A stretch of DNA of 64,000 bases, taken from NCBI GenBank assembly GCA_021927905.1, contig BLLK01000023.1, positions 1,240,001 through 1,304,000 on the forward strand, read 5' to 3'. Positions within the stretch are counted from its first letter, which is position 1; each line of letters opens with the position of its first letter. This DNA comes from Chaetoceros tenuissimus (taxonomy: Eukaryota > Bacillariophyta > Thalassiosirophyceae > Chaetocerotales > Chaetocerotaceae). Below, in pieces: positions 1 to 64,000 of this stretch. The notes under the pieces are model-generated. The model was given only the letters and a program-made list of their open reading frames with translations. It was not told the DNA's origin and ran no database searches. A program made the translations under genes and the position numbers.

Positions 1-762
1 GGCGGTAAAGGAACTCAGAAAAGTCAACTTTGTGCAAGCTGCAAATGTGCTGTATATTGCTCGCGGGAATGTCAAATGAATCACTGGAAAGTGGGTTTGC
101 ACAAGAAGAATTGTATGGAAATTTGTAAATTCTGGTCTAGATACGAAACAAGTAAAAAGAGGATTGGTAAAGCGCTTAAAGATGAAAGACTATACACCAA
201 GCTACTGATAATTGGTGGAATAGAAAAAGAATGCTGGTTGCGTCCAACTGAGCGAGTGGACTATTTAGTGGCTCAAACGATCCTTCTTCATCCTCCCGAG
301 TTCGGTGAGCAGGCAGAGCACGCATCAATCGATATTTTCTATAAAAATATTGCTACATTAGCTTGCGGAGGAACGCATCCTATTTTTGGCAACGAAACTA
401 TTACTCATGAGGCTGAGTTGCAGAAGTTGATTAGTGAGAACTGTGATGGTATTTTGCCAGACTTCAATCTTAAAGAAGTCACAGAGAAAGAGATTAAAGC
501 AATGGCAGATATTTCAGTCTTTTTGATGCTTGGAAGAGACTCTGAAGATATCAATTGGGACTTGGTCAAAGAGAATTTTAAAAATAATTCCGAAGATTTG
601 CCAGTGGAGAGATTTATTGCCATTTATATTTACTATGAATCTCTTAATCGGGATAATATGACTGTCTGGTTCACAAATTCTTGGAACAGGTTTCAAAGCG
701 AAAAATGGTTTCTAGATCAACTACGTGTACCGTACAAGGAATGGATGAAAGAAGATGCATAG
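1..762 (+). CDS. MYND zinc-finger protein, C-terminal part (5' end outside window)
   Basis: The frame is open from base 1 to the stop at 760-762, so the gene starts left of the window. The first residues read as the second half of a MYND finger: CASC, then CAVYCSRECQ, then HWKVGLHKKNC, giving the C-x2-C / C-x3-C / H-x3-C ligand order. The rest (about 210 residues) matches the C-terminal half of the two minus-strand relatives at 5.9-7.5 kb and 9.0-11.1 kb: KKRIGKAL, an IGGIEKECWLRP stretch, a SIDIFYKNIATLACGGTHPIFGNETI block and PVERFIAIYIYYESLN. MYND fingers usually bind proline-rich partner peptides. The function of this diatom family is not known to me. It is the only plus-strand member here, so the array has been inverted or rearranged at least once. 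Confidence 0.8.
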   Translation, partial: GGKGTQKSQLCASCKCAVYCSRECQMNHWKVGLHKKNCMEICKFWSRYETSKKRIGKALKDERLYTKLLIIGGIEKECWLRPTERVDYLVAQTILLHPPEFGEQAEHASIDIFYKNIATLACGGTHPIFGNETITHEAELQKLISENCDGILPDFNLKEVTEKEIKAMADISVFLMLGRDSEDINWDLVKENFKNNSEDLPVERFIAIYIYYESLNRDNMTVWFTNSWNRFQSEKWFLDQLRVPYKEWMKEDA

Positions 763-919
763 ACGGTATGAAAAATGAGTACAAGCAATTCGAAATAATA
801 AATTTTGAAACATTATAAAAGCACGGACTGGATAATATTGCAAGGTCCAGACAAGTTCCCATTCGAAAAACTTGTAAAACCACCGTTAAACTATGTTTTA
901 GATAAGAAGTAATAATCAT

Positions 920-2957
920 CTAAAGCTCATCACGTCCTCCATCCTGTTCATAGTAATCATCGTCATCATCTGCATCGTCGTCCTCGTAATAGCTATCAGG
1001 TTTCCCCTCGTAGTCATCATCGTCATCATCATCTGTAGGTTCACTATCACCTTCCTCTTCCGTCACTACTCTCTTGACCTCCTGCTGAGTAGTCAAATTA
1101 GGACTGGTATACTCCCACCAACCAATCAAATCATCTGCCGATTCCACCTTCCAAAGAGTAGGACTCACATACGATCCCAATCTCTTATCATCACAAACAA
1201 CCTTTCCATATCCCAAATGATCCGTCTCTTTCGAAACCACTTGTGGTGGAACATGACATTCACCTTCTACTTCCAATACTGGTTCTCTACCTGGTTCAGT
1301 TTCCTTTTGATACCATAAATCACCTTCTCCTACTGGTCTGTAGTGTGTGAATAAGTTGGTGTAGTATGCTCCTTTTCCCTTGAGTGGACGATTTCTGGAG
1401 TGTAGATTCTTTGCCGATTCGTAGTAGACAATGTCTGTGTGGTAATGGAGGGGGTAAGAAAGTGTGAGTAAGTGACATGAGTAGAATAAGGTAGGGAAAT
1501 GAACACACTCGTGAGCTGAAGCTCACTCGGAAAGACACTGTAGTGTAGTACTGTGTGCAAAATCAAGCTTTGCTTGCTTTTACCGACTGTCGTATGCTGA
1601 AGCTCACTCCAGAAGAAACACACTCGTGAGCTGAAGCTCACTCGATAAGGCACTGTAGTGTAGTACTACTGCTCAGTAAAGACAACGCTCGCTGACGCTC
1701 GCAGCTCCTCACTTCGTTCGTCGCTTCTCACTCCGCTACGCTCCGTTCGACAACGCTCCTCATACTCAACTACTCACCTCCAGGCTCCATAATCACTTCA
1801 TGCAATCTCCCATAATGATCAAAAACTTCGACAGGCCAATCTTCTTCCAAACCCCCTTGTGCCACATTGACAATCAAACTCAAAACATGTGTATTCAATC
1901 GATCCACATGTGTCAACAACCTCGCTCCTTCTTCATATTGTCTCAAACCATACATGACAGTCTGTTCCACCTCTATACCACTCCATTCATTGACCAAATC
2001 CACAAGACGTTGTTGCCATTTATCCTTCATTCTCCATGGAATTTGAATCATGAATACATCGGTCTCCCACCAATTCACAAACACACCCTTTCCTTTCCAC
2101 TCTTCATGTGTTTTATGATATTGATTATTATAATAAAAAGCACCCATGGCTGCAAACACATCATTTGGTAGTCGTCCCTTACTAAATCCCAATGGAGAGA
2201 ATGTACGTTTCGGTACATCCTTTTTCGTCCATTCATGTTTGAGAGTGGAACGAATCTGATTATCAAATTCTCCTTCTGTATAAATTTGTCCATGTGATTC
2301 CGTCTTTCCAATTCCTAATAGTAGTGGAAATTCGATGGTAAATTCCGCCAATACCTCTTGAGTTTGAGAATGTTGTACTTGAAATTTATGCCCCAAAAAA
2401 GAAAAGAAACAACGTGTATTTCTCTCTCCATATTTCAATTCTTGATTGAATTGAGGATCACGATTATCATCTGGTATCCAATAATTATTTAATGGATGTT
2501 GTTTATCGGAATAATTCATGAGGCATACTTCTACTTTCACTCCATGTTCCGCGAACCAATTATCAAAATCTTTATAAGAAGCAGGTCCTTGATGGAGTTT
2601 ATGTGGCATGGGATAGCCTGCATACTCTTTTGCAGCTCCTCGTTCTAATACAGCCGCATGACACAAGATGGATTCATCATATTCTGGAAATACTTGAGAC
2701 ATGGCTGGTGAATCCATTTTTAAAGCAGCGAGTTTGACTCCGTAGTGAGTTGCTTTTACAGATGGACAATTGTTGGCAATGTCTGCTTCTGGAAATACGA
2801 GATAATAAGATGACAGACGATTGTTGGTATCGTAGGAGAGATCTGTCATGGTGTTGGTGATGACTGGAATATCAGAGGATGCTGCTGTCATGACTTGAGT
2901 GAGGAGGAGAAGAAGAGATGACATCTTCTTGTTCTTTTTGTTGTTGAGAAGTTTCAT
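920..2957 (-). CDS. Prolyl 4-hydroxylase-like 2-oxoglutarate/Fe(II) dioxygenase, ER-retained; one intron, one frame break
   Basis: Exons are 2957-1778 and 1435-920; the intron is 1436-1777 (donor GTGAG, acceptor CACAG) and joins EPG to DIVYYES. The C-terminal domain shows P4H hallmarks: YGLRQYEEGARLLTHVDR (iron ligands H and D), then LHSRNRPLKG with the distal His and the basic 2OG-binding residue. The start is the ATG at 2957, followed by a hydrophobic stretch SSLLLLLTQVMTAA that looks like a signal peptide. In-frame coding upstream to 3071 would need a TTG start. The tail is very acidic and ends GGRDEL, an HDEL/KDEL-type ER-retention signal, fitting hydroxylation of secretory proteins. Near 1378-1384 (AAAGGGAAAA) the frame shifts by one base between NRPLKGK and GAYYTNLFTHY, so this copy is either broken or carries a homopolymer sequencing error. 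Expected length is about 564 residues. Confidence 0.8.
1436..1777 (-). repeat. Oversized intron with direct repeats and hairpins
   Basis: The P4H intron is about four times longer than most introns here. It holds a direct repeat of about 50 bp (near 1501-1551 and 1618-1668). Each copy contains the perfect palindromic arm GTGAGC-TGAA-GCTCAC, followed by CACTGTAGTGTAGTACT. A third partial copy (GCTGAAGCTCACTC) lies between them. The stretch 1682-1755 is GC-richer and built of CGCTCG/TTCGTTCG/CTCCGCTACGCTCC words. It looks like one or more small insertions inside the intron rather than normal intron sequence. Confidence 0.6.
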
Positions 2958-3280
2958 ATTGAATGATAGGAGTAATAGAGCTAGTACTAGGGGAGAGACA
3001 AGATGTGTTGACCTCTTTGCTTGTCTTGGTCTGCTGTAAGTACTTGCTGGTACAGATTCAATCACTGCCAACTCTTTAGGATGAAAATCTCTATTGCTGT
3101 AGAATTAGAATATCAATAGAGAAAATCTAATTGAAATTGAATTGAAGGAGTAACGATAATTGCATCAACTGTATCAACATTAGATGTGTTGTTGTTCTCG
3201 AGAAGCCTCTCTCTTCTTTTTCGGCGAGATTTTCCAACGGTATTCTTGCAACCGTTGAGACTTTTAATACCAAGAAAATA

Positions 3281-3350
3281 GGGATTGAGTCGGAAGAATC
3301 TTTTTGGACAGATGTGCACGATGTGTCCAAGAAAAGAACTCTACTTCGAA
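3281..3350 (+). promoter_or_regulatory. LRR-gene leader motif, copy 1
   Basis: Contains GAGTCGGAAGAATC followed by GATGTGT and AAGAAAAGAACTCTACTTCG. The same block lies upstream of the LRR genes or pseudogenes at 4438, 7876 and, in shorter form, 26093, and stands alone at 11458. Here it ends about 85 bp before the MRVQTEEW start codon. It could be a promoter or 5' UTR element, or simply part of the duplicated unit. Confidence 0.55.
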
Positions 3351-3434
3351 CAAATGAAAATGTACGTATTTACTGCACTTTTACTTTCATCATCTCAAAA
3401 TTTCTTGGTATTAACTTATCGAAGATTTATGAAC

Positions 3435-3955
3435 ATGAGGGTTCAGACGGAAGAATGGCTGCGGTTTATTCCCGGAGTCCGGATGTATAAAGGCAAGAAA
3501 ACTCTTTTCTACAATGGAGAGAAACTTTGGGATAGAGAGAATAGACGTGATCTTATCTACAGTTTGAAAGAGAGAATTTCTTGGGAAGTCATCATCGTAT
3601 TACCAGGAGTGATCTTGGTTATCAAGTGATTGCAGAAACGGCATTAGTAGAAGCTTCCCCATTTGATTATTATACTTTGGACGGCACTCAGGAAACTAAT
3701 ACATGGATCAAAAACATAAATACGACTCCAGAATATGAACTTCATCGAGTATGTTCATCTACCCATCCGCTTGAAGAAGATATTTACAGAATATTAAAAG
3801 AAAAAGGTCTGTGTACTTTTCGAGAACCAAATACAATAGGAATCACTCCAATAGATTATCTTGTGGCGAATCCGTATGCGAATATTGAGCAGAACAAATT
3901 ATTGAAACGGTATGTATTAGATATGATGGGAGAGATGGCCGGTCTAACATTCTAG
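3435..3955 (+). pseudogene. BspA-like LRR gene, internally deleted
   Basis: It begins with the family start MRVQTEEWLRFIPGVRMYKG and runs to WEVIIVLPGV, where intact relatives continue into about 100 residues of LRR_5-type repeats. Here that core is missing. The sequence jumps to the post-LRR part (VIAETALVEASPF) in another frame and then keeps the usual C-terminal block: WIKNINTTPEYELHRVCSS, NTIGITPIDYLVANPYANI and LLKRYVLDMMGE. The first frame stops at 3629. A deletion of the repeat core with a frame change explains the structure. Only the cap regions survive, so this is probably not functional. Confidence 0.8.
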
Positions 3956-4437
3956 CTGTCTTTTTCAAAACTTTCCAAATTCTTGAGAGTAACTCTAATT
4001 ATCAATTAGGAAAATCTCAGCAAAAGTAGAAAAGAATGTCTTCGCTTCTACATAATTTACAAATGTCTCATGTTATATTCTATATGTATTATATCTAAAT
4101 GTGAGAATCATACTGAGTGAGAATTTTCATTTCATAAAATGCTATTCCTGAAGAAACATCCTTCATATACACATTATAAGGATATTGCCATATTATAAGG
4201 ATGTTGTGTTGACATCTTATGAATTTGGAAATATTTTAAAGAATACTAAGAAACCGAAAAGACAGATTCAATTTTTTTACAACGCGAACCCCAAGTAAGC
4301 AGGGATTGAGTCGGAAGAATCTTTGACTGTGTGCGATGTGTCAAAGAAAAGAACTCTACTTCGAAGAGAAACTCATTCTACCATTCTTTCATTAACTTCA
4401 CATTGTTCCTTTCCTTATATGAAAATTTGAATCAAGT
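3956..4437 (+). other. Intergenic spacer with duplicated LRR upstream region (leader copy 2)
   Basis: There is no gene. The part from about 4130 resembles 25760-25970, upstream of another LRR pseudogene: shared words include a GTTGACAT-TTATGAATTT block and GCGAACCCCAAGTAAGCAGG. The leader motif proper is at 4283-4366 and ends about 70 bp before the next LRR start. The match covers some 230 bp, so the upstream region was duplicated together with the gene. Confidence 0.6.
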
Positions 4438-5733
4438 ATGAGGGTTCAGACGGAAGAATGGCGGAGATTTATTCCTGGAGTGCGAATGTACAAAGGAAAA
4501 AAGACTCTCTTCTATAACGGAGAGATGCTATATAGTGGAGATGACACATTTGGAGATTACTACATCTATGATGAAGAAGAAAGAAACACTTGGGAGGTGA
4601 TCATTGTTTTTCCAGGAGTAGAAGCGATTCCTCACTGGACTTTCAATTTTTGTAAGAATCTTGAGACTATCATCATGGCTGATACAGTCAAGAGGATTGA
4701 AGAGAGTGCTTTTCAAGAATGCAAACGTCTCAAGTTTGTCAGACTGTCAAGAAGTATCGAATACATTGGAGAATATGCATTTGCTTCCTGCTTTAAATTG
4801 ACTTCAATCTTTATTCCGCGATCATGTCGAGAGATAGGTGATATGGCATTTAGTCATTGTTATGAGTTGATTATTTTGGGATTGCCTCAGAATGTACAAC
4901 TTGGTGAAGAGGTATTTGATGAAACTGCAGTGAGGAGACAAAAAATTCGATCCAACCCTTACGTTTCACGGGCAAAAGTTGATGAATGGATTAAGCAAAG
5001 ACTCGACAACTATCCGCTTCACAAACTCTGCTGCGGCGAACATCCAACGCCTGAGTTAGATTCGTACAACAACATTAGCAGTTGGTTACAAAAAGATGAC
5101 TGTAATTTGACCGCAATTGATTATTTCATGGCCAATTTTGGCGAAGATGAACATATTGCATATTTGCCAGAATATGTTCAGTATTTGATGAAGAATGAAA
5201 GACTTGATGAGCTAAAGAATCTGAGTACAGAAGAAATTCTTGAAAAGCAGTGTGCTTGGCAACAAGAACAAATAAAATCTCTTCGGGATCAAGTTGCAGC
5301 ATTCAAAAGAGAAAGAGACGATATCATGTCAGTCAAGTTGCTGGAAGAAGAGATCAAGTGCTGTCTCTGCTACAACAAATTCTCTACGGATATCAACTCT
5401 ACATTACCGGAGATTCGAAGATTCCTACCAGTGCAAAGTCGGGCAGCATGTCCGCACTACTTTTGCCAAGGATGTATTGAGCAGACACAACTTGCAGCGG
5501 CAGAAAATGCACCTCAAAATAAATTGCCGAAATGGCTCAAGTGCATGATATGCAAACAAAAGACAGCATTTTGTCCAGAAGATCCATTCTATCACTTGAA
5601 ACTGATAGAACTGCTAGAGCGTGCACGCCGATGTCATCCAATAGATGTGAAAGTTGAAGAGGGACAGGAATCTACAGAGAGTGTTTCAAAGCGGCAAAAG
5701 ATGACAAATGTGGTTATCAAAAAGGAAATATAA
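4438..5733 (+). CDS. BspA-like LRR protein fused to coiled coil and RING-type zinc finger
   Basis: 431 residues in a single open exon. Residues 1-30 are the family N-terminus (MRVQTEEWRRFIPGVRMYKG). About 50-165 are LRR_5/BspA repeats of the form NLETIIMADTVKRIEESAFQ and SRSIEYIGEYAFASC. About 180-265 keep a shortened form of the family C-terminal helical part. About 260-300 form a charged helix likely to coil. Residues about 303-390 hold a RING-like finger: CCLCYNKF, a longer loop, then CPHYFCQGC and CMICKQKTAFCPED, which gives paired Cys/His ligands in the usual cross-brace order. The end (KRQKMTNVVIKKEI) is basic. RING fingers usually recruit E2 enzymes, so an E3 ligase that recognises targets through its LRR is a reasonable inference. 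No sibling in the window has the RING part. Confidence 0.8.
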   Translation: MRVQTEEWRRFIPGVRMYKGKKTLFYNGEMLYSGDDTFGDYYIYDEEERNTWEVIIVFPGVEAIPHWTFNFCKNLETIIMADTVKRIEESAFQECKRLKFVRLSRSIEYIGEYAFASCFKLTSIFIPRSCREIGDMAFSHCYELIILGLPQNVQLGEEVFDETAVRRQKIRSNPYVSRAKVDEWIKQRLDNYPLHKLCCGEHPTPELDSYNNISSWLQKDDCNLTAIDYFMANFGEDEHIAYLPEYVQYLMKNERLDELKNLSTEEILEKQCAWQQEQIKSLRDQVAAFKRERDDIMSVKLLEEEIKCCLCYNKFSTDINSTLPEIRRFLPVQSRAACPHYFCQGCIEQTQLAAAENAPQNKLPKWLKCMICKQKTAFCPEDPFYHLKLIELLERARRCHPIDVKVEEGQESTESVSKRQKMTNVVIKKEI

Positions 5734-5897
5734 AGTAAAATTGGTATTACTTCAGGAACGTAGCTGTTTCTAAATCCTTTTGCTATAAGCTCGTGAGACG
5801 ATGTGTTATGGAAATGATGGGAGAGACAGTATAAGTTAAGCAAATATTAAATACTTTTATATTCATTGTTGACTGGAGAACGAAGTTCAAGAAATAA

Positions 5898-7461
5898 TTA
5901 TTCATTTCCACTTTGTAAACTCCAATCTATTCTTTTATGATTCCAAATCCCCATCCTGTCGTGACTACTCTTCAATTGTTGTAGTAATTTTTTCTCAACT
6001 TCGAATTTATTGTGGATTTTATTACCAAAATTCAAGGGTTCTAAGCAAATATATAGCGTCAGAAATCTATCTACAGAGAGATCCCTACTCATACCGTTTA
6101 GATCATCTCCTGCCAATCTACTAGTCTTTGTGTACAGAAGATTTTCTACAATACTATTCATAGCTTCTAACTCGCTTTCTTTCAAAGAGTTAAGAAAGAA
6201 CTCTGCAATCACATCTTCGTAGCTTGTTCGAATCTTCTCCTCGAGCTGATTGTATCGTCACCAAATAGTAAATGCTTTCCTCCACATGCCATCTTCGTCA
6301 TATTCTCATAAAATATATCCAATGATTTAGAGTCGGTATCGGTATCTGAATTAATGTTGCAAAGATAATAATCCAATGGCTCACATGGACGTAAGAAGCA
6401 TTGCTTCTCTATTCCATTGACTTTAATGGGCTTAGCGAATACTCTTTTGTCTTTATAAATTGCCCTCCCGACACGCTTCTTCCTTCTTTCGTAAGTTGAC
6501 CACAATAGACCTATATTTTTGCAGTTATCCTTATGTTTCCCTTCGTTCCAATGTTTCACCTGACACTCTTTACAGCAATATGCAGCAAATTTGCAGCTAG
6601 CACATATAAGAGCTTTCCCATCTAACTTGTTACATTCCCAGCATGTGTTCATTTCTTGATAGAGAGATAAAAGTGTATTCAATAGAATTTGCAAGTTGGT
6701 TTTCAGAAAACCTTGCCCAGCAGATGGATGTGAGTAAAATTTTTGAAGTAACTTTCCATTTTTCATTTCTGATATTTTCATAGGACTCGCAAATTTTTCC
6801 AACATTTCTTTGAAGACCTTAGGAAAATTATATACATTAATGTCAAAGAAGGGACAATCACCAAAGCAAACATTTCGTAACTGCGGCCATTTAATAGTAG
6901 CTGCTTGAAATGCTTCATAGATATTCAAATGAGGATCCATGTACCGCTTTTGGCTCTCCACTTTCTCTTCGAATTCTTTTCGAAAGACAGCTTTATTATC
7001 TTCACTCCTAAAATTTACTTTCCCCAAATTTACTTGTGTCATCAATAACTTTATACCTTCTTCAAGTTGGAATTTTTCTATTTGCTCTTCTAGCGCATTG
7101 ACTGCTTAATCTCCAGATCAAAATAGACTCTATTGTAGAAGTTCCCCCCTCCAAAAGCGTTCTTGCTACTTGAGGATTCATCTTTTCAAATTTTTTTGGA
7201 GTCAGATCAATCCTGTCACTTAGAGACCACATCATGAATTCTTCAAATGCCTCTCTATCTAAGTTCACTTCATGTAACTCTCAATCAAAAGCATCCAACA
7301 ACTGCTGTTCTCTTTCGTTCAAATGTGGCTCTATCATGAAAGGACACATATATTCAAAATACTTAGTGATGAAGCAACTTACCATTCGCACTGGAGATAG
7401 CCGCTTCCCCTACTCTCTTTTTGCTTCTCTTGTCAGGGTGGCGTTTGCTCTTTTTACCCAT
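5898..7461 (-). pseudogene. MYND zinc-finger gene, two-exon copy with stop and frameshifts
   Basis: Exon 1 (7461-7383) encodes MGKKSKRHPDKRSKKR...ISSAN and ends at a GTAAG donor in phase 1. The acceptor before EPHLNEREQQLLDAFD mirrors the relative at 9.0-11.1 kb. The frame then meets a TGA after LLDAFD, changes frame near 7090, and changes again near 6230 (GDDTIS to EEKIRTSYEDVIAEF). Between the breaks the MYND finger is well preserved (CWEC, CASCKFAAYCCKECQ, HWNEGKHKDNC), as is the C-terminal block DRFLTLYICLEPLNFGNK. This host-family copy carries at least three disabling changes. Its promoter side is interrupted by a GAGTT repeat. Confidence 0.85.
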
Positions 7462-7564
7462 AGCTGCTTTGTTGCTTCTTTACTTTAATAAAGGAAGCCC
7501 TCTTTTGCTTCTAGTTGCTTGTAGATTTGATGTGCACTGGCGATTTAGAAATAAATTAAATCAT

Positions 7565-7658
7565 TGAGTTGAGTTGAGTTGAGTTGAGTTGAGTTGAGTT
7601 GAGTTGAGTTGAGTTGAGTTGAGTTGAGTTGAGTTGAGTTGAGTTGAGTTGAGTTGAG
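7565..7658. repeat. Pentanucleotide microsatellite (GAGTT)n
   Basis: About 19 uninterrupted copies of GAGTT. It lies in the spacer between the broken MYND gene (minus) and the broken LRR gene (plus), exactly where the other pairs have the CCAAT/TGACGTCA promoter. Flanking words GATTTGATGTG occur on both sides. Open frames across it (NSTQL repeats) are artefacts. Confidence 0.95.
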
Positions 7659-7710
7659 ATTTGATGTGTGATGTTCTGGTGCTGTTCGTCTGTGTCTGTC
7701 TGCAGGCATT

Positions 7711-7808
7711 CAATGCGAACCCAAAGTATACAGGAATTGAGTCGCAAGAATCTTTTGTAGTGCAGATGTGTGTCAAAGGTCAAAGAAAAGAACTCTCTAC
7801 TTCTAAGG
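7711..7808 (+). promoter_or_regulatory. LRR-gene leader motif, copy 3
   Basis: GCGAACCCAAAGTA, then a variant GAGTCGCAAGAATC, then TCAAAGAAAAGAACTC. It ends about 68 bp before the LRR start at 7876. It has one substitution in the core (GCAAG for GGAAG) and a few extra bases compared with copy 2. Confidence 0.5.
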
Positions 7809-7875
7809 AAAATCAATACACATATTCAACATCTTATCACTGTTTACCCTTAACTTATACAAACATTTATTCAGA

Positions 7876-8662
7876 ATGAGGGTTCAGACTGAAGAGTGGC
7901 GTCGCTTTGTTCCTGGAGTGAGAATGTATAAAGGAAAGAAGACTCTCTTTTACAACGGAGAGAAACTGTGGGATATCTATTCACCTGAAGACAAACGAAC
8001 TTGGGAAGTCGTTATTATTCTACCAGGAGTGGAAGTAATTCATCAATATACATTCTTTAACTGTTCGAATGTCAAAGCAGTGATTATGAGTGATACAGTA
8101 CAAAGAATCGAAAAAGCTGCTTTTGAGGGCTGCTATTCTCGTACATATCAAACTTTCAAGAAACCTTGAATACATTGGAGAAGAGGCTTTCATGTACTGT
8201 GAATCTCTAACTTCAATCTTTATTCCTGAATCATGTGAAGAGATTGGTAATCATGCATTTTATAAGTGTACAAAGTTGATCATCTTGAGTGTTGATCTAG
8301 ACGGTATTTATCTTGGCGATTATGTTATTGCCAAAACAAAATTGAAGAAAGCATTACGTCCTTTAATCTTTTTCTATACTCTTCACATGCGGACAGAAAT
8401 AAATATGCGCATCGAAAATATCAACGCTGATGAACAGTTTAAACTTCATCGCATCTGCTCATCTTGTGATCCATGCGAAGAAGATATTCAAAGCATAGTG
8501 AAACAGAAAGCTCTATGCTCTTTGCAAGAGCCTAATGCAATAGGAATAACTCCGATAGAATATCTTGTTGCGAATCCATTCGCTGATATTGATCAGAATA
8601 TGTTACTGAAGCGCTATGTACTAGGTATGATGGGAGAGAAGACTAGCATGAAAATGACCTGA
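7876..8662 (+). pseudogene. BspA-like LRR gene with a single frame break
   Basis: The family start MRVQTEEWRRFVPGVRMYKG is followed by normal LRR sequence to AAFEGC (about 8130). The frame then changes by one, and the protein resumes as IKLSRNLEYIGEEAFMYC and continues to the standard C-terminus (WIENINADEQFKLHRICSS-like block, NAIGITPIEYLVANPFADI, LLKRYVLGMMGE). One small indel around 8130-8150 is the only defect seen. It is a young pseudogene, or a functional gene with a sequence error. Confidence 0.8.
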
Positions 8663-8990
8663 ACAATAATATGGATTCTGTTTCTTTGTACTTTTTCGAC
8701 AATGCGAGCCCAAAGTTATTAAGAATAAAGTCCAATATTCAAGGGTTCTAAGCAAATGTATAGCGTCAAAAATATCTATTACGAGGAAGACGATGCAGAT
8801 GATGATTACAATGCACAGGAGTGAGGACGTGATGTGCTTTAGATGATTACTACTATAATTATAATTCACTTTTTGTCTTAGTTTGGTTTTCCTTTCATTT
8901 TTCTAAATTGAGTATAAGTACTTGTATAAGGTACAGCTTTAGGATTCGTTTAAGAACCAAATACTAAATATATATACAAAAGTCTCTATT
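8663..8990. other. Mosaic spacer made of three gene fragments
   Basis: From left to right: an LRR leader scrap (about 8692-8718, GACAATGCGAGCCCAAAGT); a scrap of the MYND-gene 3' end (about 8738-8770, matching 6032-6062); then, joined at a short shared ATCTAT, the last 80 bp of the P4H gene including its acidic tail and stop region (about 8776-8860, plus strand, matching the reverse of 908-990). The order and strands do not match any one parent locus. Confidence 0.7.
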
Positions 8991-11070
8991 TTATTTCATT
9001 CGTAACTTCATCTTGTCATGTTGGCTCTTTACTTTTTTTAGTAAATCTGCCTCAATTTCGAATTTATTGCACATTTGATCTCCTAGGTTCAAAGGTTCGA
9101 AACAAATATAAAGTGTAATAAATCTATCAACAGATAATTCCTTACTAATCTCTTTCAGCTCATCTTCCGTCAATGCAGTCTCTGTATGCACAAGGTTTTC
9201 TAAACTACTCATCATTGCATCCAACTCGCCTTTTACCAAGGACTTGATATCAAATTCAGAAATCACATCGTCATAGCTTGTTCGAATCTTCTCCTCAAGT
9301 TTAGAAGATATAGTTTCGTTGCCAAACAGCAGATGCTTTCCTCCACATGCCAATTTTGCCAAATTCTCATAAAATACATCCATTGATGAAGGGTCGTTTT
9401 CGTTGTGTTTGTCGCAAGCGTATGTGCAAAGGTAATAATCAATCGATTCACACGGGTGTAGGAAACATTCTTTCTCTATGCCATTGACTTTGATGGGCTT
9501 AGTGTATACTCTATCTTTATACAATGCCCTTCCGACACGCTTCTTCCTTCTTTGGAATGAAGACCATTTGAGACACAAACTTTCGCAGCATTCCTTATGT
9601 TTCCCTTCTCTCCAATGTTTCACTTGACATTCTCGAGAGCAGTAAGTAGCACATTTGCAGCTTCCACAGATTGGTGGATTACCCCATAACCATATCCCTA
9701 ATTTTTTACATTCCCAGCAAGTATTCATTTCTCGATAGAGAGTCAAAAGTGAAACTAATAGCTTTTCCAATTCGTCTTTTGCTTCTTGTGTCCTAGTGGA
9801 TGGATGAGAGAAAAATTTACGGAACAACTTTCCATCCTGGTATTCTGACATATCTAAATCTTTCGCAAATTTCAACATCATATCTTCATCACTCACAAAT
9901 TTCAACATCATATTTTCGAAAATACTGCGAAATTCTGATACAGGCATTTCATAGAAGCGGCATTCATCAAAGCAGGCTTTTCTTGATTCTTTCCATTTCT
10001 CAGCAACTTCTTGGAAAGATTCGTAGATATTAATAGGAGGATCAAAACACACCTTTCGCTTCTCTATTCCCATTTCTACCATTTCTCGTCCAAATGCATC
10101 TTCATCTTCTTCGCTCCCGAAATTTACTTCTTCAATCAATATTTCTGTGCCTTTTGAAAGTTGGAAAAATTTTAGTCCTAAGTCTAAATCATTTATAAAT
10201 TTCTCTCTCAAGCCCATTATCAGCTCTATGGAAAAATCCTCACTGATCACCATCTTGGCCGTATGAGGTGCCATCTTTTCAAAATTCTTTGGAGTTAGGT
10301 CAGCCTTGTCGCTTAGAGACCACATCGTAAAATCTTCCAATATTTCGTCAAGCATTTGATTTATCCCAAGAGGATCTGATTCATCCATGATCTGCTGCAA
10401 TAATGTTTCTTGTGGAGCTTCAATAATGAAAAAGATTTTGAATGAGCTCTAAAATTGCATAGCTAGTTTCACCAACTAACATGTATCTTACCATGGTCCT
10501 TAGGACTTGCCACAGCTTTGACTTTGACCACTTCTTTTTCCTTTAGGTTTCCTGGGGGCACATCGCTATCATAGTCTGAATCATTGTCAGAGTCATCCGA
10601 TGGCGGGGTGTATTTTTCCATTTCACGCTCATATCTCTCGCGATCCTTGGCAGCCATGTCGTCGTACTGTGCTCTTTCATAATCAGTGAGTGCCTTGAAT
10701 TTCTCTGCAATTTTCTTTTGCTTTTCGCCAAAGCTCAAGAAGTCTGGAAATTCTTGTTCGACTACAGGGCGCATAGCAGACGCGTAATAGAGGTATGCAG
10801 AGCATGCTCTTTTTGGTGCGTTTGGGTCCTTCTTTTTTCTTCTTGGCATAACCCTAACCCTAACTGAGTGTTTTATATCATGAAAGATATTGAATAAGCA
10901 TCGAGTTACATGTTCAAAGGTATTGTAAGTTTCGTAGTATACATTTTCTTACCATCCTCAGCACTTGCTCCTTGTTGAGATACGTCTTCCACTCGTCCTC
11001 CTGCGCCTGCTTTCTTTTGGTGGCTTCTTCGTTCCTGTTTGCCAGTACGGCGTTTGCTCTTTTTACCCAT
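8991..11070 (-). CDS. HMG-box/MYND fusion protein (three exons)
   Basis: Exon 1 is 11070-10953 (MGKKSKRRTGKQERRS...QQGASAED, phase 1, donor GTAAG). Exon 2 is 10863-10492 (acceptor CACTCAG, donor GTAAG). Exon 3 is 10417-8991 (acceptor TTGAAG). All junctions are phase 1, giving an open frame of 638 residues. Exon 2 encodes VRVRVMPRRKKKDPNAPKR and a complete HMG-box (AYLYYASAMRPVV ... ALTDYERAQYDDMAAKDR) with an acidic tail. Exon 3 encodes the family body, with a MYND finger at about residues 397-441 (CWEC, CGSCKCATYCSRECQ, HWREGKHKECC). In the sister copy at 5.9-7.5 kb the equivalents of exons 1 and 3 are joined by one intron, so exon 2 is an insertion. HMG-boxes bend DNA, so the fusion would tie MYND to chromatin. 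If exon 2 is instead a separate HMG gene, its frame runs from ATG 10849 to 10469. A short in-frame duplication (MMLKF twice) sits in exon 3. Confidence 0.65.
10848..10863. repeat. Short interstitial telomere-type repeat at HMG-exon edge
   Basis: AACCCTAACCCTAA on the plus strand, i.e. (TTAGGG)2 on the coding strand, directly after the exon-2 acceptor and directly before the HMG ATG. It would be read as VRVRV. The same two-unit repeat marks all three module junctions of the YrdC/EF-hand locus at 54.6, 56.2 and 57.8 kb. Confidence 0.85.
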
Positions 11071-11939
11071 AGCTTCTATTATTCTCCTAATTCTTGTAAT
11101 ACTAGCTTATTATTATTTTGTAACATGCAGTATGAAATAGATTTTATGTGATTTTGCTTGTTCTGTCTGTCTGTGCGGCCTTTTATCCAATGCCTTTACA
11201 AATGACGTCAAATCCACGTCATAATAGGGTATCCTTACCTCCATCTAATGATACCAAAGCCAACGAAATAATTTCAAATGTGCCATTGTTGAAGTATAGA
11301 TGGATGTTGTTGTTTTGATGTTCCTACCACATAAATATATTTATAATATTTTATTTTTTTTCTTTCAAATGAGTAGAGCTGGCATGTACAGTAAAAATCA
11401 CAATTAAAAAAGTGCCTAAGATTCTGATAAAACTGTTCTGAAATACCAACCTGACATAGATTGAGTCGGAAGAATCTTTTTGGACAGGTGCGCGATGTTG
11501 ATTGTAAAGTAACTTATCAGTGGGGGGGCGTAACCGGTGGGAAACCATTATTTTTCACCCCTGGTTTCCACGCGCTGAAACGTCACATTAATTTGGAAAT
11601 GAATGAATCCCACCAATTGACGGTTTCTTTGACACTACGAGAAAAATGCAGATACTTAGTAACTTTTGACAGAGAAAAGGATTTGGGGGGTGCTGAGCAA
11701 CCACGTAGCAACCAACGAGAAACCAAATAGGACAATTCCTGCGTCAAAATATACGTATTTAGCACCTTACATTACACATTTAGCCCTTTTTTGTCACATA
11801 TTCTTCGCTAACTAAGGAGAATATTTGATACATTCGCCACATCGCAACTCATATCACAAACGAACACTAGAAAACAAACAACTACAGCACATCATATACA
11901 GACCATACAGACATTCATATATTTAAATATACTTCAAAC
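11071..11939. other. Spacer: divergent promoter, orphan LRR leader, left flank of the tyrosine-recombinase element
   Basis: Besides the promoter above, 11458-11506 is an orphan LRR leader (GAGTCGGAAGAATC ... GCGCGATGT) with no LRR gene following it for 10.8 kb. From about 11515 the sequence changes character (G-run, GTAACCGGTGGGAAACCA, then the inverse word TGGTTTCC), which I take as the left border region of the inserted element. No open frame here is convincing. Confidence 0.55.
11181..11240 (-). promoter_or_regulatory. CCAAT / TGACGTCA promoter of the MYND-type pair, copy A
   Basis: ATCCAATG (11185-11192), TGACGTCA (11203-11210), CACGTCA (11215-11221), then AATAGGGTATCCTTACC. The same order occurs at 23.73-23.79 kb and, partly, at 25.67-25.70 kb. 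In all three cases it lies 110-180 bp upstream of an MGKKSKRR-type exon on the minus strand. TGACGTCA is the classical bZIP (CREB/ATF, aureochrome-like) site. Confidence 0.6.
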
Positions 11940-14579
11940 ATGTAAGTGATGTATATATTGATGATATAGTGTTTGCGGAAAGCCACTCTCTGCTCTGTAA
12001 ATAGAGTTATGTATCGTAGGAGTATTATCGCTTCGAACGACATATGTTTGCTAATTTCTGAGTAATTCGTCACTAATTATCCGCTAATTAGTGTGACTGA
12101 CAAATTATTCAGTAATTACTCGCTTTAGATTTCACGTAGTAATTCTTCAATAATTACTGTACAAAATAATTTGTGACTTATTACTGAACAATTCCTCAAT
12201 AATTACTCGCGATTTCTAATAACGATTTGACAATTAATTTATCATAAATATAGGTCTGCAAACAACTTAGCTGATGGAGACAACCAAGATCTCAATGATT
12301 TACTTAGAGAGCTAGAGACTGCTGCTGAAACTACAGTAAATGAAGCCTCCCCTTCCTTTGCGAGTGAGCTTGAGAATGACACTGAGGACATTGCTTGTAT
12401 TCAAGAAGGTGATAAGGGTGTGAGCATGACAAAGAAGCTTGGTACTGTGAATACTCATTTTCGTTACTTTGCAAGGCGCTTTCTAAACAAGAACTACAGT
12501 GGTGTGGAAAACCTTAAGAAGGAAGAAGTCACTTCCAAACTTGTAGGCAAGTTTGCAAACTATCTTGTGAGGTTTGCCACTAAAAATCTGAAGCCAAATG
12601 GAGAGCCACTCATGTGGAACACACTTTCCCAGTACTTCTCTGTTTTCAAGGTATACTTCCACGATAGATTCCAACCACCTCCAGTTGCTGTTACAGATGA
12701 GTCCACAAAGAGAGTTGTCCAGCATATGAGGAGAGTCAAGATCAAACTAGTTCGTGCTGCTGGAACAAGCTGGGTAAATGAAAAGGAAAAGGCGAGCATT
12801 GAAGATATCATTGCTTTTGCGATGGTCTGTTATTGGGAAGGAGATCTAACTTCAGCTGAGCTTCTACATCTTCAGAGAGCATGCTTCTTCAATGGAGGTA
12901 GAGGTAGTGAGGTTGCATACCTTGACTGGGACCATGCCTACATGACTGATATTACTGTACGCCAGTGTAATGTTACCTTCAAGACACTAGGAACTAATGT
13001 ACTTCGTCTAAAGACAGCACGCCTTAGCAATAGATGTGATGAGCTCCAGCACTTCGTGCACCGAGAGTCATTCTTAAAGGATTACTGCTTTGCAATGTTT
13101 CACCATCTTGTTCTTCAGAATCCAACTATTGATGAAGATAATGCAAAGCATATGTTCCCTCACTGGAAGGGCCTTGTAACTGATAAAGAGAAGCAAGTTG
13201 ATTCTAAAGTATCTGCAGTGTTCACAAAGCTATGGTCACAGATCCATCAGCTTGCGCAGAAGTATGGTGACCATATGCCTTCTGATCCAGACTCTATCCC
13301 ATTGGCAAACATGAACGAATCCATGACCCTACCTGCTCCATCTCTTGATGAAGTTCCTCCAACTGTTGTTAATCATGCAAAAGTAGACAAGTTTGTGGAA
13401 GCATTGCTTGGCTCTCATGGATCCATTTCCTACCATGTACGCCGCCATATTGTTGCTGTTGGGATGTGCTTCTACCAAGACTATGTTGAATTCATGCAAA
13501 AGGAGCCAAGTTCTAAGTATGCCACTTATGAAAGCCTTGTCAGTAAAGCTCCATTTGCTCACTATGTTGAAAGTGCTCGTGAACAAGTTGGTATGTCTCA
13601 AGAGGAAATGCTCAATCTCTGTAAGTCCTTGAAGCATCAGTTCTTGTGGAAGAATGCCTTTGCAATTCCTGAGTTCCTTGCAAAGATGGGAACAGTAGAT
13701 TATCCAATCGAGAAATTCCACCAGTATATTCCATTCAACAAGTGGATCTCTATGTCAGACAAGAGATCACATTTCCTCATGGCTCAGGTACATAAGTTGC
13801 AGGATGCAGTGTTGGCTATTGGAGAAGTGTCTGCCACTAACAGTGACTTACTTGCAAGCACCGCTGAAAAGGTTCAGAACTTGGAGAATAAGTTGGCCTC
13901 TCTTTCATTTGATATGAAAAAAACTTTTACTTTGGTTGAGGCAATGGCAACTAATACTCTTGGTGTTGACAAAGTTACTGAGCTTTTGGGTGCTTTAACT
14001 CTGGAAGAATCTTCAGAGAGTGCAAATGTTATTGGTAGACCAAACGCTGGAAGTCGTAACCCAGTAGCTACTATTCTAGGTGGAGCAGTAGCTATTGAGC
14101 CTAGAATGGTAATCACTGATACTCAAATGTCCTATGAAGCTATCAATGATCATGTTGATAAAATTGGCGGTGACCTTGAGCAGATGTTTCTCTATTTACT
14201 AGAGCATCGTTTTGAGCAAGCATATAATAGTTGCCCTGCTCATAAGAAGAAAAAGTTGAAGGCGCCAATGACTCGTCGCAGATTTGCATTGAAAATCTTC
14301 CGCCAATTTGCAGCAAAGGAATTGGGTATCTCTGCAAAAGATCCCATTTTGAACGAGAAAGGTATTCATCTATCAGATGAAGAGGCAAAGGCTTGGAAGA
14401 GAGAGACAAGTGCAGCATTGAAGAAAGCTTATAATGCGGTGGTCAAGCATCTTGTAGAGAACAAGAAAATGAAGGAATCTGCAAAGTTGTCTGTAAGTAG
14501 TATCTACAACGCAAAGGGTGCATTCAAGGAGGAAGAGGAGGCAAAAGAGGAAGAGGAGGCAAAAGAGGAAGAAGATTGA
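11940..14579 (+). CDS. Crypton-like tyrosine recombinase (split start codon)
   Basis: The start codon is interrupted: AT at 11940-11941, intron 11942-12253 (donor GTAAGT, acceptor ATATAG), then G at 12254. This gives MSANNLADGDNQDLNDLL... and 775 residues. About 60-140 resemble the helical core-binding domain of tyrosine recombinases. The catalytic domain has CFFNGGRGSEVAYLDWD with the first Arg at about 217 (the R-x-S-E type box) and a candidate H-x-x-R-H at 395-399 (SYHVRRHIVAVG). I cannot place the nucleophilic Tyr with certainty; Y408 in FYQDY is one option. The C-terminus has a coiled stretch and a KEEEEAKEEE tail. Such enzymes cut and rejoin DNA through a phosphotyrosine bond. There is no reverse transcriptase nearby, which favours a Crypton-type DNA transposon over DIRS or Ngaro. 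Confidence 0.65.
11942..12253 (+). repeat. 5' intron rich in TAATTACT-type repeats (intron A)
   Basis: Between about 12055 and 12220 the intron is packed with degenerate copies of a partly palindromic word (AGTAATTACT, AATAATTACTG, TAATTAGT). The same words fill the 5' intron of the facing gene (15496-15784) and are not dense elsewhere in the window. The intron splits the ATG of the recombinase gene. Confidence 0.75.
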
Positions 14580-14629
14580 ATTATAAATTGAGTTACTTAA
14601 ATATATATAAGAATTATTAAATTATGGTT

Positions 14630-15848
14630 TTACACAGTTTCATTTCCTGCCGCCACTTCAGCATTGGTTGGAGGATCAGTCAGGCGGGTGGGTTTGCACA
14701 GGATTGGATTTCCAGCATTGATGAATTTACTTACAAACCATTGCTCATGTTCCTTCTTGCGCTTTTGGTGAGTGTGATTAGCAAGGAATGGCAGATACTT
14801 TTTGGATTGTTCAACTGTCATGTGGTGTGTGTACAGCAAATGCGCTAGCAATTTGCCTCTGGTTTGGCCATGAAGAGAGTGCTGCTGATAGTTAAAAGTA
14901 CCTGAGCCTAATTCAAAGGAGCCTGGGTTGATACCTGTGATAGGGTTGGATTGCATATCTGTCATTTCACCGATGATGGCTGAAAAGAAGAAGTGGCAGC
15001 AGTCAGCATTATCGCAAGGAACATCATTATTACTTGTGTAGCCATGTACAAGATGTGGTGCTAGGAAACAAGTTGGACCAGAATTGCATGGACACGCAAT
15101 TGAATCCGAAAACTTTCTTGGAATATTGAATGTCTTCCTAGAAGTCTTCATTAGGCCAAGATCAGCTGTTGTAAAAAGCTTATCTACAAGTGGAATATCT
15201 TCTGGTGCTAATTCGTAGATCTTTGGTGGAACTATGTTGGTGTATTCTGGTCTGTTTGCAGGGGTCTCTGCTTGGTCCTCATCCTCGTCTTCTTGTTCAC
15301 TATCCATATTGATACCTTCTCCAGTGGTCACAATATTATTAGAGCCAACCTTTCCTTCTAATGCAATAAGTCTACTGTCCAGAAGAACTTGGTTATCAAG
15401 TACATTTTTTAAGTTACCATTCATGGTACGAATGGCATCGTAGACAGCATTCATCGACACCTTTTTGGAGGCCCCGCGGGGGGTAACGCCAATTTCTATT
15501 AAATAAATGAAGTGAAGTTAGAAAATTTCGGGTCATAAAATGAAGTAATTATTACATAATTACTGAGTAATTACTGATGAATTATTGCCCTTGATGACCA
15601 CGGAATAATTAACCAGAAATTACTGGAAAATTACTCAGTAATTACTGTACCTTATTAGGACGCAGTAATTAGCCAATAATTATTGATGGTACTCTACAAC
15701 GAATAATTACTGAATAATAATGCAATAATTACGGATGAATTATTCAGTATTTATTGAATAATTTGCAAACAATATAAAACATACCCGAAATTTCTTCAAA
15801 GTCTCTTTTGAGGCTTCCATCGACTACTGCATCTTCATCACTACTCAT
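14630..15848 (-). CDS. Second protein of the tyrosine-recombinase element, unknown function
   Basis: Exon 1 is 15848-15785 (MSSDEDAVVDGSLKRDFEEIS), the intron is 15496-15784 (donor GTATGT, acceptor AATAG), and exon 2 is 15495-14630. Splicing gives S-E-I-G-V-T and one frame of 309 residues. A predicted helical N-terminus and an acidic stretch (EQEDEDEDQAE, about residue 90) precede a Cys/His-rich part: CPCNSGPTC at about 156-164 and CDNADCCHFF at about 182-190, then several His-rich turns. It may be a zinc-binding DNA or protein-interaction module. I recognise no named family. It converges on the recombinase gene with 50 bp between stops, and both genes have a similar 5' intron, so they belong to one element. 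Confidence 0.6.
15496..15784 (-). repeat. 5' intron rich in TAATTACT-type repeats (intron B)
   Basis: From about 15540 to 15765 there are roughly fifteen degenerate copies of AGTAATTACT/AATAATTACTG in both orientations, with spacings of 10-25 bp. It is the counterpart of intron A on the other arm of the element, so the two clusters lie symmetrically outside the coding exons. Confidence 0.75.
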
Positions 15849-16624
15849 AGTTTTGTTGCTAGTCAAGGTACGTAGTAAAATTCAAAAAAGTATGTAACGA
15901 TACAATCACACTTCTCACTATTTGTATTTGTTGGTATAGGACTGATGCTTTGAGTTGTGCAACTGGGTTCCTATGTACGGAATGAGTTGGGGAGGTCCGG
16001 GCGGGTGGTGGTGGTGGTGGTGACTAGCTAGTTGGTTCTTGATGTGTTGTTGGCTTTTTGGCTGTTTGCGAGCGTGCCGCGATGAGTTCCTCAAAATGGC
16101 CTTGTGTTGGGGTGGGATTTTTGGTTGCTTTGGTTTCTCCCCCCTCCGGGTGGTTTCCCAAAAGTTTCGCACGCTCGGTAGAAAGAAAGAACTCTAGTCT
16201 TTCCATCTTCTTTTATTTCAACATCGCTTACAAGCTGGTTTCACGGATCGAGTAGATATCGTAGAAAATAACCCGGATATAGTATGTTTGTACGTAGACA
16301 GCTAAAAAGCAGTAAAAATGTCACATATTTGATGCATTCTCAGCCAGTGAAACAACATCACATCACGAACACAAAACATCATCAACAAAATGAAGGAAGC
16401 AAGCGTTTCTTCTTCTTTTCAGTTGTATTGACTGCGGTCAGTATGTGATGGGTGCCCCTCATGCCTGAATCTTTTCGGTGACATAGGGGTTCAGCTAGGC
16501 TTGTGGATGGGTTGGTGGCTTCGGCGCATCAATTCCAAACGAACGGCCCGTCCTATACAACTCCCTCCTCAACACAACAATTTTCCTCAATTGATCGCGC
16601 ACCTTTATAGAATTATCACTACAT
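15849..16624. other. Spacer between the two transposons
   Basis: No gene is supported. A (GGT)n stretch near 16005-16021 gives a spurious His run on the minus strand. TGGTTTCCCA at 16151-16160 is the reverse complement of TGGGAAACCA at 11538-11547, a weak hint of subterminal inverted motifs of the recombinase element. AAGAAAGAACTCTAG at 16184 resembles the second half of the LRR leader (AAGAAAAGAACTCTAC), which would fit the right border of an insertion into that leader. Confidence 0.35.
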
Positions 16625-19600
16625 TTACTTCTGACTCTCTTCTTTGATGCAAACTGTTGCCTTACAGAAACCAGTATCAAAGTCTAATGCAGCACGATGT
16701 GACCGAACCCTTTCCTTTAGTTGCTCAATTTTTGAAGCGCTTGCAGCTTGTGGCTTCAATGCATCAAGTTCAAACTCCTTTATTCCACCATCAAGATTAT
16801 CATCACTAATTGAAAGAATAAAATAGGCAACAATATACTCATGCGCACGCCGTGAATTCATCCTAATTCTTTCCATTGTTAGGTAAGTTCTGGAAAGACA
16901 CTCCTCTACTGTTTCACGAAATTTCTTGAAAGAATCCCGATCAATCATCTTACTTCTTCTATATTTCATTTTAGAATTTCCCCAACTATATTCGATACCT
17001 TCACCTGCAATTTCACAATGATATTTTGGTGAGTGTATACACTGACCCCCAAGATCTTTAATATTCTTTTGAAGCATGCTCTCTTCTTCAATGAAATCTG
17101 AGCATGAAGCAAGTAACTCGTTCAAACTTGTCTCTCGTATCACATTTCCATTTTCATCTTTCTTACCTTTGTCCGAAAATTCTTCCACACAGTATTTTTC
17201 TAGGTTTAATAAGCCACGTTCAAAAGCAATCTGGAGCTTCCCCTTTGCTTTTCCAACCCAGCCTTCAGTTACTTGTGTCTCAACTGTTTTCTTGATTGGA
17301 ATGTCATATTTCGTAGCGAAACTAATCAAGTCTGCTTTCTTCATTCTATTGCGTGGGATAAAATGCCCATCATTTGTTAGATCTTTCAGCAGCTCCTTGA
17401 TACTTTTGTCAACTTCCTTTGAATTTGACACACATGGTTTCTGTAGTTTCCATTCAACATCATTTTCTCTACACAATTTTCGGACATACATGGTTGGTAT
17501 AATGTTATTGCGCTTCCAAATGCAATTATTGAGCCGATCAATGTGTACCATTCTATTCTGAAATTTGACAGTTTCATGCAGTGGAATATTATCAATCAAA
17601 TGTTTTACAAGAGCTTGAAGAGTGTTGTTAGATGGCCTTTGCTGCTGAAAAGCGTGTGGATCAATATGACGGTCTTCACATAAGCTTCGTATTTCATTTG
17701 CAGATAGCTTTTTATCCTTCCCATACAACATGCGGTTTTGGTGGTCAATACGAAACTCACAATTAGCAATTCTTATAGTGTCAAGATTTATAAATAAACC
17801 TTTTTCAAATAATCTTTGTAATAGAACGTTTTTTGGTATTGGCACGAATTTTGAATCATGCAAGTCACCATTCTCGAGTGTTTCCCTCTCCAAAGGTGAC
17901 ATGAAAAATGGACCAGACGATGACTCGCAAAAGGTAAAAGATTGAGTATCACCAACCTTGAACTTTGGATTATAAGTTCCCAAACATCCTTTTGTTAGTA
18001 AAGAATCATGAATCAAACGCTGTTTTCCACCAAACTCTTTGTTCATTGCATGAATGTTTAGCGCATCTGGACATTCTCGATCATGTCCACAGGAGTGATC
18101 AACTAAGAAATGAAACTTGTATGCACTTCCAAAGAGGGTATTTAGGACATCAAAGCAATCTTCAATTTGAATTATTAGATGATCGTAGCTCCAATAGCCT
18201 TCTTTTGACACTCCAAATTCAAACGCACAAACAAACGGGTTATCACCCTTTTTGAATTCGGGTTTATTACTCCTTCCTTTATTCACAGCTTTTGCAGATT
18301 CGCTATTCCTGTAGTGCTTTCCTCTACGAAACTTATGGTTGATTTCTTCAATTTCCTCATCAGTTAATTCCCGGAACCCAAAGCCAAACTCTCTTGATTG
18401 TAGTGCTGAGTACATTATACCTGCGCCTTCACTCTTTTGACAAACTGGTTGTGCGCCATCGCAGTCATTCCAGCATTTTGAAGAGTATGCATTCATGTTG
18501 AATATGGCTTCATCATGACCAAATTGGATTATTGTTTTCTTGTTGCCTTTTCTTACACTCAAATTTCCACCCATCGTTGAAGGTCCAAACTGCTCTTGAA
18601 ATTTCCTATTACTGTCAACATGGAACTCATATTTTGTTTCTCTGGAAACTGGATCTTCGTATTTAAACCCTGTAGCAAGCATATCTTTATCAAATTTGTC
18701 ACCACAAATAGCTACAATTTCATCTTCAGACAGTTGAATCCAACGGTGCATTTGTAATTCATCCCGCAAATAGTTCCGAACAAATCTCCATCTTGCTTCA
18801 ACTACATCTTCCCTCTCGTGTCCATCAACGTAGTAGTTTTTTCTTCTATCGCAATATCTCATTCCTAATGCAATCATCCATCTATAAGCGGTTGAATGAG
18901 AAAAATTTTTGAGATTGTAATGTTTGAACAGATCTTCTATAGTAATCTGTATTTGAACTTCTTCATCTTCGTTCCCTTCCCAACATGGATCCACAAAATT
19001 ATCAGCGACAGATGGGAAAATATTTTCCATAATGTATGTATGAACATGCTCCACGCTGATTCCATCAATATTAGTTTTAACAAAGTTTCTAATAGCAATT
19101 GCTTTATCAACATTGTCAATCAAGAAACGTGGCATAGATGGAATTTTTGATGGTACCTGCCGAACAAGAATAACACCATGGGTTCGGAACTCTGCATGCC
19201 AACGTCTGACCACTTCTGCATTTGTTGGATATCTTGGATTTCCAAACTTACTACACCATTTTACAACTTCAGCACAACAGTATTCAAAGTTTTGTCCTTT
19301 TTCTCCTTTACCAAGATTCTCGAGAGCAAGTTCAGTCACTTTTTCAATACATGCCATCTTCACGTTGAGTCGCTCAAATGAGAAATGTGAAAGATCTTTA
19401 GGATCTGGTTTCCCCTCAACAAGTGCACTCCAACTATTCCCAAAGTCGTGCCTATTTCTAAACATTTCTAACCTTTGTTTCAATAAATCATAAATTGAGT
19501 CATCTGGATCTGCGTCAGGAAACTGGATCTTCGTATTTAAACCCTGTAGCAAGCATATCTTTATCAAATTTGTCACCACAAATAGCTACAATTTCATCTT

Positions 19601-22059
19601 CAGACAGTTGAATCCAACGGTGCATTTGTAATTCATCCCGCAAATAGTTCCGAACAAATCTCCATCTTGCTTCAACTACATCTTCCCTCTCGTGTCCATC
19701 AACGTAGTAGTTTTTTCTTCTATCGCAATATCTCATTCCTAATGCAATCATCCATCTATAAGCGGTTGAATGAGAAAAATTTTTGAGATTGTAATGTTTG
19801 AACAGATCTTCTATAGTAATCTGTATTCGAACTTCTTCATCTTCGTTCCCTTCCCAACATGGATCCACAAAATTATCAGCGACAGATGGGAAAATATTTT
19901 CCATAATGTATGTATGAACATGCTCCACGCTGATTCCATCAATATTAGTTTTAACAAAGTTTCTAATAGCAATTGCTTTATCAACATTGTCAATCAAGAA
20001 ACGTGGCATAGATGGAATTTTTGATGGTACCTGCCGAACAAGAATAACACCATGGGTTCGGAACTCTGCATGCCAACGTCTGACCACTTCTGCATTTGTT
20101 GGATATCTTGGATTTCCAAACTTACTACACCATTTTACAACTTCAGCACAACAGTATTCAAAGTTTTGTCCTTTTTCTCCTTTACCAAGATTCTCGAGAG
20201 CAAGTTCAGTCACTTTTTCAATACATGCCATCTTCACGTTGAGTCGCTCAAATGAGAAATGTGAAAGATCTTTAGGATCTGGTTTCCCCTCAACAAGTGC
20301 ACTCCAACTATTCCCAAAGTCGTGCCTATTTCTAAACATTTCTAACCTTTGTTTCAATAAATCATAAATTGAGTCATCTGGATCTGCGTCTGGAAACTGG
20401 ATCTTCGTATTTAAACCCTGTAGCAAGCATATCTTTATCAAATTTGTCACCACAAATAGCTACAATTTCATCTTCAGACAGTTGAATCCAACGGTGCATT
20501 TGTAATTCATCCCGCAAATAGTTCCGAACAAATCTCCATCTTGCTTCAACTACATCTTCCCTCTCGTGTCCATCAACGTAGTAGTTTTTTCTTCTATCGC
20601 AATATCTCATTCCTAATGCAATCATCCATCTATAAGCGGTTGAATGAGAAAAATTTTTGAGATTGTAATGTTTGAACAGATCTTCTATAGTAATCTGTAT
20701 TCGAACTTCTTCATCTTCGTTCCCTTCCCAACATGGATCCACAAAATTATCAGCGACAGATGGGAAAATATTTTCCATAATGTATGTATGAACATGCTCC
20801 ACGCTGATTCCATCAATATTAGTTTTAACAAAGTTTCTAATAGCAATTGCTTTATCAACATTGTCAATCAAGAAACGTGGCATAGATGGAATTTTTGATG
20901 GTACCTGCCGAACAAGAATAACACCATGGGTTCGGAACTCTGCATGCCAACGTCTGACCACTTCTGCATTTGTTGGATATCTTGGATTTCCAAACTTACT
21001 ACACCATTTTACAACTTCAGCACAACAGTATTCAAAGTTTTGTCCTTTTTCTCCTTTACCAAGATTCTCGAGAGCAAGTTCAGTCACTTTTTCAATACAT
21101 GCCATCTTCACGTTGAGTCGCTCAAATGAGAAATGTGAAAGATCTTTAGGATCTGGTTTCCCCTCAACAAGTGCACTCCAACTATTCCCAAAGTCGTGCC
21201 TATTTCTAAACATTTCTAACCTTTGTTTCAATAAATCATAAATTGAGTCATCTGGATCTGCGTCAGGACAGAACAAATTCTTTGCTTCGGTACTATACCA
21301 ATAAATGCTTGGACCACCAGCCTTATATTTACCATTTGATATGGATTGGATAACTTCTTCCCTAATCCTATCTGCAATTTTTTTATGTTTGGCGTCAGTC
21401 ATTTGGTTTTGTAATTCTGCATCTACAATTTCAATCGGAGTACAATTTGAACCTTGAATTTGTTCTAGAGTATTAATGTGAAGTTGGAGAAGTTCTTTGA
21501 ACCATACTCTATCACTTGAGTTCACCACAAGATCTGTTTTTACATTTCTGAAATGATTTCTTGGACTTTGAAACAAAATAATGCTGCTGACACTTGTATG
21601 ACTCAAATCGGTTACTTGTAATTGTGAGGATCGCCTTCTTGTCTTCTTCGTTGGTGTTGGGGACACTATGGCAGGTAATGTATTTGATACTTCATCATGC
21701 ACCCTTTTTAATCTATTTGACCTTCTAGGTACAAAAGGCTTCATCTCTATATAATATACCCGCCTTCTCCTCTGTCCTTTTTGGCGATGATCAACGGCAT
21801 GTAACCTAGACATGTTCCTTTCCGAGGACTCATGGACACCAGCTAGGTTGTGCTTTCGAAGGTTAATTATATTGTTCTGCCCTAGAGCATTCACCAGTAT
21901 ATCCTCTGTAAATGAAAGTTCTTTATCAATGTTGTAATGGTTCAGCAAAAGTGCTGATAAAGTTCCTTCTACCATCCACTTGCCTTTGTGCATATTGAAA
22001 GAATCATCTTTGATTGCGTATGCAACTAGTGCTGGTATGAAAGTACTATGGAAATCCAT
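16625..22059 (-). pseudogene. DDE transposase gene disrupted by an 874-bp tandem triplication
   Basis: The start is ATG 22059 (MDFHSTFIPALVAYAI). An open frame then runs through a basic region (RRSNRLKRVHDE, PTPTKKTRRRSS) into the transposase. Family marks are YYVDGHEREDVVEARWRFVR, FGHDEAIFNMN (a candidate acidic residue), EGAGIMYSALQSREFG and FLVDHSCGHDRECPDALN followed by MNKEFGGKQR. These match the VDGHER / GGKQ class of eukaryotic DDE transposases (IS630/Tc1-like fold) common in fungi and oomycetes. The segment PDADPDDSIYD ... GFKYEDPVS is present three times in tandem. Because 874 is not a multiple of three, each junction changes frame and the first frame ends RRRSR. The last 984-residue frame keeps most of the catalytic part. 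This is a plain DNA transposon; no clear terminal inverted repeats were found. Confidence 0.75.
18644..21265. repeat. Three tandem copies of an 874-bp unit
   Basis: Units are 18644-19517, 19518-20391 and 20392-21265. By eye they differ at only a couple of places (for example TATTTGAAC in the first against TATTCGAAC in the other two, and one base at a junction). The unit ends share only short words (CTGGA/GGATC), which suggests an initial microhomology event followed by unequal exchange, or an assembly expansion. Confidence 0.95.
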
Positions 22060-22348
22060 TTGGATCCGCTTCAGTCCTAGGTACTAGAGTGGGTTAGGAA
22101 GCTTCCGCTAATGGGGATCCAATTGAATTTTTATATTTAAGGTTTTATGGAATGTTTTGTAATGGCTTTATTTTGATGTAATTACACTGTAGTTTGTATG
22201 GAGGAGCGCAGAAAAATGAGTCTTGAGAAGAGATGTTAAAAGGCCTATTTGACGTCACCATATGGTTTTGCGTAGAATCTACGGCAGCATCAAAAATTGT
22301 GAAACCAGCTTGTATGCTTTACTTTCACCATTAGAAAGATTTGCAAAG
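22060..22348. promoter_or_regulatory. Right flank of transposon and LRR promoter with TGACGTCA
   Basis: TGACGTCA occupies 22250-22257, 92 bp before the LRR start codon at 22349. The usual leader motif is absent here, and no MGKKSKRR exon lies on the other side of the site. The transposon arm takes its place. Confidence 0.5.
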
Positions 22349-23242
22349 ATGAGAGTGCAGACGGAAGAATGGCAGAAGTTTATTCCCGGAGTACGAATGT
22401 ACAAAGGAAAGCTAACTTTATTTTATAACGGAGAGAAACTTTGGGATAGAGTCTACGGATTTCCAGGATTGTATCATGTGGAGGAATATGATGATGATCA
22501 TGAACTGATTGTAGGTCCTAATCCTCTCGTCTACAATAAAGAACAAAGAAATTCCTGGGAAGTCATTATAGTACTTCCAGGGGTAGAAGTGATTCCGAAA
22601 GGTACTTTCAAATATTGTAGAAATGTCGAGACAATTATAATGAGTGATACAGTGAGACGCATTGAAGATATAGCCATCTCTCATTGCAATCGTCTCACAT
22701 TTATCAGACTCTCACAAAATCTTGAATACATTGGGGAATCTGTATTCTTTAAGTGTGAATTGCTGGTTTCAATCTTCATTCCTCCATTGTGTAGAGAGAT
22801 TCGTAGTAATGCATTTCAATATTGTTGGAAGTTGATTATCTTGAGTGTACCTCAACACACTTTTATTGCTAATGCTGATGCAGTAAGAGCGACAGCTTTG
22901 ATCGAAGCTTCTCCTTTTGATGCTGACTATTGGGGTGTTTATGCTTCTAGAGCTGTTGTAGAAGAGTGGATTAAAAACATCAACGCTGAAGAACAATTTG
23001 AACTGCATCGGCTATGCTCATCTTACTTTCATCCAAGTGAGGATTACATTTATAAACTCATTAAAGAACGAAATTGCTCTCTGCGCAGCTTGACACAACT
23101 TAAAAACTCTATTGGTGTTACTCCCTTTGAATATTTGTCTGCAAATCCATTTGCTGACATTGATCAACGTAAGATCGTGAGACGCTTTGTTTTGGATATG
23201 ATGGGAGAGACTAATAAGAAGGTAATTTTGCTTTCAAAATGA
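22349..23242 (+). CDS. BspA-like LRR protein
   Basis: 297 residues. The start is chosen at the family ATG (MRVQTEEWQKFIPGVRMYKG), although an in-frame ATG lies upstream at 22262. LRR_5/BspA repeats span about residues 70-175: VIPKGTFKYCRNVETIIMSD, FIRLSQNLEYIGESVFFKC and SIFIPPLCREIRSNAFQYC. The C-terminal family block follows: WIKNINAEEQFELHRLCSS, SIGVTPFEYLSANPFADI and KIVRRFVLDMMGE. BspA-type repeats usually mediate protein or surface binding. The role of this expanded diatom family is unknown. No signal peptide is seen, so the protein is probably intracellular. Confidence 0.85.
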   Translation: MRVQTEEWQKFIPGVRMYKGKLTLFYNGEKLWDRVYGFPGLYHVEEYDDDHELIVGPNPLVYNKEQRNSWEVIIVLPGVEVIPKGTFKYCRNVETIIMSDTVRRIEDIAISHCNRLTFIRLSQNLEYIGESVFFKCELLVSIFIPPLCREIRSNAFQYCWKLIILSVPQHTFIANADAVRATALIEASPFDADYWGVYASRAVVEEWIKNINAEEQFELHRLCSSYFHPSEDYIYKLIKERNCSLRSLTQLKNSIGVTPFEYLSANPFADIDQRKIVRRFVLDMMGETNKKVILLSK

Positions 23243-23509
23243 TGACCATAAAAGTGAGCATTTTCATTTCGTACACTCTGTCTAAAAATTGCATATTTTC
23301 ATGAAACATAGTATATGTAATATGATATTAATTCTATGTCTAAAGCACGTTCTAAAATTCTACGATGTTCAACATCTAAAAGAAGTATAAGAAGACATCT
23401 TATATAGTTTACGTAATAGATGATCATCACTTAACGCAAACATTGTGAAGAGTACCTCTTATTTATGTTATTTCTACACAATCACAGTTGTGTGAATATT
23501 CGGAAGTCT

Positions 23510-23632
23510 TCATTTGTTCAAAGAGCCAATAAAAAATAATTGCAGGCTCTTAAAGCACGAATGGTCTAATTCCTTGGTTAGGCTTCTTCTTTCTTGTTTC
23601 TTGCCAGCGCGGCGTTTACTCTTTTTACCCAT
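23510..23632 (-). pseudogene. Orphan first exon of a MYND-type gene
   Basis: MGKKSKRRAGKKQERRS matches exon 1 of the HMG/MYND gene and then diverges into unrelated sequence ending at a stop after 40 residues. No donor site and no second exon follow; the next DNA belongs to the spacer behind the LRR gene. The upstream promoter is fully conserved, so it may still be transcribed. Confidence 0.65.
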
Positions 23633-23732
23633 TGCTACTGTAATTACAAGTTCTCCTTATTCTAATATCAGTTGCTTTTTGTATGAAATAAATTCTATGT
23701 GATGTTCTCCTCGTTCTGTCGTGCAGCTTTTT

Positions 23733-23790
23733 ATCCAATGTCATGAGGAAGTGACGTCATATTCACGTCAGAATAGGGTATCCTTACCTT
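23733..23790. promoter_or_regulatory. CCAAT / TGACGTCA promoter of the divergent pair, copy B
   Basis: ATCCAATG (23733-23740), TGACGTCA (23752-23759), CACGTCA (23764-23770) and AATAGGGTATCCTTACC. It is shared between the MYND exon remnant (minus, 23632) and the LRR gene (plus, 23905), so it is a likely bidirectional promoter. The spacing equals that of copy A. Confidence 0.6.
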
Positions 23791-23904
23791 CATCCAAAGC
23801 TGATTTTACACACAAATAAACCGAGAAAAACTGCATACCATATACCATTCATTACCTTATTAAAATTTCCTCTCTCTTCATTGAATCATCATTATATATT
23901 CAGC

Positions 23905-25335
23905 ATGAGGGTTCAGACAGAGGAGTGGCGGCGCTTCATTCCCGGAGTGAGAATGTACAAAGGAAAAAAGACTCTATTTTACAACGGAGAGAAACTATCA
24001 TGGTGGAATGAGTCTCTTGACTACAATCAAGAAGAGAGAGAATCTTGGGAAGTCATCATCATCTTACCAGGCGTGGAAGTGATTCCTTGGGGTACCTTCC
24101 TTTGCTGTAAGAATGTCAAGACTGTCATCATGAGTGATACTGTCAAGAGAATTGAAAACATGGCTTTTCAACTTTGCACAAGTCTCTCTTATGTTCGACT
24201 CTCAACAAATCTCGAATATATTGGACAGTTATCATTTCAATTCTGTTCTTCTCTGACTTCAATCTTCATCCCGCCAACCTGTAGAGAGATTGGAGATTGC
24301 GCATTTCAGTGGTGTCCAAAGTTGATCATCTTGGCAGTTCCTCAACACACACAACTTGGAGAAAAAGTTATTGCTATTACTGCATTGATCAGAGCATCTC
24401 CAATTGAAACTAATTGGATTGGCGGTTATGAAAATACCAGTGATGAGGTAGTAAATGAATGGATCAAGAATCGTCACGCAGAAAATGAGTTCATTCTACA
24501 TCGTGCGTGTTCCTCATACAACCCACTAGATGAAGTCATTTTTGATATTATCAAAAGGCAAGGTTTGAAAGCATTCAAGAGACCAGATAGCATTGGAGTC
24601 ACTGCATCGCAGTATCTTTCGGAAAATCCATTTGCAGAGATTGAAGAGCAAAAGATTATCAAACATTATATTCTTGATATGGTGGGTGAGAGTACGTTGG
24701 ATGGAAATAGATCTGACAATATTCAGGAACATCAAGACTCCGATCGAGTTGCTCAAATCAATGTTTCAAATTCTGTGGACTCTACTGAGTCAATAGATTT
24801 TGCTTCTGATTTACATACACAGCCTTTAGCGGTACTCGACCTCTCAATAGAAATTACTGAAGAAGAAATAACTAAATCCGTCGCATCGGCTTCTACCAAG
24901 ACACAAAAAGAAAGGAGCATGAAGTCAAAACATCAACAACAGCTTTCATCTTCTAATAATGATTTGCACAAAAAACAAGTCATCGTAGAAAATACTACAG
25001 GTACAACAATAAATTCTCCTCAATCAGAAAGAAAAAAGACGAATGAGAACCAGCCTTCTACCGTTATTACAAATGTGCGCAGCACTCTTCCTACCAGTAA
25101 TAAAGAAAAAGATAAAACAGCAGTTTCAAAAGGCAAAAAGCGCAAGAAGTCACCTCGGAAAGTATCGTCAAAGTCAAAGAGAAAAACAGCCATCACCCGA
25201 GAGGATTGGGAAGCGGGGAAACAGATTCGGTTCTCGGATATCACAAAATCTACTTCAAAGGTTTCCAAAAAGAAGGAAGAAAAAGATGATAGTAATGATG
25301 CATTCGATCTTTTGGATATGATGAATCAGTTTTAA
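23905..25335 (+). CDS. BspA-like LRR protein with long basic C-terminal tail
   Basis: 476 residues from the family ATG. Residues 1-270 follow the family plan: MRVQTEEWRRFIPGVRMYKG; LRRs such as VIMSDTVKRIENMAFQ and RLSTNLEYIGQLSFQFC; WIKNRHAENEFILHRACSS; SIGVTASQYLSENPFAEI; and KHYILDMVGES. The remaining 200 or so residues are unique in this window: low-complexity Ser/Gln/Asn sequence, then very basic (SKGKKRKKSPRKVSSKSKRK), then TREDWEAGKQIRFSDI and an acidic end. The Lys/Arg cluster is a likely nuclear localisation signal. The tail may be a captured segment of another gene; I do not recognise its source. Confidence 0.8.
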   Translation: MRVQTEEWRRFIPGVRMYKGKKTLFYNGEKLSWWNESLDYNQEERESWEVIIILPGVEVIPWGTFLCCKNVKTVIMSDTVKRIENMAFQLCTSLSYVRLSTNLEYIGQLSFQFCSSLTSIFIPPTCREIGDCAFQWCPKLIILAVPQHTQLGEKVIAITALIRASPIETNWIGGYENTSDEVVNEWIKNRHAENEFILHRACSSYNPLDEVIFDIIKRQGLKAFKRPDSIGVTASQYLSENPFAEIEEQKIIKHYILDMVGESTLDGNRSDNIQEHQDSDRVAQINVSNSVDSTESIDFASDLHTQPLAVLDLSIEITEEEITKSVASASTKTQKERSMKSKHQQQLSSSNNDLHKKQVIVENTTGTTINSPQSERKKTNENQPSTVITNVRSTLPTSNKEKDKTAVSKGKKRKKSPRKVSSKSKRKTAITREDWEAGKQIRFSDITKSTSKVSKKKEEKDDSNDAFDLLDMMNQF

Positions 25336-25418
25336 AATCTGTACTCATTGTAAACATGTAAACTCTTTAGAATTTTATTTCGAACAAAGCTTTGAACGTC
25401 TAGATGAGCAAAACTTAC

Positions 25419-25517
25419 CGCTAGCACTTGAGATGGCCGCTTCCTCTTGTTCCACAGCCTCTGCTGTTTTCTCTTGGCTTCTTTTGCAAGGAGTGCGACG
25501 TTTGCCTTCTTCCCCAT
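25419..25517 (-). pseudogene. Orphan first exon of a MYND-type gene, frameshifted
   Basis: It starts MGKK. After a small indel the other frame reads GKRRTPCKRSQEKTAEAVEQEEAAISSAS and ends at an intact GTAAG donor, the same EAAISSA-donor end as exon 1 at 7383. No downstream exon exists, because the LRR gene end (25335) follows. Confidence 0.6.
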
Positions 25518-26092
25518 AGCTATTAAAATGCTTGCTTGTTTTTTTTCGTTTTTTTTCGTCTTTTTTCTTATTTTAGAAATACGTACATACATATTGTACG
25601 AGTATATGAAATATGGATAATATGTGACGTATGTACACCACTGTGCTTCTTTTTTGTCTATTGTTCAGCGTTGATCCAATGACTCGCAAAATGACGTCAT
25701 ATACATGACAAAATAGCATTCATACTTAATGTTCATCTAAATCAAGAATGATAGGGAGTGCAAAATGCTAACCCTGAATAAACATCCCCTTGAGAATTGC
25801 ATTCTATCCATGAAAGTTATATTTATAACAATATTATGTTGACATGTTATGAATTTTTGAAGTATTATAAAAATATTTTTGTACGTAAAGGCAGAGTGAT
25901 TCGATTCTATTCTACTTTGACAATGCGAACCCCAAGTAAGCAGGGATTGAGTCGGAAGAATCTTTGAAAAATGTCGTCCTCTTTTTTTGAAAGAACAAGA
26001 AGAAAGAAAAAGAATTCATTGGAACATCACATGGGAGTTTGAAGAGAAAGAGAAGAATGAACTCTCAATATTATTATTATTCGTAGATAGAG
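25518..26092. promoter_or_regulatory. Divergent promoter copy C and LRR leader copy 5
   Basis: ATCCAATG (25674-25681) and TGACGTCA (25692-25699) lie about 180 bp from the orphan exon. The leader GCGAACCCCAAGTAAGCAGG plus GAGTCGGAAGAATC is at 25925-25965, about 125 bp before the LRR pseudogene. The second half of the leader (AAGAAAAGAACTC) is degraded. The spacer from 25760 on is related to 4130-4365. Confidence 0.55.
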
Positions 26093-26785
26093 ATGAGGGT
26101 TCAGACGGAAGAATGGCGGCGATTCATACCAGGAGTCAGAATGTACAAAGGAAAGAAAACTCTCTTTTACAACGGAGAGATTCTGTGGGAAGGAAGTTGG
26201 TTGAATGGAAGCCCTCTGTGGCAATATCGAGAATTTCATCATGGCCGATACAGTCAAGAGAATTGAAGAGATGGCTTTCGGTTCTTGTGAGAGACTTGCG
26301 CTTATAAAGTTATCAAGAAATCTTGAATGCATTGGAGAGTATACGTTCTTTGACTGCAAATCTTTGACTTCAATCTTCGTCCCTCCGCCTTTAAAGCTTG
26401 CTTCGAATTGATCATCTTGAGTGTTCCTCAAGAAATTCAACTTGGAGATGGTATGATTACTTTGACGGCATTGGAGCAAGCATCTCCTTTCAGAACACGT
26501 CCCTTTGATGGTACATATTACAATATCGAGGCAGCTAATACATGGATCAAAAACATTAATACGACTCCAGAATGTGAACTTCATCGATTATGCTCATCTA
26601 CCCAACCGCTTGAAAAAAATATTTGTAGAATATTAAAAAAGAAAGGCCCACACTCTTTTCAAGAACCAAATACAATAGGAATAACACCACCAATAGAATA
26701 TCTTGAGGCAAATCCATTTGCTAACATTGACCAAACTAAACTCATGAGACATTTTGTATTAGAATTGATGGGAGAAGCCGTTTAA
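26093..26785 (+). pseudogene. BspA-like LRR gene with internal deletion and frame breaks
   Basis: MRVQTEEWRRFIPGVRMYKG is intact, but after FYNGEILWEG about 35 codons including WEVIIVLPGVEVIP are missing and the frame changes. NIENFIMADTVKRIEEMAF to SIFVPPP follows, then a second gap, then LIILSVPQEIQLGD to the family end (LELMGEAV). There are at least two lesions. Confidence 0.8.
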
Positions 26786-27003
26786 GAAAAACGCATATTT
26801 TACATCATAGTTTTTATACAAGAGCTATGACGAAGTAAATTATTATAAATATGAATCTGGTGTATTAGTATCGTAATATTCAATGTCTACTGTCGAAAGA
26901 AGTATGATTATGCAATCAAGTTCAAGTAATTCCCCAACTGCGAACATATATTAAATGTAGAACTCAAAACTGAGATTGAATCATGATTTTCTTGAATCAT
27001 AGC

Positions 27004-27861
27004 TCAACCCATAAACATTTGAACGACGTACAGCTTTCCAGAAGTACTGGTAGCACTCGCAACTCCAACCGAGGTATAGTTCTCATTCAAAATGTTTGCT
27101 TTTGTATTTTTATCCAAAGCAATAAAGTAAAAGAATGCATCACGAGTACATCCTTTCAAGTTATCCACAACAGTAACATTCTCGCCTACGAAACGAATAG
27201 GACCACTCGCATTCATGACTTTTTGAATACTCAACTGTGGATCAGAGTGAAAGCAACAATCATTCTCTGCCATGGCTTTGGCATGATCAGTAGCAATGGC
27301 ATGAAGATGCAAATCTCTGTTTAAGTTCTTGAGATGATGCTTTTCACGTTCTACATTGATCAATACAGAATTAGCTCCAAAACGACCAGCTTGATCGATA
27401 CGGAGTTTATTCTTTTCTGCCTTTTTACGTTCACTTCTTTGTTGTTTCATCTGTTGCAATTTGCTATTGCTCTTTTGTTGATTCATGACGAGATTCGAAG
27501 GAGGCATCCATTTGTATTCGTGTACAGATGATGACTGGTGTTTCTCTTGATTGTTAGTATCATCTTGAGGAGTAGATGGGCTACTAGACGATACAACAGC
27601 ACCGGTGTCAAGGTCGATGACTTTTTCAGCACTGCTAGAATCACTTGAAAGAACACTTCGTTCATCTCCTGAAGATACCAAAGTAGAAGCAATTGTATTT
27701 TGTCTAGCAAAGGAAGCAGAGCAACAGATGGAACCAGAGATACCTTTTAAAACTGGAGTTAAACGATGAGCCGAGGAAGAGATATCTTTATTGAGACTGT
27801 GTTTGCTATGAGCATCGAGCTTCTTTTGATCGCGGCGTTTCTTGAGAAAATTGAATACCAT
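27004..27861 (-). CDS. CAP/SCP-domain protein (YkwD-like)
   Basis: 285 residues in a single exon. Residues about 1-165 are low-complexity and charged (FNFLKKRRDQKK at the start, Ser-rich in the middle, then a Gln/Lys helix). Residues about 166-284 match the bacterial-type CAP domain: HLHAIATDHAKAMAENDCCFHSD (with the conserved His and acidic positions), IRFVGENV, and VGVASATSTSGKLYVVQMF, the usual core-strand ending. CAP proteins are typically secreted and bind lipids or act as proteases in some lineages. This one has no signal peptide at the chosen ATG, so it is either cytosolic or lacks a recognised 5' exon. Confidence 0.75.
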   Translation of the reverse strand: MVFNFLKKRRDQKKLDAHSKHSLNKDISSSAHRLTPVLKGISGSICCSASFARQNTIASTLVSSGDERSVLSSDSSSAEKVIDLDTGAVVSSSSPSTPQDDTNNQEKHQSSSVHEYKWMPPSNLVMNQQKSNSKLQQMKQQRSERKKAEKNKLRIDQAGRFGANSVLINVEREKHHLKNLNRDLHLHAIATDHAKAMAENDCCFHSDPQLSIQKVMNASGPIRFVGENVTVVDNLKGCTRDAFFYFIALDKNTKANILNENYTSVGVASATSTSGKLYVVQMFMG

Positions 27862-28595
27862 TTTAGAAAATATAAGGAACTAGAGCAGTAGGAAGGTAGA
27901 AGTTGTAGTTACAAAGTATTAGGGAGTGCTTGAATCTATTTCCTAGTTGGGGTTGTGAAAAAAGGAATGGCTGTTATTGCGGACTTTCTTCTAACTATTC
28001 TTCTCAACAACAATGGTTCGCCTTCATATTTCTAAATGACCGGACATGCATATGTCTTGACTTGGGACGTAGAGTTTCTCTCTTTTTTCTAGAGATAGGT
28101 TTTTGCTTTTAATTAATTACTTGAAAATAAATTTTACAAATTGAACCCTTTCATATATTCCATATAATACCTAGTTAGTATTTGCACTATTTTTTTGTTT
28201 CAGCCATGCATATGGCATAACTATAGTGCATTCTAGTGCATTCAATTTGACACGATCGAATAATGGACCTCACTTTTTCACAAAAATGAATTCTGAGTCC
28301 AAAGCCTCTACTGAATGAACTGTACTACAAATTGATATACTATATCATTGCATATGGCAGTATACTTTATGAGAAAAATAAAAGTATTTATCTAGAACAA
28401 CCACCTTCTTTTCATTCTTGAAAGAGGTGCACCATTCCACTTTTAAGCCATTGAATTTTGCGCGAACAAGACTGACCGTTTTTGTCTCAGTAAGTGATGT
28501 ACATACACATATGTTGTGTTTACACAAAACATTCCACTTTCATTTTTTAACTAGGGCATACATCACTATCCCTTCCCATTAAGTTCTACTACTGT
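27862..28595. other. Intergenic, divergent upstream regions
   Basis: AT-rich spacer between the CAP gene (minus) and the EF-hand membrane gene (plus). No open frame, RNA gene or repeat is convincing. Confidence 0.5.
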
Positions 28596-30668
28596 ATGCT
28601 CGATAACTTGATCAAAGTGAATCTATTGCAGCCTGTCCGTCAATTCATTGGTGCTGGTCAATCTACAGGTCAGACGAACAATAAACGACAAAAAGTTGAA
28701 GAAGTTCAAAATCTAGAAATTGTATTCAATCAAAGCAACACGAAGAACAGTACAAACATGACTGATAACAAACAGGAAAGCTTTGTTGACTCACCACCTT
28801 CTTCACCTAAACTTGCATCTGTAAATGAATCGGAACAAGAAGCTTCTGCAGACAAGAATATGGAGACTATTGACTTGGCTGTTACTCCTCCTGGTACAAG
28901 GTCTTTTCGTACCATGGCTTCCTTCTATTCGTCTACAGAAATCACAGCTCATGATCTACAACTCAAATTGTTAGAGAAAGGACACATTATTCCTGTAGAC
29001 GTTACTCTGTCTCATTTTGCAGCGGCAGATGATGATAACTCCAAGACTTTGGCTCCTCAAGAATTATCCGACTACCTTGATCGTGTTGCAGGACGTAGAT
29101 GTGGAGCTGATATGGCAAACTTTCTCTGTAGTGATCCATACTTTTGGAAGGGTGTATGGTATACTGTAGCAGGTGCTCTGCTTACCGTAGGATCCTTTGC
29201 TACTCTAGACAAAACTACAGATAAACAGGTTGACCTAGCTTCTTCTCTGTTATATGCCTGTGTTTCCTTTTACTTTGTCGTCACATATCCATGGAACTTA
29301 TTTCAAAATGAACGTAATGATGAAGAAACCATGTTTGAATTGCGTGAATCGGTAGATCGTCATGCGAGACAGTTTGCTATTTCCAACTCTAAAGATCGTA
29401 GAGGATCACTTGTTGATTACAAAGATGCAAAAGATGATTTGATTGAATATGTCAAGAGTCTCGTCTTTCAAACGGATAAAAAGAATGATACCCTCTCCGC
29501 GCAACAAGTGGATGTTGATCTTAGACAAAAGATTAATGGGTTGCAATATGCATTTGATCACATGTCGGATGAGAATAAACGTGTCGTCAAGTTGAATCAA
29601 TCACTTTTAATATCCAACAAGAACCTCATGTATCAGCCAGATGCTTACAGACTCATTTCATACCTTGCACATGAAGTCTTTGGGGATAAAACTGCTCTCA
29701 CAGAACGCGACATTGAACTATTTATTCTCAAGGAAATCAAGACTTCGGCTTGTTCTAGATTCATCAAAAAGATCTTTCAACGTCTTGATGCTATTGGTGA
29801 TCATGAGATTTCCCTAGAGGAACTTCATTCCTTCATGCATCAAATTAACTTGGAGGAAAAGAAGAAGAAGTCATACAGTAGCACTCTTCAGGATGCAATT
29901 AATGCAATCTTGACGCAAATTGCGGAAATCACTTGGGTCATGTCCGTTTGTTTCTTTGTCGCATACTTGATCAAGAGTCTCAAGGTTATTCTTTACATGC
30001 GTGATAAGACCAAGCTTTACATTGGAGCTATTGATGCAAGTGCTGTGTCAGGTTGGCTCAAGATTTTAGGTACTATGGAATTCATTACTTACTCTGTGAA
30101 CCATATTCAGCATGAGTACGATGAACAGAGACGAGCTAGGGCGGTTCTCAAGCACTTTCTTTATACATTCTATATGAAGGATGTGTACAATACCTACAAT
30201 TCCGAATCTTCATATTTGAAAAAGTTTCATGAAGACAAGTTAGACAAGACTAGTCTTCGAGCTTTGTTTGATGAATCCTCCATCTTTTTGCCAGGACATC
30301 TTTTTGATCACATCTTTCACGAGATTGATGATAATCACGATGGGTTTATTCAAAAAGAGGAGTTGGAGCGGTACCTTGACCAAAAAATTCATCCAAAGAG
30401 GGATGTATTTGTAATGTGTCTTCAGAATTTTGGTTTCTGGGCTAGTACAAGTTTGTTCCTTGGTAGTATTTTCTACTTAGTGAGTTACTACATGGATGAT
30501 TACAGCACAGGAAAGGAAATTACAGACCAAATAGGATCTGTATTGCATTTGTTTGGGGGGGTGACTTTGGTCAATAAAGCCTACACTCATCAACTTGAGT
30601 TTATACACTATGCTGCACATTTACGAGATGTCATTGGAGAATTGAAGGCAGAATCGGAAAGGGTTTGA
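28596..30668 (+). CDS. EF-hand multi-pass membrane protein
   Basis: 690 residues, single exon. Residues 1-120 are polar and Ser/Gln-rich, likely cytosolic. Hydrophobic segments lie at about 195-215 (GVWYTVAGALLTVGSFATL) and 225-240 (LLYACVSFYFVVTYPW). A degenerate EF-hand (RLDAIGDHEISLEELHSFM) lies near 405-420, and a membrane segment (ITWVMSVCFFVAYLIKSL) at about 447-465. A canonical EF-hand follows at about 575-590 (EIDDNHDGFIQKEEL with D-x-N-x-D-G-x-I-x3-E), and two more hydrophobic stretches near 610-635 and 650-665. A calcium-responsive membrane protein is the safest reading; no channel or carrier signature was recognised. The same gross plan occurs in other diatom EF-hand proteins. Confidence 0.75.
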   Translation: MLDNLIKVNLLQPVRQFIGAGQSTGQTNNKRQKVEEVQNLEIVFNQSNTKNSTNMTDNKQESFVDSPPSSPKLASVNESEQEASADKNMETIDLAVTPPGTRSFRTMASFYSSTEITAHDLQLKLLEKGHIIPVDVTLSHFAAADDDNSKTLAPQELSDYLDRVAGRRCGADMANFLCSDPYFWKGVWYTVAGALLTVGSFATLDKTTDKQVDLASSLLYACVSFYFVVTYPWNLFQNERNDEETMFELRESVDRHARQFAISNSKDRRGSLVDYKDAKDDLIEYVKSLVFQTDKKNDTLSAQQVDVDLRQKINGLQYAFDHMSDENKRVVKLNQSLLISNKNLMYQPDAYRLISYLAHEVFGDKTALTERDIELFILKEIKTSACSRFIKKIFQRLDAIGDHEISLEELHSFMHQINLEEKKKKSYSSTLQDAINAILTQIAEITWVMSVCFFVAYLIKSLKVILYMRDKTKLYIGAIDASAVSGWLKILGTMEFITYSVNHIQHEYDEQRRARAVLKHFLYTFYMKDVYNTYNSESSYLKKFHEDKLDKTSLRALFDESSIFLPGHLFDHIFHEIDDNHDGFIQKEELERYLDQKIHPKRDVFVMCLQNFGFWASTSLFLGSIFYLVSYYMDDYSTGKEITDQIGSVLHLFGGVTLVNKAYTHQLEFIHYAAHLRDVIGELKAESERV

Positions 30669-31719
30669 GTGGCTAATAGATAATATTACATGGTAAACAA
30701 AACTTATTTTTATAGGACTATTGTAGCAACATACTAAGCTATGGGATATCTTACTGATTACTGTATATCCCTCTTATCTATTACCATACATTGATCTTAT
30801 AACCAATGCATATCTTTAGGTTTACCCGATATTATTAGAAACTATGGAAGAAGAAGTTGACATGAAAAAAATGTGCACTGAAATAAACCGTTAAAGAGTG
30901 GGTATGAATCGAATCGAATCGAATCTACTCTGAATCCTCTTGAATAAAGTTCTCTCAAATGAAATCTAACATTGTATCTACGGAGATGAAGACTTATTAC
31001 AGTATGATACAAATTTTGCATGACTTTATTCTTTATTTATGATTAGTATTCAGTAGGTCAAAGTAGGGAAGTAATGTTTCTTCCCCTCTGCCCGTTGAGG
31101 ATGATGATAGGAAGTTGAGAATAGTCATCGGAGAGTCATTTGTCATTTTTCGATTATAGTACGTACTTCAATGATTTTCATGCTTCCTAAACATAAGTTA
31201 GAGGAAGGCGAAAAAACGAACCCAATTCTGTTCTACTTGTATGCCATGTACATTTATGTTTAGAACCAAAAGCCTCCTTTACATCTTGCAAATGAAATTC
31301 TTATAGAAAAGTACTATAAAAACATAGCTCTGAGGTGGTTCTGCAATCTTCTTCCTTTAACTTGTAGGGAAGGAATGTAGAATGTGACTTTGTACTACGT
31401 ACGAGTATTTCATACTTTTGCTTCATTATTTATTGGAATTCATATAAGAGTCATTTATGTATGTCTTATTTATACGTATTTAGCGCAGATGCCTGCCAAT
31501 TTACCCGAGAATCGGAGAAACTAGTTTTTCTGTCACTTATTTTGGCGATTTTGACTGTTAGTTAGTTCGGGTACACGTTTTGCCACGATCAACGGCTCTG
31601 CTGTGCTTCCTGCAGAAACACACATAACACATCAAGGTGCACCATTTTATCACATTGCTGCTACTCAACGCTCCAATAGACAAGTATTGAAGCTCATTCA
31701 TCATAAAACACAAATTAAC
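30669..31719. other. Intergenic spacer
   Basis: About 1 kb without a gene. A short (GAATC)4-like run at about 30907-30926 is the only repeat noticed. The last 200 bp are the presumed promoter and 5' UTR of the giant gene. Confidence 0.5.
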
Positions 31720-34700
31720 ATGAAGTTGGCATCGAGCTTTCTCACTGGAAGCTTGCTGCTTACTTGGAAGGATCAGTCGTTTTTTGCAGCTGCTTCCTCT
31801 AGTATTACTGCTAGTACTGCTACCAACTCCTCCTGGGCTCATTTAGATCACCATGCTGAGTCCTCATACTTCTCTGCTTCGAACTACACTCCTCCAGATG
31901 ATATCGATCAATTTGAAGGATACTTTAGTGAAGAAGATGAGTTCATTCCGCCTTTTGATGAGCCGAATGTACTCACTGCATCTGATATGTTATTGAGCGA
32001 TCAAGAGGAAGGCAGAGAAAGTCCGAGAAAACTGTCGGCTGCTACTGCTGCCATTGGAGACTTTTATGCCTTGGACTGCAATGCAAACCTTGCTAGGGAA
32101 ACCTGTACTAATCTTGATATCCATGGAGATATCACTGGTAACTTAGATATTGCCTGCGGTCAGTGTAAAATTTGGAATAATTCTCAAGACGATGTGACTA
32201 TCGGAGGGGGAATTAACATTTTGGGAAAGCTGCTCTTTCCGACTAATCATAAGGTGACTATCAGAACCCAATACGTGATTGTTCAAGGAGAAGTAAGTAA
32301 AATATTCTTTTTGTACATATTTCTATGTAAATAATTTCTATGGCTTCTAACATATCCTTCCTTTTCATCTTTCTTTCCTAGCTTGAGATTACTTCCGATC
32401 GAGACATTGCGCCCGAGAATGAGTCAGTTGTATTCACCATTACTGGAACAGATAATGTTCTTTTTACGAATGCCATGACTAGTGCACCAAATACTAATGT
32501 CTGCCCTAATGGAAGCTGTAACCTAGGTCCCAAGCCTTTTGTGGTGCTAGGAGGTAAATTGAACATTCGTGGTTTCCCCGATAATTCTTGTAAAACTTGG
32601 ACTCCGATCAAGAATGTAGAGCTGAAAGTGCCAACTCCGGATCTTGCAAACTTTGATCAGTATGAAGAACTCCCAGGAAGTGATACTTGCCCTTTGACTG
32701 GAACTACTTTTTACCAATCGGACTTTAGCACTGGAATCGCTGGAAATCCTGAATGGTCTGCAAGAGGTGGAACTTTATCCATTGCGGATGGAGTCTTGAC
32801 TGTTTCTGATAGAACTGACCTCGATCATGGACCGACCCTTGATATCTCCAATAGTCTCTCTTGTTTAGAACCCGACAGAGATTATCTTTTTACAGTAACC
32901 ATGAGATTCGACAACGCTGAAAGAAATGGTCAGCCTTCTTGGTGTAAAACTGGTGAAAATTCAGGGGATCATTGGTGGTATTATTGTACTGAAATATTCA
33001 TTAGAACTAATACCAATGCAAATGGAGGTTTGGCCTGGGTAACAACTAATCATCGAAGTGGGGACTATGGAGAATGGGTGACCTACACAGGAATCATTAG
33101 ATTTTCTACGGAGAGACTTAATGTGTCTACTGCTACTTTGCATTTTCGTCGTTTAGAGCCTGATTCAGATTATAGTATTAAGAACTTTTCCATTAGTTTG
33201 CCGAGTCAGGAGTCGTACTATAGTCGGCCTGATGTTTGCGGTCAGTTAGTTAGAAATGGAGATGCAGAAACTAATGGATTGAATCCGTATCCATTTTCAA
33301 GTGTGTTTGGGCAGAGCGACTTAAAAGTACTGGAGGAATCTGGGAACCATTACTTTCATCTTTCCAATAGAACTGTTAGTCATTGGTCAGCTACAAGTGT
33401 AGATATTCACCTTGATTGTATGAAGGATGCAGGAGTAGAGTATGAATTCAGTGCAAAAGTGCGTCTTTTTTCCGAATTTAATCACAAAGTTACCTTTATT
33501 TTGAGATTGCAAACCAGTTTGGGCAATTGGCATCACCCTTCTGTGGCTAATTGTCCTCTGCAAAAGTACGCAGATGGATTTGTACTTTGTAGAGGAACGT
33601 TTATGGTAGATGAGAATATGGCGGATGCAACGCAAATGCAGCTACGTTTCTATGACAATAGTCAAGAAGGCAATCGATATGATATCGATATTGATGATGT
33701 TTCCATTACTCGCAAAAGAGGATTCGTGGATAAGGTTATTGTATCTCAAAGCGATGCAACTTGTTGGGGAAATGGTGCGACTGTTGAATTTGGTACTTCT
33801 GTTTATTTTAGTTATTCATGGCAGAAATTGAAGAATACTTTCACCACAGGTAAGGCTTTATTTAGTGTCTCATTGTCACATCTTATACCATCCACACCTT
33901 GAAGCTCATGATATCTGCTTAAAGAAATCGAAAGTTCTACTGCAATTGAAAATGGGGATCTGGCTTTGCTGCTTAGCAAAGCCCCAAGTATTCCAATCCT
34001 ATCTCAGGCTGACTCTATCACGCAAGCTGGAAGAGTTGCTCTTGTTTCTAGAAATGTAAAGATTGGGGGAGACTTAGACGAATGGGATGCTAATCGAGGT
34101 GCTTATCTACAAGTGCTACATACTATCAACCAAGTCCAACATCTATCTGGGGTTGAGTTCAAATACATGGGACGTTTCGGTCAAGATGATAGGTACGTCT
34201 TTTGCTAGATTTCTTTTCATTTTCTACTTCATTTACTAATCATCATTTGAATCATAGATTTCCGATTCAAATCCAATATTCAGGCGACATTACAGGCAGT
34301 ATCGTATCAAAGAACTCCATTTACAAATCAACACAGAGATGCATTGTCATTGATGGCAGTTCAAACATTGCCTTATCTGAGAATGTTGCTACTGATTACG
34401 TAGGAAAATGTTATTATTTCGGCCACAATGCAACAGACAACTCTATTGTGAGTAACTATGCTAGCTATGGTTATGGAAAGCATCACGGCCTAGGAGGCGA
34501 TAATCGAGCTGCAGGATTTAGACAGTACAATGGTCCGAACATATTTGATGGAAATGTAGCTGTTGGAAATGATCATTACGGCTTCAAGCTCACTCAAGCT
34601 CATAGGTTGCAGGAGAATGGAAGTAATGATTCCACAGATGCAAGATGGTTTCAATACGGGGAATTCAAGAATAATATTGCCGCAGGCAACGGTCACTCTG

Positions 34701-37700
34701 GATTCATCTTTGAGTCAAACTTTCAACCTGAGAGAGTAACTTTTGATAACTTGCTGGCTTATAATAATAGATACTATGGTAAGAATTGTACATCTTCTAT
34801 GGGATTTATGAAATGACAACGCAAAGTATCATGCTCACACTTTTCTTCACTTAAAAGGCATTTATTTCTGGGATGTTCGAAGAGTTTCTATTACAAATAG
34901 CGAATGTATTGGAAATGGGTACGGAATTTCGATGAGGCGAAGTGATGAGATGGAAGTAAACGACACTATCATTCGTGGTATTACCTCAACTAGAAAGGAA
35001 GAAATCAACCTTGCAACGTACGATTCTCCGTGTATCTCTTCTGGTTGGCCTGCTCCAATCGGGTTCAGAATGAATAATTGGATACATAGATTCAATGGGC
35101 ATCATGGAGAAACTACTCCTAATCTTGGATTAAAAATGACCAATGTTCAGTTCACTGACTTTGACCATGACGATGAGTGCTCCGACAGTGTAGCGGTAGG
35201 TTTCCGAGCTGCGCAACTCAGTGATCCTGATGTCAATGATGGACATTTTAATTATGTATCCTCCTTTGATAATGTTGATTTAGGACCAACGTTGATCGAC
35301 ATGGCATCTGCGAAACTTGGAGGTTTACAAGATATTGTGATTATTGATCCAAATGGTTCTTCTGACCCATCAGGATCTTCCAATTCTGCTTCTGTTTTTA
35401 TGTCTGATAGAAATGAGCTCAAAACTTTCCTTACAAGTTCAGACTGTACTTCTTACGATGATATTGGTATGGCGTATTGCAAGAATTCTTGTCTTCGGGG
35501 TGTCACCCTTCTTGTAGATCAGATGGAAACCAAAGGTGTTGATATGAAGATCACTCGAAAGTCTGATGGAAAATCCACTTATGGTGAGTACTTTGGAAAT
35601 TGTTTATTGTCGCAGGTTTGATACTTTCGATTTCTAACATGCTTTGGTTTGATTTGATCCCTTAGGTCTTCAATTCTATGGATATGATGAACCTGAGTTT
35701 TTCAATAATACCATTTACGATAGCCATGCTAGAAAATTTTCTATCCCTCTTCCTGCCGGGCAGTATTCCATTCAATTCGAAAGTGACGGAGAGCCAGTAT
35801 GGCCGAGATATGTTTCAGAACGTTGGGAAGGAATTCCAAACTGTAGCAATCATGCCAATGGACCAGACATTTCTCTCGTTGAACCACCTCTACTTGAAGA
35901 CGAGTGTAGCCAGCTTGTGAGAAATCAAGGCATGGAATTAGGTATGAGATTTTGGCAGCATCCAGACTGGCGCGGTAGCGGCGGAGGTTACTTTGAGTTA
36001 CTAGAAAATGAAGGACGAGATAATTCCTCTGCCTTAAAGTTCGCAAGAAGAAGCTCGAGTGGAGATGGAATTGGTCAGAACTTAGGTACGTGAAATATTT
36101 TGATGTCTCTGGTTCTTTGAATAAACCAAATTCTCACTTATCATTTCTATTTGTCGACATAGATACAAGATGCTTCAATTCAAATCTTGATGAATACTTT
36201 GAAGTTTCAGTTTGGTACAAATCCCTAACTAGTAATGGACAACATGTCTGCGATCCTTTTGACGGTTCAGACCTGAACAGGTGTCCAATTGCTACATTGA
36301 AGTCAGCATACTATGCTGATGAAACAAAGGAAGGACTGACTTGGAACTATGAGACTGTAGCAAGAACTGTGGTTCCAATCAGTACTAATGGATACTCTTT
36401 GACTCACGGAGTTGTAAAGGTCAATCAAAGGAGATCTGAATTAATTCGGGCATGGATGTACTTGCAACATGTACATAGTAGCTATGATATGATTATTGAT
36501 TCCTTTACCGTGGAAAAGCTAGAGAAAATGTGCAGTGAAGATAATTTTATCAGGAATGGAAACTTCGATTCCTATTCCAAATTTTGGAGATCCTGGCCTG
36601 ATTGGGACTGGCAAAATGTTGAATACTCCATAGTGAATAATGCTATTGAAATATCCAATAAGCAGAATGCAGATCGTGGTTTGGAGCAACTCTTGTACAT
36701 TGATACGGACTGTATTAAGAAGGGAGATAGATTCATAGTACAAGCAGACTTTCAAATGATTTCAAAAGCTGATAATTCTATTGTCAGGTGCCATTCTAAT
36801 CATACACTCGCAAGCTGCGGAGAAGTTAGAATTTCTAGTTCTGACGCTATTGATTGGAGCTGGGTAGTTGTGTCCAATGCTGTATTATTTGCCGACGATG
36901 CATGGGCTGATTGGAATCATTATGCAGGTATTTATACAGCGACTGAGAGAGACGCGAGACATGTGTCCATGAGTTTAATTTTGGGCAGAAATACTCATAA
37001 TGACGCTCGGGTAATTTTTGACAATGTTCGTATGCAGAGATTGCCTCGTAACTCCTGTAATGATATGTTACAGAATGGTAATTTCGAGTTTGCAGATACT
37101 TCTTTCTGGCGACAAAATCATGGAGGAGAGCGCTTTGTGATGGCTGCTGACTCAAAGAATGGAGAGTATTCTTTGCATTATAAGCAGCTAGATATACACA
37201 ATTGGAATTACGTCTACCAAAATCTGGACACTGGCTGCTTTGCAGAAGGACAGCGCTTCGGAATCTCTGCTCTATTTAAAATGGCAAATGCTACCACTAA
37301 TGAACCAATTGCATGTGATATAAGCTCGACGTGGGGAGACAATATTTGTCCGTATGTGTATCTTCGAGGTAAGTTTGGATTAGAAAGTGTATTTGCTCAT
37401 CTTGCATCTTTGAAAATGGAAAAAGACTGATTCTTTTCTTCTTCATGGACGCAGGTGATGGTTGTACTGTAGATGGCAATATTCAAACAATTGAACTTAC
37501 TTTGATGAATCAACATGACTTCGATGGCGATGTAGGTTGGGTTGCAAATCAATTCAATCCTTATTATAGAGACATCACTATTGATGCGAATTTTGCAACA
37601 TGTACTACCATTTCTGTAGGATTAGGTCGCCAGACTCCTCCTGGAAAGTCTGTTTTAATTGACGAGATTTCCTTTGGACATCTTTCTACTCTTTCCCCTA

Positions 37701-40700
37701 CAGTAAGTTGTTTAATCGTTGAGAAGCATCTTCACCATTCCAAATAATACCATTCACTCATATTAACCTCGTTCTTCTAGGCTACCCCAACCTTTCATCC
37801 TACAACAGCTGCTCCAGTAGTAACTACGGCTGCTCCTGTAATGGCTTCGGCTTCACCCAGTAGTAATACTGAGCTTCAGTGTCCATCAGAAGGTTCCTCA
37901 ATTGAAGTTACCGAGCAATCGTTTAGAATTTCACAGGCAAGTTCTAACACTGTTTGCACTCTCACAAAGGTTACGGAGGTTAATGGGGAAATCATAAGAA
38001 CAATTCCTCTTGCGAGATCTTATGATACTCACCCATGGGAAAGATCTGGAAGTAGTGTGGCTCAAAAGTATTTCAGTAAGGAAATAGAATGCTATGATAG
38101 TTACTTTTGCCAGATAAATTTGCCTGTTGTAGGCACAGGGGAAAGTTACCGCCTTTCATCTTATCAATATTCTGTTTCGGAGGAAGTTGAGATGGCTAGA
38201 TTTCTTGAGACCGCAACTTATGGAGTGACGAGACAGGAGCTGTCTTCACTTACCGATGCTGTGAGTAATAATGGTGGGCATAGATTTGAAGCAATCGTCG
38301 ATTGGTTCAAAGATCAGATTATTACTCCTGCTACGAGAAAAGTACTGGAGAGAACGAGTAAATGAAAGAATTCCAACAAGTCAAAGAGCAGGTTTACCTG
38401 ACCATCCATGTGATCAATACTCTAGGTGGAGAACTTTCTCTTTCGGTAAGTTTTATTTTCGCTTGATGGAGTACAAGGAGAATCATTGCCATAATTCTAC
38501 ACCTCACAACGATAAAATCTCTAACCCGAACACCATTAAAAGTCAATAATGAGCGTATGTGGTTTTTGCCTAGGAAAGACATTACAGTTCAAGGAACTGG
38601 ACCTTACAATATCTATTACAACGATGAGTTCAGAACTCGTGTACAAGATATTACATGGACCGGCAAACCAGTTGGGTTTATATTTGATCCAAACTATGCT
38701 TATGAAGTTTGCAATCAAGGAATTGGGGAGAGTGTCAATGGTGCTTTCCATATTCAATTAAATGATACTTGTGTGAATATAGGCAATCCTGCTATTAACC
38801 TCGACGGCGCTGAAAGCTCAGCCAACTACATTGTTGATATCGATGTTTCGAATCTCGAAGCTACTGACTTCATTGCTACTACTGAAGGTCAAATGTTGAT
38901 GCTAAAGAATGCTTTGTCTTCTCAGGTGTGCAACAGTATCCCTGATGTACCTCAAATGGAAGATCAATTGATATTTGGAAAAGTCTCAGATGGAACTTGG
39001 CTTGTTTTTGACAGTCGTCTAACTTTTGATGACAATGACATCTCGTCTCCAATGTCAGATGGAGGGAAAGGAAATCAAGTAGCGGGAGGCGTCCAATGCT
39101 CAAATGTTCCTCGTAATTTCCTGAATGAAGATACATGCCAGGTAAGGAAATATAGGAAGACTATTCACTTGCTTCTTTCCACTTTCTAAATACTGTTTTC
39201 TTCTTTCAGGTTTCCACAAATGCTTGTAGGCCAGCTTCAACATCTTCTGCAGTGTCTGTCACGCTAGACGCAACTACTATCTCAGAGCTTAATACTTTGG
39301 TCCCAGACCGATACACTTATGAAATTCGGGGAGTTTCTGTCGTTGATATGAATAGTATGACTTTATTCCCTGAAAAGCTTCCACATCCTTGCACACCTAA
39401 TCTGCGTTCTAGATGGGAACCAATATCAACAACTGCATGTGAGAATCCTACTGAGCTTCAAGATGAAACCTCTGATGCCCTTACTACATTATTACTTGCC
39501 AGTGGCGATGAGAATCCGTACATTACTGATATCTACTTTCCTGAATCTGGAATGATGTGCAATAGTACTGATACAGAAACGGAAATTGAAATCGACGTCT
39601 TGAATGTAGATGATGGTACGACAACCTGCTACAAACGAGTACATCCAGACTATAGGAGCGTTTACGAACTTTCTTATTGGGTCGAGAATCATCCAGGTGG
39701 TGCTTATGCCATTACTAAATGGTCTGCAAATAATGGAACTACACTTGTTTTCCCAAATCTAAGTACTACAAGACCTCACCCTATGTCTCGATGGGAGGAG
39801 AATAAGCAGAGGTTTGCATACGTTGGCAGGTTTGGAGACCGTATCTTTGTTCCACGTGACTTGCCTTATGAGCTTCGAACAGAAGAAGTTACAAACTATT
39901 ACAATCCTCCCAATGAGAATGATAATGCTGTATTAGTCTGCGGATCTTATAATGAAGTTGCAAATGTCAAGTCGAATGAGTTCACATTTGGTATACACGA
40001 CGGTTATAGTGTTCCAGGTGCTAGTTGGGATGGCGAAGATAAAGTGAATGTGTGGTATGCCATGGCATTAGAAGCTCCGGATCAGTTGAGGTAAGTTAGA
40101 AAGCTTAGATGCACATCTTCTTTGAGATACGCTTGAAATGAAATTGATACAATCTAACATATCCAACAGGCAACGTATTGCTTGGAGTCTTGCTCAAATT
40201 CTTGTAGTGGTCACAGATGCAATTGGTAAGAAAGCCTTGAATGAATTCTTTGATATTCGCTTTCATTCAGTTCTTACATATCTCACTTATCAAACAGATG
40301 ACGGGGTACGATACTCCGAGTGGTTTATTTCATACTACGATATCTTTGTTCGAAATGCGTTCACAAATTATAGACAGATTTTGAAAGAGATTAGCTTTAA
40401 CCCTTTGATGGCAGAGCATCTTTCTTTCCTTCGATCTCGGAGTTCAGCATTCCTTTGGGAAGAGTATGAAATTAAATCACAAGCGGACGAGAACTATGCA
40501 AGAGAAATCATGCAACTGTTCTCGATCGGACTAAGCAAGCTCAACATTGACGGGACATTGCTCCTAGATGAAGATGGAAACTCACAGCTGTCTTACACTA
40601 ATGATGATATTGAGTCGTTTGCAAGAGCTTGGACAGGTTTTGACTTACAACCAACTCGGTCTAACATTGAAGCTGGCCCAGCTAGAGGCAACAGGCTTGA

Positions 40701-43700
40701 TCCCATGAGAATTATTCCCGAATGGAGAGATCGCTTTCCAAAGACCGACTCAACTGGCGGTTACATTGGTGATAGATATGTTAAGTGCGAGGATCTTCCA
40801 TCTAAAGCTTATCTCTACAAAGGTGCAAAGTTTAGATTCCTTGGAAGTAAGCCCCTTCCGGAACTTAGCACTGATCCTTCAGCATATGAAACTCTTGATT
40901 CAGTTGTAAGATTGATTCTTCCAAATACTTCGCCTTTACGTGAAAAACTATGCAATGCAGATGGTCAGGGAAATTGCCGCTATGAAACTACTGTTATTTT
41001 AGATGCATCAATTACAAACTGTGGAAATGGTCCTGAGTGCGATCCAAACATGGATACTATTAGAGTTGTGCAGGTTGCAGAGGGTGCGTATTTTGAATAT
41101 GTTCCAGAACCTTGCGTTCATACTGCATTCTACAATAATCCAATGAAAATCATGCAAAGGGTTCGTTCGATGAGAGCAATGTGTGCAAATCCAAATCTAG
41201 CCGAAGCTTCAGAGGCATGCTGTACCCAATTTTCCCTGAATGCAGATAGAAATAAAAAATATGATGGCGAAAGGTTAATGTACGAAACTGCAGCTGTTCG
41301 CTGCAGTGCAATGTCTAGGATTACATGTGATTTCAATCAAGTCAATGGAGATTATCGTTTGAACGACATGTTCTTTTGGTCCAAAGATTCATGCAACTTG
41401 CTTCTAAAGATTGCCAAGAATGGTAACATCGCAATCGTTCATGACATCTTTGATAGCAGTAACATTGTTTCACATGTAGAAGAAAGCAACGAGAATTTCT
41501 ACAGAGTGCAATGGACTACTGAGTATGGAAGTTGGCCTTTAGCATCTAACACCTGCGGCTCCTGTTTGGTTGTAGAAAGCGATAAGTGTTTATGTACATC
41601 ACGACTCATCCAACAACAAGTCTTTAACACTATCCCTACAGACAAGACCGAACTAGAAGTGTTACAAATTGGCGCACCAAATCCAACAGTGTACGATCCA
41701 CAAACCTATACAATCTTGGTCAACGCCGAATCTGGAATAACAACTTATCGAAAGGGAGACAATATTGACAAGGAAACAGTATTTGAATTCGTCGATGAAA
41801 AGGGTAGACATTTCTTTTTACGCAACATTCTTGAGCTTGTTCAAGTCCGTGGAACTGGAGGTCAAACAACTTCATCTGCTTTCCGTAATCCTCCTCACTT
41901 TATGAGTCTAGTGCCAAGTAACACCAATCTTCGCGATGCTCAATACGAGACAGATGCTACACTAGATCATTACTTTTACCATGATAATACTCCACCATTC
42001 TTGGCATCTAGATTTATTCAGCGATTGATTTCACAGTCAAACCCAACACCTAGGTACATTGAAAGTGTTTCAAAGGCATTCATCTCTGGATCGTACACGG
42101 TCAACACTTCAAGCGGTCCACATACTTTTGGCTCCGGTGAATATGGAAGTATGGAAGCATTCTTCGCTGCAATCTACTTGGATCGAGAGGCTAGATCTGT
42201 TGTTCTTGATAAAGATCCTGCTTCAGGTTCTCTTCGCGAACCTCTCTTGAAAGTAATGGCTGTTCTTCGAAGTATGGAGTTCCAAACGTCTAGACCTAAG
42301 CTGAGGATGGGATCTTTAACTTCTATCATAGGTCAGCGTAGTCATAGTTTCGAGTCTGTATTCTCCTTCTTCCTGCCTGAATTTGAACCAAGTGGTCCTG
42401 TTGGAGAGGCAAGATTGACTTCTCCTGAGGCTACTTTGTTGGATATGCCTAAGATGGTTGGAATTTTGAATGGATTGCTTTCGCTAGTGACTTATGGTCT
42501 AACTAATTGCAATAGCGGTTTTGGTGCTCATCATGTTTGGCCATGTCGTACATATATTTCGTCTGCATATGGAGAATTGACTTATGGCAAGTCCGAAATC
42601 ACAGACTTTACATCGGAAACTTTTGAAGGTCCCTCTCTCGCTGGGGGATTGGATAATGTATGGGTCGGGAGAGGATTTGATTTCTATAAGGGAGTAGTTG
42701 TCGAAGACCCTACAAATTCAAACAATCATGTTCTTCAACCTAATTTCGATTGGAATGGTTACTTTTACAGCCCACGAATTTTGCGAAGCTCGGCACACAT
42801 TGTACATTATCGCTTCTACGCGACTATCGGTAATACTGGATGCTCCATTGGCTACACTGACTATGATGCAGACCCAAATGTTGTTGCTGTCACTTACAGC
42901 TTTTATCATGACCATACAAGCTCTATTGAAACAAATACTTGGATATCAGGTCAATTCAATATCCCAGAATCTATTGCGGCATTCAGGATTGTCATTGGAG
43001 ATAGAAGACCAACAGAGAATACCATTGGATATTTTGATGATGTTTACGTTTCTTCCAGCACAACGTTTGTTTCTCCTCAACCAATTGGTCAAACTTCACA
43101 CTCCGCAACTGTAGTCGATGACTTGGCGAATCTTTTGACTGCTGGCAGATTGAGTGCTAATCACAGAGCTATTATCGTTGAGGCATACAACAAGGCAGGG
43201 AGTACCGAAGATGGATTGAAAGTAGCTCAAAGACTAATACTGACTAGTTCAGAGTTCCATTCGACTAATTTGTACAATCCAAGTACTGTTCAAAGGCCTG
43301 GAGTGGAGTTTCCACAAAGTACTGGAAAACCATACCGAGCTATTGTATTTATGATGTGGTCTGGAGGTTGCGATTCATTCAATATGGTTGCTCCGCACAC
43401 TTGCGAAAGTAAGGACCTTTATGAGGAATATTTGCAAGTGCGAGCTGGTGTTGCATTGCCAAAGAGTTCACTTCTGCCCATTGATGCGCAAGGTCAAATT
43501 TGTTCAAGGTTTGGAATTCATCCTGACCTTCCTGCAGTACGTGATTTGTACAACGATGAGGATTTACTCTTCTTCGCAAATACAGGAGTTATGAGTCAAC
43601 CAGTCACTAAAGAAAACTACAGTGTATTGACAAGTGTTCAATTGTTTGCACACAAGTAAGTATCATTCTACCTAGATTTGCGCTTGGAATGTTTATTTCA

Positions 43701-45074
43701 TCATTCAGCATTTACTGATTTTCTCTCTTCTTCTTCAGTCATATGCAGCGTGAGTCGAAGCGCATTGATCCTTTGGACGGAAACTCAGGCACTGGAGTAT
43801 TAGGTAGAATGACAGATGTTCTAAATAGCCTTGGACATAATGTTGGGGCATTTAGCGTTGATCGGTACTCTGTTGCGCTTGTAGGTACTCCAGGTTTGAG
43901 TGATTCTCCAGCAATTGTAAATAGAAATGGAGTTCCGGACGCTTATCTCTACGACGTGGAAAATATATTCCCAAGCCTTCACAACAAGACCTTATCACAG
44001 TCACCAATGTTTAGTGAGACTTGGTCCGATGCGTTGATTAAGTCTTTGTCGACTAACAAAGCTCTGAAAGGGGAACTAGACCAGGTTACTCTTTCCACAA
44101 CATTTGGATCTTCCTATCTTAGTAGACAATTGGAGACTGTGGCTAAACTCATAAAGACTAGATCTAATCGTGGTGCAGATGTGGATGTCTTTTATGTGGA
44201 GACAGGAGGATTCGATACACATTTCAAGTACGTATTGCAGAAAGCGAATACATTCGTAACATCTTCTTTTCTTCTGTACTGACCCTAACACTACCTTTCT
44301 TTATAGTATCGAAGAGAACCTATCCAATAGATTCCAGGAGGTCAATGAAGCTCTATCTGCCTTTCCAGCAGCACTAAAGGAGCTTAATGTATGGGATAAT
44401 ACTGTCATAATTCAGACTTCGTAAGTATTATCTCTTTACTACTACTTTGCTTTTTGCTGAAAAATTCTAACCTCAATCACTCTGTCTTTAGTGACTTTGC
44501 ACGTACATTGAATCCAAATGGAGGAGATGGAACAGACCATGCATGGGGCGGGTAAGTATTTATATTTAGCTTTTTTATTAGAAGAAGATTGAAAGGGACA
44601 TACAATCTCACAAGTCTCCCTCCATAGGCACTACATGATGTTGGGAGGAAGTGTGAAAGGAAAGAAAATGCTTGGAACATATCCAGACGATTTGACAGAC
44701 GAAGGACCATTGACTCTTCATCGTGGAAGATTCATTCCCTCCTCTCCTTGGGACGCAGTGTTCCAAGGAATTAGCAAATGGACTGGTATTCCTCAGAGCC
44801 GAATGACAGAAGTTCTTCCTAACGTGAATAATTTCGCAAGCATGCCATTTCAATTTGATGAAAATGATATGTTCACCGACGTTCCTCCGCCTCCTCCCAC
44901 TACGAGCCCCTCTAGATTTCCTTCAATCGTACCATCAGATACTAGTAACTCTGAACAAAAAAGGTTTGAAATTTACCACTAAATTTGACGACACTACTTC
45001 TCTAATTTCATTCTTCTTTCTTCCATAGGTACGACGCAGCATATGAAATCTACGGAACTATACCAGCATACTAA
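31720..45074 (+). CDS. Giant secreted protein: G8-like, beta-helix, DUF1800 and DUF1501 (17 exons)
   Basis: Exons by GT-AG and frame: 31720-32292, 32382-33849, 33925-34192, 34258-34778, 34858-35583, 35666-36085, 36163-37368, 37455-37702, 37781-38445, 38543-39141, 39210-40090, 40170-43655, 43739-44227, 44307-44420, 44492-44551, 44628-44963, 45029-45074; about 4,030 residues. The N-terminus (MKLASSFLTGSLLLTW) is a likely signal peptide. A G8-like region spans about 130-300 (GGGINILGKLLFPTN, VIVQGELEI). Carbohydrate-binding-like modules (LVRNGDAETNG, NGNFEFAD) recur in about 300-1730. Right-handed beta-helix repeats lie at about 690-1100. DUF1800 spans about 1940-3400 with large insertions (RFLETATYGV, YWRERVNERI, ENYAREIMQLFSIGL, FARAWTGFD). 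DUF1501 starts near 3580 (IVFMMWSGGCDSFN, ETGGFDTHF, TSDFARTLNPNGG, DHAWGGHYMMLGG). In bacteria DUF1800 and DUF1501 are adjacent operon genes. A role at the cell surface or wall is inferred. One frame discrepancy lies near 38261-38342 (see findings). Confidence 0.75.
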
Positions 45075-45295
45075 TGAAACGTTGAAGCATGTTTGGAACA
45101 TTTGGAGACTATGAAACATGGAAAATGTAAGCACATAAATGTAATTACCCTACTTGTAAATTAAAGATTTTTGAATTTTCAAATTTAGCCAAAATTTTTG
45201 ATTTAAAAAGAAGAACCCATCTCATCACTTTCGTTACTTCAAGTCAAGAATCGATTGAAAGCAAGAATGGATTTGATGAAACTTATACTTGAACA

Positions 45296-48200
45296 ATGAG
45301 CAACATTGCAAATTTTAACATGGATCTGTTCTCGAATGAAGAGACTCCAGATTCGAATTTGAGAAGAAACAGACAAGGGGCACCTGGTGACCATTTTCGG
45401 CCACCTACAAATAGAGTTCCAACAACAACTCAGTCAATTCGTAGTCAAGTAAACTCTCATCGGACCAATCGACATCCAAGCAATCAGAATGCGAATCGAA
45501 TGAATGGCTTTAGTAATTCTTCATCTCATCGCCAACCAAGTGGACAAAGTTCTTTTCAACATCCAAATGCAAAAGGACTTGGTAACAAGCCAAAGGTTGC
45601 ACCCAATCTTCAAGGGACGGGTGATTATAGCAACCAGTATCAATATGATCCATCAACGAATGAGAACAGCAACCAAAATTGGAATGAGCATGATAATCGA
45701 ATGAGTGAAACTACTTTTCATCAAAATCATACACAAGAGCCACAGCAAAGCAATCACGATTCTTCAGTGAACCACTTTAGTCAAAATACGAATGCTACTC
45801 ATCAAACTGCCTTTCAACCTAACCCTTCGAATATGGTGTATCAAATGCAACCTTCACAGCCTCTTGTAATTATTCAGCAACAGCCGCAACAACAAGTGAC
45901 CCAGCTGGATTTGATAAGATCTGAATTGAATAACAGAGATAGACTTGACCAATACAAGCAAATGGAGGAGCTTAGAAAGCAAGTTATGAGTAGCAAACGT
46001 CGAAGACCATCTCCTTCAGCTCGTGAGTCGTCCGCTGATCCTGATGAGTTATCGAGACTCAAATTGGCATTGGAAGCTAAGGATAAAGAAAATAGACTGT
46101 TGAAAATGGAGAAAGATAATGCACTCCGCAACTTGATTACAAATTCCAAAGCCGCCGAAGCTGCGATTGAAAAGGTTGTGAAAGAGCGAGACAGTGAGCT
46201 AGCGAAGGCTGTCGCCAGTGAGCGAGCAAAGGCTGAGGTTGAGATTGGCAAGGCTGTCGCCAGTGAGCGAGCAAAGGCTGAGGTTGAGATTGGCAAGGCT
46301 GTCGCTAGTGAGCGAGCAAAGGCTGAGGTTGAGATTGGCAAGGCTGTCGCCAGTGAGCGAGCAAAGGCTAAGGTCGAGATTGACAAAGTTGTGGAAGAGC
46401 GAGCAAACGCTGTGGAAGAGCGAAACAAGGCTATTGCACTTCGAAACAATGCTATTGAAAATTCTCGTGTCAACAATGCTAGGGTGCAGCATGAGTCCAT
46501 CGAAAGAGTTCAGAACGTCAACAACTCTGCTTCTGGTAAGTAATACTTGAATCGATTCATGATCAAAGTGTAAAAGGATCTAACATCTGCATGTTCTTCC
46601 AAAGCCAATCAATTACAGTCAGAGCTGGATGATTGGCGTAAAAGGTATGAATCACTTCGAGAGGAAAACGAATATAACGAAACACAAATTGCATTGAAGA
46701 ACACTGCACTTTTTAATCTTACTCGAGAGCTGCGCAATAATTCAAGAAATCAAATCAGTCAATCTTCTTCGCAAGGTTCAACAACAAAGCTTTCATCAGA
46801 ACAATACTCTGCTGAGAAATGGTTGCTTGTGAAAATTACTGAACAGTTTCTATTCCATATCCACTACCTAAATATGGCTGTACCTCGTATTTACAATCTA
46901 ATTCCACAAGCGAAACGTGATAAGATGCTTACTGATCCGACGAAAGAATTACCAACAACCTATGATGCAATTACCTTTTTCAAGTTATTCCAAGACAGTG
47001 TCCCTATACTTGCAACGGGACATTGTATCAATGCGCTCAGAGCAAACGATAAGAACAAACCTCGATTCACTGATGAAGAAAAGAATAAGTTTCAAGTTAC
47101 ACGTGCAGGTATGTATCTTGGCTTGACGAAAGCATGCATCCCTGAGATTTTACAGATCTTAGCTAGTAAAAAAGACGAAAAGCAAATTGATGTAGTCATG
47201 GAACTTTTAAGGCAACTATTAGCTGTAAAGGTTTCCCAAGGATTGGTCATCGTCAACTTTGTCCAGAGGACAAGTAACGCTTTCATTGTTTCAGGAGAAC
47301 ATAAGCAGATGCTGAGAAAGTTGGCTGAGACGGTTCTAAATATTGCAAAGAATCCAAATCACAGCAAGACCACTGTCAATCTTGATATGGATGAAGACAG
47401 CGATTCCTACACCTGTTTAACTGAATACAGTGGAAATGTTTCAATCGAAGCTGCTCATGAGAGTTACCTAGCTTCGATTCAACAATTGGTGGAGCATGAA
47501 TATGATTTTGATTCACACCCTGTAATTTCCGATCAGACTGTTGAGAACATGATCGCTTCCGTAAGTTCTAAAAAGTAATTATTTTCAAATACTTTAGATT
47601 CGCTTCAAACGATATTTACCATATCGTCTTTTATCTTCTTTATAGAATAAAATCTCAGCTACTAATAATATCACAAATACGATGGAAAGTTCTCAAAGAG
47701 TTACTCTTGAATATATTGATACTCCCATGGAAACTTCAACGATACAGCTGACTCCTGATGAAGAAGAATCTTCAGTAGCATTCGGGAATATTGCTGTTGA
47801 TGTCGACAAGTTAAAAGTGGAGTTTCTTCAAAGCAAAAACGAGCGTGCAGAGATGCTTAGTTACGCTTTGCGAGTATATGCTGATCAGCCTCCTCTTCAG
47901 ACATTCTTCGAAAACTATTTCAATGCATTATATTTCGAGTGGTATGTTGTGAATGCCAGCCAAGAACTAAGTGGGGTAACGTACATTTCTGACGAAGATA
48001 GGAAATGCATTGCGAGTAAGCTCAGATTGAAACATTTCACTCATCCTGTTGACGTCTTTATGCTATCCGAAGACTTTTTGAACCAATACATCGAAAAACT
48101 AGAACATGTGTACACTACACTTGAAATCAATGGTCCAAACAATGATTCGTCGGTCTACCTTATGCCATCTCAAAAAGAACCACCTGTTGATCAAATAACG

Positions 48201-48860
48201 CAAATTACGCCTTGCATGGAAGTAACCCCTGAAAGGTCAACAAAAATAGACGGTAGAGCAGAAAGAGTCGATATCATAATGAAATTTCGTGATGGAAATG
48301 GTCAACAAGTCTCGGAAACTTCTTGGAAGATACAGACTCAGCAATTCTCGGCAAAAGCCAAGAAAGATATCAGTCGTCATACTGACACCCGTTGGACAGA
48401 CAAGACCACACGACAAAGACGAGATCTAAGATTGCAAGCATCCCACCAATGTCACAATCCAAAATGTATTGGATGTGGGCATTTGATTGAAGAGCCTATA
48501 ATAGATAACAATGGCAAGTGTAGAAAACGGGGCTGGATTATTCGAGACAACCGCCTTTTGCAAAAAGCCCCTACATGTCAGTGCCCAAATCGGTGCCTTG
48601 GAGTTGTACATCTTCCTGGATTCGATGAAGATAGTGAAAATGCGAAGTTTTATCAGTCAGACTTGAACCAAGTCTTTACAGAGTTGAAAGGTGAAGGCAT
48701 TTCCCAGTACCTTCGTCTTCCGAACAATACATTTCTTCTCAATCCTTTGTACAAAGGAAACAACAACAAGAAGACTTTTGTGAATGTATCTTTCTCCAAA
48801 TTCAACAAAGAGTACAATGCTTCCACTTCTTTCGGCTATTGTCAGCCATGTACTAATTAA
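45296..48860 (+). CDS. Q/N-rich coiled-coil protein with C-terminal Cys motifs (three exons)
   Basis: Exons are 45296-46535, 46605-47560 and 47646-48860, giving 1,136 residues with clean GT-AG joins (S-A-N and A-S-N). Residues 1-210 are disordered and Asn/Gln/His-rich. About 210-400 form a charged coiled coil that contains four near-exact copies of a 15-residue unit (AVASERAKAEVEIGK). Exon 2 is helical without a recognised domain. In exon 3, about residues 930-1000 carry paired cysteines (CHNPKCIGC, then CRKRGW and CQCPNRC) that may bind zinc, followed by a conserved-looking end (LRLPNNTFLLNPLYKG ... FGYCQPC). I do not recognise the family. It may act as a nuclear or scaffold protein, but that is only a guess from composition. 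Confidence 0.7.
46205..46384 (+). repeat. Four 45-bp in-frame tandem repeats
   Basis: Units start at 46205, 46250, 46295 and 46340. They differ at a few bases only (GCC/GCT and GAG/AAG changes). They encode AVASERAKAEVEIGK-type turns of the coiled coil. Fifteen residues is not a multiple of a heptad, so added copies should shift the coil register. Confidence 0.9.
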
Positions 48861-50130
48861 TAACTAATAACTCAAGTTTCTTTGGATTCGTGCTTTGACA
48901 AAGTCTCCCTTACATATTGTCCACATAGTGAGAATTATGAAAAGCCGTGATGTAAAGAATATAATATATATCTTTGCTCATCAGCAGTAATAGTTGCCTG
49001 AACTCTTCCATCTTAGTAATACTTGAAAATCTCGTGAGTGATAAGAAGGAATACCAGACATAACATCTTGAAATCCTTTTCGATTTCTTCAACTTTTCTC
49101 ATTACTATACACTATTTCTTGATATCATCCTCCAGCCTTACATCGATTTCCAAAGTCAACAAACTATATTTTTTATTCAAATTGAAAGGGTACGAAATAT
49201 CGAACGTTTTCGTTCTTGCAAGAGAAGTAGAACCTTGTCTAGGAATTGAAAGCGTCGCTATCCTCAGACATTTCTCAACCATTATCCATTATGTAGACGA
49301 GAGATCATGTTTATGTAGTTAAATAGATGTGGAGATTGGAATCAAAGTAGTGAATGAAATAGATATGAGTGATCTAATTTTCACAAAAGAATAATGAGGT
49401 GCACGGTGTGCTCATTAATCGGTGCTCGAGAATGGATGGCTGTGGACAGTTCGGAAGAGTGATGTTCTAGAAATTGTGGAAAAGAGTGTCTTTATATTTG
49501 TCACTTTTGATGTACGTACGTATATTTATACGACAGGATTTGTATACTTGTTGCCTGGTTTTGTATACTTGTTGCCTGGTTTTGTATACTTGTTGCCTGG
49601 TTTTGTATACTTGTTGCCTGGTTTTGTATACTTGTTGCCTGGTTTTGTATACTTGTTGCCTGGTTTTGTTGATATTTCACAACATGTACGTATTAATCAA
49701 TTATTTTTTTTCACAACTTGTGAGTGAACGATCGAGATCGAGGAGAGCATCTTGTTGTATTTTGGCTATGAAGTAAGCTATTTAAACTAATATCTTATCA
49801 TTCATCCTTGTCTTGAAGAGAACAGTCACTCCCGGTACCGGTACAGATTTACTCCGAAAGAATGGAAAAACGGTGAAATATAGGTGCACCATGCAAAAAC
49901 GATAAAAAGGAGACATAACGAAAAACTTTCTACAACTATTTCATCACATAAAAATATCAAACTATCTTGTGAACAAAACATATTACAACAATGAAATTTA
50001 ACTGGATAGTCAAATGCCCGTGCAAAAATAAATACTGCGAAGTTGGAATCGACCAGTTCTAGGCAATATTGCGATACGGCTTCTTTTGTTTTTTGTATTT
50101 GCACATTAAATAAGGTCACCGGTGGTCCTG
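48861..50130. other. Intergenic region with a minisatellite
   Basis: There is no supported gene. The region contains the 21-bp minisatellite at 49538-49665. Open frames across it consist only of repeated YLLPGFV or LYTCCLV and are not taken as coding. Confidence 0.6.
49538..49665. repeat. 21-bp minisatellite, six copies
   Basis: Unit TTTGTATACTTGTTGCCTGG plus one T, repeated six times with practically no variation, ending in TTTTGTTGATATTTC. GTATAC within the unit is palindromic. Confidence 0.95.
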
Positions 50131-50991
50131 ATGTTCCATCTTTCCTGGTGTTATCACCTTGCATCCCTGACCGAGTGCAATACAAAACGCAATAGAAGCC
50201 GTCGCACCACTGAGCATGCTATGTTACATTCATTCGAGCCAAGTCTGATGAAATCTTCTCAACCATCTTCAAATCCAGTGGATCTTGCAAGCGATAGTCC
50301 AAGTAGTACGCCAGTTATCACTACTTCGGATAGTCCTTCTTCCATTCCATCCGAGTCATTGAATGAAGAACCATTCTGTGCAGACAATGAAAACTTCCGT
50401 TTTGCAAATCGTAACCAAAGAAACTGTGCTTGGATAGGAAAGAATCCAACTAAGAGATGTTTGAAGCAAGACAGTACAAAGAACAATGCGTTTGTATTTC
50501 AATTCTGTCCTCAAACTTGTAACAGATGTGATTGCAAAAATGAGGAATGGCTATTCAAGGATAAAGCTGGTAAGGACTGCGATTGGGTAGCGAAACGACC
50601 AACAGTAAGATGCGATAAAGCCGGAGCAAGAGAAAATTGCAAAGGTGTATGTGGAGGTGAATGTAGAAAGAATACTGATGGTTGGGTCACTACAAGTTCA
50701 AACATCAACACCAAAGGAAATTGTGCATGGTTTAAGAAGCGAGCAAGTAAGAGATGTCCAAAGGATTCTGAATCATATACAAAATGTCCAAATGCATGTA
50801 GCGGACAAGGCGTCGACGATGCAACTTGGATAAGTTCTATTCTCGGCAATGGAATAGCCAAAGATTGTACATGGTTTGGAAAGAAGAGCTCTATCAGATG
50901 TCCAAAAGATGAGACCTCTTACTATTACTGTCCAATTGCATGCCCAACTCCAGTTCAGCTAAGCAATGGACAAAACATTTTTGGAAATTAA
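50131..50991 (+). CDS. Cys-rich protein with four W/K-R-C repeats (ShK-like spacing)
   Basis: About 286 residues from the first ATG; the true start is unsure because no signal peptide is visible and a 5' exon may be missing. After a Ser/Pro-rich linker (PSSIPSESLNEEPFC) four repeats follow: NCAWIGKNPTKRC...CPQTCNRC, DCDWVAKRPTVRC...CKGVCGGEC, NCAWFKKRASKRCPK...CPNAC, and DCTWFGKKSSIRCPK...CPIAC. Each has the order C-x-W-x5-8-R-C ... C-x3-C. Similar short Cys repeats are common at the end of diatom secreted proteins, often as metalloprotease or wall-protein appendages. They would be disulphide-bonded if secreted. There is no catalytic domain here. Confidence 0.65.
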   Translation: MFHLSWCYHLASLTECNTKRNRSRRTTEHAMLHSFEPSLMKSSQPSSNPVDLASDSPSSTPVITTSDSPSSIPSESLNEEPFCADNENFRFANRNQRNCAWIGKNPTKRCLKQDSTKNNAFVFQFCPQTCNRCDCKNEEWLFKDKAGKDCDWVAKRPTVRCDKAGARENCKGVCGGECRKNTDGWVTTSSNINTKGNCAWFKKRASKRCPKDSESYTKCPNACSGQGVDDATWISSILGNGIAKDCTWFGKKSSIRCPKDETSYYYCPIACPTPVQLSNGQNIFGN

Positions 50992-52273
50992 ATTAGAAAA
51001 CAACTATACATCTTTTGGAGAATATAGTCCAGTTCTTCAAGTGTGAACTTTCTCTAGATGAAACGAAATGAATTTTAATATTCATGTGCTTTGCTTTTTC
51101 TTTGTAGAACTGATCTTCGTAAATTCCTTTTATCATCACTTGTCAAAGAAGGAAAAGTATTTTTCTAGGTGAAGTCAAAATAGCTAATTTAGGTATAGAC
51201 ACATGTTTCTTGAACATGCGAATCAATTTCGTACGTAGAAAGGTAGTACAAAAGGGGACGCAGTATCACACATCACACACACAACAGTAAAAAACGAACA
51301 AAAAACGAATATTTTGCAGCGAGCTTAAAAAATCAGTAGAAAGCTACCATATCCAAGCTGCAAGATGAATGCATTTCATAGAAGAATTTTCTATAGCATA
51401 GAAACATTTAAATCCAATGGGCTAGGTCGAGACTAAATGCGATTGTGGACAGAGAAGCAATACTAGCTAGTGGCTGGCTGACTGAGGATATATATCGAGC
51501 GAGGAGGGATCGAAGCTTTCTTGCTGTTTCAAATAGAATTGGCTATGATCGAGGCAATGAAATGATAGACAATACAGAGATGATAGCAGTCCGATTTAAC
51601 GCTCGGCTTTAGAGGGTTTCTCGTCTCAAGTTGAATTCTAGGATATGAGTGCACAACCATGACGATGTAAAGTATGCTCATCTCAAGAGCGAGGAGGAGA
51701 GATGCTGGCAACTTTGCTAGACTTGAAATATAATTTGATGAGATGAACTGCCAGGGATCACGGAGTTAGAGAACCCAACTTGATTACTGCATGATATAGA
51801 AGAGGCATATGATAGAAAGGAAGAAACATTTGTTTGCTTCGTGGTTTTGAACTAATGAGGAATCGAAGCCATATTACTTGTGATGACAAGAACAAAATAC
51901 TCCTGATTGGTGTCATGACACTTAGGGAAGAAAGCCATTGACTTTGCAAGTTCTGTTGTAGATGCTTTGATTCAAGAACGCTCTATTGATGAGAACTAGC
52001 AATCTAGATAGGCCAATCAAGTATGTATTGAAGTTGAAGATGAGCACTTGATGTCATTAGCAAAAAACTGAGACGAGGTTAGGAACAAATTATCGCTGTC
52101 GTCAAGATCCACTCAACAAAGAAGCACTACACTCAGAGTTTTGGAATATTTAATACGGGCAATTGAAATTTATGAAATAGAATCTTTCTGCGAGCATGAA
52201 GATAAATCATATTAGAAGATTGTAAACAATAGCGACTAAAAAAATGTTTAGTTTCTATTTCTCACTGGACTCT
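50992..52273. other. Intergenic region
   Basis: About 1.3 kb with no convincing frame in either strand, no tRNA-like fold and no clear repeat. The last 150 bp are the 3' flank of the YrdC/EF-hand gene. Confidence 0.5.
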
Positions 52274-55200
52274 TCACCTTGGTATATACATGAGTTCTCT
52301 TTCCTGACGTTCTTTTCGCAATAGCAACTTCTTCTCTTCAGTCTTTTGTTTCAAAGAAACTAAACGGTCATACAGAGACACTGCTTGAGCTACTGTAATC
52401 TTTCCTTGAGGTTTCTGAAACTCGTTACGAAAACTATCACGTCTTGCATTGTGCATCTGACGATTTTTGCCACCTGGATAATAACCATTCTTTTCTTCGG
52501 CAATCTTACGAAGTCTATTCTCTACCTCCAGTCGTTTCATTCTACCTTCCTCTTGGTATGAAGCAGAAACATCATATAGGCGGAGATGTACAGCACCTGG
52601 AGATCTTCCTCTAGATCTTGGTCTTGATGATGATGCAGCTGTAGACTTTGTATGCATGGAATTAGATGCTACTGAGGCACGGGTTTTCGCAGTGGAAATT
52701 CTAATCTTTGTAGGTTGATCCTCAAACTTTGTAGACACTTTCTTGTTTGAAACTGTTTCCACTTCAGTTTGTTTTGGTTCATCCTCATCAATTACAATAT
52801 CAGTTCCTTCATCATTAGCAGTTTCATCAACTTCTTCGCTTTCTTCTTCTTTAACTTCCTCGCTTTCTTCTCCTTCCTCCAAGCTTTCTTTGGGCTCATC
52901 GGACTTTACATCATTCTCTTGTTCCAATTCATTATCATCGGCAGCCATTGCTTGTTCACTTTCCTTAACTTCTTCGCTTTCCTCTGCCACTTCCAAGGAA
53001 CTATTGGACGCATCGGACTTAACATTGTCTTCTACTAAATGTTCAACTTCACTAACTTCATCGACAATTACTTCATCGGTTTCCTCAACTTCTTCGCTTG
53101 CCTCGACAACTTCCAAGCTTTCTTTGGACACATCAGACTTGACATCATCCTCTAGCAGTTGTTCCAATTTATTATCTTCGGCTTTTTCTACCGTCACTTC
53201 AACTTCCTCAGACTCATCTTGTAGAGACTCATCAGCTTGAATAGATTGCAAAAACTCATACAGCTCCATAAAATGGATACTATCATCCTCCACAAGAGTC
53301 TTGTCTATCAAAGCGAATAATACATCAATCTCGACTGAAGAAAATTCATGCGACAAAAGGAAATCACGTAGCTCTTTCTTATCTACGTCGTTGCTGTTGT
53401 CAGTATCAATTTTCTCGAAAAGTCTCATAATAGCTTCTACATCTTGAATATCGTCACCTTCAGATCTAATAGCACTCACAAATTTCGCTGCCAATTTGCT
53501 CATTTGCGGTGAATGACCATCATACGCATATTCAAGGAACTGGAAGAGCTCAATAAAACTAATTTCTTTGTCTCCATTAATATCAATAGCTTTGAACAAG
53601 ACAGATGCATCTTCTTCCGATGTAGATTCTTTATTGGAAGCGTTCACTTTTAGAACAAAGTTGTAGAATTCTTCCTCACACAAACCCTTATCTCCATTCG
53701 TATCAATGCTGTTGAATATATCATAGATATCATTCAAATCAAGATTAGCACTCATCAAGTCCAACGAATCAATTACTCTTTTTGCGAAGCTTACACGAAT
53801 TGCTTTCATTGTATCTTTTTCAATTAAATGTGAGTACATGGTTCCTTTACGCACAGACGTGATACTTTGATGCTTAATTTCAAAGATAGTCAAGTGTCCA
53901 GGATCAATATGTAGAGTCGGCTCAAAACATACACATAGTTTGACACCAAGTCCTTCCGCAAATTCTTTCGCCTCTTCAAAGTCTACAATATTGCCTTGTC
54001 CATGATAGTTCGCACTCGTTGCTAATGCAGTATGATAGTCTTTTCCAAGCAACAACTCTTGATCACTGCAGCCCTCCAATCCAACTTCCAACTCTTTAAA
54101 GTATGATCTGAGACCAGATTCTGCTTCCGGAAATAGAGCACCTTGAACCATACCATCTCGTACAAGAATATCATTTGCACTTGAATTATTGGTCAAAGCT
54201 ACACGTAAATGTGCTTGTTCGAACATTGCAAGTTTCTCAGACGAGTCGAGGGCACTTGGCAAAGAATCTTTATCACACAAGGTGTAAAATTTCTCAATAT
54301 CTCCAATTACAAAGCAAAAGTTTCTCGCGCCATTCGGACGTTTCTTCGCAACTTCCATTTCTTCACATGCAATACGAGTCGGTGCACATATGAGCCAAGC
54401 GTTCAGTCCTTTATGGCAGACAAGGACCATTTCATTTTGCTTCAGCAAAGTGAGAGTCTCTTCAACAGCTTCGACTATGATTAGGAAAAGAGGTGTCAGT
54501 AATGTAAAGTGTAGGAAGAAGTTTATGTGGTGACGACGAAGCAATGTCGTTTACTTGACATATCCGATATGTACTTATTGTAGTTTGGTGCTGCAACCTA
54601 GTACATACCTTGCGATCCATCAACTGCAGCATCAATAACCTTCAACCCTAACCCTAACACTTCTTCGCTTTCCTCGACAACTTCCAAGCTTTCTTTGGAC
54701 ACATCAGACTTGACATCATCCTCTAGGACTTGTTCCAATTTATTATCGTCGGCTTTTTCTACCGTCACTTCAACTTCCTCATCGTCATCCTGTAGAGACT
54801 CATCAGCTTGAATAGATTGCAAAAACTCATACAGCTCCATAAAATGGATACTATCATCCTCAACAAGAGTCTTATCTATCAAAGCGAATAATACATCAAT
54901 CTCGACTGAAGAAAATTCATGCGACAAAAGGAAATCACGTAGCTCTTTCTTATCTACGTCGTTGCTGTTGTCAGTATCAATTTTCTCGAAAAGTCTCATA
55001 ATAGCTTCTACATCTTGAATATCGTCACCTTCAGATCTAATAGCACTCACAAATTTCGCTGCCAATTTGCTCATTTGCGGTGAATGACCATCATACGCAT
55101 ATTCAAGGAACTGGAAGAGCTCAATAAAACTAATTTCTTTGTCTCCATTAATATCAATAGCTTTGAACAAGACAGATGCATCTTCTTCCGATGTAGATTC

Positions 55201-58200
55201 TTTACTGGAAGCGTTCACTTTTAGAACAAAGTTGTAGAATTCTTCCTCACACAAACCCTTATCTCCATTCGTATCAATGCTGTTGAATATATCATAGATA
55301 TCATTCAAATCAAGATTAGCACTCATCAAGTCCAACGAGTCAATTACTCTTTTTGCGAAGCTTACACGAATTGCTTTCATTGTATCTTTTTCAATTAAAT
55401 GTGAGTACATGGTTCCTTTACGCACAGACGTGATACTTTGATGCTTAATTTCAAAGATAGTCAAGTGTCCAGGATCAATATGTAGAGTCGGCTCAAAACA
55501 TACACATAGTTTGACACCAAGTCCTTCCGCAAATTCTTTCGCCTCTTCAAAGTCTACAATATTGCCTTGTCCATGATAGTTCGCACTCGTTGCTAATGCA
55601 GTATGATAGTCTTTTCCAAGCAACAACTCTTGATCACTGCAGCCCTCCAATCCAACTTCCAACTCTTTAAAGTATGATCTGAGACCAGATTCTGCTTCCG
55701 GAAATAGAGCACCTTGAACCATACCATCTCGTACAAGAATATCATTTGCACTTGAATTATTGGTCAAAGCTACACGTAAATGTGCTTGTTCGAACATTGC
55801 AAGTTTCTCAGACGAGTCGAGGGCACTTGGCAAAGAATCTTTATCACACAAGGTGTAAAATTTCTCAATATCTCCAATTACAAAGCAAAAGTTTCTCGCG
55901 CCATTCGGACGTTTCTTCGCAACTTCCATTTCTTCACATGCAATACGAGTCGGTGCACATATGAGCCAAGCGTTCAGTCCTTTATGGCAGACAAGGACCA
56001 TTTCATTTTGCTTCAGCAAAGTGAGAGTCTCTTCAACAGCTTCGACTATGATTAGGAAAAGAGGTGTCAGTAATGTAAAGTGTAGGAAGAAGTTTATGTG
56101 GTGACGACGAAGCAATGTCGTTTACTTGACATATCCGATATGTACTTATTGTAGTTTGGTGCTGCAACCTAGTACATACCTTGCGATCCATCAACTGCAG
56201 CATCAATAACCTTCAACCCTAACCCTAACACTTCTTCGCTTTCCTCGACAACTTCCAAGCTTTCTTTGGACACATCAGACTTGACATCATCCTCTAGGAC
56301 TTGTTCCAATTTATTATCGTCGGCTTTTTCTACCGTCACTTCAACTTCCTCATCGTCATCCTGTAGAGACTCATCAGCTTGAATAGATTGCAAAAACTCA
56401 TACAGCTCCATAAAATGGATACTATCATCCTCAACAAGAGTCTTATCTATCAAAGCGAATAATACATCAATCTCGACTGAAGAAAATTCATGCGACAAAA
56501 GGAAATCACGTAGCTCTTTCTTATCTACGTCGTTGCTGTTGTCAGTATCAATTTTCTCGAAAAGTCTCATAATAGCTTCTACATCTTGAATATCGTCACC
56601 TTCAGATCTAATAGCACTCACAAATTTCGCTGCCAATTTGCTCATTTGCGGTGAATGACCATCATACGCATATTCAAGGAACTGGAAGAGCTCAATAAAA
56701 CTAATTTCTTTGTCTCCATTAATATCAATAGCTTTGAACAAGACAGATGCATCTTCTTCCGATGTAGATTCTTTACTGGAAGCGTTCACTTTTAGAACAA
56801 AGTTGTAGAATTCTTCCTCACACAAACCCTTATCTCCATTCGTATCAATGCTGTTGAATATATCATAGATATCATTCAAATCAAGATTAGCACTCATCAA
56901 GTCCAACGAGTCAATTACTCTTTTTGCGAAGCTTACACGAATTGCTTTCATTGTATCTTTTTCAATTAAATGTGAGTACATGGTTCCTTTACGCACAGAC
57001 GTGATACTTTGATGCTTAATTTCAAAGATAGTCAAGTGTCCAGGATCAATATGTAGAGTCGGCTCAAAACATACACATAGTTTGACACCAAGTCCTTCCG
57101 CAAATTCTTTCGCCTCTTCAAAGTCTACAATATTGCCTTGTCCATGATAGTTCGCACTCGTTGCTAATGCAGTATGATAGTCTTTTCCAAGCAACAACTC
57201 TTGATCACTGCAGCCCTCCAATCCAACTTCCAACTCTTTAAAGTATGATCTGAGACCAGATTCTGCTTCCGGAAATAGAGCACCTTGAACCATACCATCT
57301 CGTACAAGAATATCATTTGCACTTGAATTATTGGTCAAAGCTACACGTAAATGTGCTTGTTCGAACATTGCAAGTTTCTCAGACGAGTCGAGGGCACTTG
57401 GCAAAGAATCTTTATCACACAAGGTGTAAAATCTCTCAATATCTCCAATTACAAAGCAAAAGTTTCTCGCGCCATTCGGACGTTTCTTCGCAACTTCCAT
57501 TTCTTCACATGCAATACGAGTCGGTGCACATATGAGCCAAGCGTTCAGTCCTTTATGGCAGACAAGGACCATTTCATTTTGCTTCAGCAAAGTGAGAGTC
57601 TCTTCAACAGCTTCGACTATGATTAGGAAAAGAGGTGTCAGTAATGTAAAGTGTAGGAAGAAGTTTATGTGGTGACGACGAAGCAATGTCGTTTACTTGA
57701 CATATCCGATATGTACTTATTGTAGTTTGGTGCTGCAACCTAGTACATACCTTGCGATCCATCAACTGCAGCATCAATAACCTTCAACCCTAACCCTAAC
57801 ACTTCTTCGCTTTCCTCGACAACTTCCAAGCTTTCTTTGGACACATTGGACTTGACATCATCCTCTAGGACTTGTTCCAATTTATTATCGTCGGCTTTTT
57901 CTACCGTCACTTCAACTTCCTCATCGTCATCCTGTAGAGACTCATCAGCTTGAATAGATTGCAAAAACTCATACAGCTCCATAAAATGGATACTATCATC
58001 CTCCACAAGAGTCTTATCTATCAAAGCGAATAATACATCAATCTCGACTGAAGAAAATTCATGCGACAAAAGGAAATCACGTAGCTCTTTCTTATCTACG
58101 TCGTTGCTGTTGTCAGTATCAATTTTCTCGAAAAGTCTCATAATAGCTTCTACATCTTGAATATCGTCACCTTCAGATCTAATAGCACTCACAAATTTCG

Positions 58201-59358
58201 CTGCCAATTTGCTCATTTGCGGTGAATGACCATCATACGCATATTCAAGGAACTGGAAGAGCTCAATAAAACTAATTTCTTTGTCTCCATTAATATCAAT
58301 AGCTTTGAACAAGACAGATGCATCTTCTTCCGATGTAGATTCTTTACTGGAAGCGTTCACTTTTAGAACAAAGTTGTAGAATTCTTCCTCACACAAACCC
58401 TTATCTCCATTCGTATCAATGCTGTTGAATATATCATAGATATCATTCAAATCAAGATTAGCACTCATCAAGTCCAACGAGTCAATTACTCTTTTTGCGA
58501 AGCTTACACGAATTGCTTTCATTGTATCTTTTTCAATTAAATGTGAGTACATGGTTCCTTTACGCACAGACGTGATACTTTGATGCTTAATTTCAAAGAT
58601 AGTCAAGTGTCCAGGATCAATATGTAGAGTCGGCTCAAAACATACACATAGTTTGACACCAAGTCCTTCCGCAAATTCTTTCGCCTCTTCAAAGTCTACA
58701 ATATTGCCTTGTCCATGATAGTTCGCACTCGTTGCTAATGCAGTATGATAGTCTTTTCCAAGCAACAACTCTTGATCACTGCAGCCCTCCAATCCAACTT
58801 CCAACTCTTTAAAGTATGATCTGAGACCAGATTCTGCTTCCGGAAATAGAGCACCTTGAACCATACCATCTCGTACAAGAATATCATTTGCACTTGAATT
58901 ATTGGTCAAAGCTACACGTAAATGTGCTTGTTCGAACATTGCAAGTTTCTCAGACGAGTCGAGGGCACTTGGCAAAGAATCTTTATCACACAAGGTGTAA
59001 AATTTCTCAATATCTCCAATTACAAAGCAAAAGTTTCTCGCGCCATTCGGACGTTTCTTCGCAACTTCCATTTCTTCACATGCAATACGAGTCGGTGCAC
59101 ATATGAGCCAAGCGTTCAGTCCTTTATGGCAGACAAGGACCATTTCATTTTGCTTCAGCAAAGTGAGAGTCTCTTCAACAGCTTCGACTATGATTAGGAA
59201 AAGAGGTGTCAGTAATGTAAAGTGTAGGAAGAAGTTTATGTGGTGACGACGAAGCAATGTCGTTTACTTGACATATCCGATATGTACTTATTGTAGTTTG
59301 GTGCTGCAACCTAGTACATACCTTGCGATCCATCAACTGCAGCATCAATAACCTTCAT
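52274..59358 (-). CDS. Four-module YrdC/Sua5-like and EF-hand polyprotein (five exons)
   Basis: Exon 1 is 59358-59322 (MKVIDAAVDGSQ); exons 2-4 are 59187-57751, 57616-56180 and 56045-54609 (1,437 nt each); exon 5 is 54474-52274. The four introns are 134 nt each (donor CAAG/GTATGT, acceptor CATAG), all phase 1, and the joined frame is open for 2,182 residues. Each module begins VEAVEETLTLLKQNEMVLVC, with YrdC/Sua5 traits: the KKRPNGARNFCFVIGDIEKF stretch, ALATSANYHGQG (the TSAN signature) and TSVRKGTMYS. Three good EF loops (DTNGDKGLCEEE, DINGDKEISFIE, DTDNSNDVDKKE) and one degenerate loop follow. YrdC proteins make threonylcarbamoyl-AMP for tRNA t6A, but the usual PTDTVYGL box is replaced here, so activity is doubtful. 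Exon 5 adds a repetitive acidic region and a basic tail. The alternative is four separate genes, each cut off by intron read-through; the hydrophobic MLRRHH-type N-termini then seen are intron sequence starting from TTG. Confidence 0.6.
54644..54658. repeat. Interstitial telomere-type repeat, module junction 3/4
   Basis: AACCCTAACCCTAAC, i.e. (TTAGGG)2 on the coding strand, between EESEEV and KVIDAAVDGSQ. It is read as LGLGL, and the ATG of the original exon 1 has become TTG. Confidence 0.9.
56215..56229. repeat. Interstitial telomere-type repeat, module junction 2/3
   Basis: Identical in sequence and context to the copy at 54644, one 1,571-bp unit away. Confidence 0.9.
57786..57800. repeat. 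Interstitial telomere-type repeat, module junction 1/2
   Basis: Identical in sequence and context to the copies at 54644 and 56215. The upstream end of the array (59356) instead has the original ATGAAGG without telomere repeats. Confidence 0.9.
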
Positions 59359-60797
59359 TTGTTATATGGCTGTGCTCAATTCTATATGCTGTGCAACTAC
59401 CTGCTTCAGTGTGTTAGCTACGGTGTTGTTATTAATGAAAGCAAAATCGGGGCAGACAGGCGGACGACAGCTCCCTCTCACATTCATCCACATTTTCTTC
59501 ACAACGCACAAATATTTCAAATACGTCATTACACTATGAGACGAAATTTGGTGTCATTGCTCTCGTCAAAAGTCAATGATAAGATGTCATGTTCTAAATC
59601 AGTCTAATTTAAACGCTTTCTTACTCTACAGGAACCCGAAACTTTTTCTTTTTTCTTCTTTCACAAACAACACCGTCGTTGATGATTCATGACTCCACTA
59701 GAGTTGCAATTATTATTTATTATAATTTCAGATCTCAATCCAGTAGATAACTTTCAAATAGCTTCAAGTTTACAGGCCACAACTAGCTAGCTTTGAACAA
59801 CATCCCCAAAAAGGCGGCGAAGAAGATATCTAATTCAATAGCTTTTGCCGGGGTAAAAATAGTGGCAAATAGTAGACGGCTGTCAAAAATAACTGGCAAG
59901 GGACTCTGTACCACGAGTAAGTTTCAAATAGCTAGCTTCAAGTTTACAGGCCACAACTAGCTAGCTTTGAACAACATCCCCAAAAAGGCGGCGAACACGG
60001 ACGCTAAGAATTGGGGGGAAGCTACATCTCCGTAGAGACGTACAAGACATACCAGAATAAATGGCCAATTGCTTCATAGCCACCAATTTTTGCACGATGT
60101 GAAAAATACAAGATGGGACTCAACTCGTTCAACTCAACGAGAAAAAGTTAATTACCTCATAAAATTTGATAGATGCGATTGTACAACTCGTCGGGAAAGT
60201 GAAATCCAGCGACCCCGACTTACACAAGTCTTTATCAGTACCCTATAAGTATATATCTAAGTCGGGGTCGCTGGATATTGACTATAAGAAATGTTATGGC
60301 TCACTATGATAGCTACTGAACGAAGTGAGAAGGGTGACAGAATTCGGTCGTTCAAGCTGTATGTATTGAAACTTCAATAGAATTGACAAATACAGGTTCC
60401 TAATGATCATGTCGGGGTTTTCCATTGCTTATATGATTACAGTTTTAGTAATGGGTAGTAGAAAAGCAAATATGATTACTACATGTTCGATGATGCATCA
60501 AGTCATCACCATAGGATAGGAAACTATTACCTTGTGCTGTGATTCCATGAAGCTATGTAGAAACTGCAGAAACAAAGCAAACCTATATTTTTCACTATTG
60601 AGCAGTGATCTGATACAGCTTGATTAGCTAGGAGATTTTCAATTAAGAAGCAAGAGCCTGATGATAAGAAGAACATAGATGAAACGAGGAGCGATGATAT
60701 GCAACGAAACACCAAAGCAGAGCAGAGACATGATTCACTAGATTGTATTCCTAGTCTTTATTCATAGATATGACTTTCTATATCAATTATAGCATCT
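59359..60797. other. Intergenic region with direct and inverted repeats
   Basis: No gene is supported. A direct repeat of about 70 bp lies at 59753-59822 and 59922-59995 (TTTCAAATAGCT...AAAAAGGCGGCGAA), with a 4-bp AGCT difference. A strong inverted repeat lies at 60204-60276 (separate entry). Confidence 0.6.
60204..60276. repeat. Perfect 19-bp inverted repeat (hairpin)
   Basis: ATCCAGCGACCCCGACTTA at 60204-60222 is the exact reverse complement of 60258-60276, with a 35-nt AT-rich loop. The arms are much more GC-rich than the surroundings. It could be a transcribed hairpin RNA, a terminator-like structure, or the ends of a tiny non-autonomous element. Confidence 0.9.
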
Positions 60798-62462
60798 ATG
60801 GAAAGTAACTACTCGGGATGGTATTCCGTAAGAGACGAATGCTTTTACAATGAATCCGAACTTGTTGACAGAAAAGCACCCACTGAAGCTGAAGTGGAAT
60901 GGGTGGCAAAGGAAAAATCATACTTTTTCAAACTATCAGCCATGGGAGAACTGTTATTGAAAATGTATGAAGAATATCCCGAAATGATTGCGCCTAAATC
61001 AAGATTTTTAAATGAAGTGAAATCGTTTGTTTCAGGTGGACTACGTGATTTGTCAGCTTCAAGAACCAGTTTCAAATGGGGAGTTCCTGCTCCTGATGAT
61101 GAAGATCATGTCATGTATGTATGGATTGATTGGCTTGCAAATTATATGTCAGCACTTGGGTATGGATCTGATAATACAGAAAATTGTGAAAAGTTTTGAC
61201 CGGCTGGTCTACATGTCGTTGGAAAAGATATTCTTAGATTCCAGCTGTCTATTGGCCTGCTTTCTTGCTTGCGGCTGATTTGTCTCTTCCAAAGCGAGTA
61301 TATGCACAAGCGAGTATATGCACATGGTTGGTGGACCAAGGATGGAGAAAAGATTTCCAAATCTCTAGGAAATGTTATTGATCCTGTTGAACTCGTCGAT
61401 AAATATGGAGTCGATCCGACTCGATTCTTTCTCATGTCCGAAGTGCCTTTTGGAAACAATGGAGACTTTTCCGATCTGAACTTTGTATACAGATGCAATG
61501 CGAATCTCACTAATGAGCTTGGTAACCTTGCGCATTGTGTTTGTACTTTGGTATACAAAAATTGCGATTAATCGATACCGACATCTGGCGAATTCTTACC
61601 CAAAGACGTTGAAATGTTGTAGAATGCAAAGGCTGTCAGAGATATTGCTGTTGGACACATTGCCAATCAAGCAATTAGTCAATATGCTACAACCATGATT
61701 AATCTTGTCAAGGATGCGAATAAATATATCGATGTTCAAGTGTCTTGGGCTTTGAAAAAGATGGATCCGGATCGTATGTCAACTGTTTTGTATGTAGGTA
61801 CTGATGGAGACTTTGCGTCATGTAGGTATCTTATATAAGCCACTCATTCCGGATTTGGCAAATAAGATATTAGATCAGTTGACTGTGCCTGCGAACTTTT
61901 GCGCATTTGGAGTCATTGCCACTTGTTTCTGCATAGATTTGAAGTTCCAGGGGAAGAAACTGAGAAGCAACAGAAACAAAAACAGCAACAGCCAAAGAAG
62001 CAGCAGAATTATGCACCTTTGGAGAAAGACATAGGTAGACTTGATATTCGTGTTGGAGTAATTACGAAAGCGTGGGAGCACGAAGAGGCTGTTAAATTGT
62101 TTTGCGAGGAGATTGATATTGGTGAAGAGTCAGGTCCTTAGACAAATTGCTTCGGGATTACGGAATCATAACAAGCTTGAGGAATTAGAAGGGCAACGGG
62201 TTTTGGTTTTGACAAATTTAAAATCAAGAAAATTGGTCGGATTTCCATCGCACGGTATGGTACTTTGCGCTTCGAATGGAGATACACGGAGTTCGTAGAG
62301 CCACAAGCAGATGCAAAGTTAAGAGAACGAATTATTGTTGATGGAATGCAGTTTTCCCTGATTAATGACGGTATTGCTACTTACAAGTGTATTCCATGAT
62401 TTATGACCATTGCTGGAGAATGCAAAGCCAAGTCAGGATTTGCGAATGCAGAAGTAGCATAA
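60798..62462 (+). pseudogene. Cytosolic methionyl-tRNA synthetase, decayed 3' portion
   Basis: Frames in order read GWYSVRDECFYNESELVD (connective peptide region), FKWGVPAPDDEDHVMYVWIDWLANY, AHGWWTKDGEKISKSLGNVIDP (the KMSKS-type loop, here KISKS), YGVDPTRFFLMSEVPFGN, an anticodon-domain stretch, and the C-terminal EMAP-II/Arc1p-like tRNA-binding domain (LDIRVGVITKAWEHEEAVKLFCEEIDIGEE, QRVLVLTNLKSRKLVGFPSHGMVLCAS, CKAKSGFANAEVA). The HIGH-containing N-terminal half is absent, and the pieces lie in several frames with small gaps, including a duplicated RVYAH scrap. It is a broken extra copy; the functional gene should be elsewhere. It has no introns, so a processed or segmental origin cannot be decided. 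Confidence 0.8.
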
Positions 62463-62631
62463 AGTAATTGAAAATATTTTTAATTGTATTTAGTTCCGAA
62501 GAGAATGGGCATTTGTAATTCTGCTACTATGAAATATTATCCTATAGTAAAGTCGTTTCAACGATATATTATCCGTTCAACCTTTTGCACAATAGCTCCT
62601 GGTAGTCTTTATTTCTTATACTTTATCTCAA

Positions 62632-63999
62632 TCATAGATCGCGAACCCCCATCCCGACAAATAGTGCGAGCCTCTTTCGATAGTCCTTTCGATGGTCTTC
62701 GTTTTGAGAATATCCACAACATCCGTTGTATGCTTCATTGCAAACGCTTTCTTTCTCTGACTCGGAACTAAACTTAAATCCATGATCTACAAGATTTTTC
62801 AAGGAGGTAAAGTCCATCTCTAAAAAAGAATCCTCTCGTGACACATAACCATCAATAAATGAACTAAGTTGAGCATCTCCAATCTCTTGAACATTCTTTG
62901 AACCAAGCTTTTTCAACCCACTTTTCTCAAGGAAGGCCTCATCTAACAATCCATTTTCTGCAAAGAAAGCCTGGTTTGCTTTCCATTGGCTCCTATGCCT
63001 GATTCCGAAAGTTTCTCTCCATTCCTTTTTGACGTACGAAACTAAGTCACCTCCCTTACAACCGTTCTCGTACGCCCACTTGACATCTTCTAAATCAACG
63101 TGACATGCAATTTGTGATAGGAAAAGTGTATTTCTTGTACAGTCTAAGCACCACGGCAAGCCAAGACTATGAAAATATTTGATTCCATCTATTTCACGAC
63201 GTGTACGAAATACTTCTTCAAGTGATGTAAAGTTCTGCATATCTTTGCCCTTTTCCAAAAGGTAAGAGATACCCTCAAACCAAGGATTACTTCTAGATTT
63301 GAACATCTGTGTGAATAGCTTACTGTCGAAGTTTGAGTTCTTTCCAATGAAATAGTCAAGCAGTCCAAGTTCTTTCTTTTCAATAAGAACAGAGTTCAAA
63401 TTAGATGAACGCAAATTTTCATAGTCAAATGTGCAGCCATTGTCTATAAGATAATTCAACTTGTCTAAACTAAAGCTAAAACTTTTCAACAGATGATAAT
63501 ATTCTTCCCCGGGAGTCGTCCAAGGGCAACCATCTTCATGAGCATACTGAATCATCTCCAGAGTACCGCCTCCTACAATATGTTTCATAATGTCACCACA
63601 CCATGGAATAGAGATGCTGCGAAGGAATTTGATGATTTCAAAGTACTCAGCAACTTTATATGCGAACCACTCTTTCATCTCACTGAATTCATAGCCTAGC
63701 TCGTACATTAAACGAAAGACTTCCACACTGCCTGTATTTTCGATCGCATTTTTGACACCGTAAGCGTTGAAGTTGTCGTATCCAAGATCAAAGCAATACT
63801 GAATCATTTCTAAAGACTTGGTGCTAATTGCACCGGCAAGAACTTTTGAGTTTTCGTCATTTATTTTGTAACCTCCAATCTCTAGTAGCCACTTAAGCGA
63901 TTGAACATTTCCACTCTTGATTGCACACTCACAATAATCTAAATTGTTTTTCAGATAAGCATCATCCATAAACCCAATACACAAATCATCATTGTCCAT
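62632..63999 (-). CDS. Ankyrin-type repeat protein (may extend past right edge)
   Basis: 455 residues from an ATG at the very edge of the window, so an upstream extension is possible. There are about eight imperfect repeats of 30-35 residues of the type GNVQSLKWLLEIGGYKINDE, KSLEMIQYCFDLGYDNFN, GSVEVFRLMYELGYEF and GTLEMIQYAHEDGCPW. The second part is less regular (LDYFIGKNSNFDSKLF, DLEDVKWAYENGC). Such ankyrin-like families are large in stramenopiles and mediate protein binding; no enzymatic domain is attached. The last 100 residues are acidic and helical. Confidence 0.7.
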   Translation of the reverse strand: MDNDDLCIGFMDDAYLKNNLDYCECAIKSGNVQSLKWLLEIGGYKINDENSKVLAGAISTKSLEMIQYCFDLGYDNFNAYGVKNAIENTGSVEVFRLMYELGYEFSEMKEWFAYKVAEYFEIIKFLRSISIPWCGDIMKHIVGGGTLEMIQYAHEDGCPWTTPGEEYYHLLKSFSFSLDKLNYLIDNGCTFDYENLRSSNLNSVLIEKKELGLLDYFIGKNSNFDSKLFTQMFKSRSNPWFEGISYLLEKGKDMQNFTSLEEVFRTRREIDGIKYFHSLGLPWCLDCTRNTLFLSQIACHVDLEDVKWAYENGCKGGDLVSYVKKEWRETFGIRHRSQWKANQAFFAENGLLDEAFLEKSGLKKLGSKNVQEIGDAQLSSFIDGYVSREDSFLEMDFTSLKNLVDHGFKFSSESEKESVCNEAYNGCCGYSQNEDHRKDYRKRLALFVGMGVRDL

Positions 64000-64000
64000 G

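Follow-up and report, generated by a model that had tools for sequence, protein, structure and literature searches.

Telomeric repeats at the joins of an in-frame quadruplicated EF-hand gene in the diatom Chaetoceros tenuissimus

Gene growth by in-frame tandem duplication is already known, and polymeric globins provide its best point of comparison with the gene described here. Polymeric globin genes keep introns at the joins between their modules; those of Artemia and the cladocerans were reportedly made by tandem duplication, and we know of no report of a telomeric repeat at their junctions. Excerpts of a published account describe the polymeric globin of Barbatia as the product of a single-domain gene duplicated head to tail in one frame with a short interdomain linker, and derive the multi-domain globins of Branchipolynoe from tandem duplication (PMC4503718). 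The diatom gene shares with these globins an arrangement of tandem units in one open frame. However, the globin units are more diverged, whereas the four units of the diatom gene are nearly identical and contain several domains each.

A TTAGGG repeat, read in either orientation, contains a stop in one of its three frames and is open in the other two. Short, perfect (TTAGGG)n tracts at internal chromosomal sites are known from break repair in primates, rodents and horse, and the diatom repeats resemble them in being short, perfect and internal. In the excerpts available from a survey of human and horse interstitial repeats, no human repeat is found in an exon, stops in both orientations are given as the reason, and short direct target duplications and complex inverted duplications are described (PMC7215372). 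In contrast to the human repeats, which lie outside exons, the diatom repeat is exonic, is read in the open TTA GGG frame, and marks the join of a large tandem duplication. A coding telomeric join thus counters the expectation, as worded in those excerpts, that telomeric sequence does not survive in exons (PMC7215372).

Titles and abstract openings of the open-access literature yielded nothing about a coding tandem-duplication join made of telomeric repeat, insertion of telomeric sequence into genes of diatoms, or a protein combining YrdC with EF-hands. A yeast study of transient telomere uncapping and rearrangements (PMC13022453) may bear on duplications linked to telomeres. As far as that literature was searched, a telomeric repeat serving both as duplication junction and as coding linker is unusual and new.

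Architecture and joins of the quadruplicated gene

The window, the whole 64,000-nt stretch of C. tenuissimus DNA that we analyzed, carries on its minus strand (52274-59358) four head-to-tail copies of a 1,571-bp unit. The post-ATG exon-1 sequences of the copies start at 59355, 57784, 56213 and 54642 (plus-strand coordinates, minus-strand gene), a spacing of 1571 repeated three times. Four introns of 134 nt, all with donor GTATGT and acceptor CATAG, separate exons of 37 + 1437 + 1437 + 1437 + 2201 nt, which when spliced encode 2,182 codons plus a stop with 0 internal stops. Because exon 1 measures 37 nt, all joins are phase 1. Reading through the intron in the exon-1 frame gives GMY*, a stop within a few codons, and splicing is therefore required. 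The features, in order of transcription, are as follows.

59322..59358, minus strand: exon 1 of copy 1 (37 nt; ATG 59358-59356; MKVIDAAVDGSQ); same ATG and donor in the paralogue L039
59188..59321, minus strand: intron 1, 134 nt, phase 1
57751..59187, minus strand: exon 2 (1437 nt), comprising the copy 1 body, telomeric linker and exon-1 part of copy 2
57786..57800, minus strand: junction 1/2, GTTAGGGTTAGGGTT, within V-LGLGL-K, in place of the copy 2 start codon
57617..57750, minus strand: intron 2, identical to intron 1
56180..57616, minus strand: exon 3 (1437 nt), comprising the copy 2 body, telomeric linker and exon-1 part of copy 3
56215..56229, minus strand: junction 2/3, GTTAGGGTTAGGGTT
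56046..56179, minus strand: intron 3, 134 nt
54609..56045, minus strand: exon 4 (1437 nt), comprising the copy 3 body, telomeric linker and exon-1 part of copy 4
54644..54658, minus strand: junction 3/4, GTTAGGGTTAGGGTT
54475..54608, minus strand: intron 4, 134 nt
52274..54474, minus strand: exon 5 (2201 nt), comprising the copy 4 body, full acidic tail and basic C-terminus, with the stop at 52274-52276; C-terminus conserved in L039 and L041
52847..53154, minus strand: degenerate repeats of about 120 bp within copy 4's acidic tail

Copies 1-3 end where this region of acidic-tail repeats begins. The quadruplicated gene is real in the assembly and beyond chance.

All three internal joins consist of the same 15 nt, GTTAGGGTTAGGGTT, which are two and a half telomere repeats of C. 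tenuissimus and read in frame as LGLGL. The telomere repeat of strain NIES-3715 is TTAGGG according to excerpts of its genome report (PMC8613185), and terminal TTAGGG arrays stand at the start of contig C13 and the end of contig C27 in the assembly. At one mismatch or fewer, (TTAGGG)2 has 4 matches in the window, where shuffles lead one to expect 0.11; the junctions account for three of the four. These are interstitial telomeric sequences, being the organism's own telomere repeat, non-terminal and beyond chance, and the assembly does contain the telomeric joint. The repeat is absent 5' of copy 1 (...AACAAATGAAGG) and at the continuation of copy 4 (...GAAGAAGTTGAGG). The array thus has N copies and N-1 telomeric repeats, which points to the repeat as a feature of the new joint, not of the ancestral gene; its presence at the joins and absence from the outer ends suggest that telomeric sequence entered at the breakpoint. 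The telomeric join also removes the A of the ATG, so that the internal units begin TTG-AAG and no ATG start is possible there.

A preliminary description of this DNA had proposed an in-frame, intron-containing quadruplication with four 134-nt introns sharing one donor and acceptor. Both statements are borne out, by the threefold spacing of 1571, the phase-1 joins, the frame open over 2,182 residues, and GTATGT and CATAG in every intron. Its coordinates and counts for the array are correct. Its account of the origin of the array stands as regards the in-frame structure and the phase-1 joins, but overlooked that every junction is telomeric. This moves the proposed origin away from phase tolerance by itself and towards break repair in which telomere repeats were captured.

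Encoded domains, single-unit relatives and selection

The assignment of three EF-hands to each unit is solid: Pfam models EF-hand_7 (44.8 bits, cut-off 30) and EF-hand_6 (41.3 bits, cut-off 25) score over their cut-offs, in three stretches per unit. The protein resembles other EF-hand proteins in that each unit has three loops scoring above the curated cut-off, and it differs from them in the fourfold repetition of a multi-domain unit in one frame. The N-terminal ~240 residues of the unit match no Pfam family, and PF01300 (Sua5_yciO_yrdC) is unmatched at E up to 10. A genome-wide search with PF01300 found two ordinary loci elsewhere and left the quadruplicated gene unmatched. The NCBIfam model TIGR00057 gave the unit 16.4 bits against a cut-off of 123.2 (E 0.004), and had no match in the two paralogue pieces or in the database proteins P0001 and P0002 introduced below. 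The earlier count of about 12 EF loops agrees with the three EF-hand_6 stretches of the one unit scanned, multiplied by four. The four "YrdC domains" counted alongside them do not survive, with no PF01300 match, a sub-threshold TIGR00057 score in the unit only, and the PTxTxYGL motif gone; of the two Pfam families suggested for the domain search, EF-hand_7 was thus found over cut-off and Sua5_yciO_yrdC was not matched.

PTxTxYGL is the substrate-site motif of the Sua5/YrdC/TsaC family of threonylcarbamoyl-AMP synthases. It is absent from the unit, which has HKGLNAWL at its position, and the unit differs from these enzymes in this and in its lack of a Pfam match; the likeness lies in the KxRP, SAN, G..T and RxG positions, which are collinear with those of Sua5/YrdC/TsaC. 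Profile comparison against Sua5 by hhalign, keeping the best 80 of 497 Sua5 relatives, scored 22.8 with a first profile (best of 100 column shuffles, 23.2) and 23.0 after two relatives were added and the gap rule changed (best of 100 shuffles, 19.9), at a reported probability of 3.5-3.6%. By hmmsearch with a Sua5 profile, all three members compared fell below the inclusion threshold, and a first scan of the genome contigs for Sua5 relatives returned no confirmed relative. An AlphaFold model from the single sequence was useless (pLDDT 36). When modeled on an alignment with 36 Sua5 sequences the domain reached pLDDT 65.7 and its best PDB matches were Sua5/TsaC, an outcome biased by the alignment; a PDB search gave no sequence relative of the N-terminal domain. 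From these comparisons, the "YrdC" label would denote a weak, remote resemblance only. The domain is probably a degenerate YrdC-type fold and is unlikely to make threonylcarbamoyl-AMP.

Three relatives lie elsewhere in the genome. L041 (contig C44) is intact, has a single unit, and is 52-57% identical to the unit of the quadruplicated gene. L039 (contig C17) is 72-81% identical in the N-terminal and EF-hand parts and less so in the tail; it has the same intron position and phase and the same starting ATG as the quadruplicated gene, and is disrupted, with a stop and a shift of frame. L040 is a decayed relative. (TTAGGG)2 was not found in L039, L040 or L041 as fetched. Direct searches with the unit found no database homologue at E <= 0.001 (8000 candidates scored) or at E <= 1 (1668 candidates), and only a profile that included L041 reached P0001-P0003. 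P0001 and P0002 are predicted single-unit proteins close to L041, the latter without an N-terminus; both come from short contigs (6,053 and 3,915 bp) and may be incomplete. We rejected NCBIfam XopAW as a label for the family, as its matches in P0001 and P0002 are far below cut-off and lie over the EF-hands. A collection of 5.8 billion proteins, with lengths of about 227-1303 aa admitted, returned no protein from the quadruplicated locus while returning a 254-aa protein from the window's contig; this absence, an indirect sign, fits an annotated model that is larger or absent.

Comparing the unit with L039 gave dN of ~0.10 and dS of ~0.45 over 196 codons, and dN of 0.13 and dS of 1.06 over 118 codons, with the caveat that a disrupted L039 is an imperfect yardstick for selection; against the intact L041, dS is saturated and gives no ratio. 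Because dN is well below dS, the unit appears to have been under selection as a protein, as measured against a disrupted relative.

Telomeric repeats across the genome

Across the 41.03-Mb, 68-contig assembly, the 14-mer TTAGGGTTAGGGTT, (TTAGGG)2TT, has 52 + 112 matches as against 1 + 0 for the reversed pattern, and repeats preceded by GG may be more numerous than those among the matches listed. Array starts number 32 + 30 = 62, a few of them at contig ends. We viewed the flanks of 39 interior loci (37 fetched and two in the window); 17 of the 62 array starts were left out, including two right where contig C28 begins. L014, L024, L050, L057 and L155, which are contig-terminal or subtelomeric and lie outside the 39, have telomeric arrays beside satellite repeats. 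The clean pattern of N copies and N-1 repeats occurs at one of the 39 interior loci, the quadruplicated gene, with the proviso that 0.5-1.5 kb per side was viewed at many of the loci (L006 shorter on one side), a span in which a large single duplication could be missed. Two tandem arrays have the telomeric repeat inside the unit, L042 (363 bp) and L043 (520-523 bp), and at L146 it lies inside one of two ~100-bp copies. Given the single clean locus and these three contrary ones, the data do not support telomeric repeats as a marker of tandem-duplication joins across the genome or as a general cause of tandem duplication.

At 10 of the 37 fetched loci and at both window loci, the repeat falls within a stretch of at least 120 codons that is stop-free in some frame, a loose count made without a random-position control and including some chance matches. 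Six proteins, from five of these ten fetched loci and an HMG-box gene in the window, were compared with Pfam, and five of the six have a domain in the frame of the repeat: ankyrin-TIR, PAP_fibrillin, SUMO-like Rad60-SLD, CRAL_TRIO and the HMG box. The sixth, from L151, has no Pfam domain. In the HMG-box gene, the repeat at 10850-10863 starts at a predicted splice acceptor and reads VRVRV about 10 residues before the box; the L143 repeat is translated as PNPK, a short way ahead of the SUMO-like domain, and in the ankyrin-TIR protein the repeat reads LGLGFG. The repeat of the PAP_fibrillin protein falls within the domain itself and could be normal coding sequence. The HMG-box gene, L143 and other coding loci may have gained their repeats by telomeric insertion. 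We tentatively entertain the possibility, short of an even chance in our estimation, that new coding sequence arises in this diatom from telomeric repeats added at breaks, giving in-frame linkers in several genes, and that in the quadruplicated gene such a repeat joined two copies and seeded a self-expanding polyprotein. With its 62 array starts, this genome offers a direct testing ground for insertion, frame and selection.

Origin of the array

Copies 1-3 differ pairwise at 1 to 4 positions, and the first 351 nt are identical across all four copies. Within the unit, a variant at 351 is found in copy 2 only, one at 1351 is common to copies 2 and 3, and one at 1507-1508 occurs in copy 1 only. 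Between copies 3 and 4 there are 4 differences over the first ~1,420 nt, and another 8 lie in the 155 nt that precede the junction.

The data suggest that break repair with a telomeric repeat built the giant gene from a single-unit gene. The reading we favor, and consider reasonably probable, is a telomere-joined duplication followed by unequal exchange to four units, yielding one 2,182-residue multivalent calcium-binding protein; we infer its mechanism, order of events, transcription and function. The ancestor would have been a single-unit diatom gene encoding a degenerate YrdC-like domain, three canonical EF-hands, an acidic tail and a basic C-terminus. This gene would have broken within the acidic tail, and the broken end would have been joined to the start-codon point of a second gene copy, on the sister chromatid or the homologue. 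During joining, either telomerase or captured telomeric DNA would have contributed 15 nt of telomeric repeat. On balance the frame would have been preserved, with the open TTA-GGG frame reading LGLGL and the downstream start codon lost. Unequal exchange between near-identical units could then have brought the total to four, each round duplicating the telomeric junction as well. Transcription from a single promoter 5' of copy 1 and splicing at the four identical introns, followed by translation, would yield a single protein of 2,182 residues carrying some 12 calcium-binding loops; its supposed multivalent calcium binding is conjectured from its domains. If true, telomeric break repair enlarged a gene instead of destroying it, leaving a readable scar at every module join.

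Could the array be young and non-functional, whether transcribed or silent, with only the first or last unit of consequence and the frame open by chance and recency? The copies differ little, leaving little time for stops to arise, and two of the three other relatives in the genome (L039 and L040) are disrupted; but the frame is intact across three joins and four introns and dN is well below dS against L039, and we regard this explanation as unlikely, if a serious contender. The number of units could also be wrong, since the genome, that of a 1.56% heterozygous diploid, was assembled from hybrid Illumina and MinION data with MaSuRCA and merged by HaploMerger2, as excerpts of the genome report describe (PMC8613185); near-identity of the copies may likewise be partly consensus smoothing. 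A genome with only one or two units, the rest added by the assembler or concatenated from alleles, would agree with the mere 1-4 nt that separate copies 1-3. It sits poorly with the distinct private and shared variants of the copies (351; 1351; 1507-1508), and an assembler would hardly make up a telomeric join, which means that one genuine duplicate junction, at the least, ought to be present; such an expansion seems to us improbable.

Instead of entering at the break, the telomeric repeat could already have lain at one of the ancestral gene's ends and promoted the duplication through homology. Precedents are the telomeric repeat abutting an exon edge in the window's HMG-box gene (10850-10863) and the two other tandem arrays that hold telomeric repeats inside their units, but the repeat is absent from the outer 5' end of copy 1, from the end of copy 4, and from the fetched stretches of L039, L040 and L041, making this route more improbable still. 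That each unit is an independent gene is very hard to credit: each does keep a whole intron and domain set, but the internal units have TTG in the ATG position of exon 1, lack any 5' flank of their own and run on into the next unit without a stop. The missing ATG favors the single polyprotein.

The cluster of 8 differences between copies 3 and 4 in the last 155 nt is unexplained by a simple recent duplication. A simple old duplication, homogenized later, predicts divergence also at the 5' edge of copy 1, where there is none. Within the telomere-joined duplication that we favor, the first joint may have arisen from two haplotypes with different versions of the fast-evolving acidic tail, with unequal exchange to four units afterwards; the tail differences and the 1.56% heterozygosity point to such an origin, with consensus smoothing in the assembly a possible contributor. 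We also rejected a neighboring tail repeat as the source of the 3' differences of copies 1-3: their best match stays the copy-4 position (147/155), and other tail repeats match at about 80%.

Telomeric repeat in an HMG-box gene

Two tandem copies of the telomere repeat, (TTAGGG)2, lie within an HMG-box gene on the minus strand of the window, the ATG of which is at 11070.

Window 10850-10863 (-): (TTAGGG)2 repeat in the HMG-box gene, its start coinciding exactly with a predicted splice acceptor

Read in frame, this repeat encodes VRVRV a short way ahead of the HMG box.

Telomeric repeats on other contigs

Telomeric repeats were found in several stretches of the same genome outside the window, including two tandem arrays whose units themselves contain (TTAGGG)2 (found three times in each array), a pair of regions 5.9 kb apart on contig C48, and the end of contig C27.

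L042:2274-3221: tandem array, 363-bp unit containing (TTAGGG)2
L043:1894-3664: tandem array, 520-523-bp unit containing (TTAGGG)2
L138:377-636 and L139:408-667: paired regions on C48
L057:5545-9963: long array of a ~193-bp satellite, then the terminal TTAGGG array, at the C27 end

Each of the paired C48 regions carries two telomeric repeats spaced 246 bp apart, some of which are adjoined by inverted CCCTAA copies. The C27 satellite gave self-matches at 22 successive offsets. Contigs C10 (L005) and C42 (L148) each hold a telomeric repeat flanked by the same sequence, which may reflect a haplotype that was not collapsed or a duplication of recent date; the C10 repeat is within an ankyrin-TIR frame.

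Other repeats in the window

On the upstream side of the giant gene, which encodes the predicted YrdC-like/EF-hand polyprotein, we identified a direct and an inverted repeat.

Window 59759-59995: perfect 63-nt direct repeat, copies 174 nt apart
Window 60204-60276: inverted repeat with a 9-nt loop between arms of 32 nt that are 81% complementary

The inverted repeat, which pairs well at its outer ends, is a small hairpin or MITE-like piece. Three tandem repeats were also detected.

Window 7564-7658: TTGAG x 19, 100% matches
Window 46205-46386: 45 bp x 4, 96% matches
Window 49539-49669: 21 bp x 6.2, 100% matches
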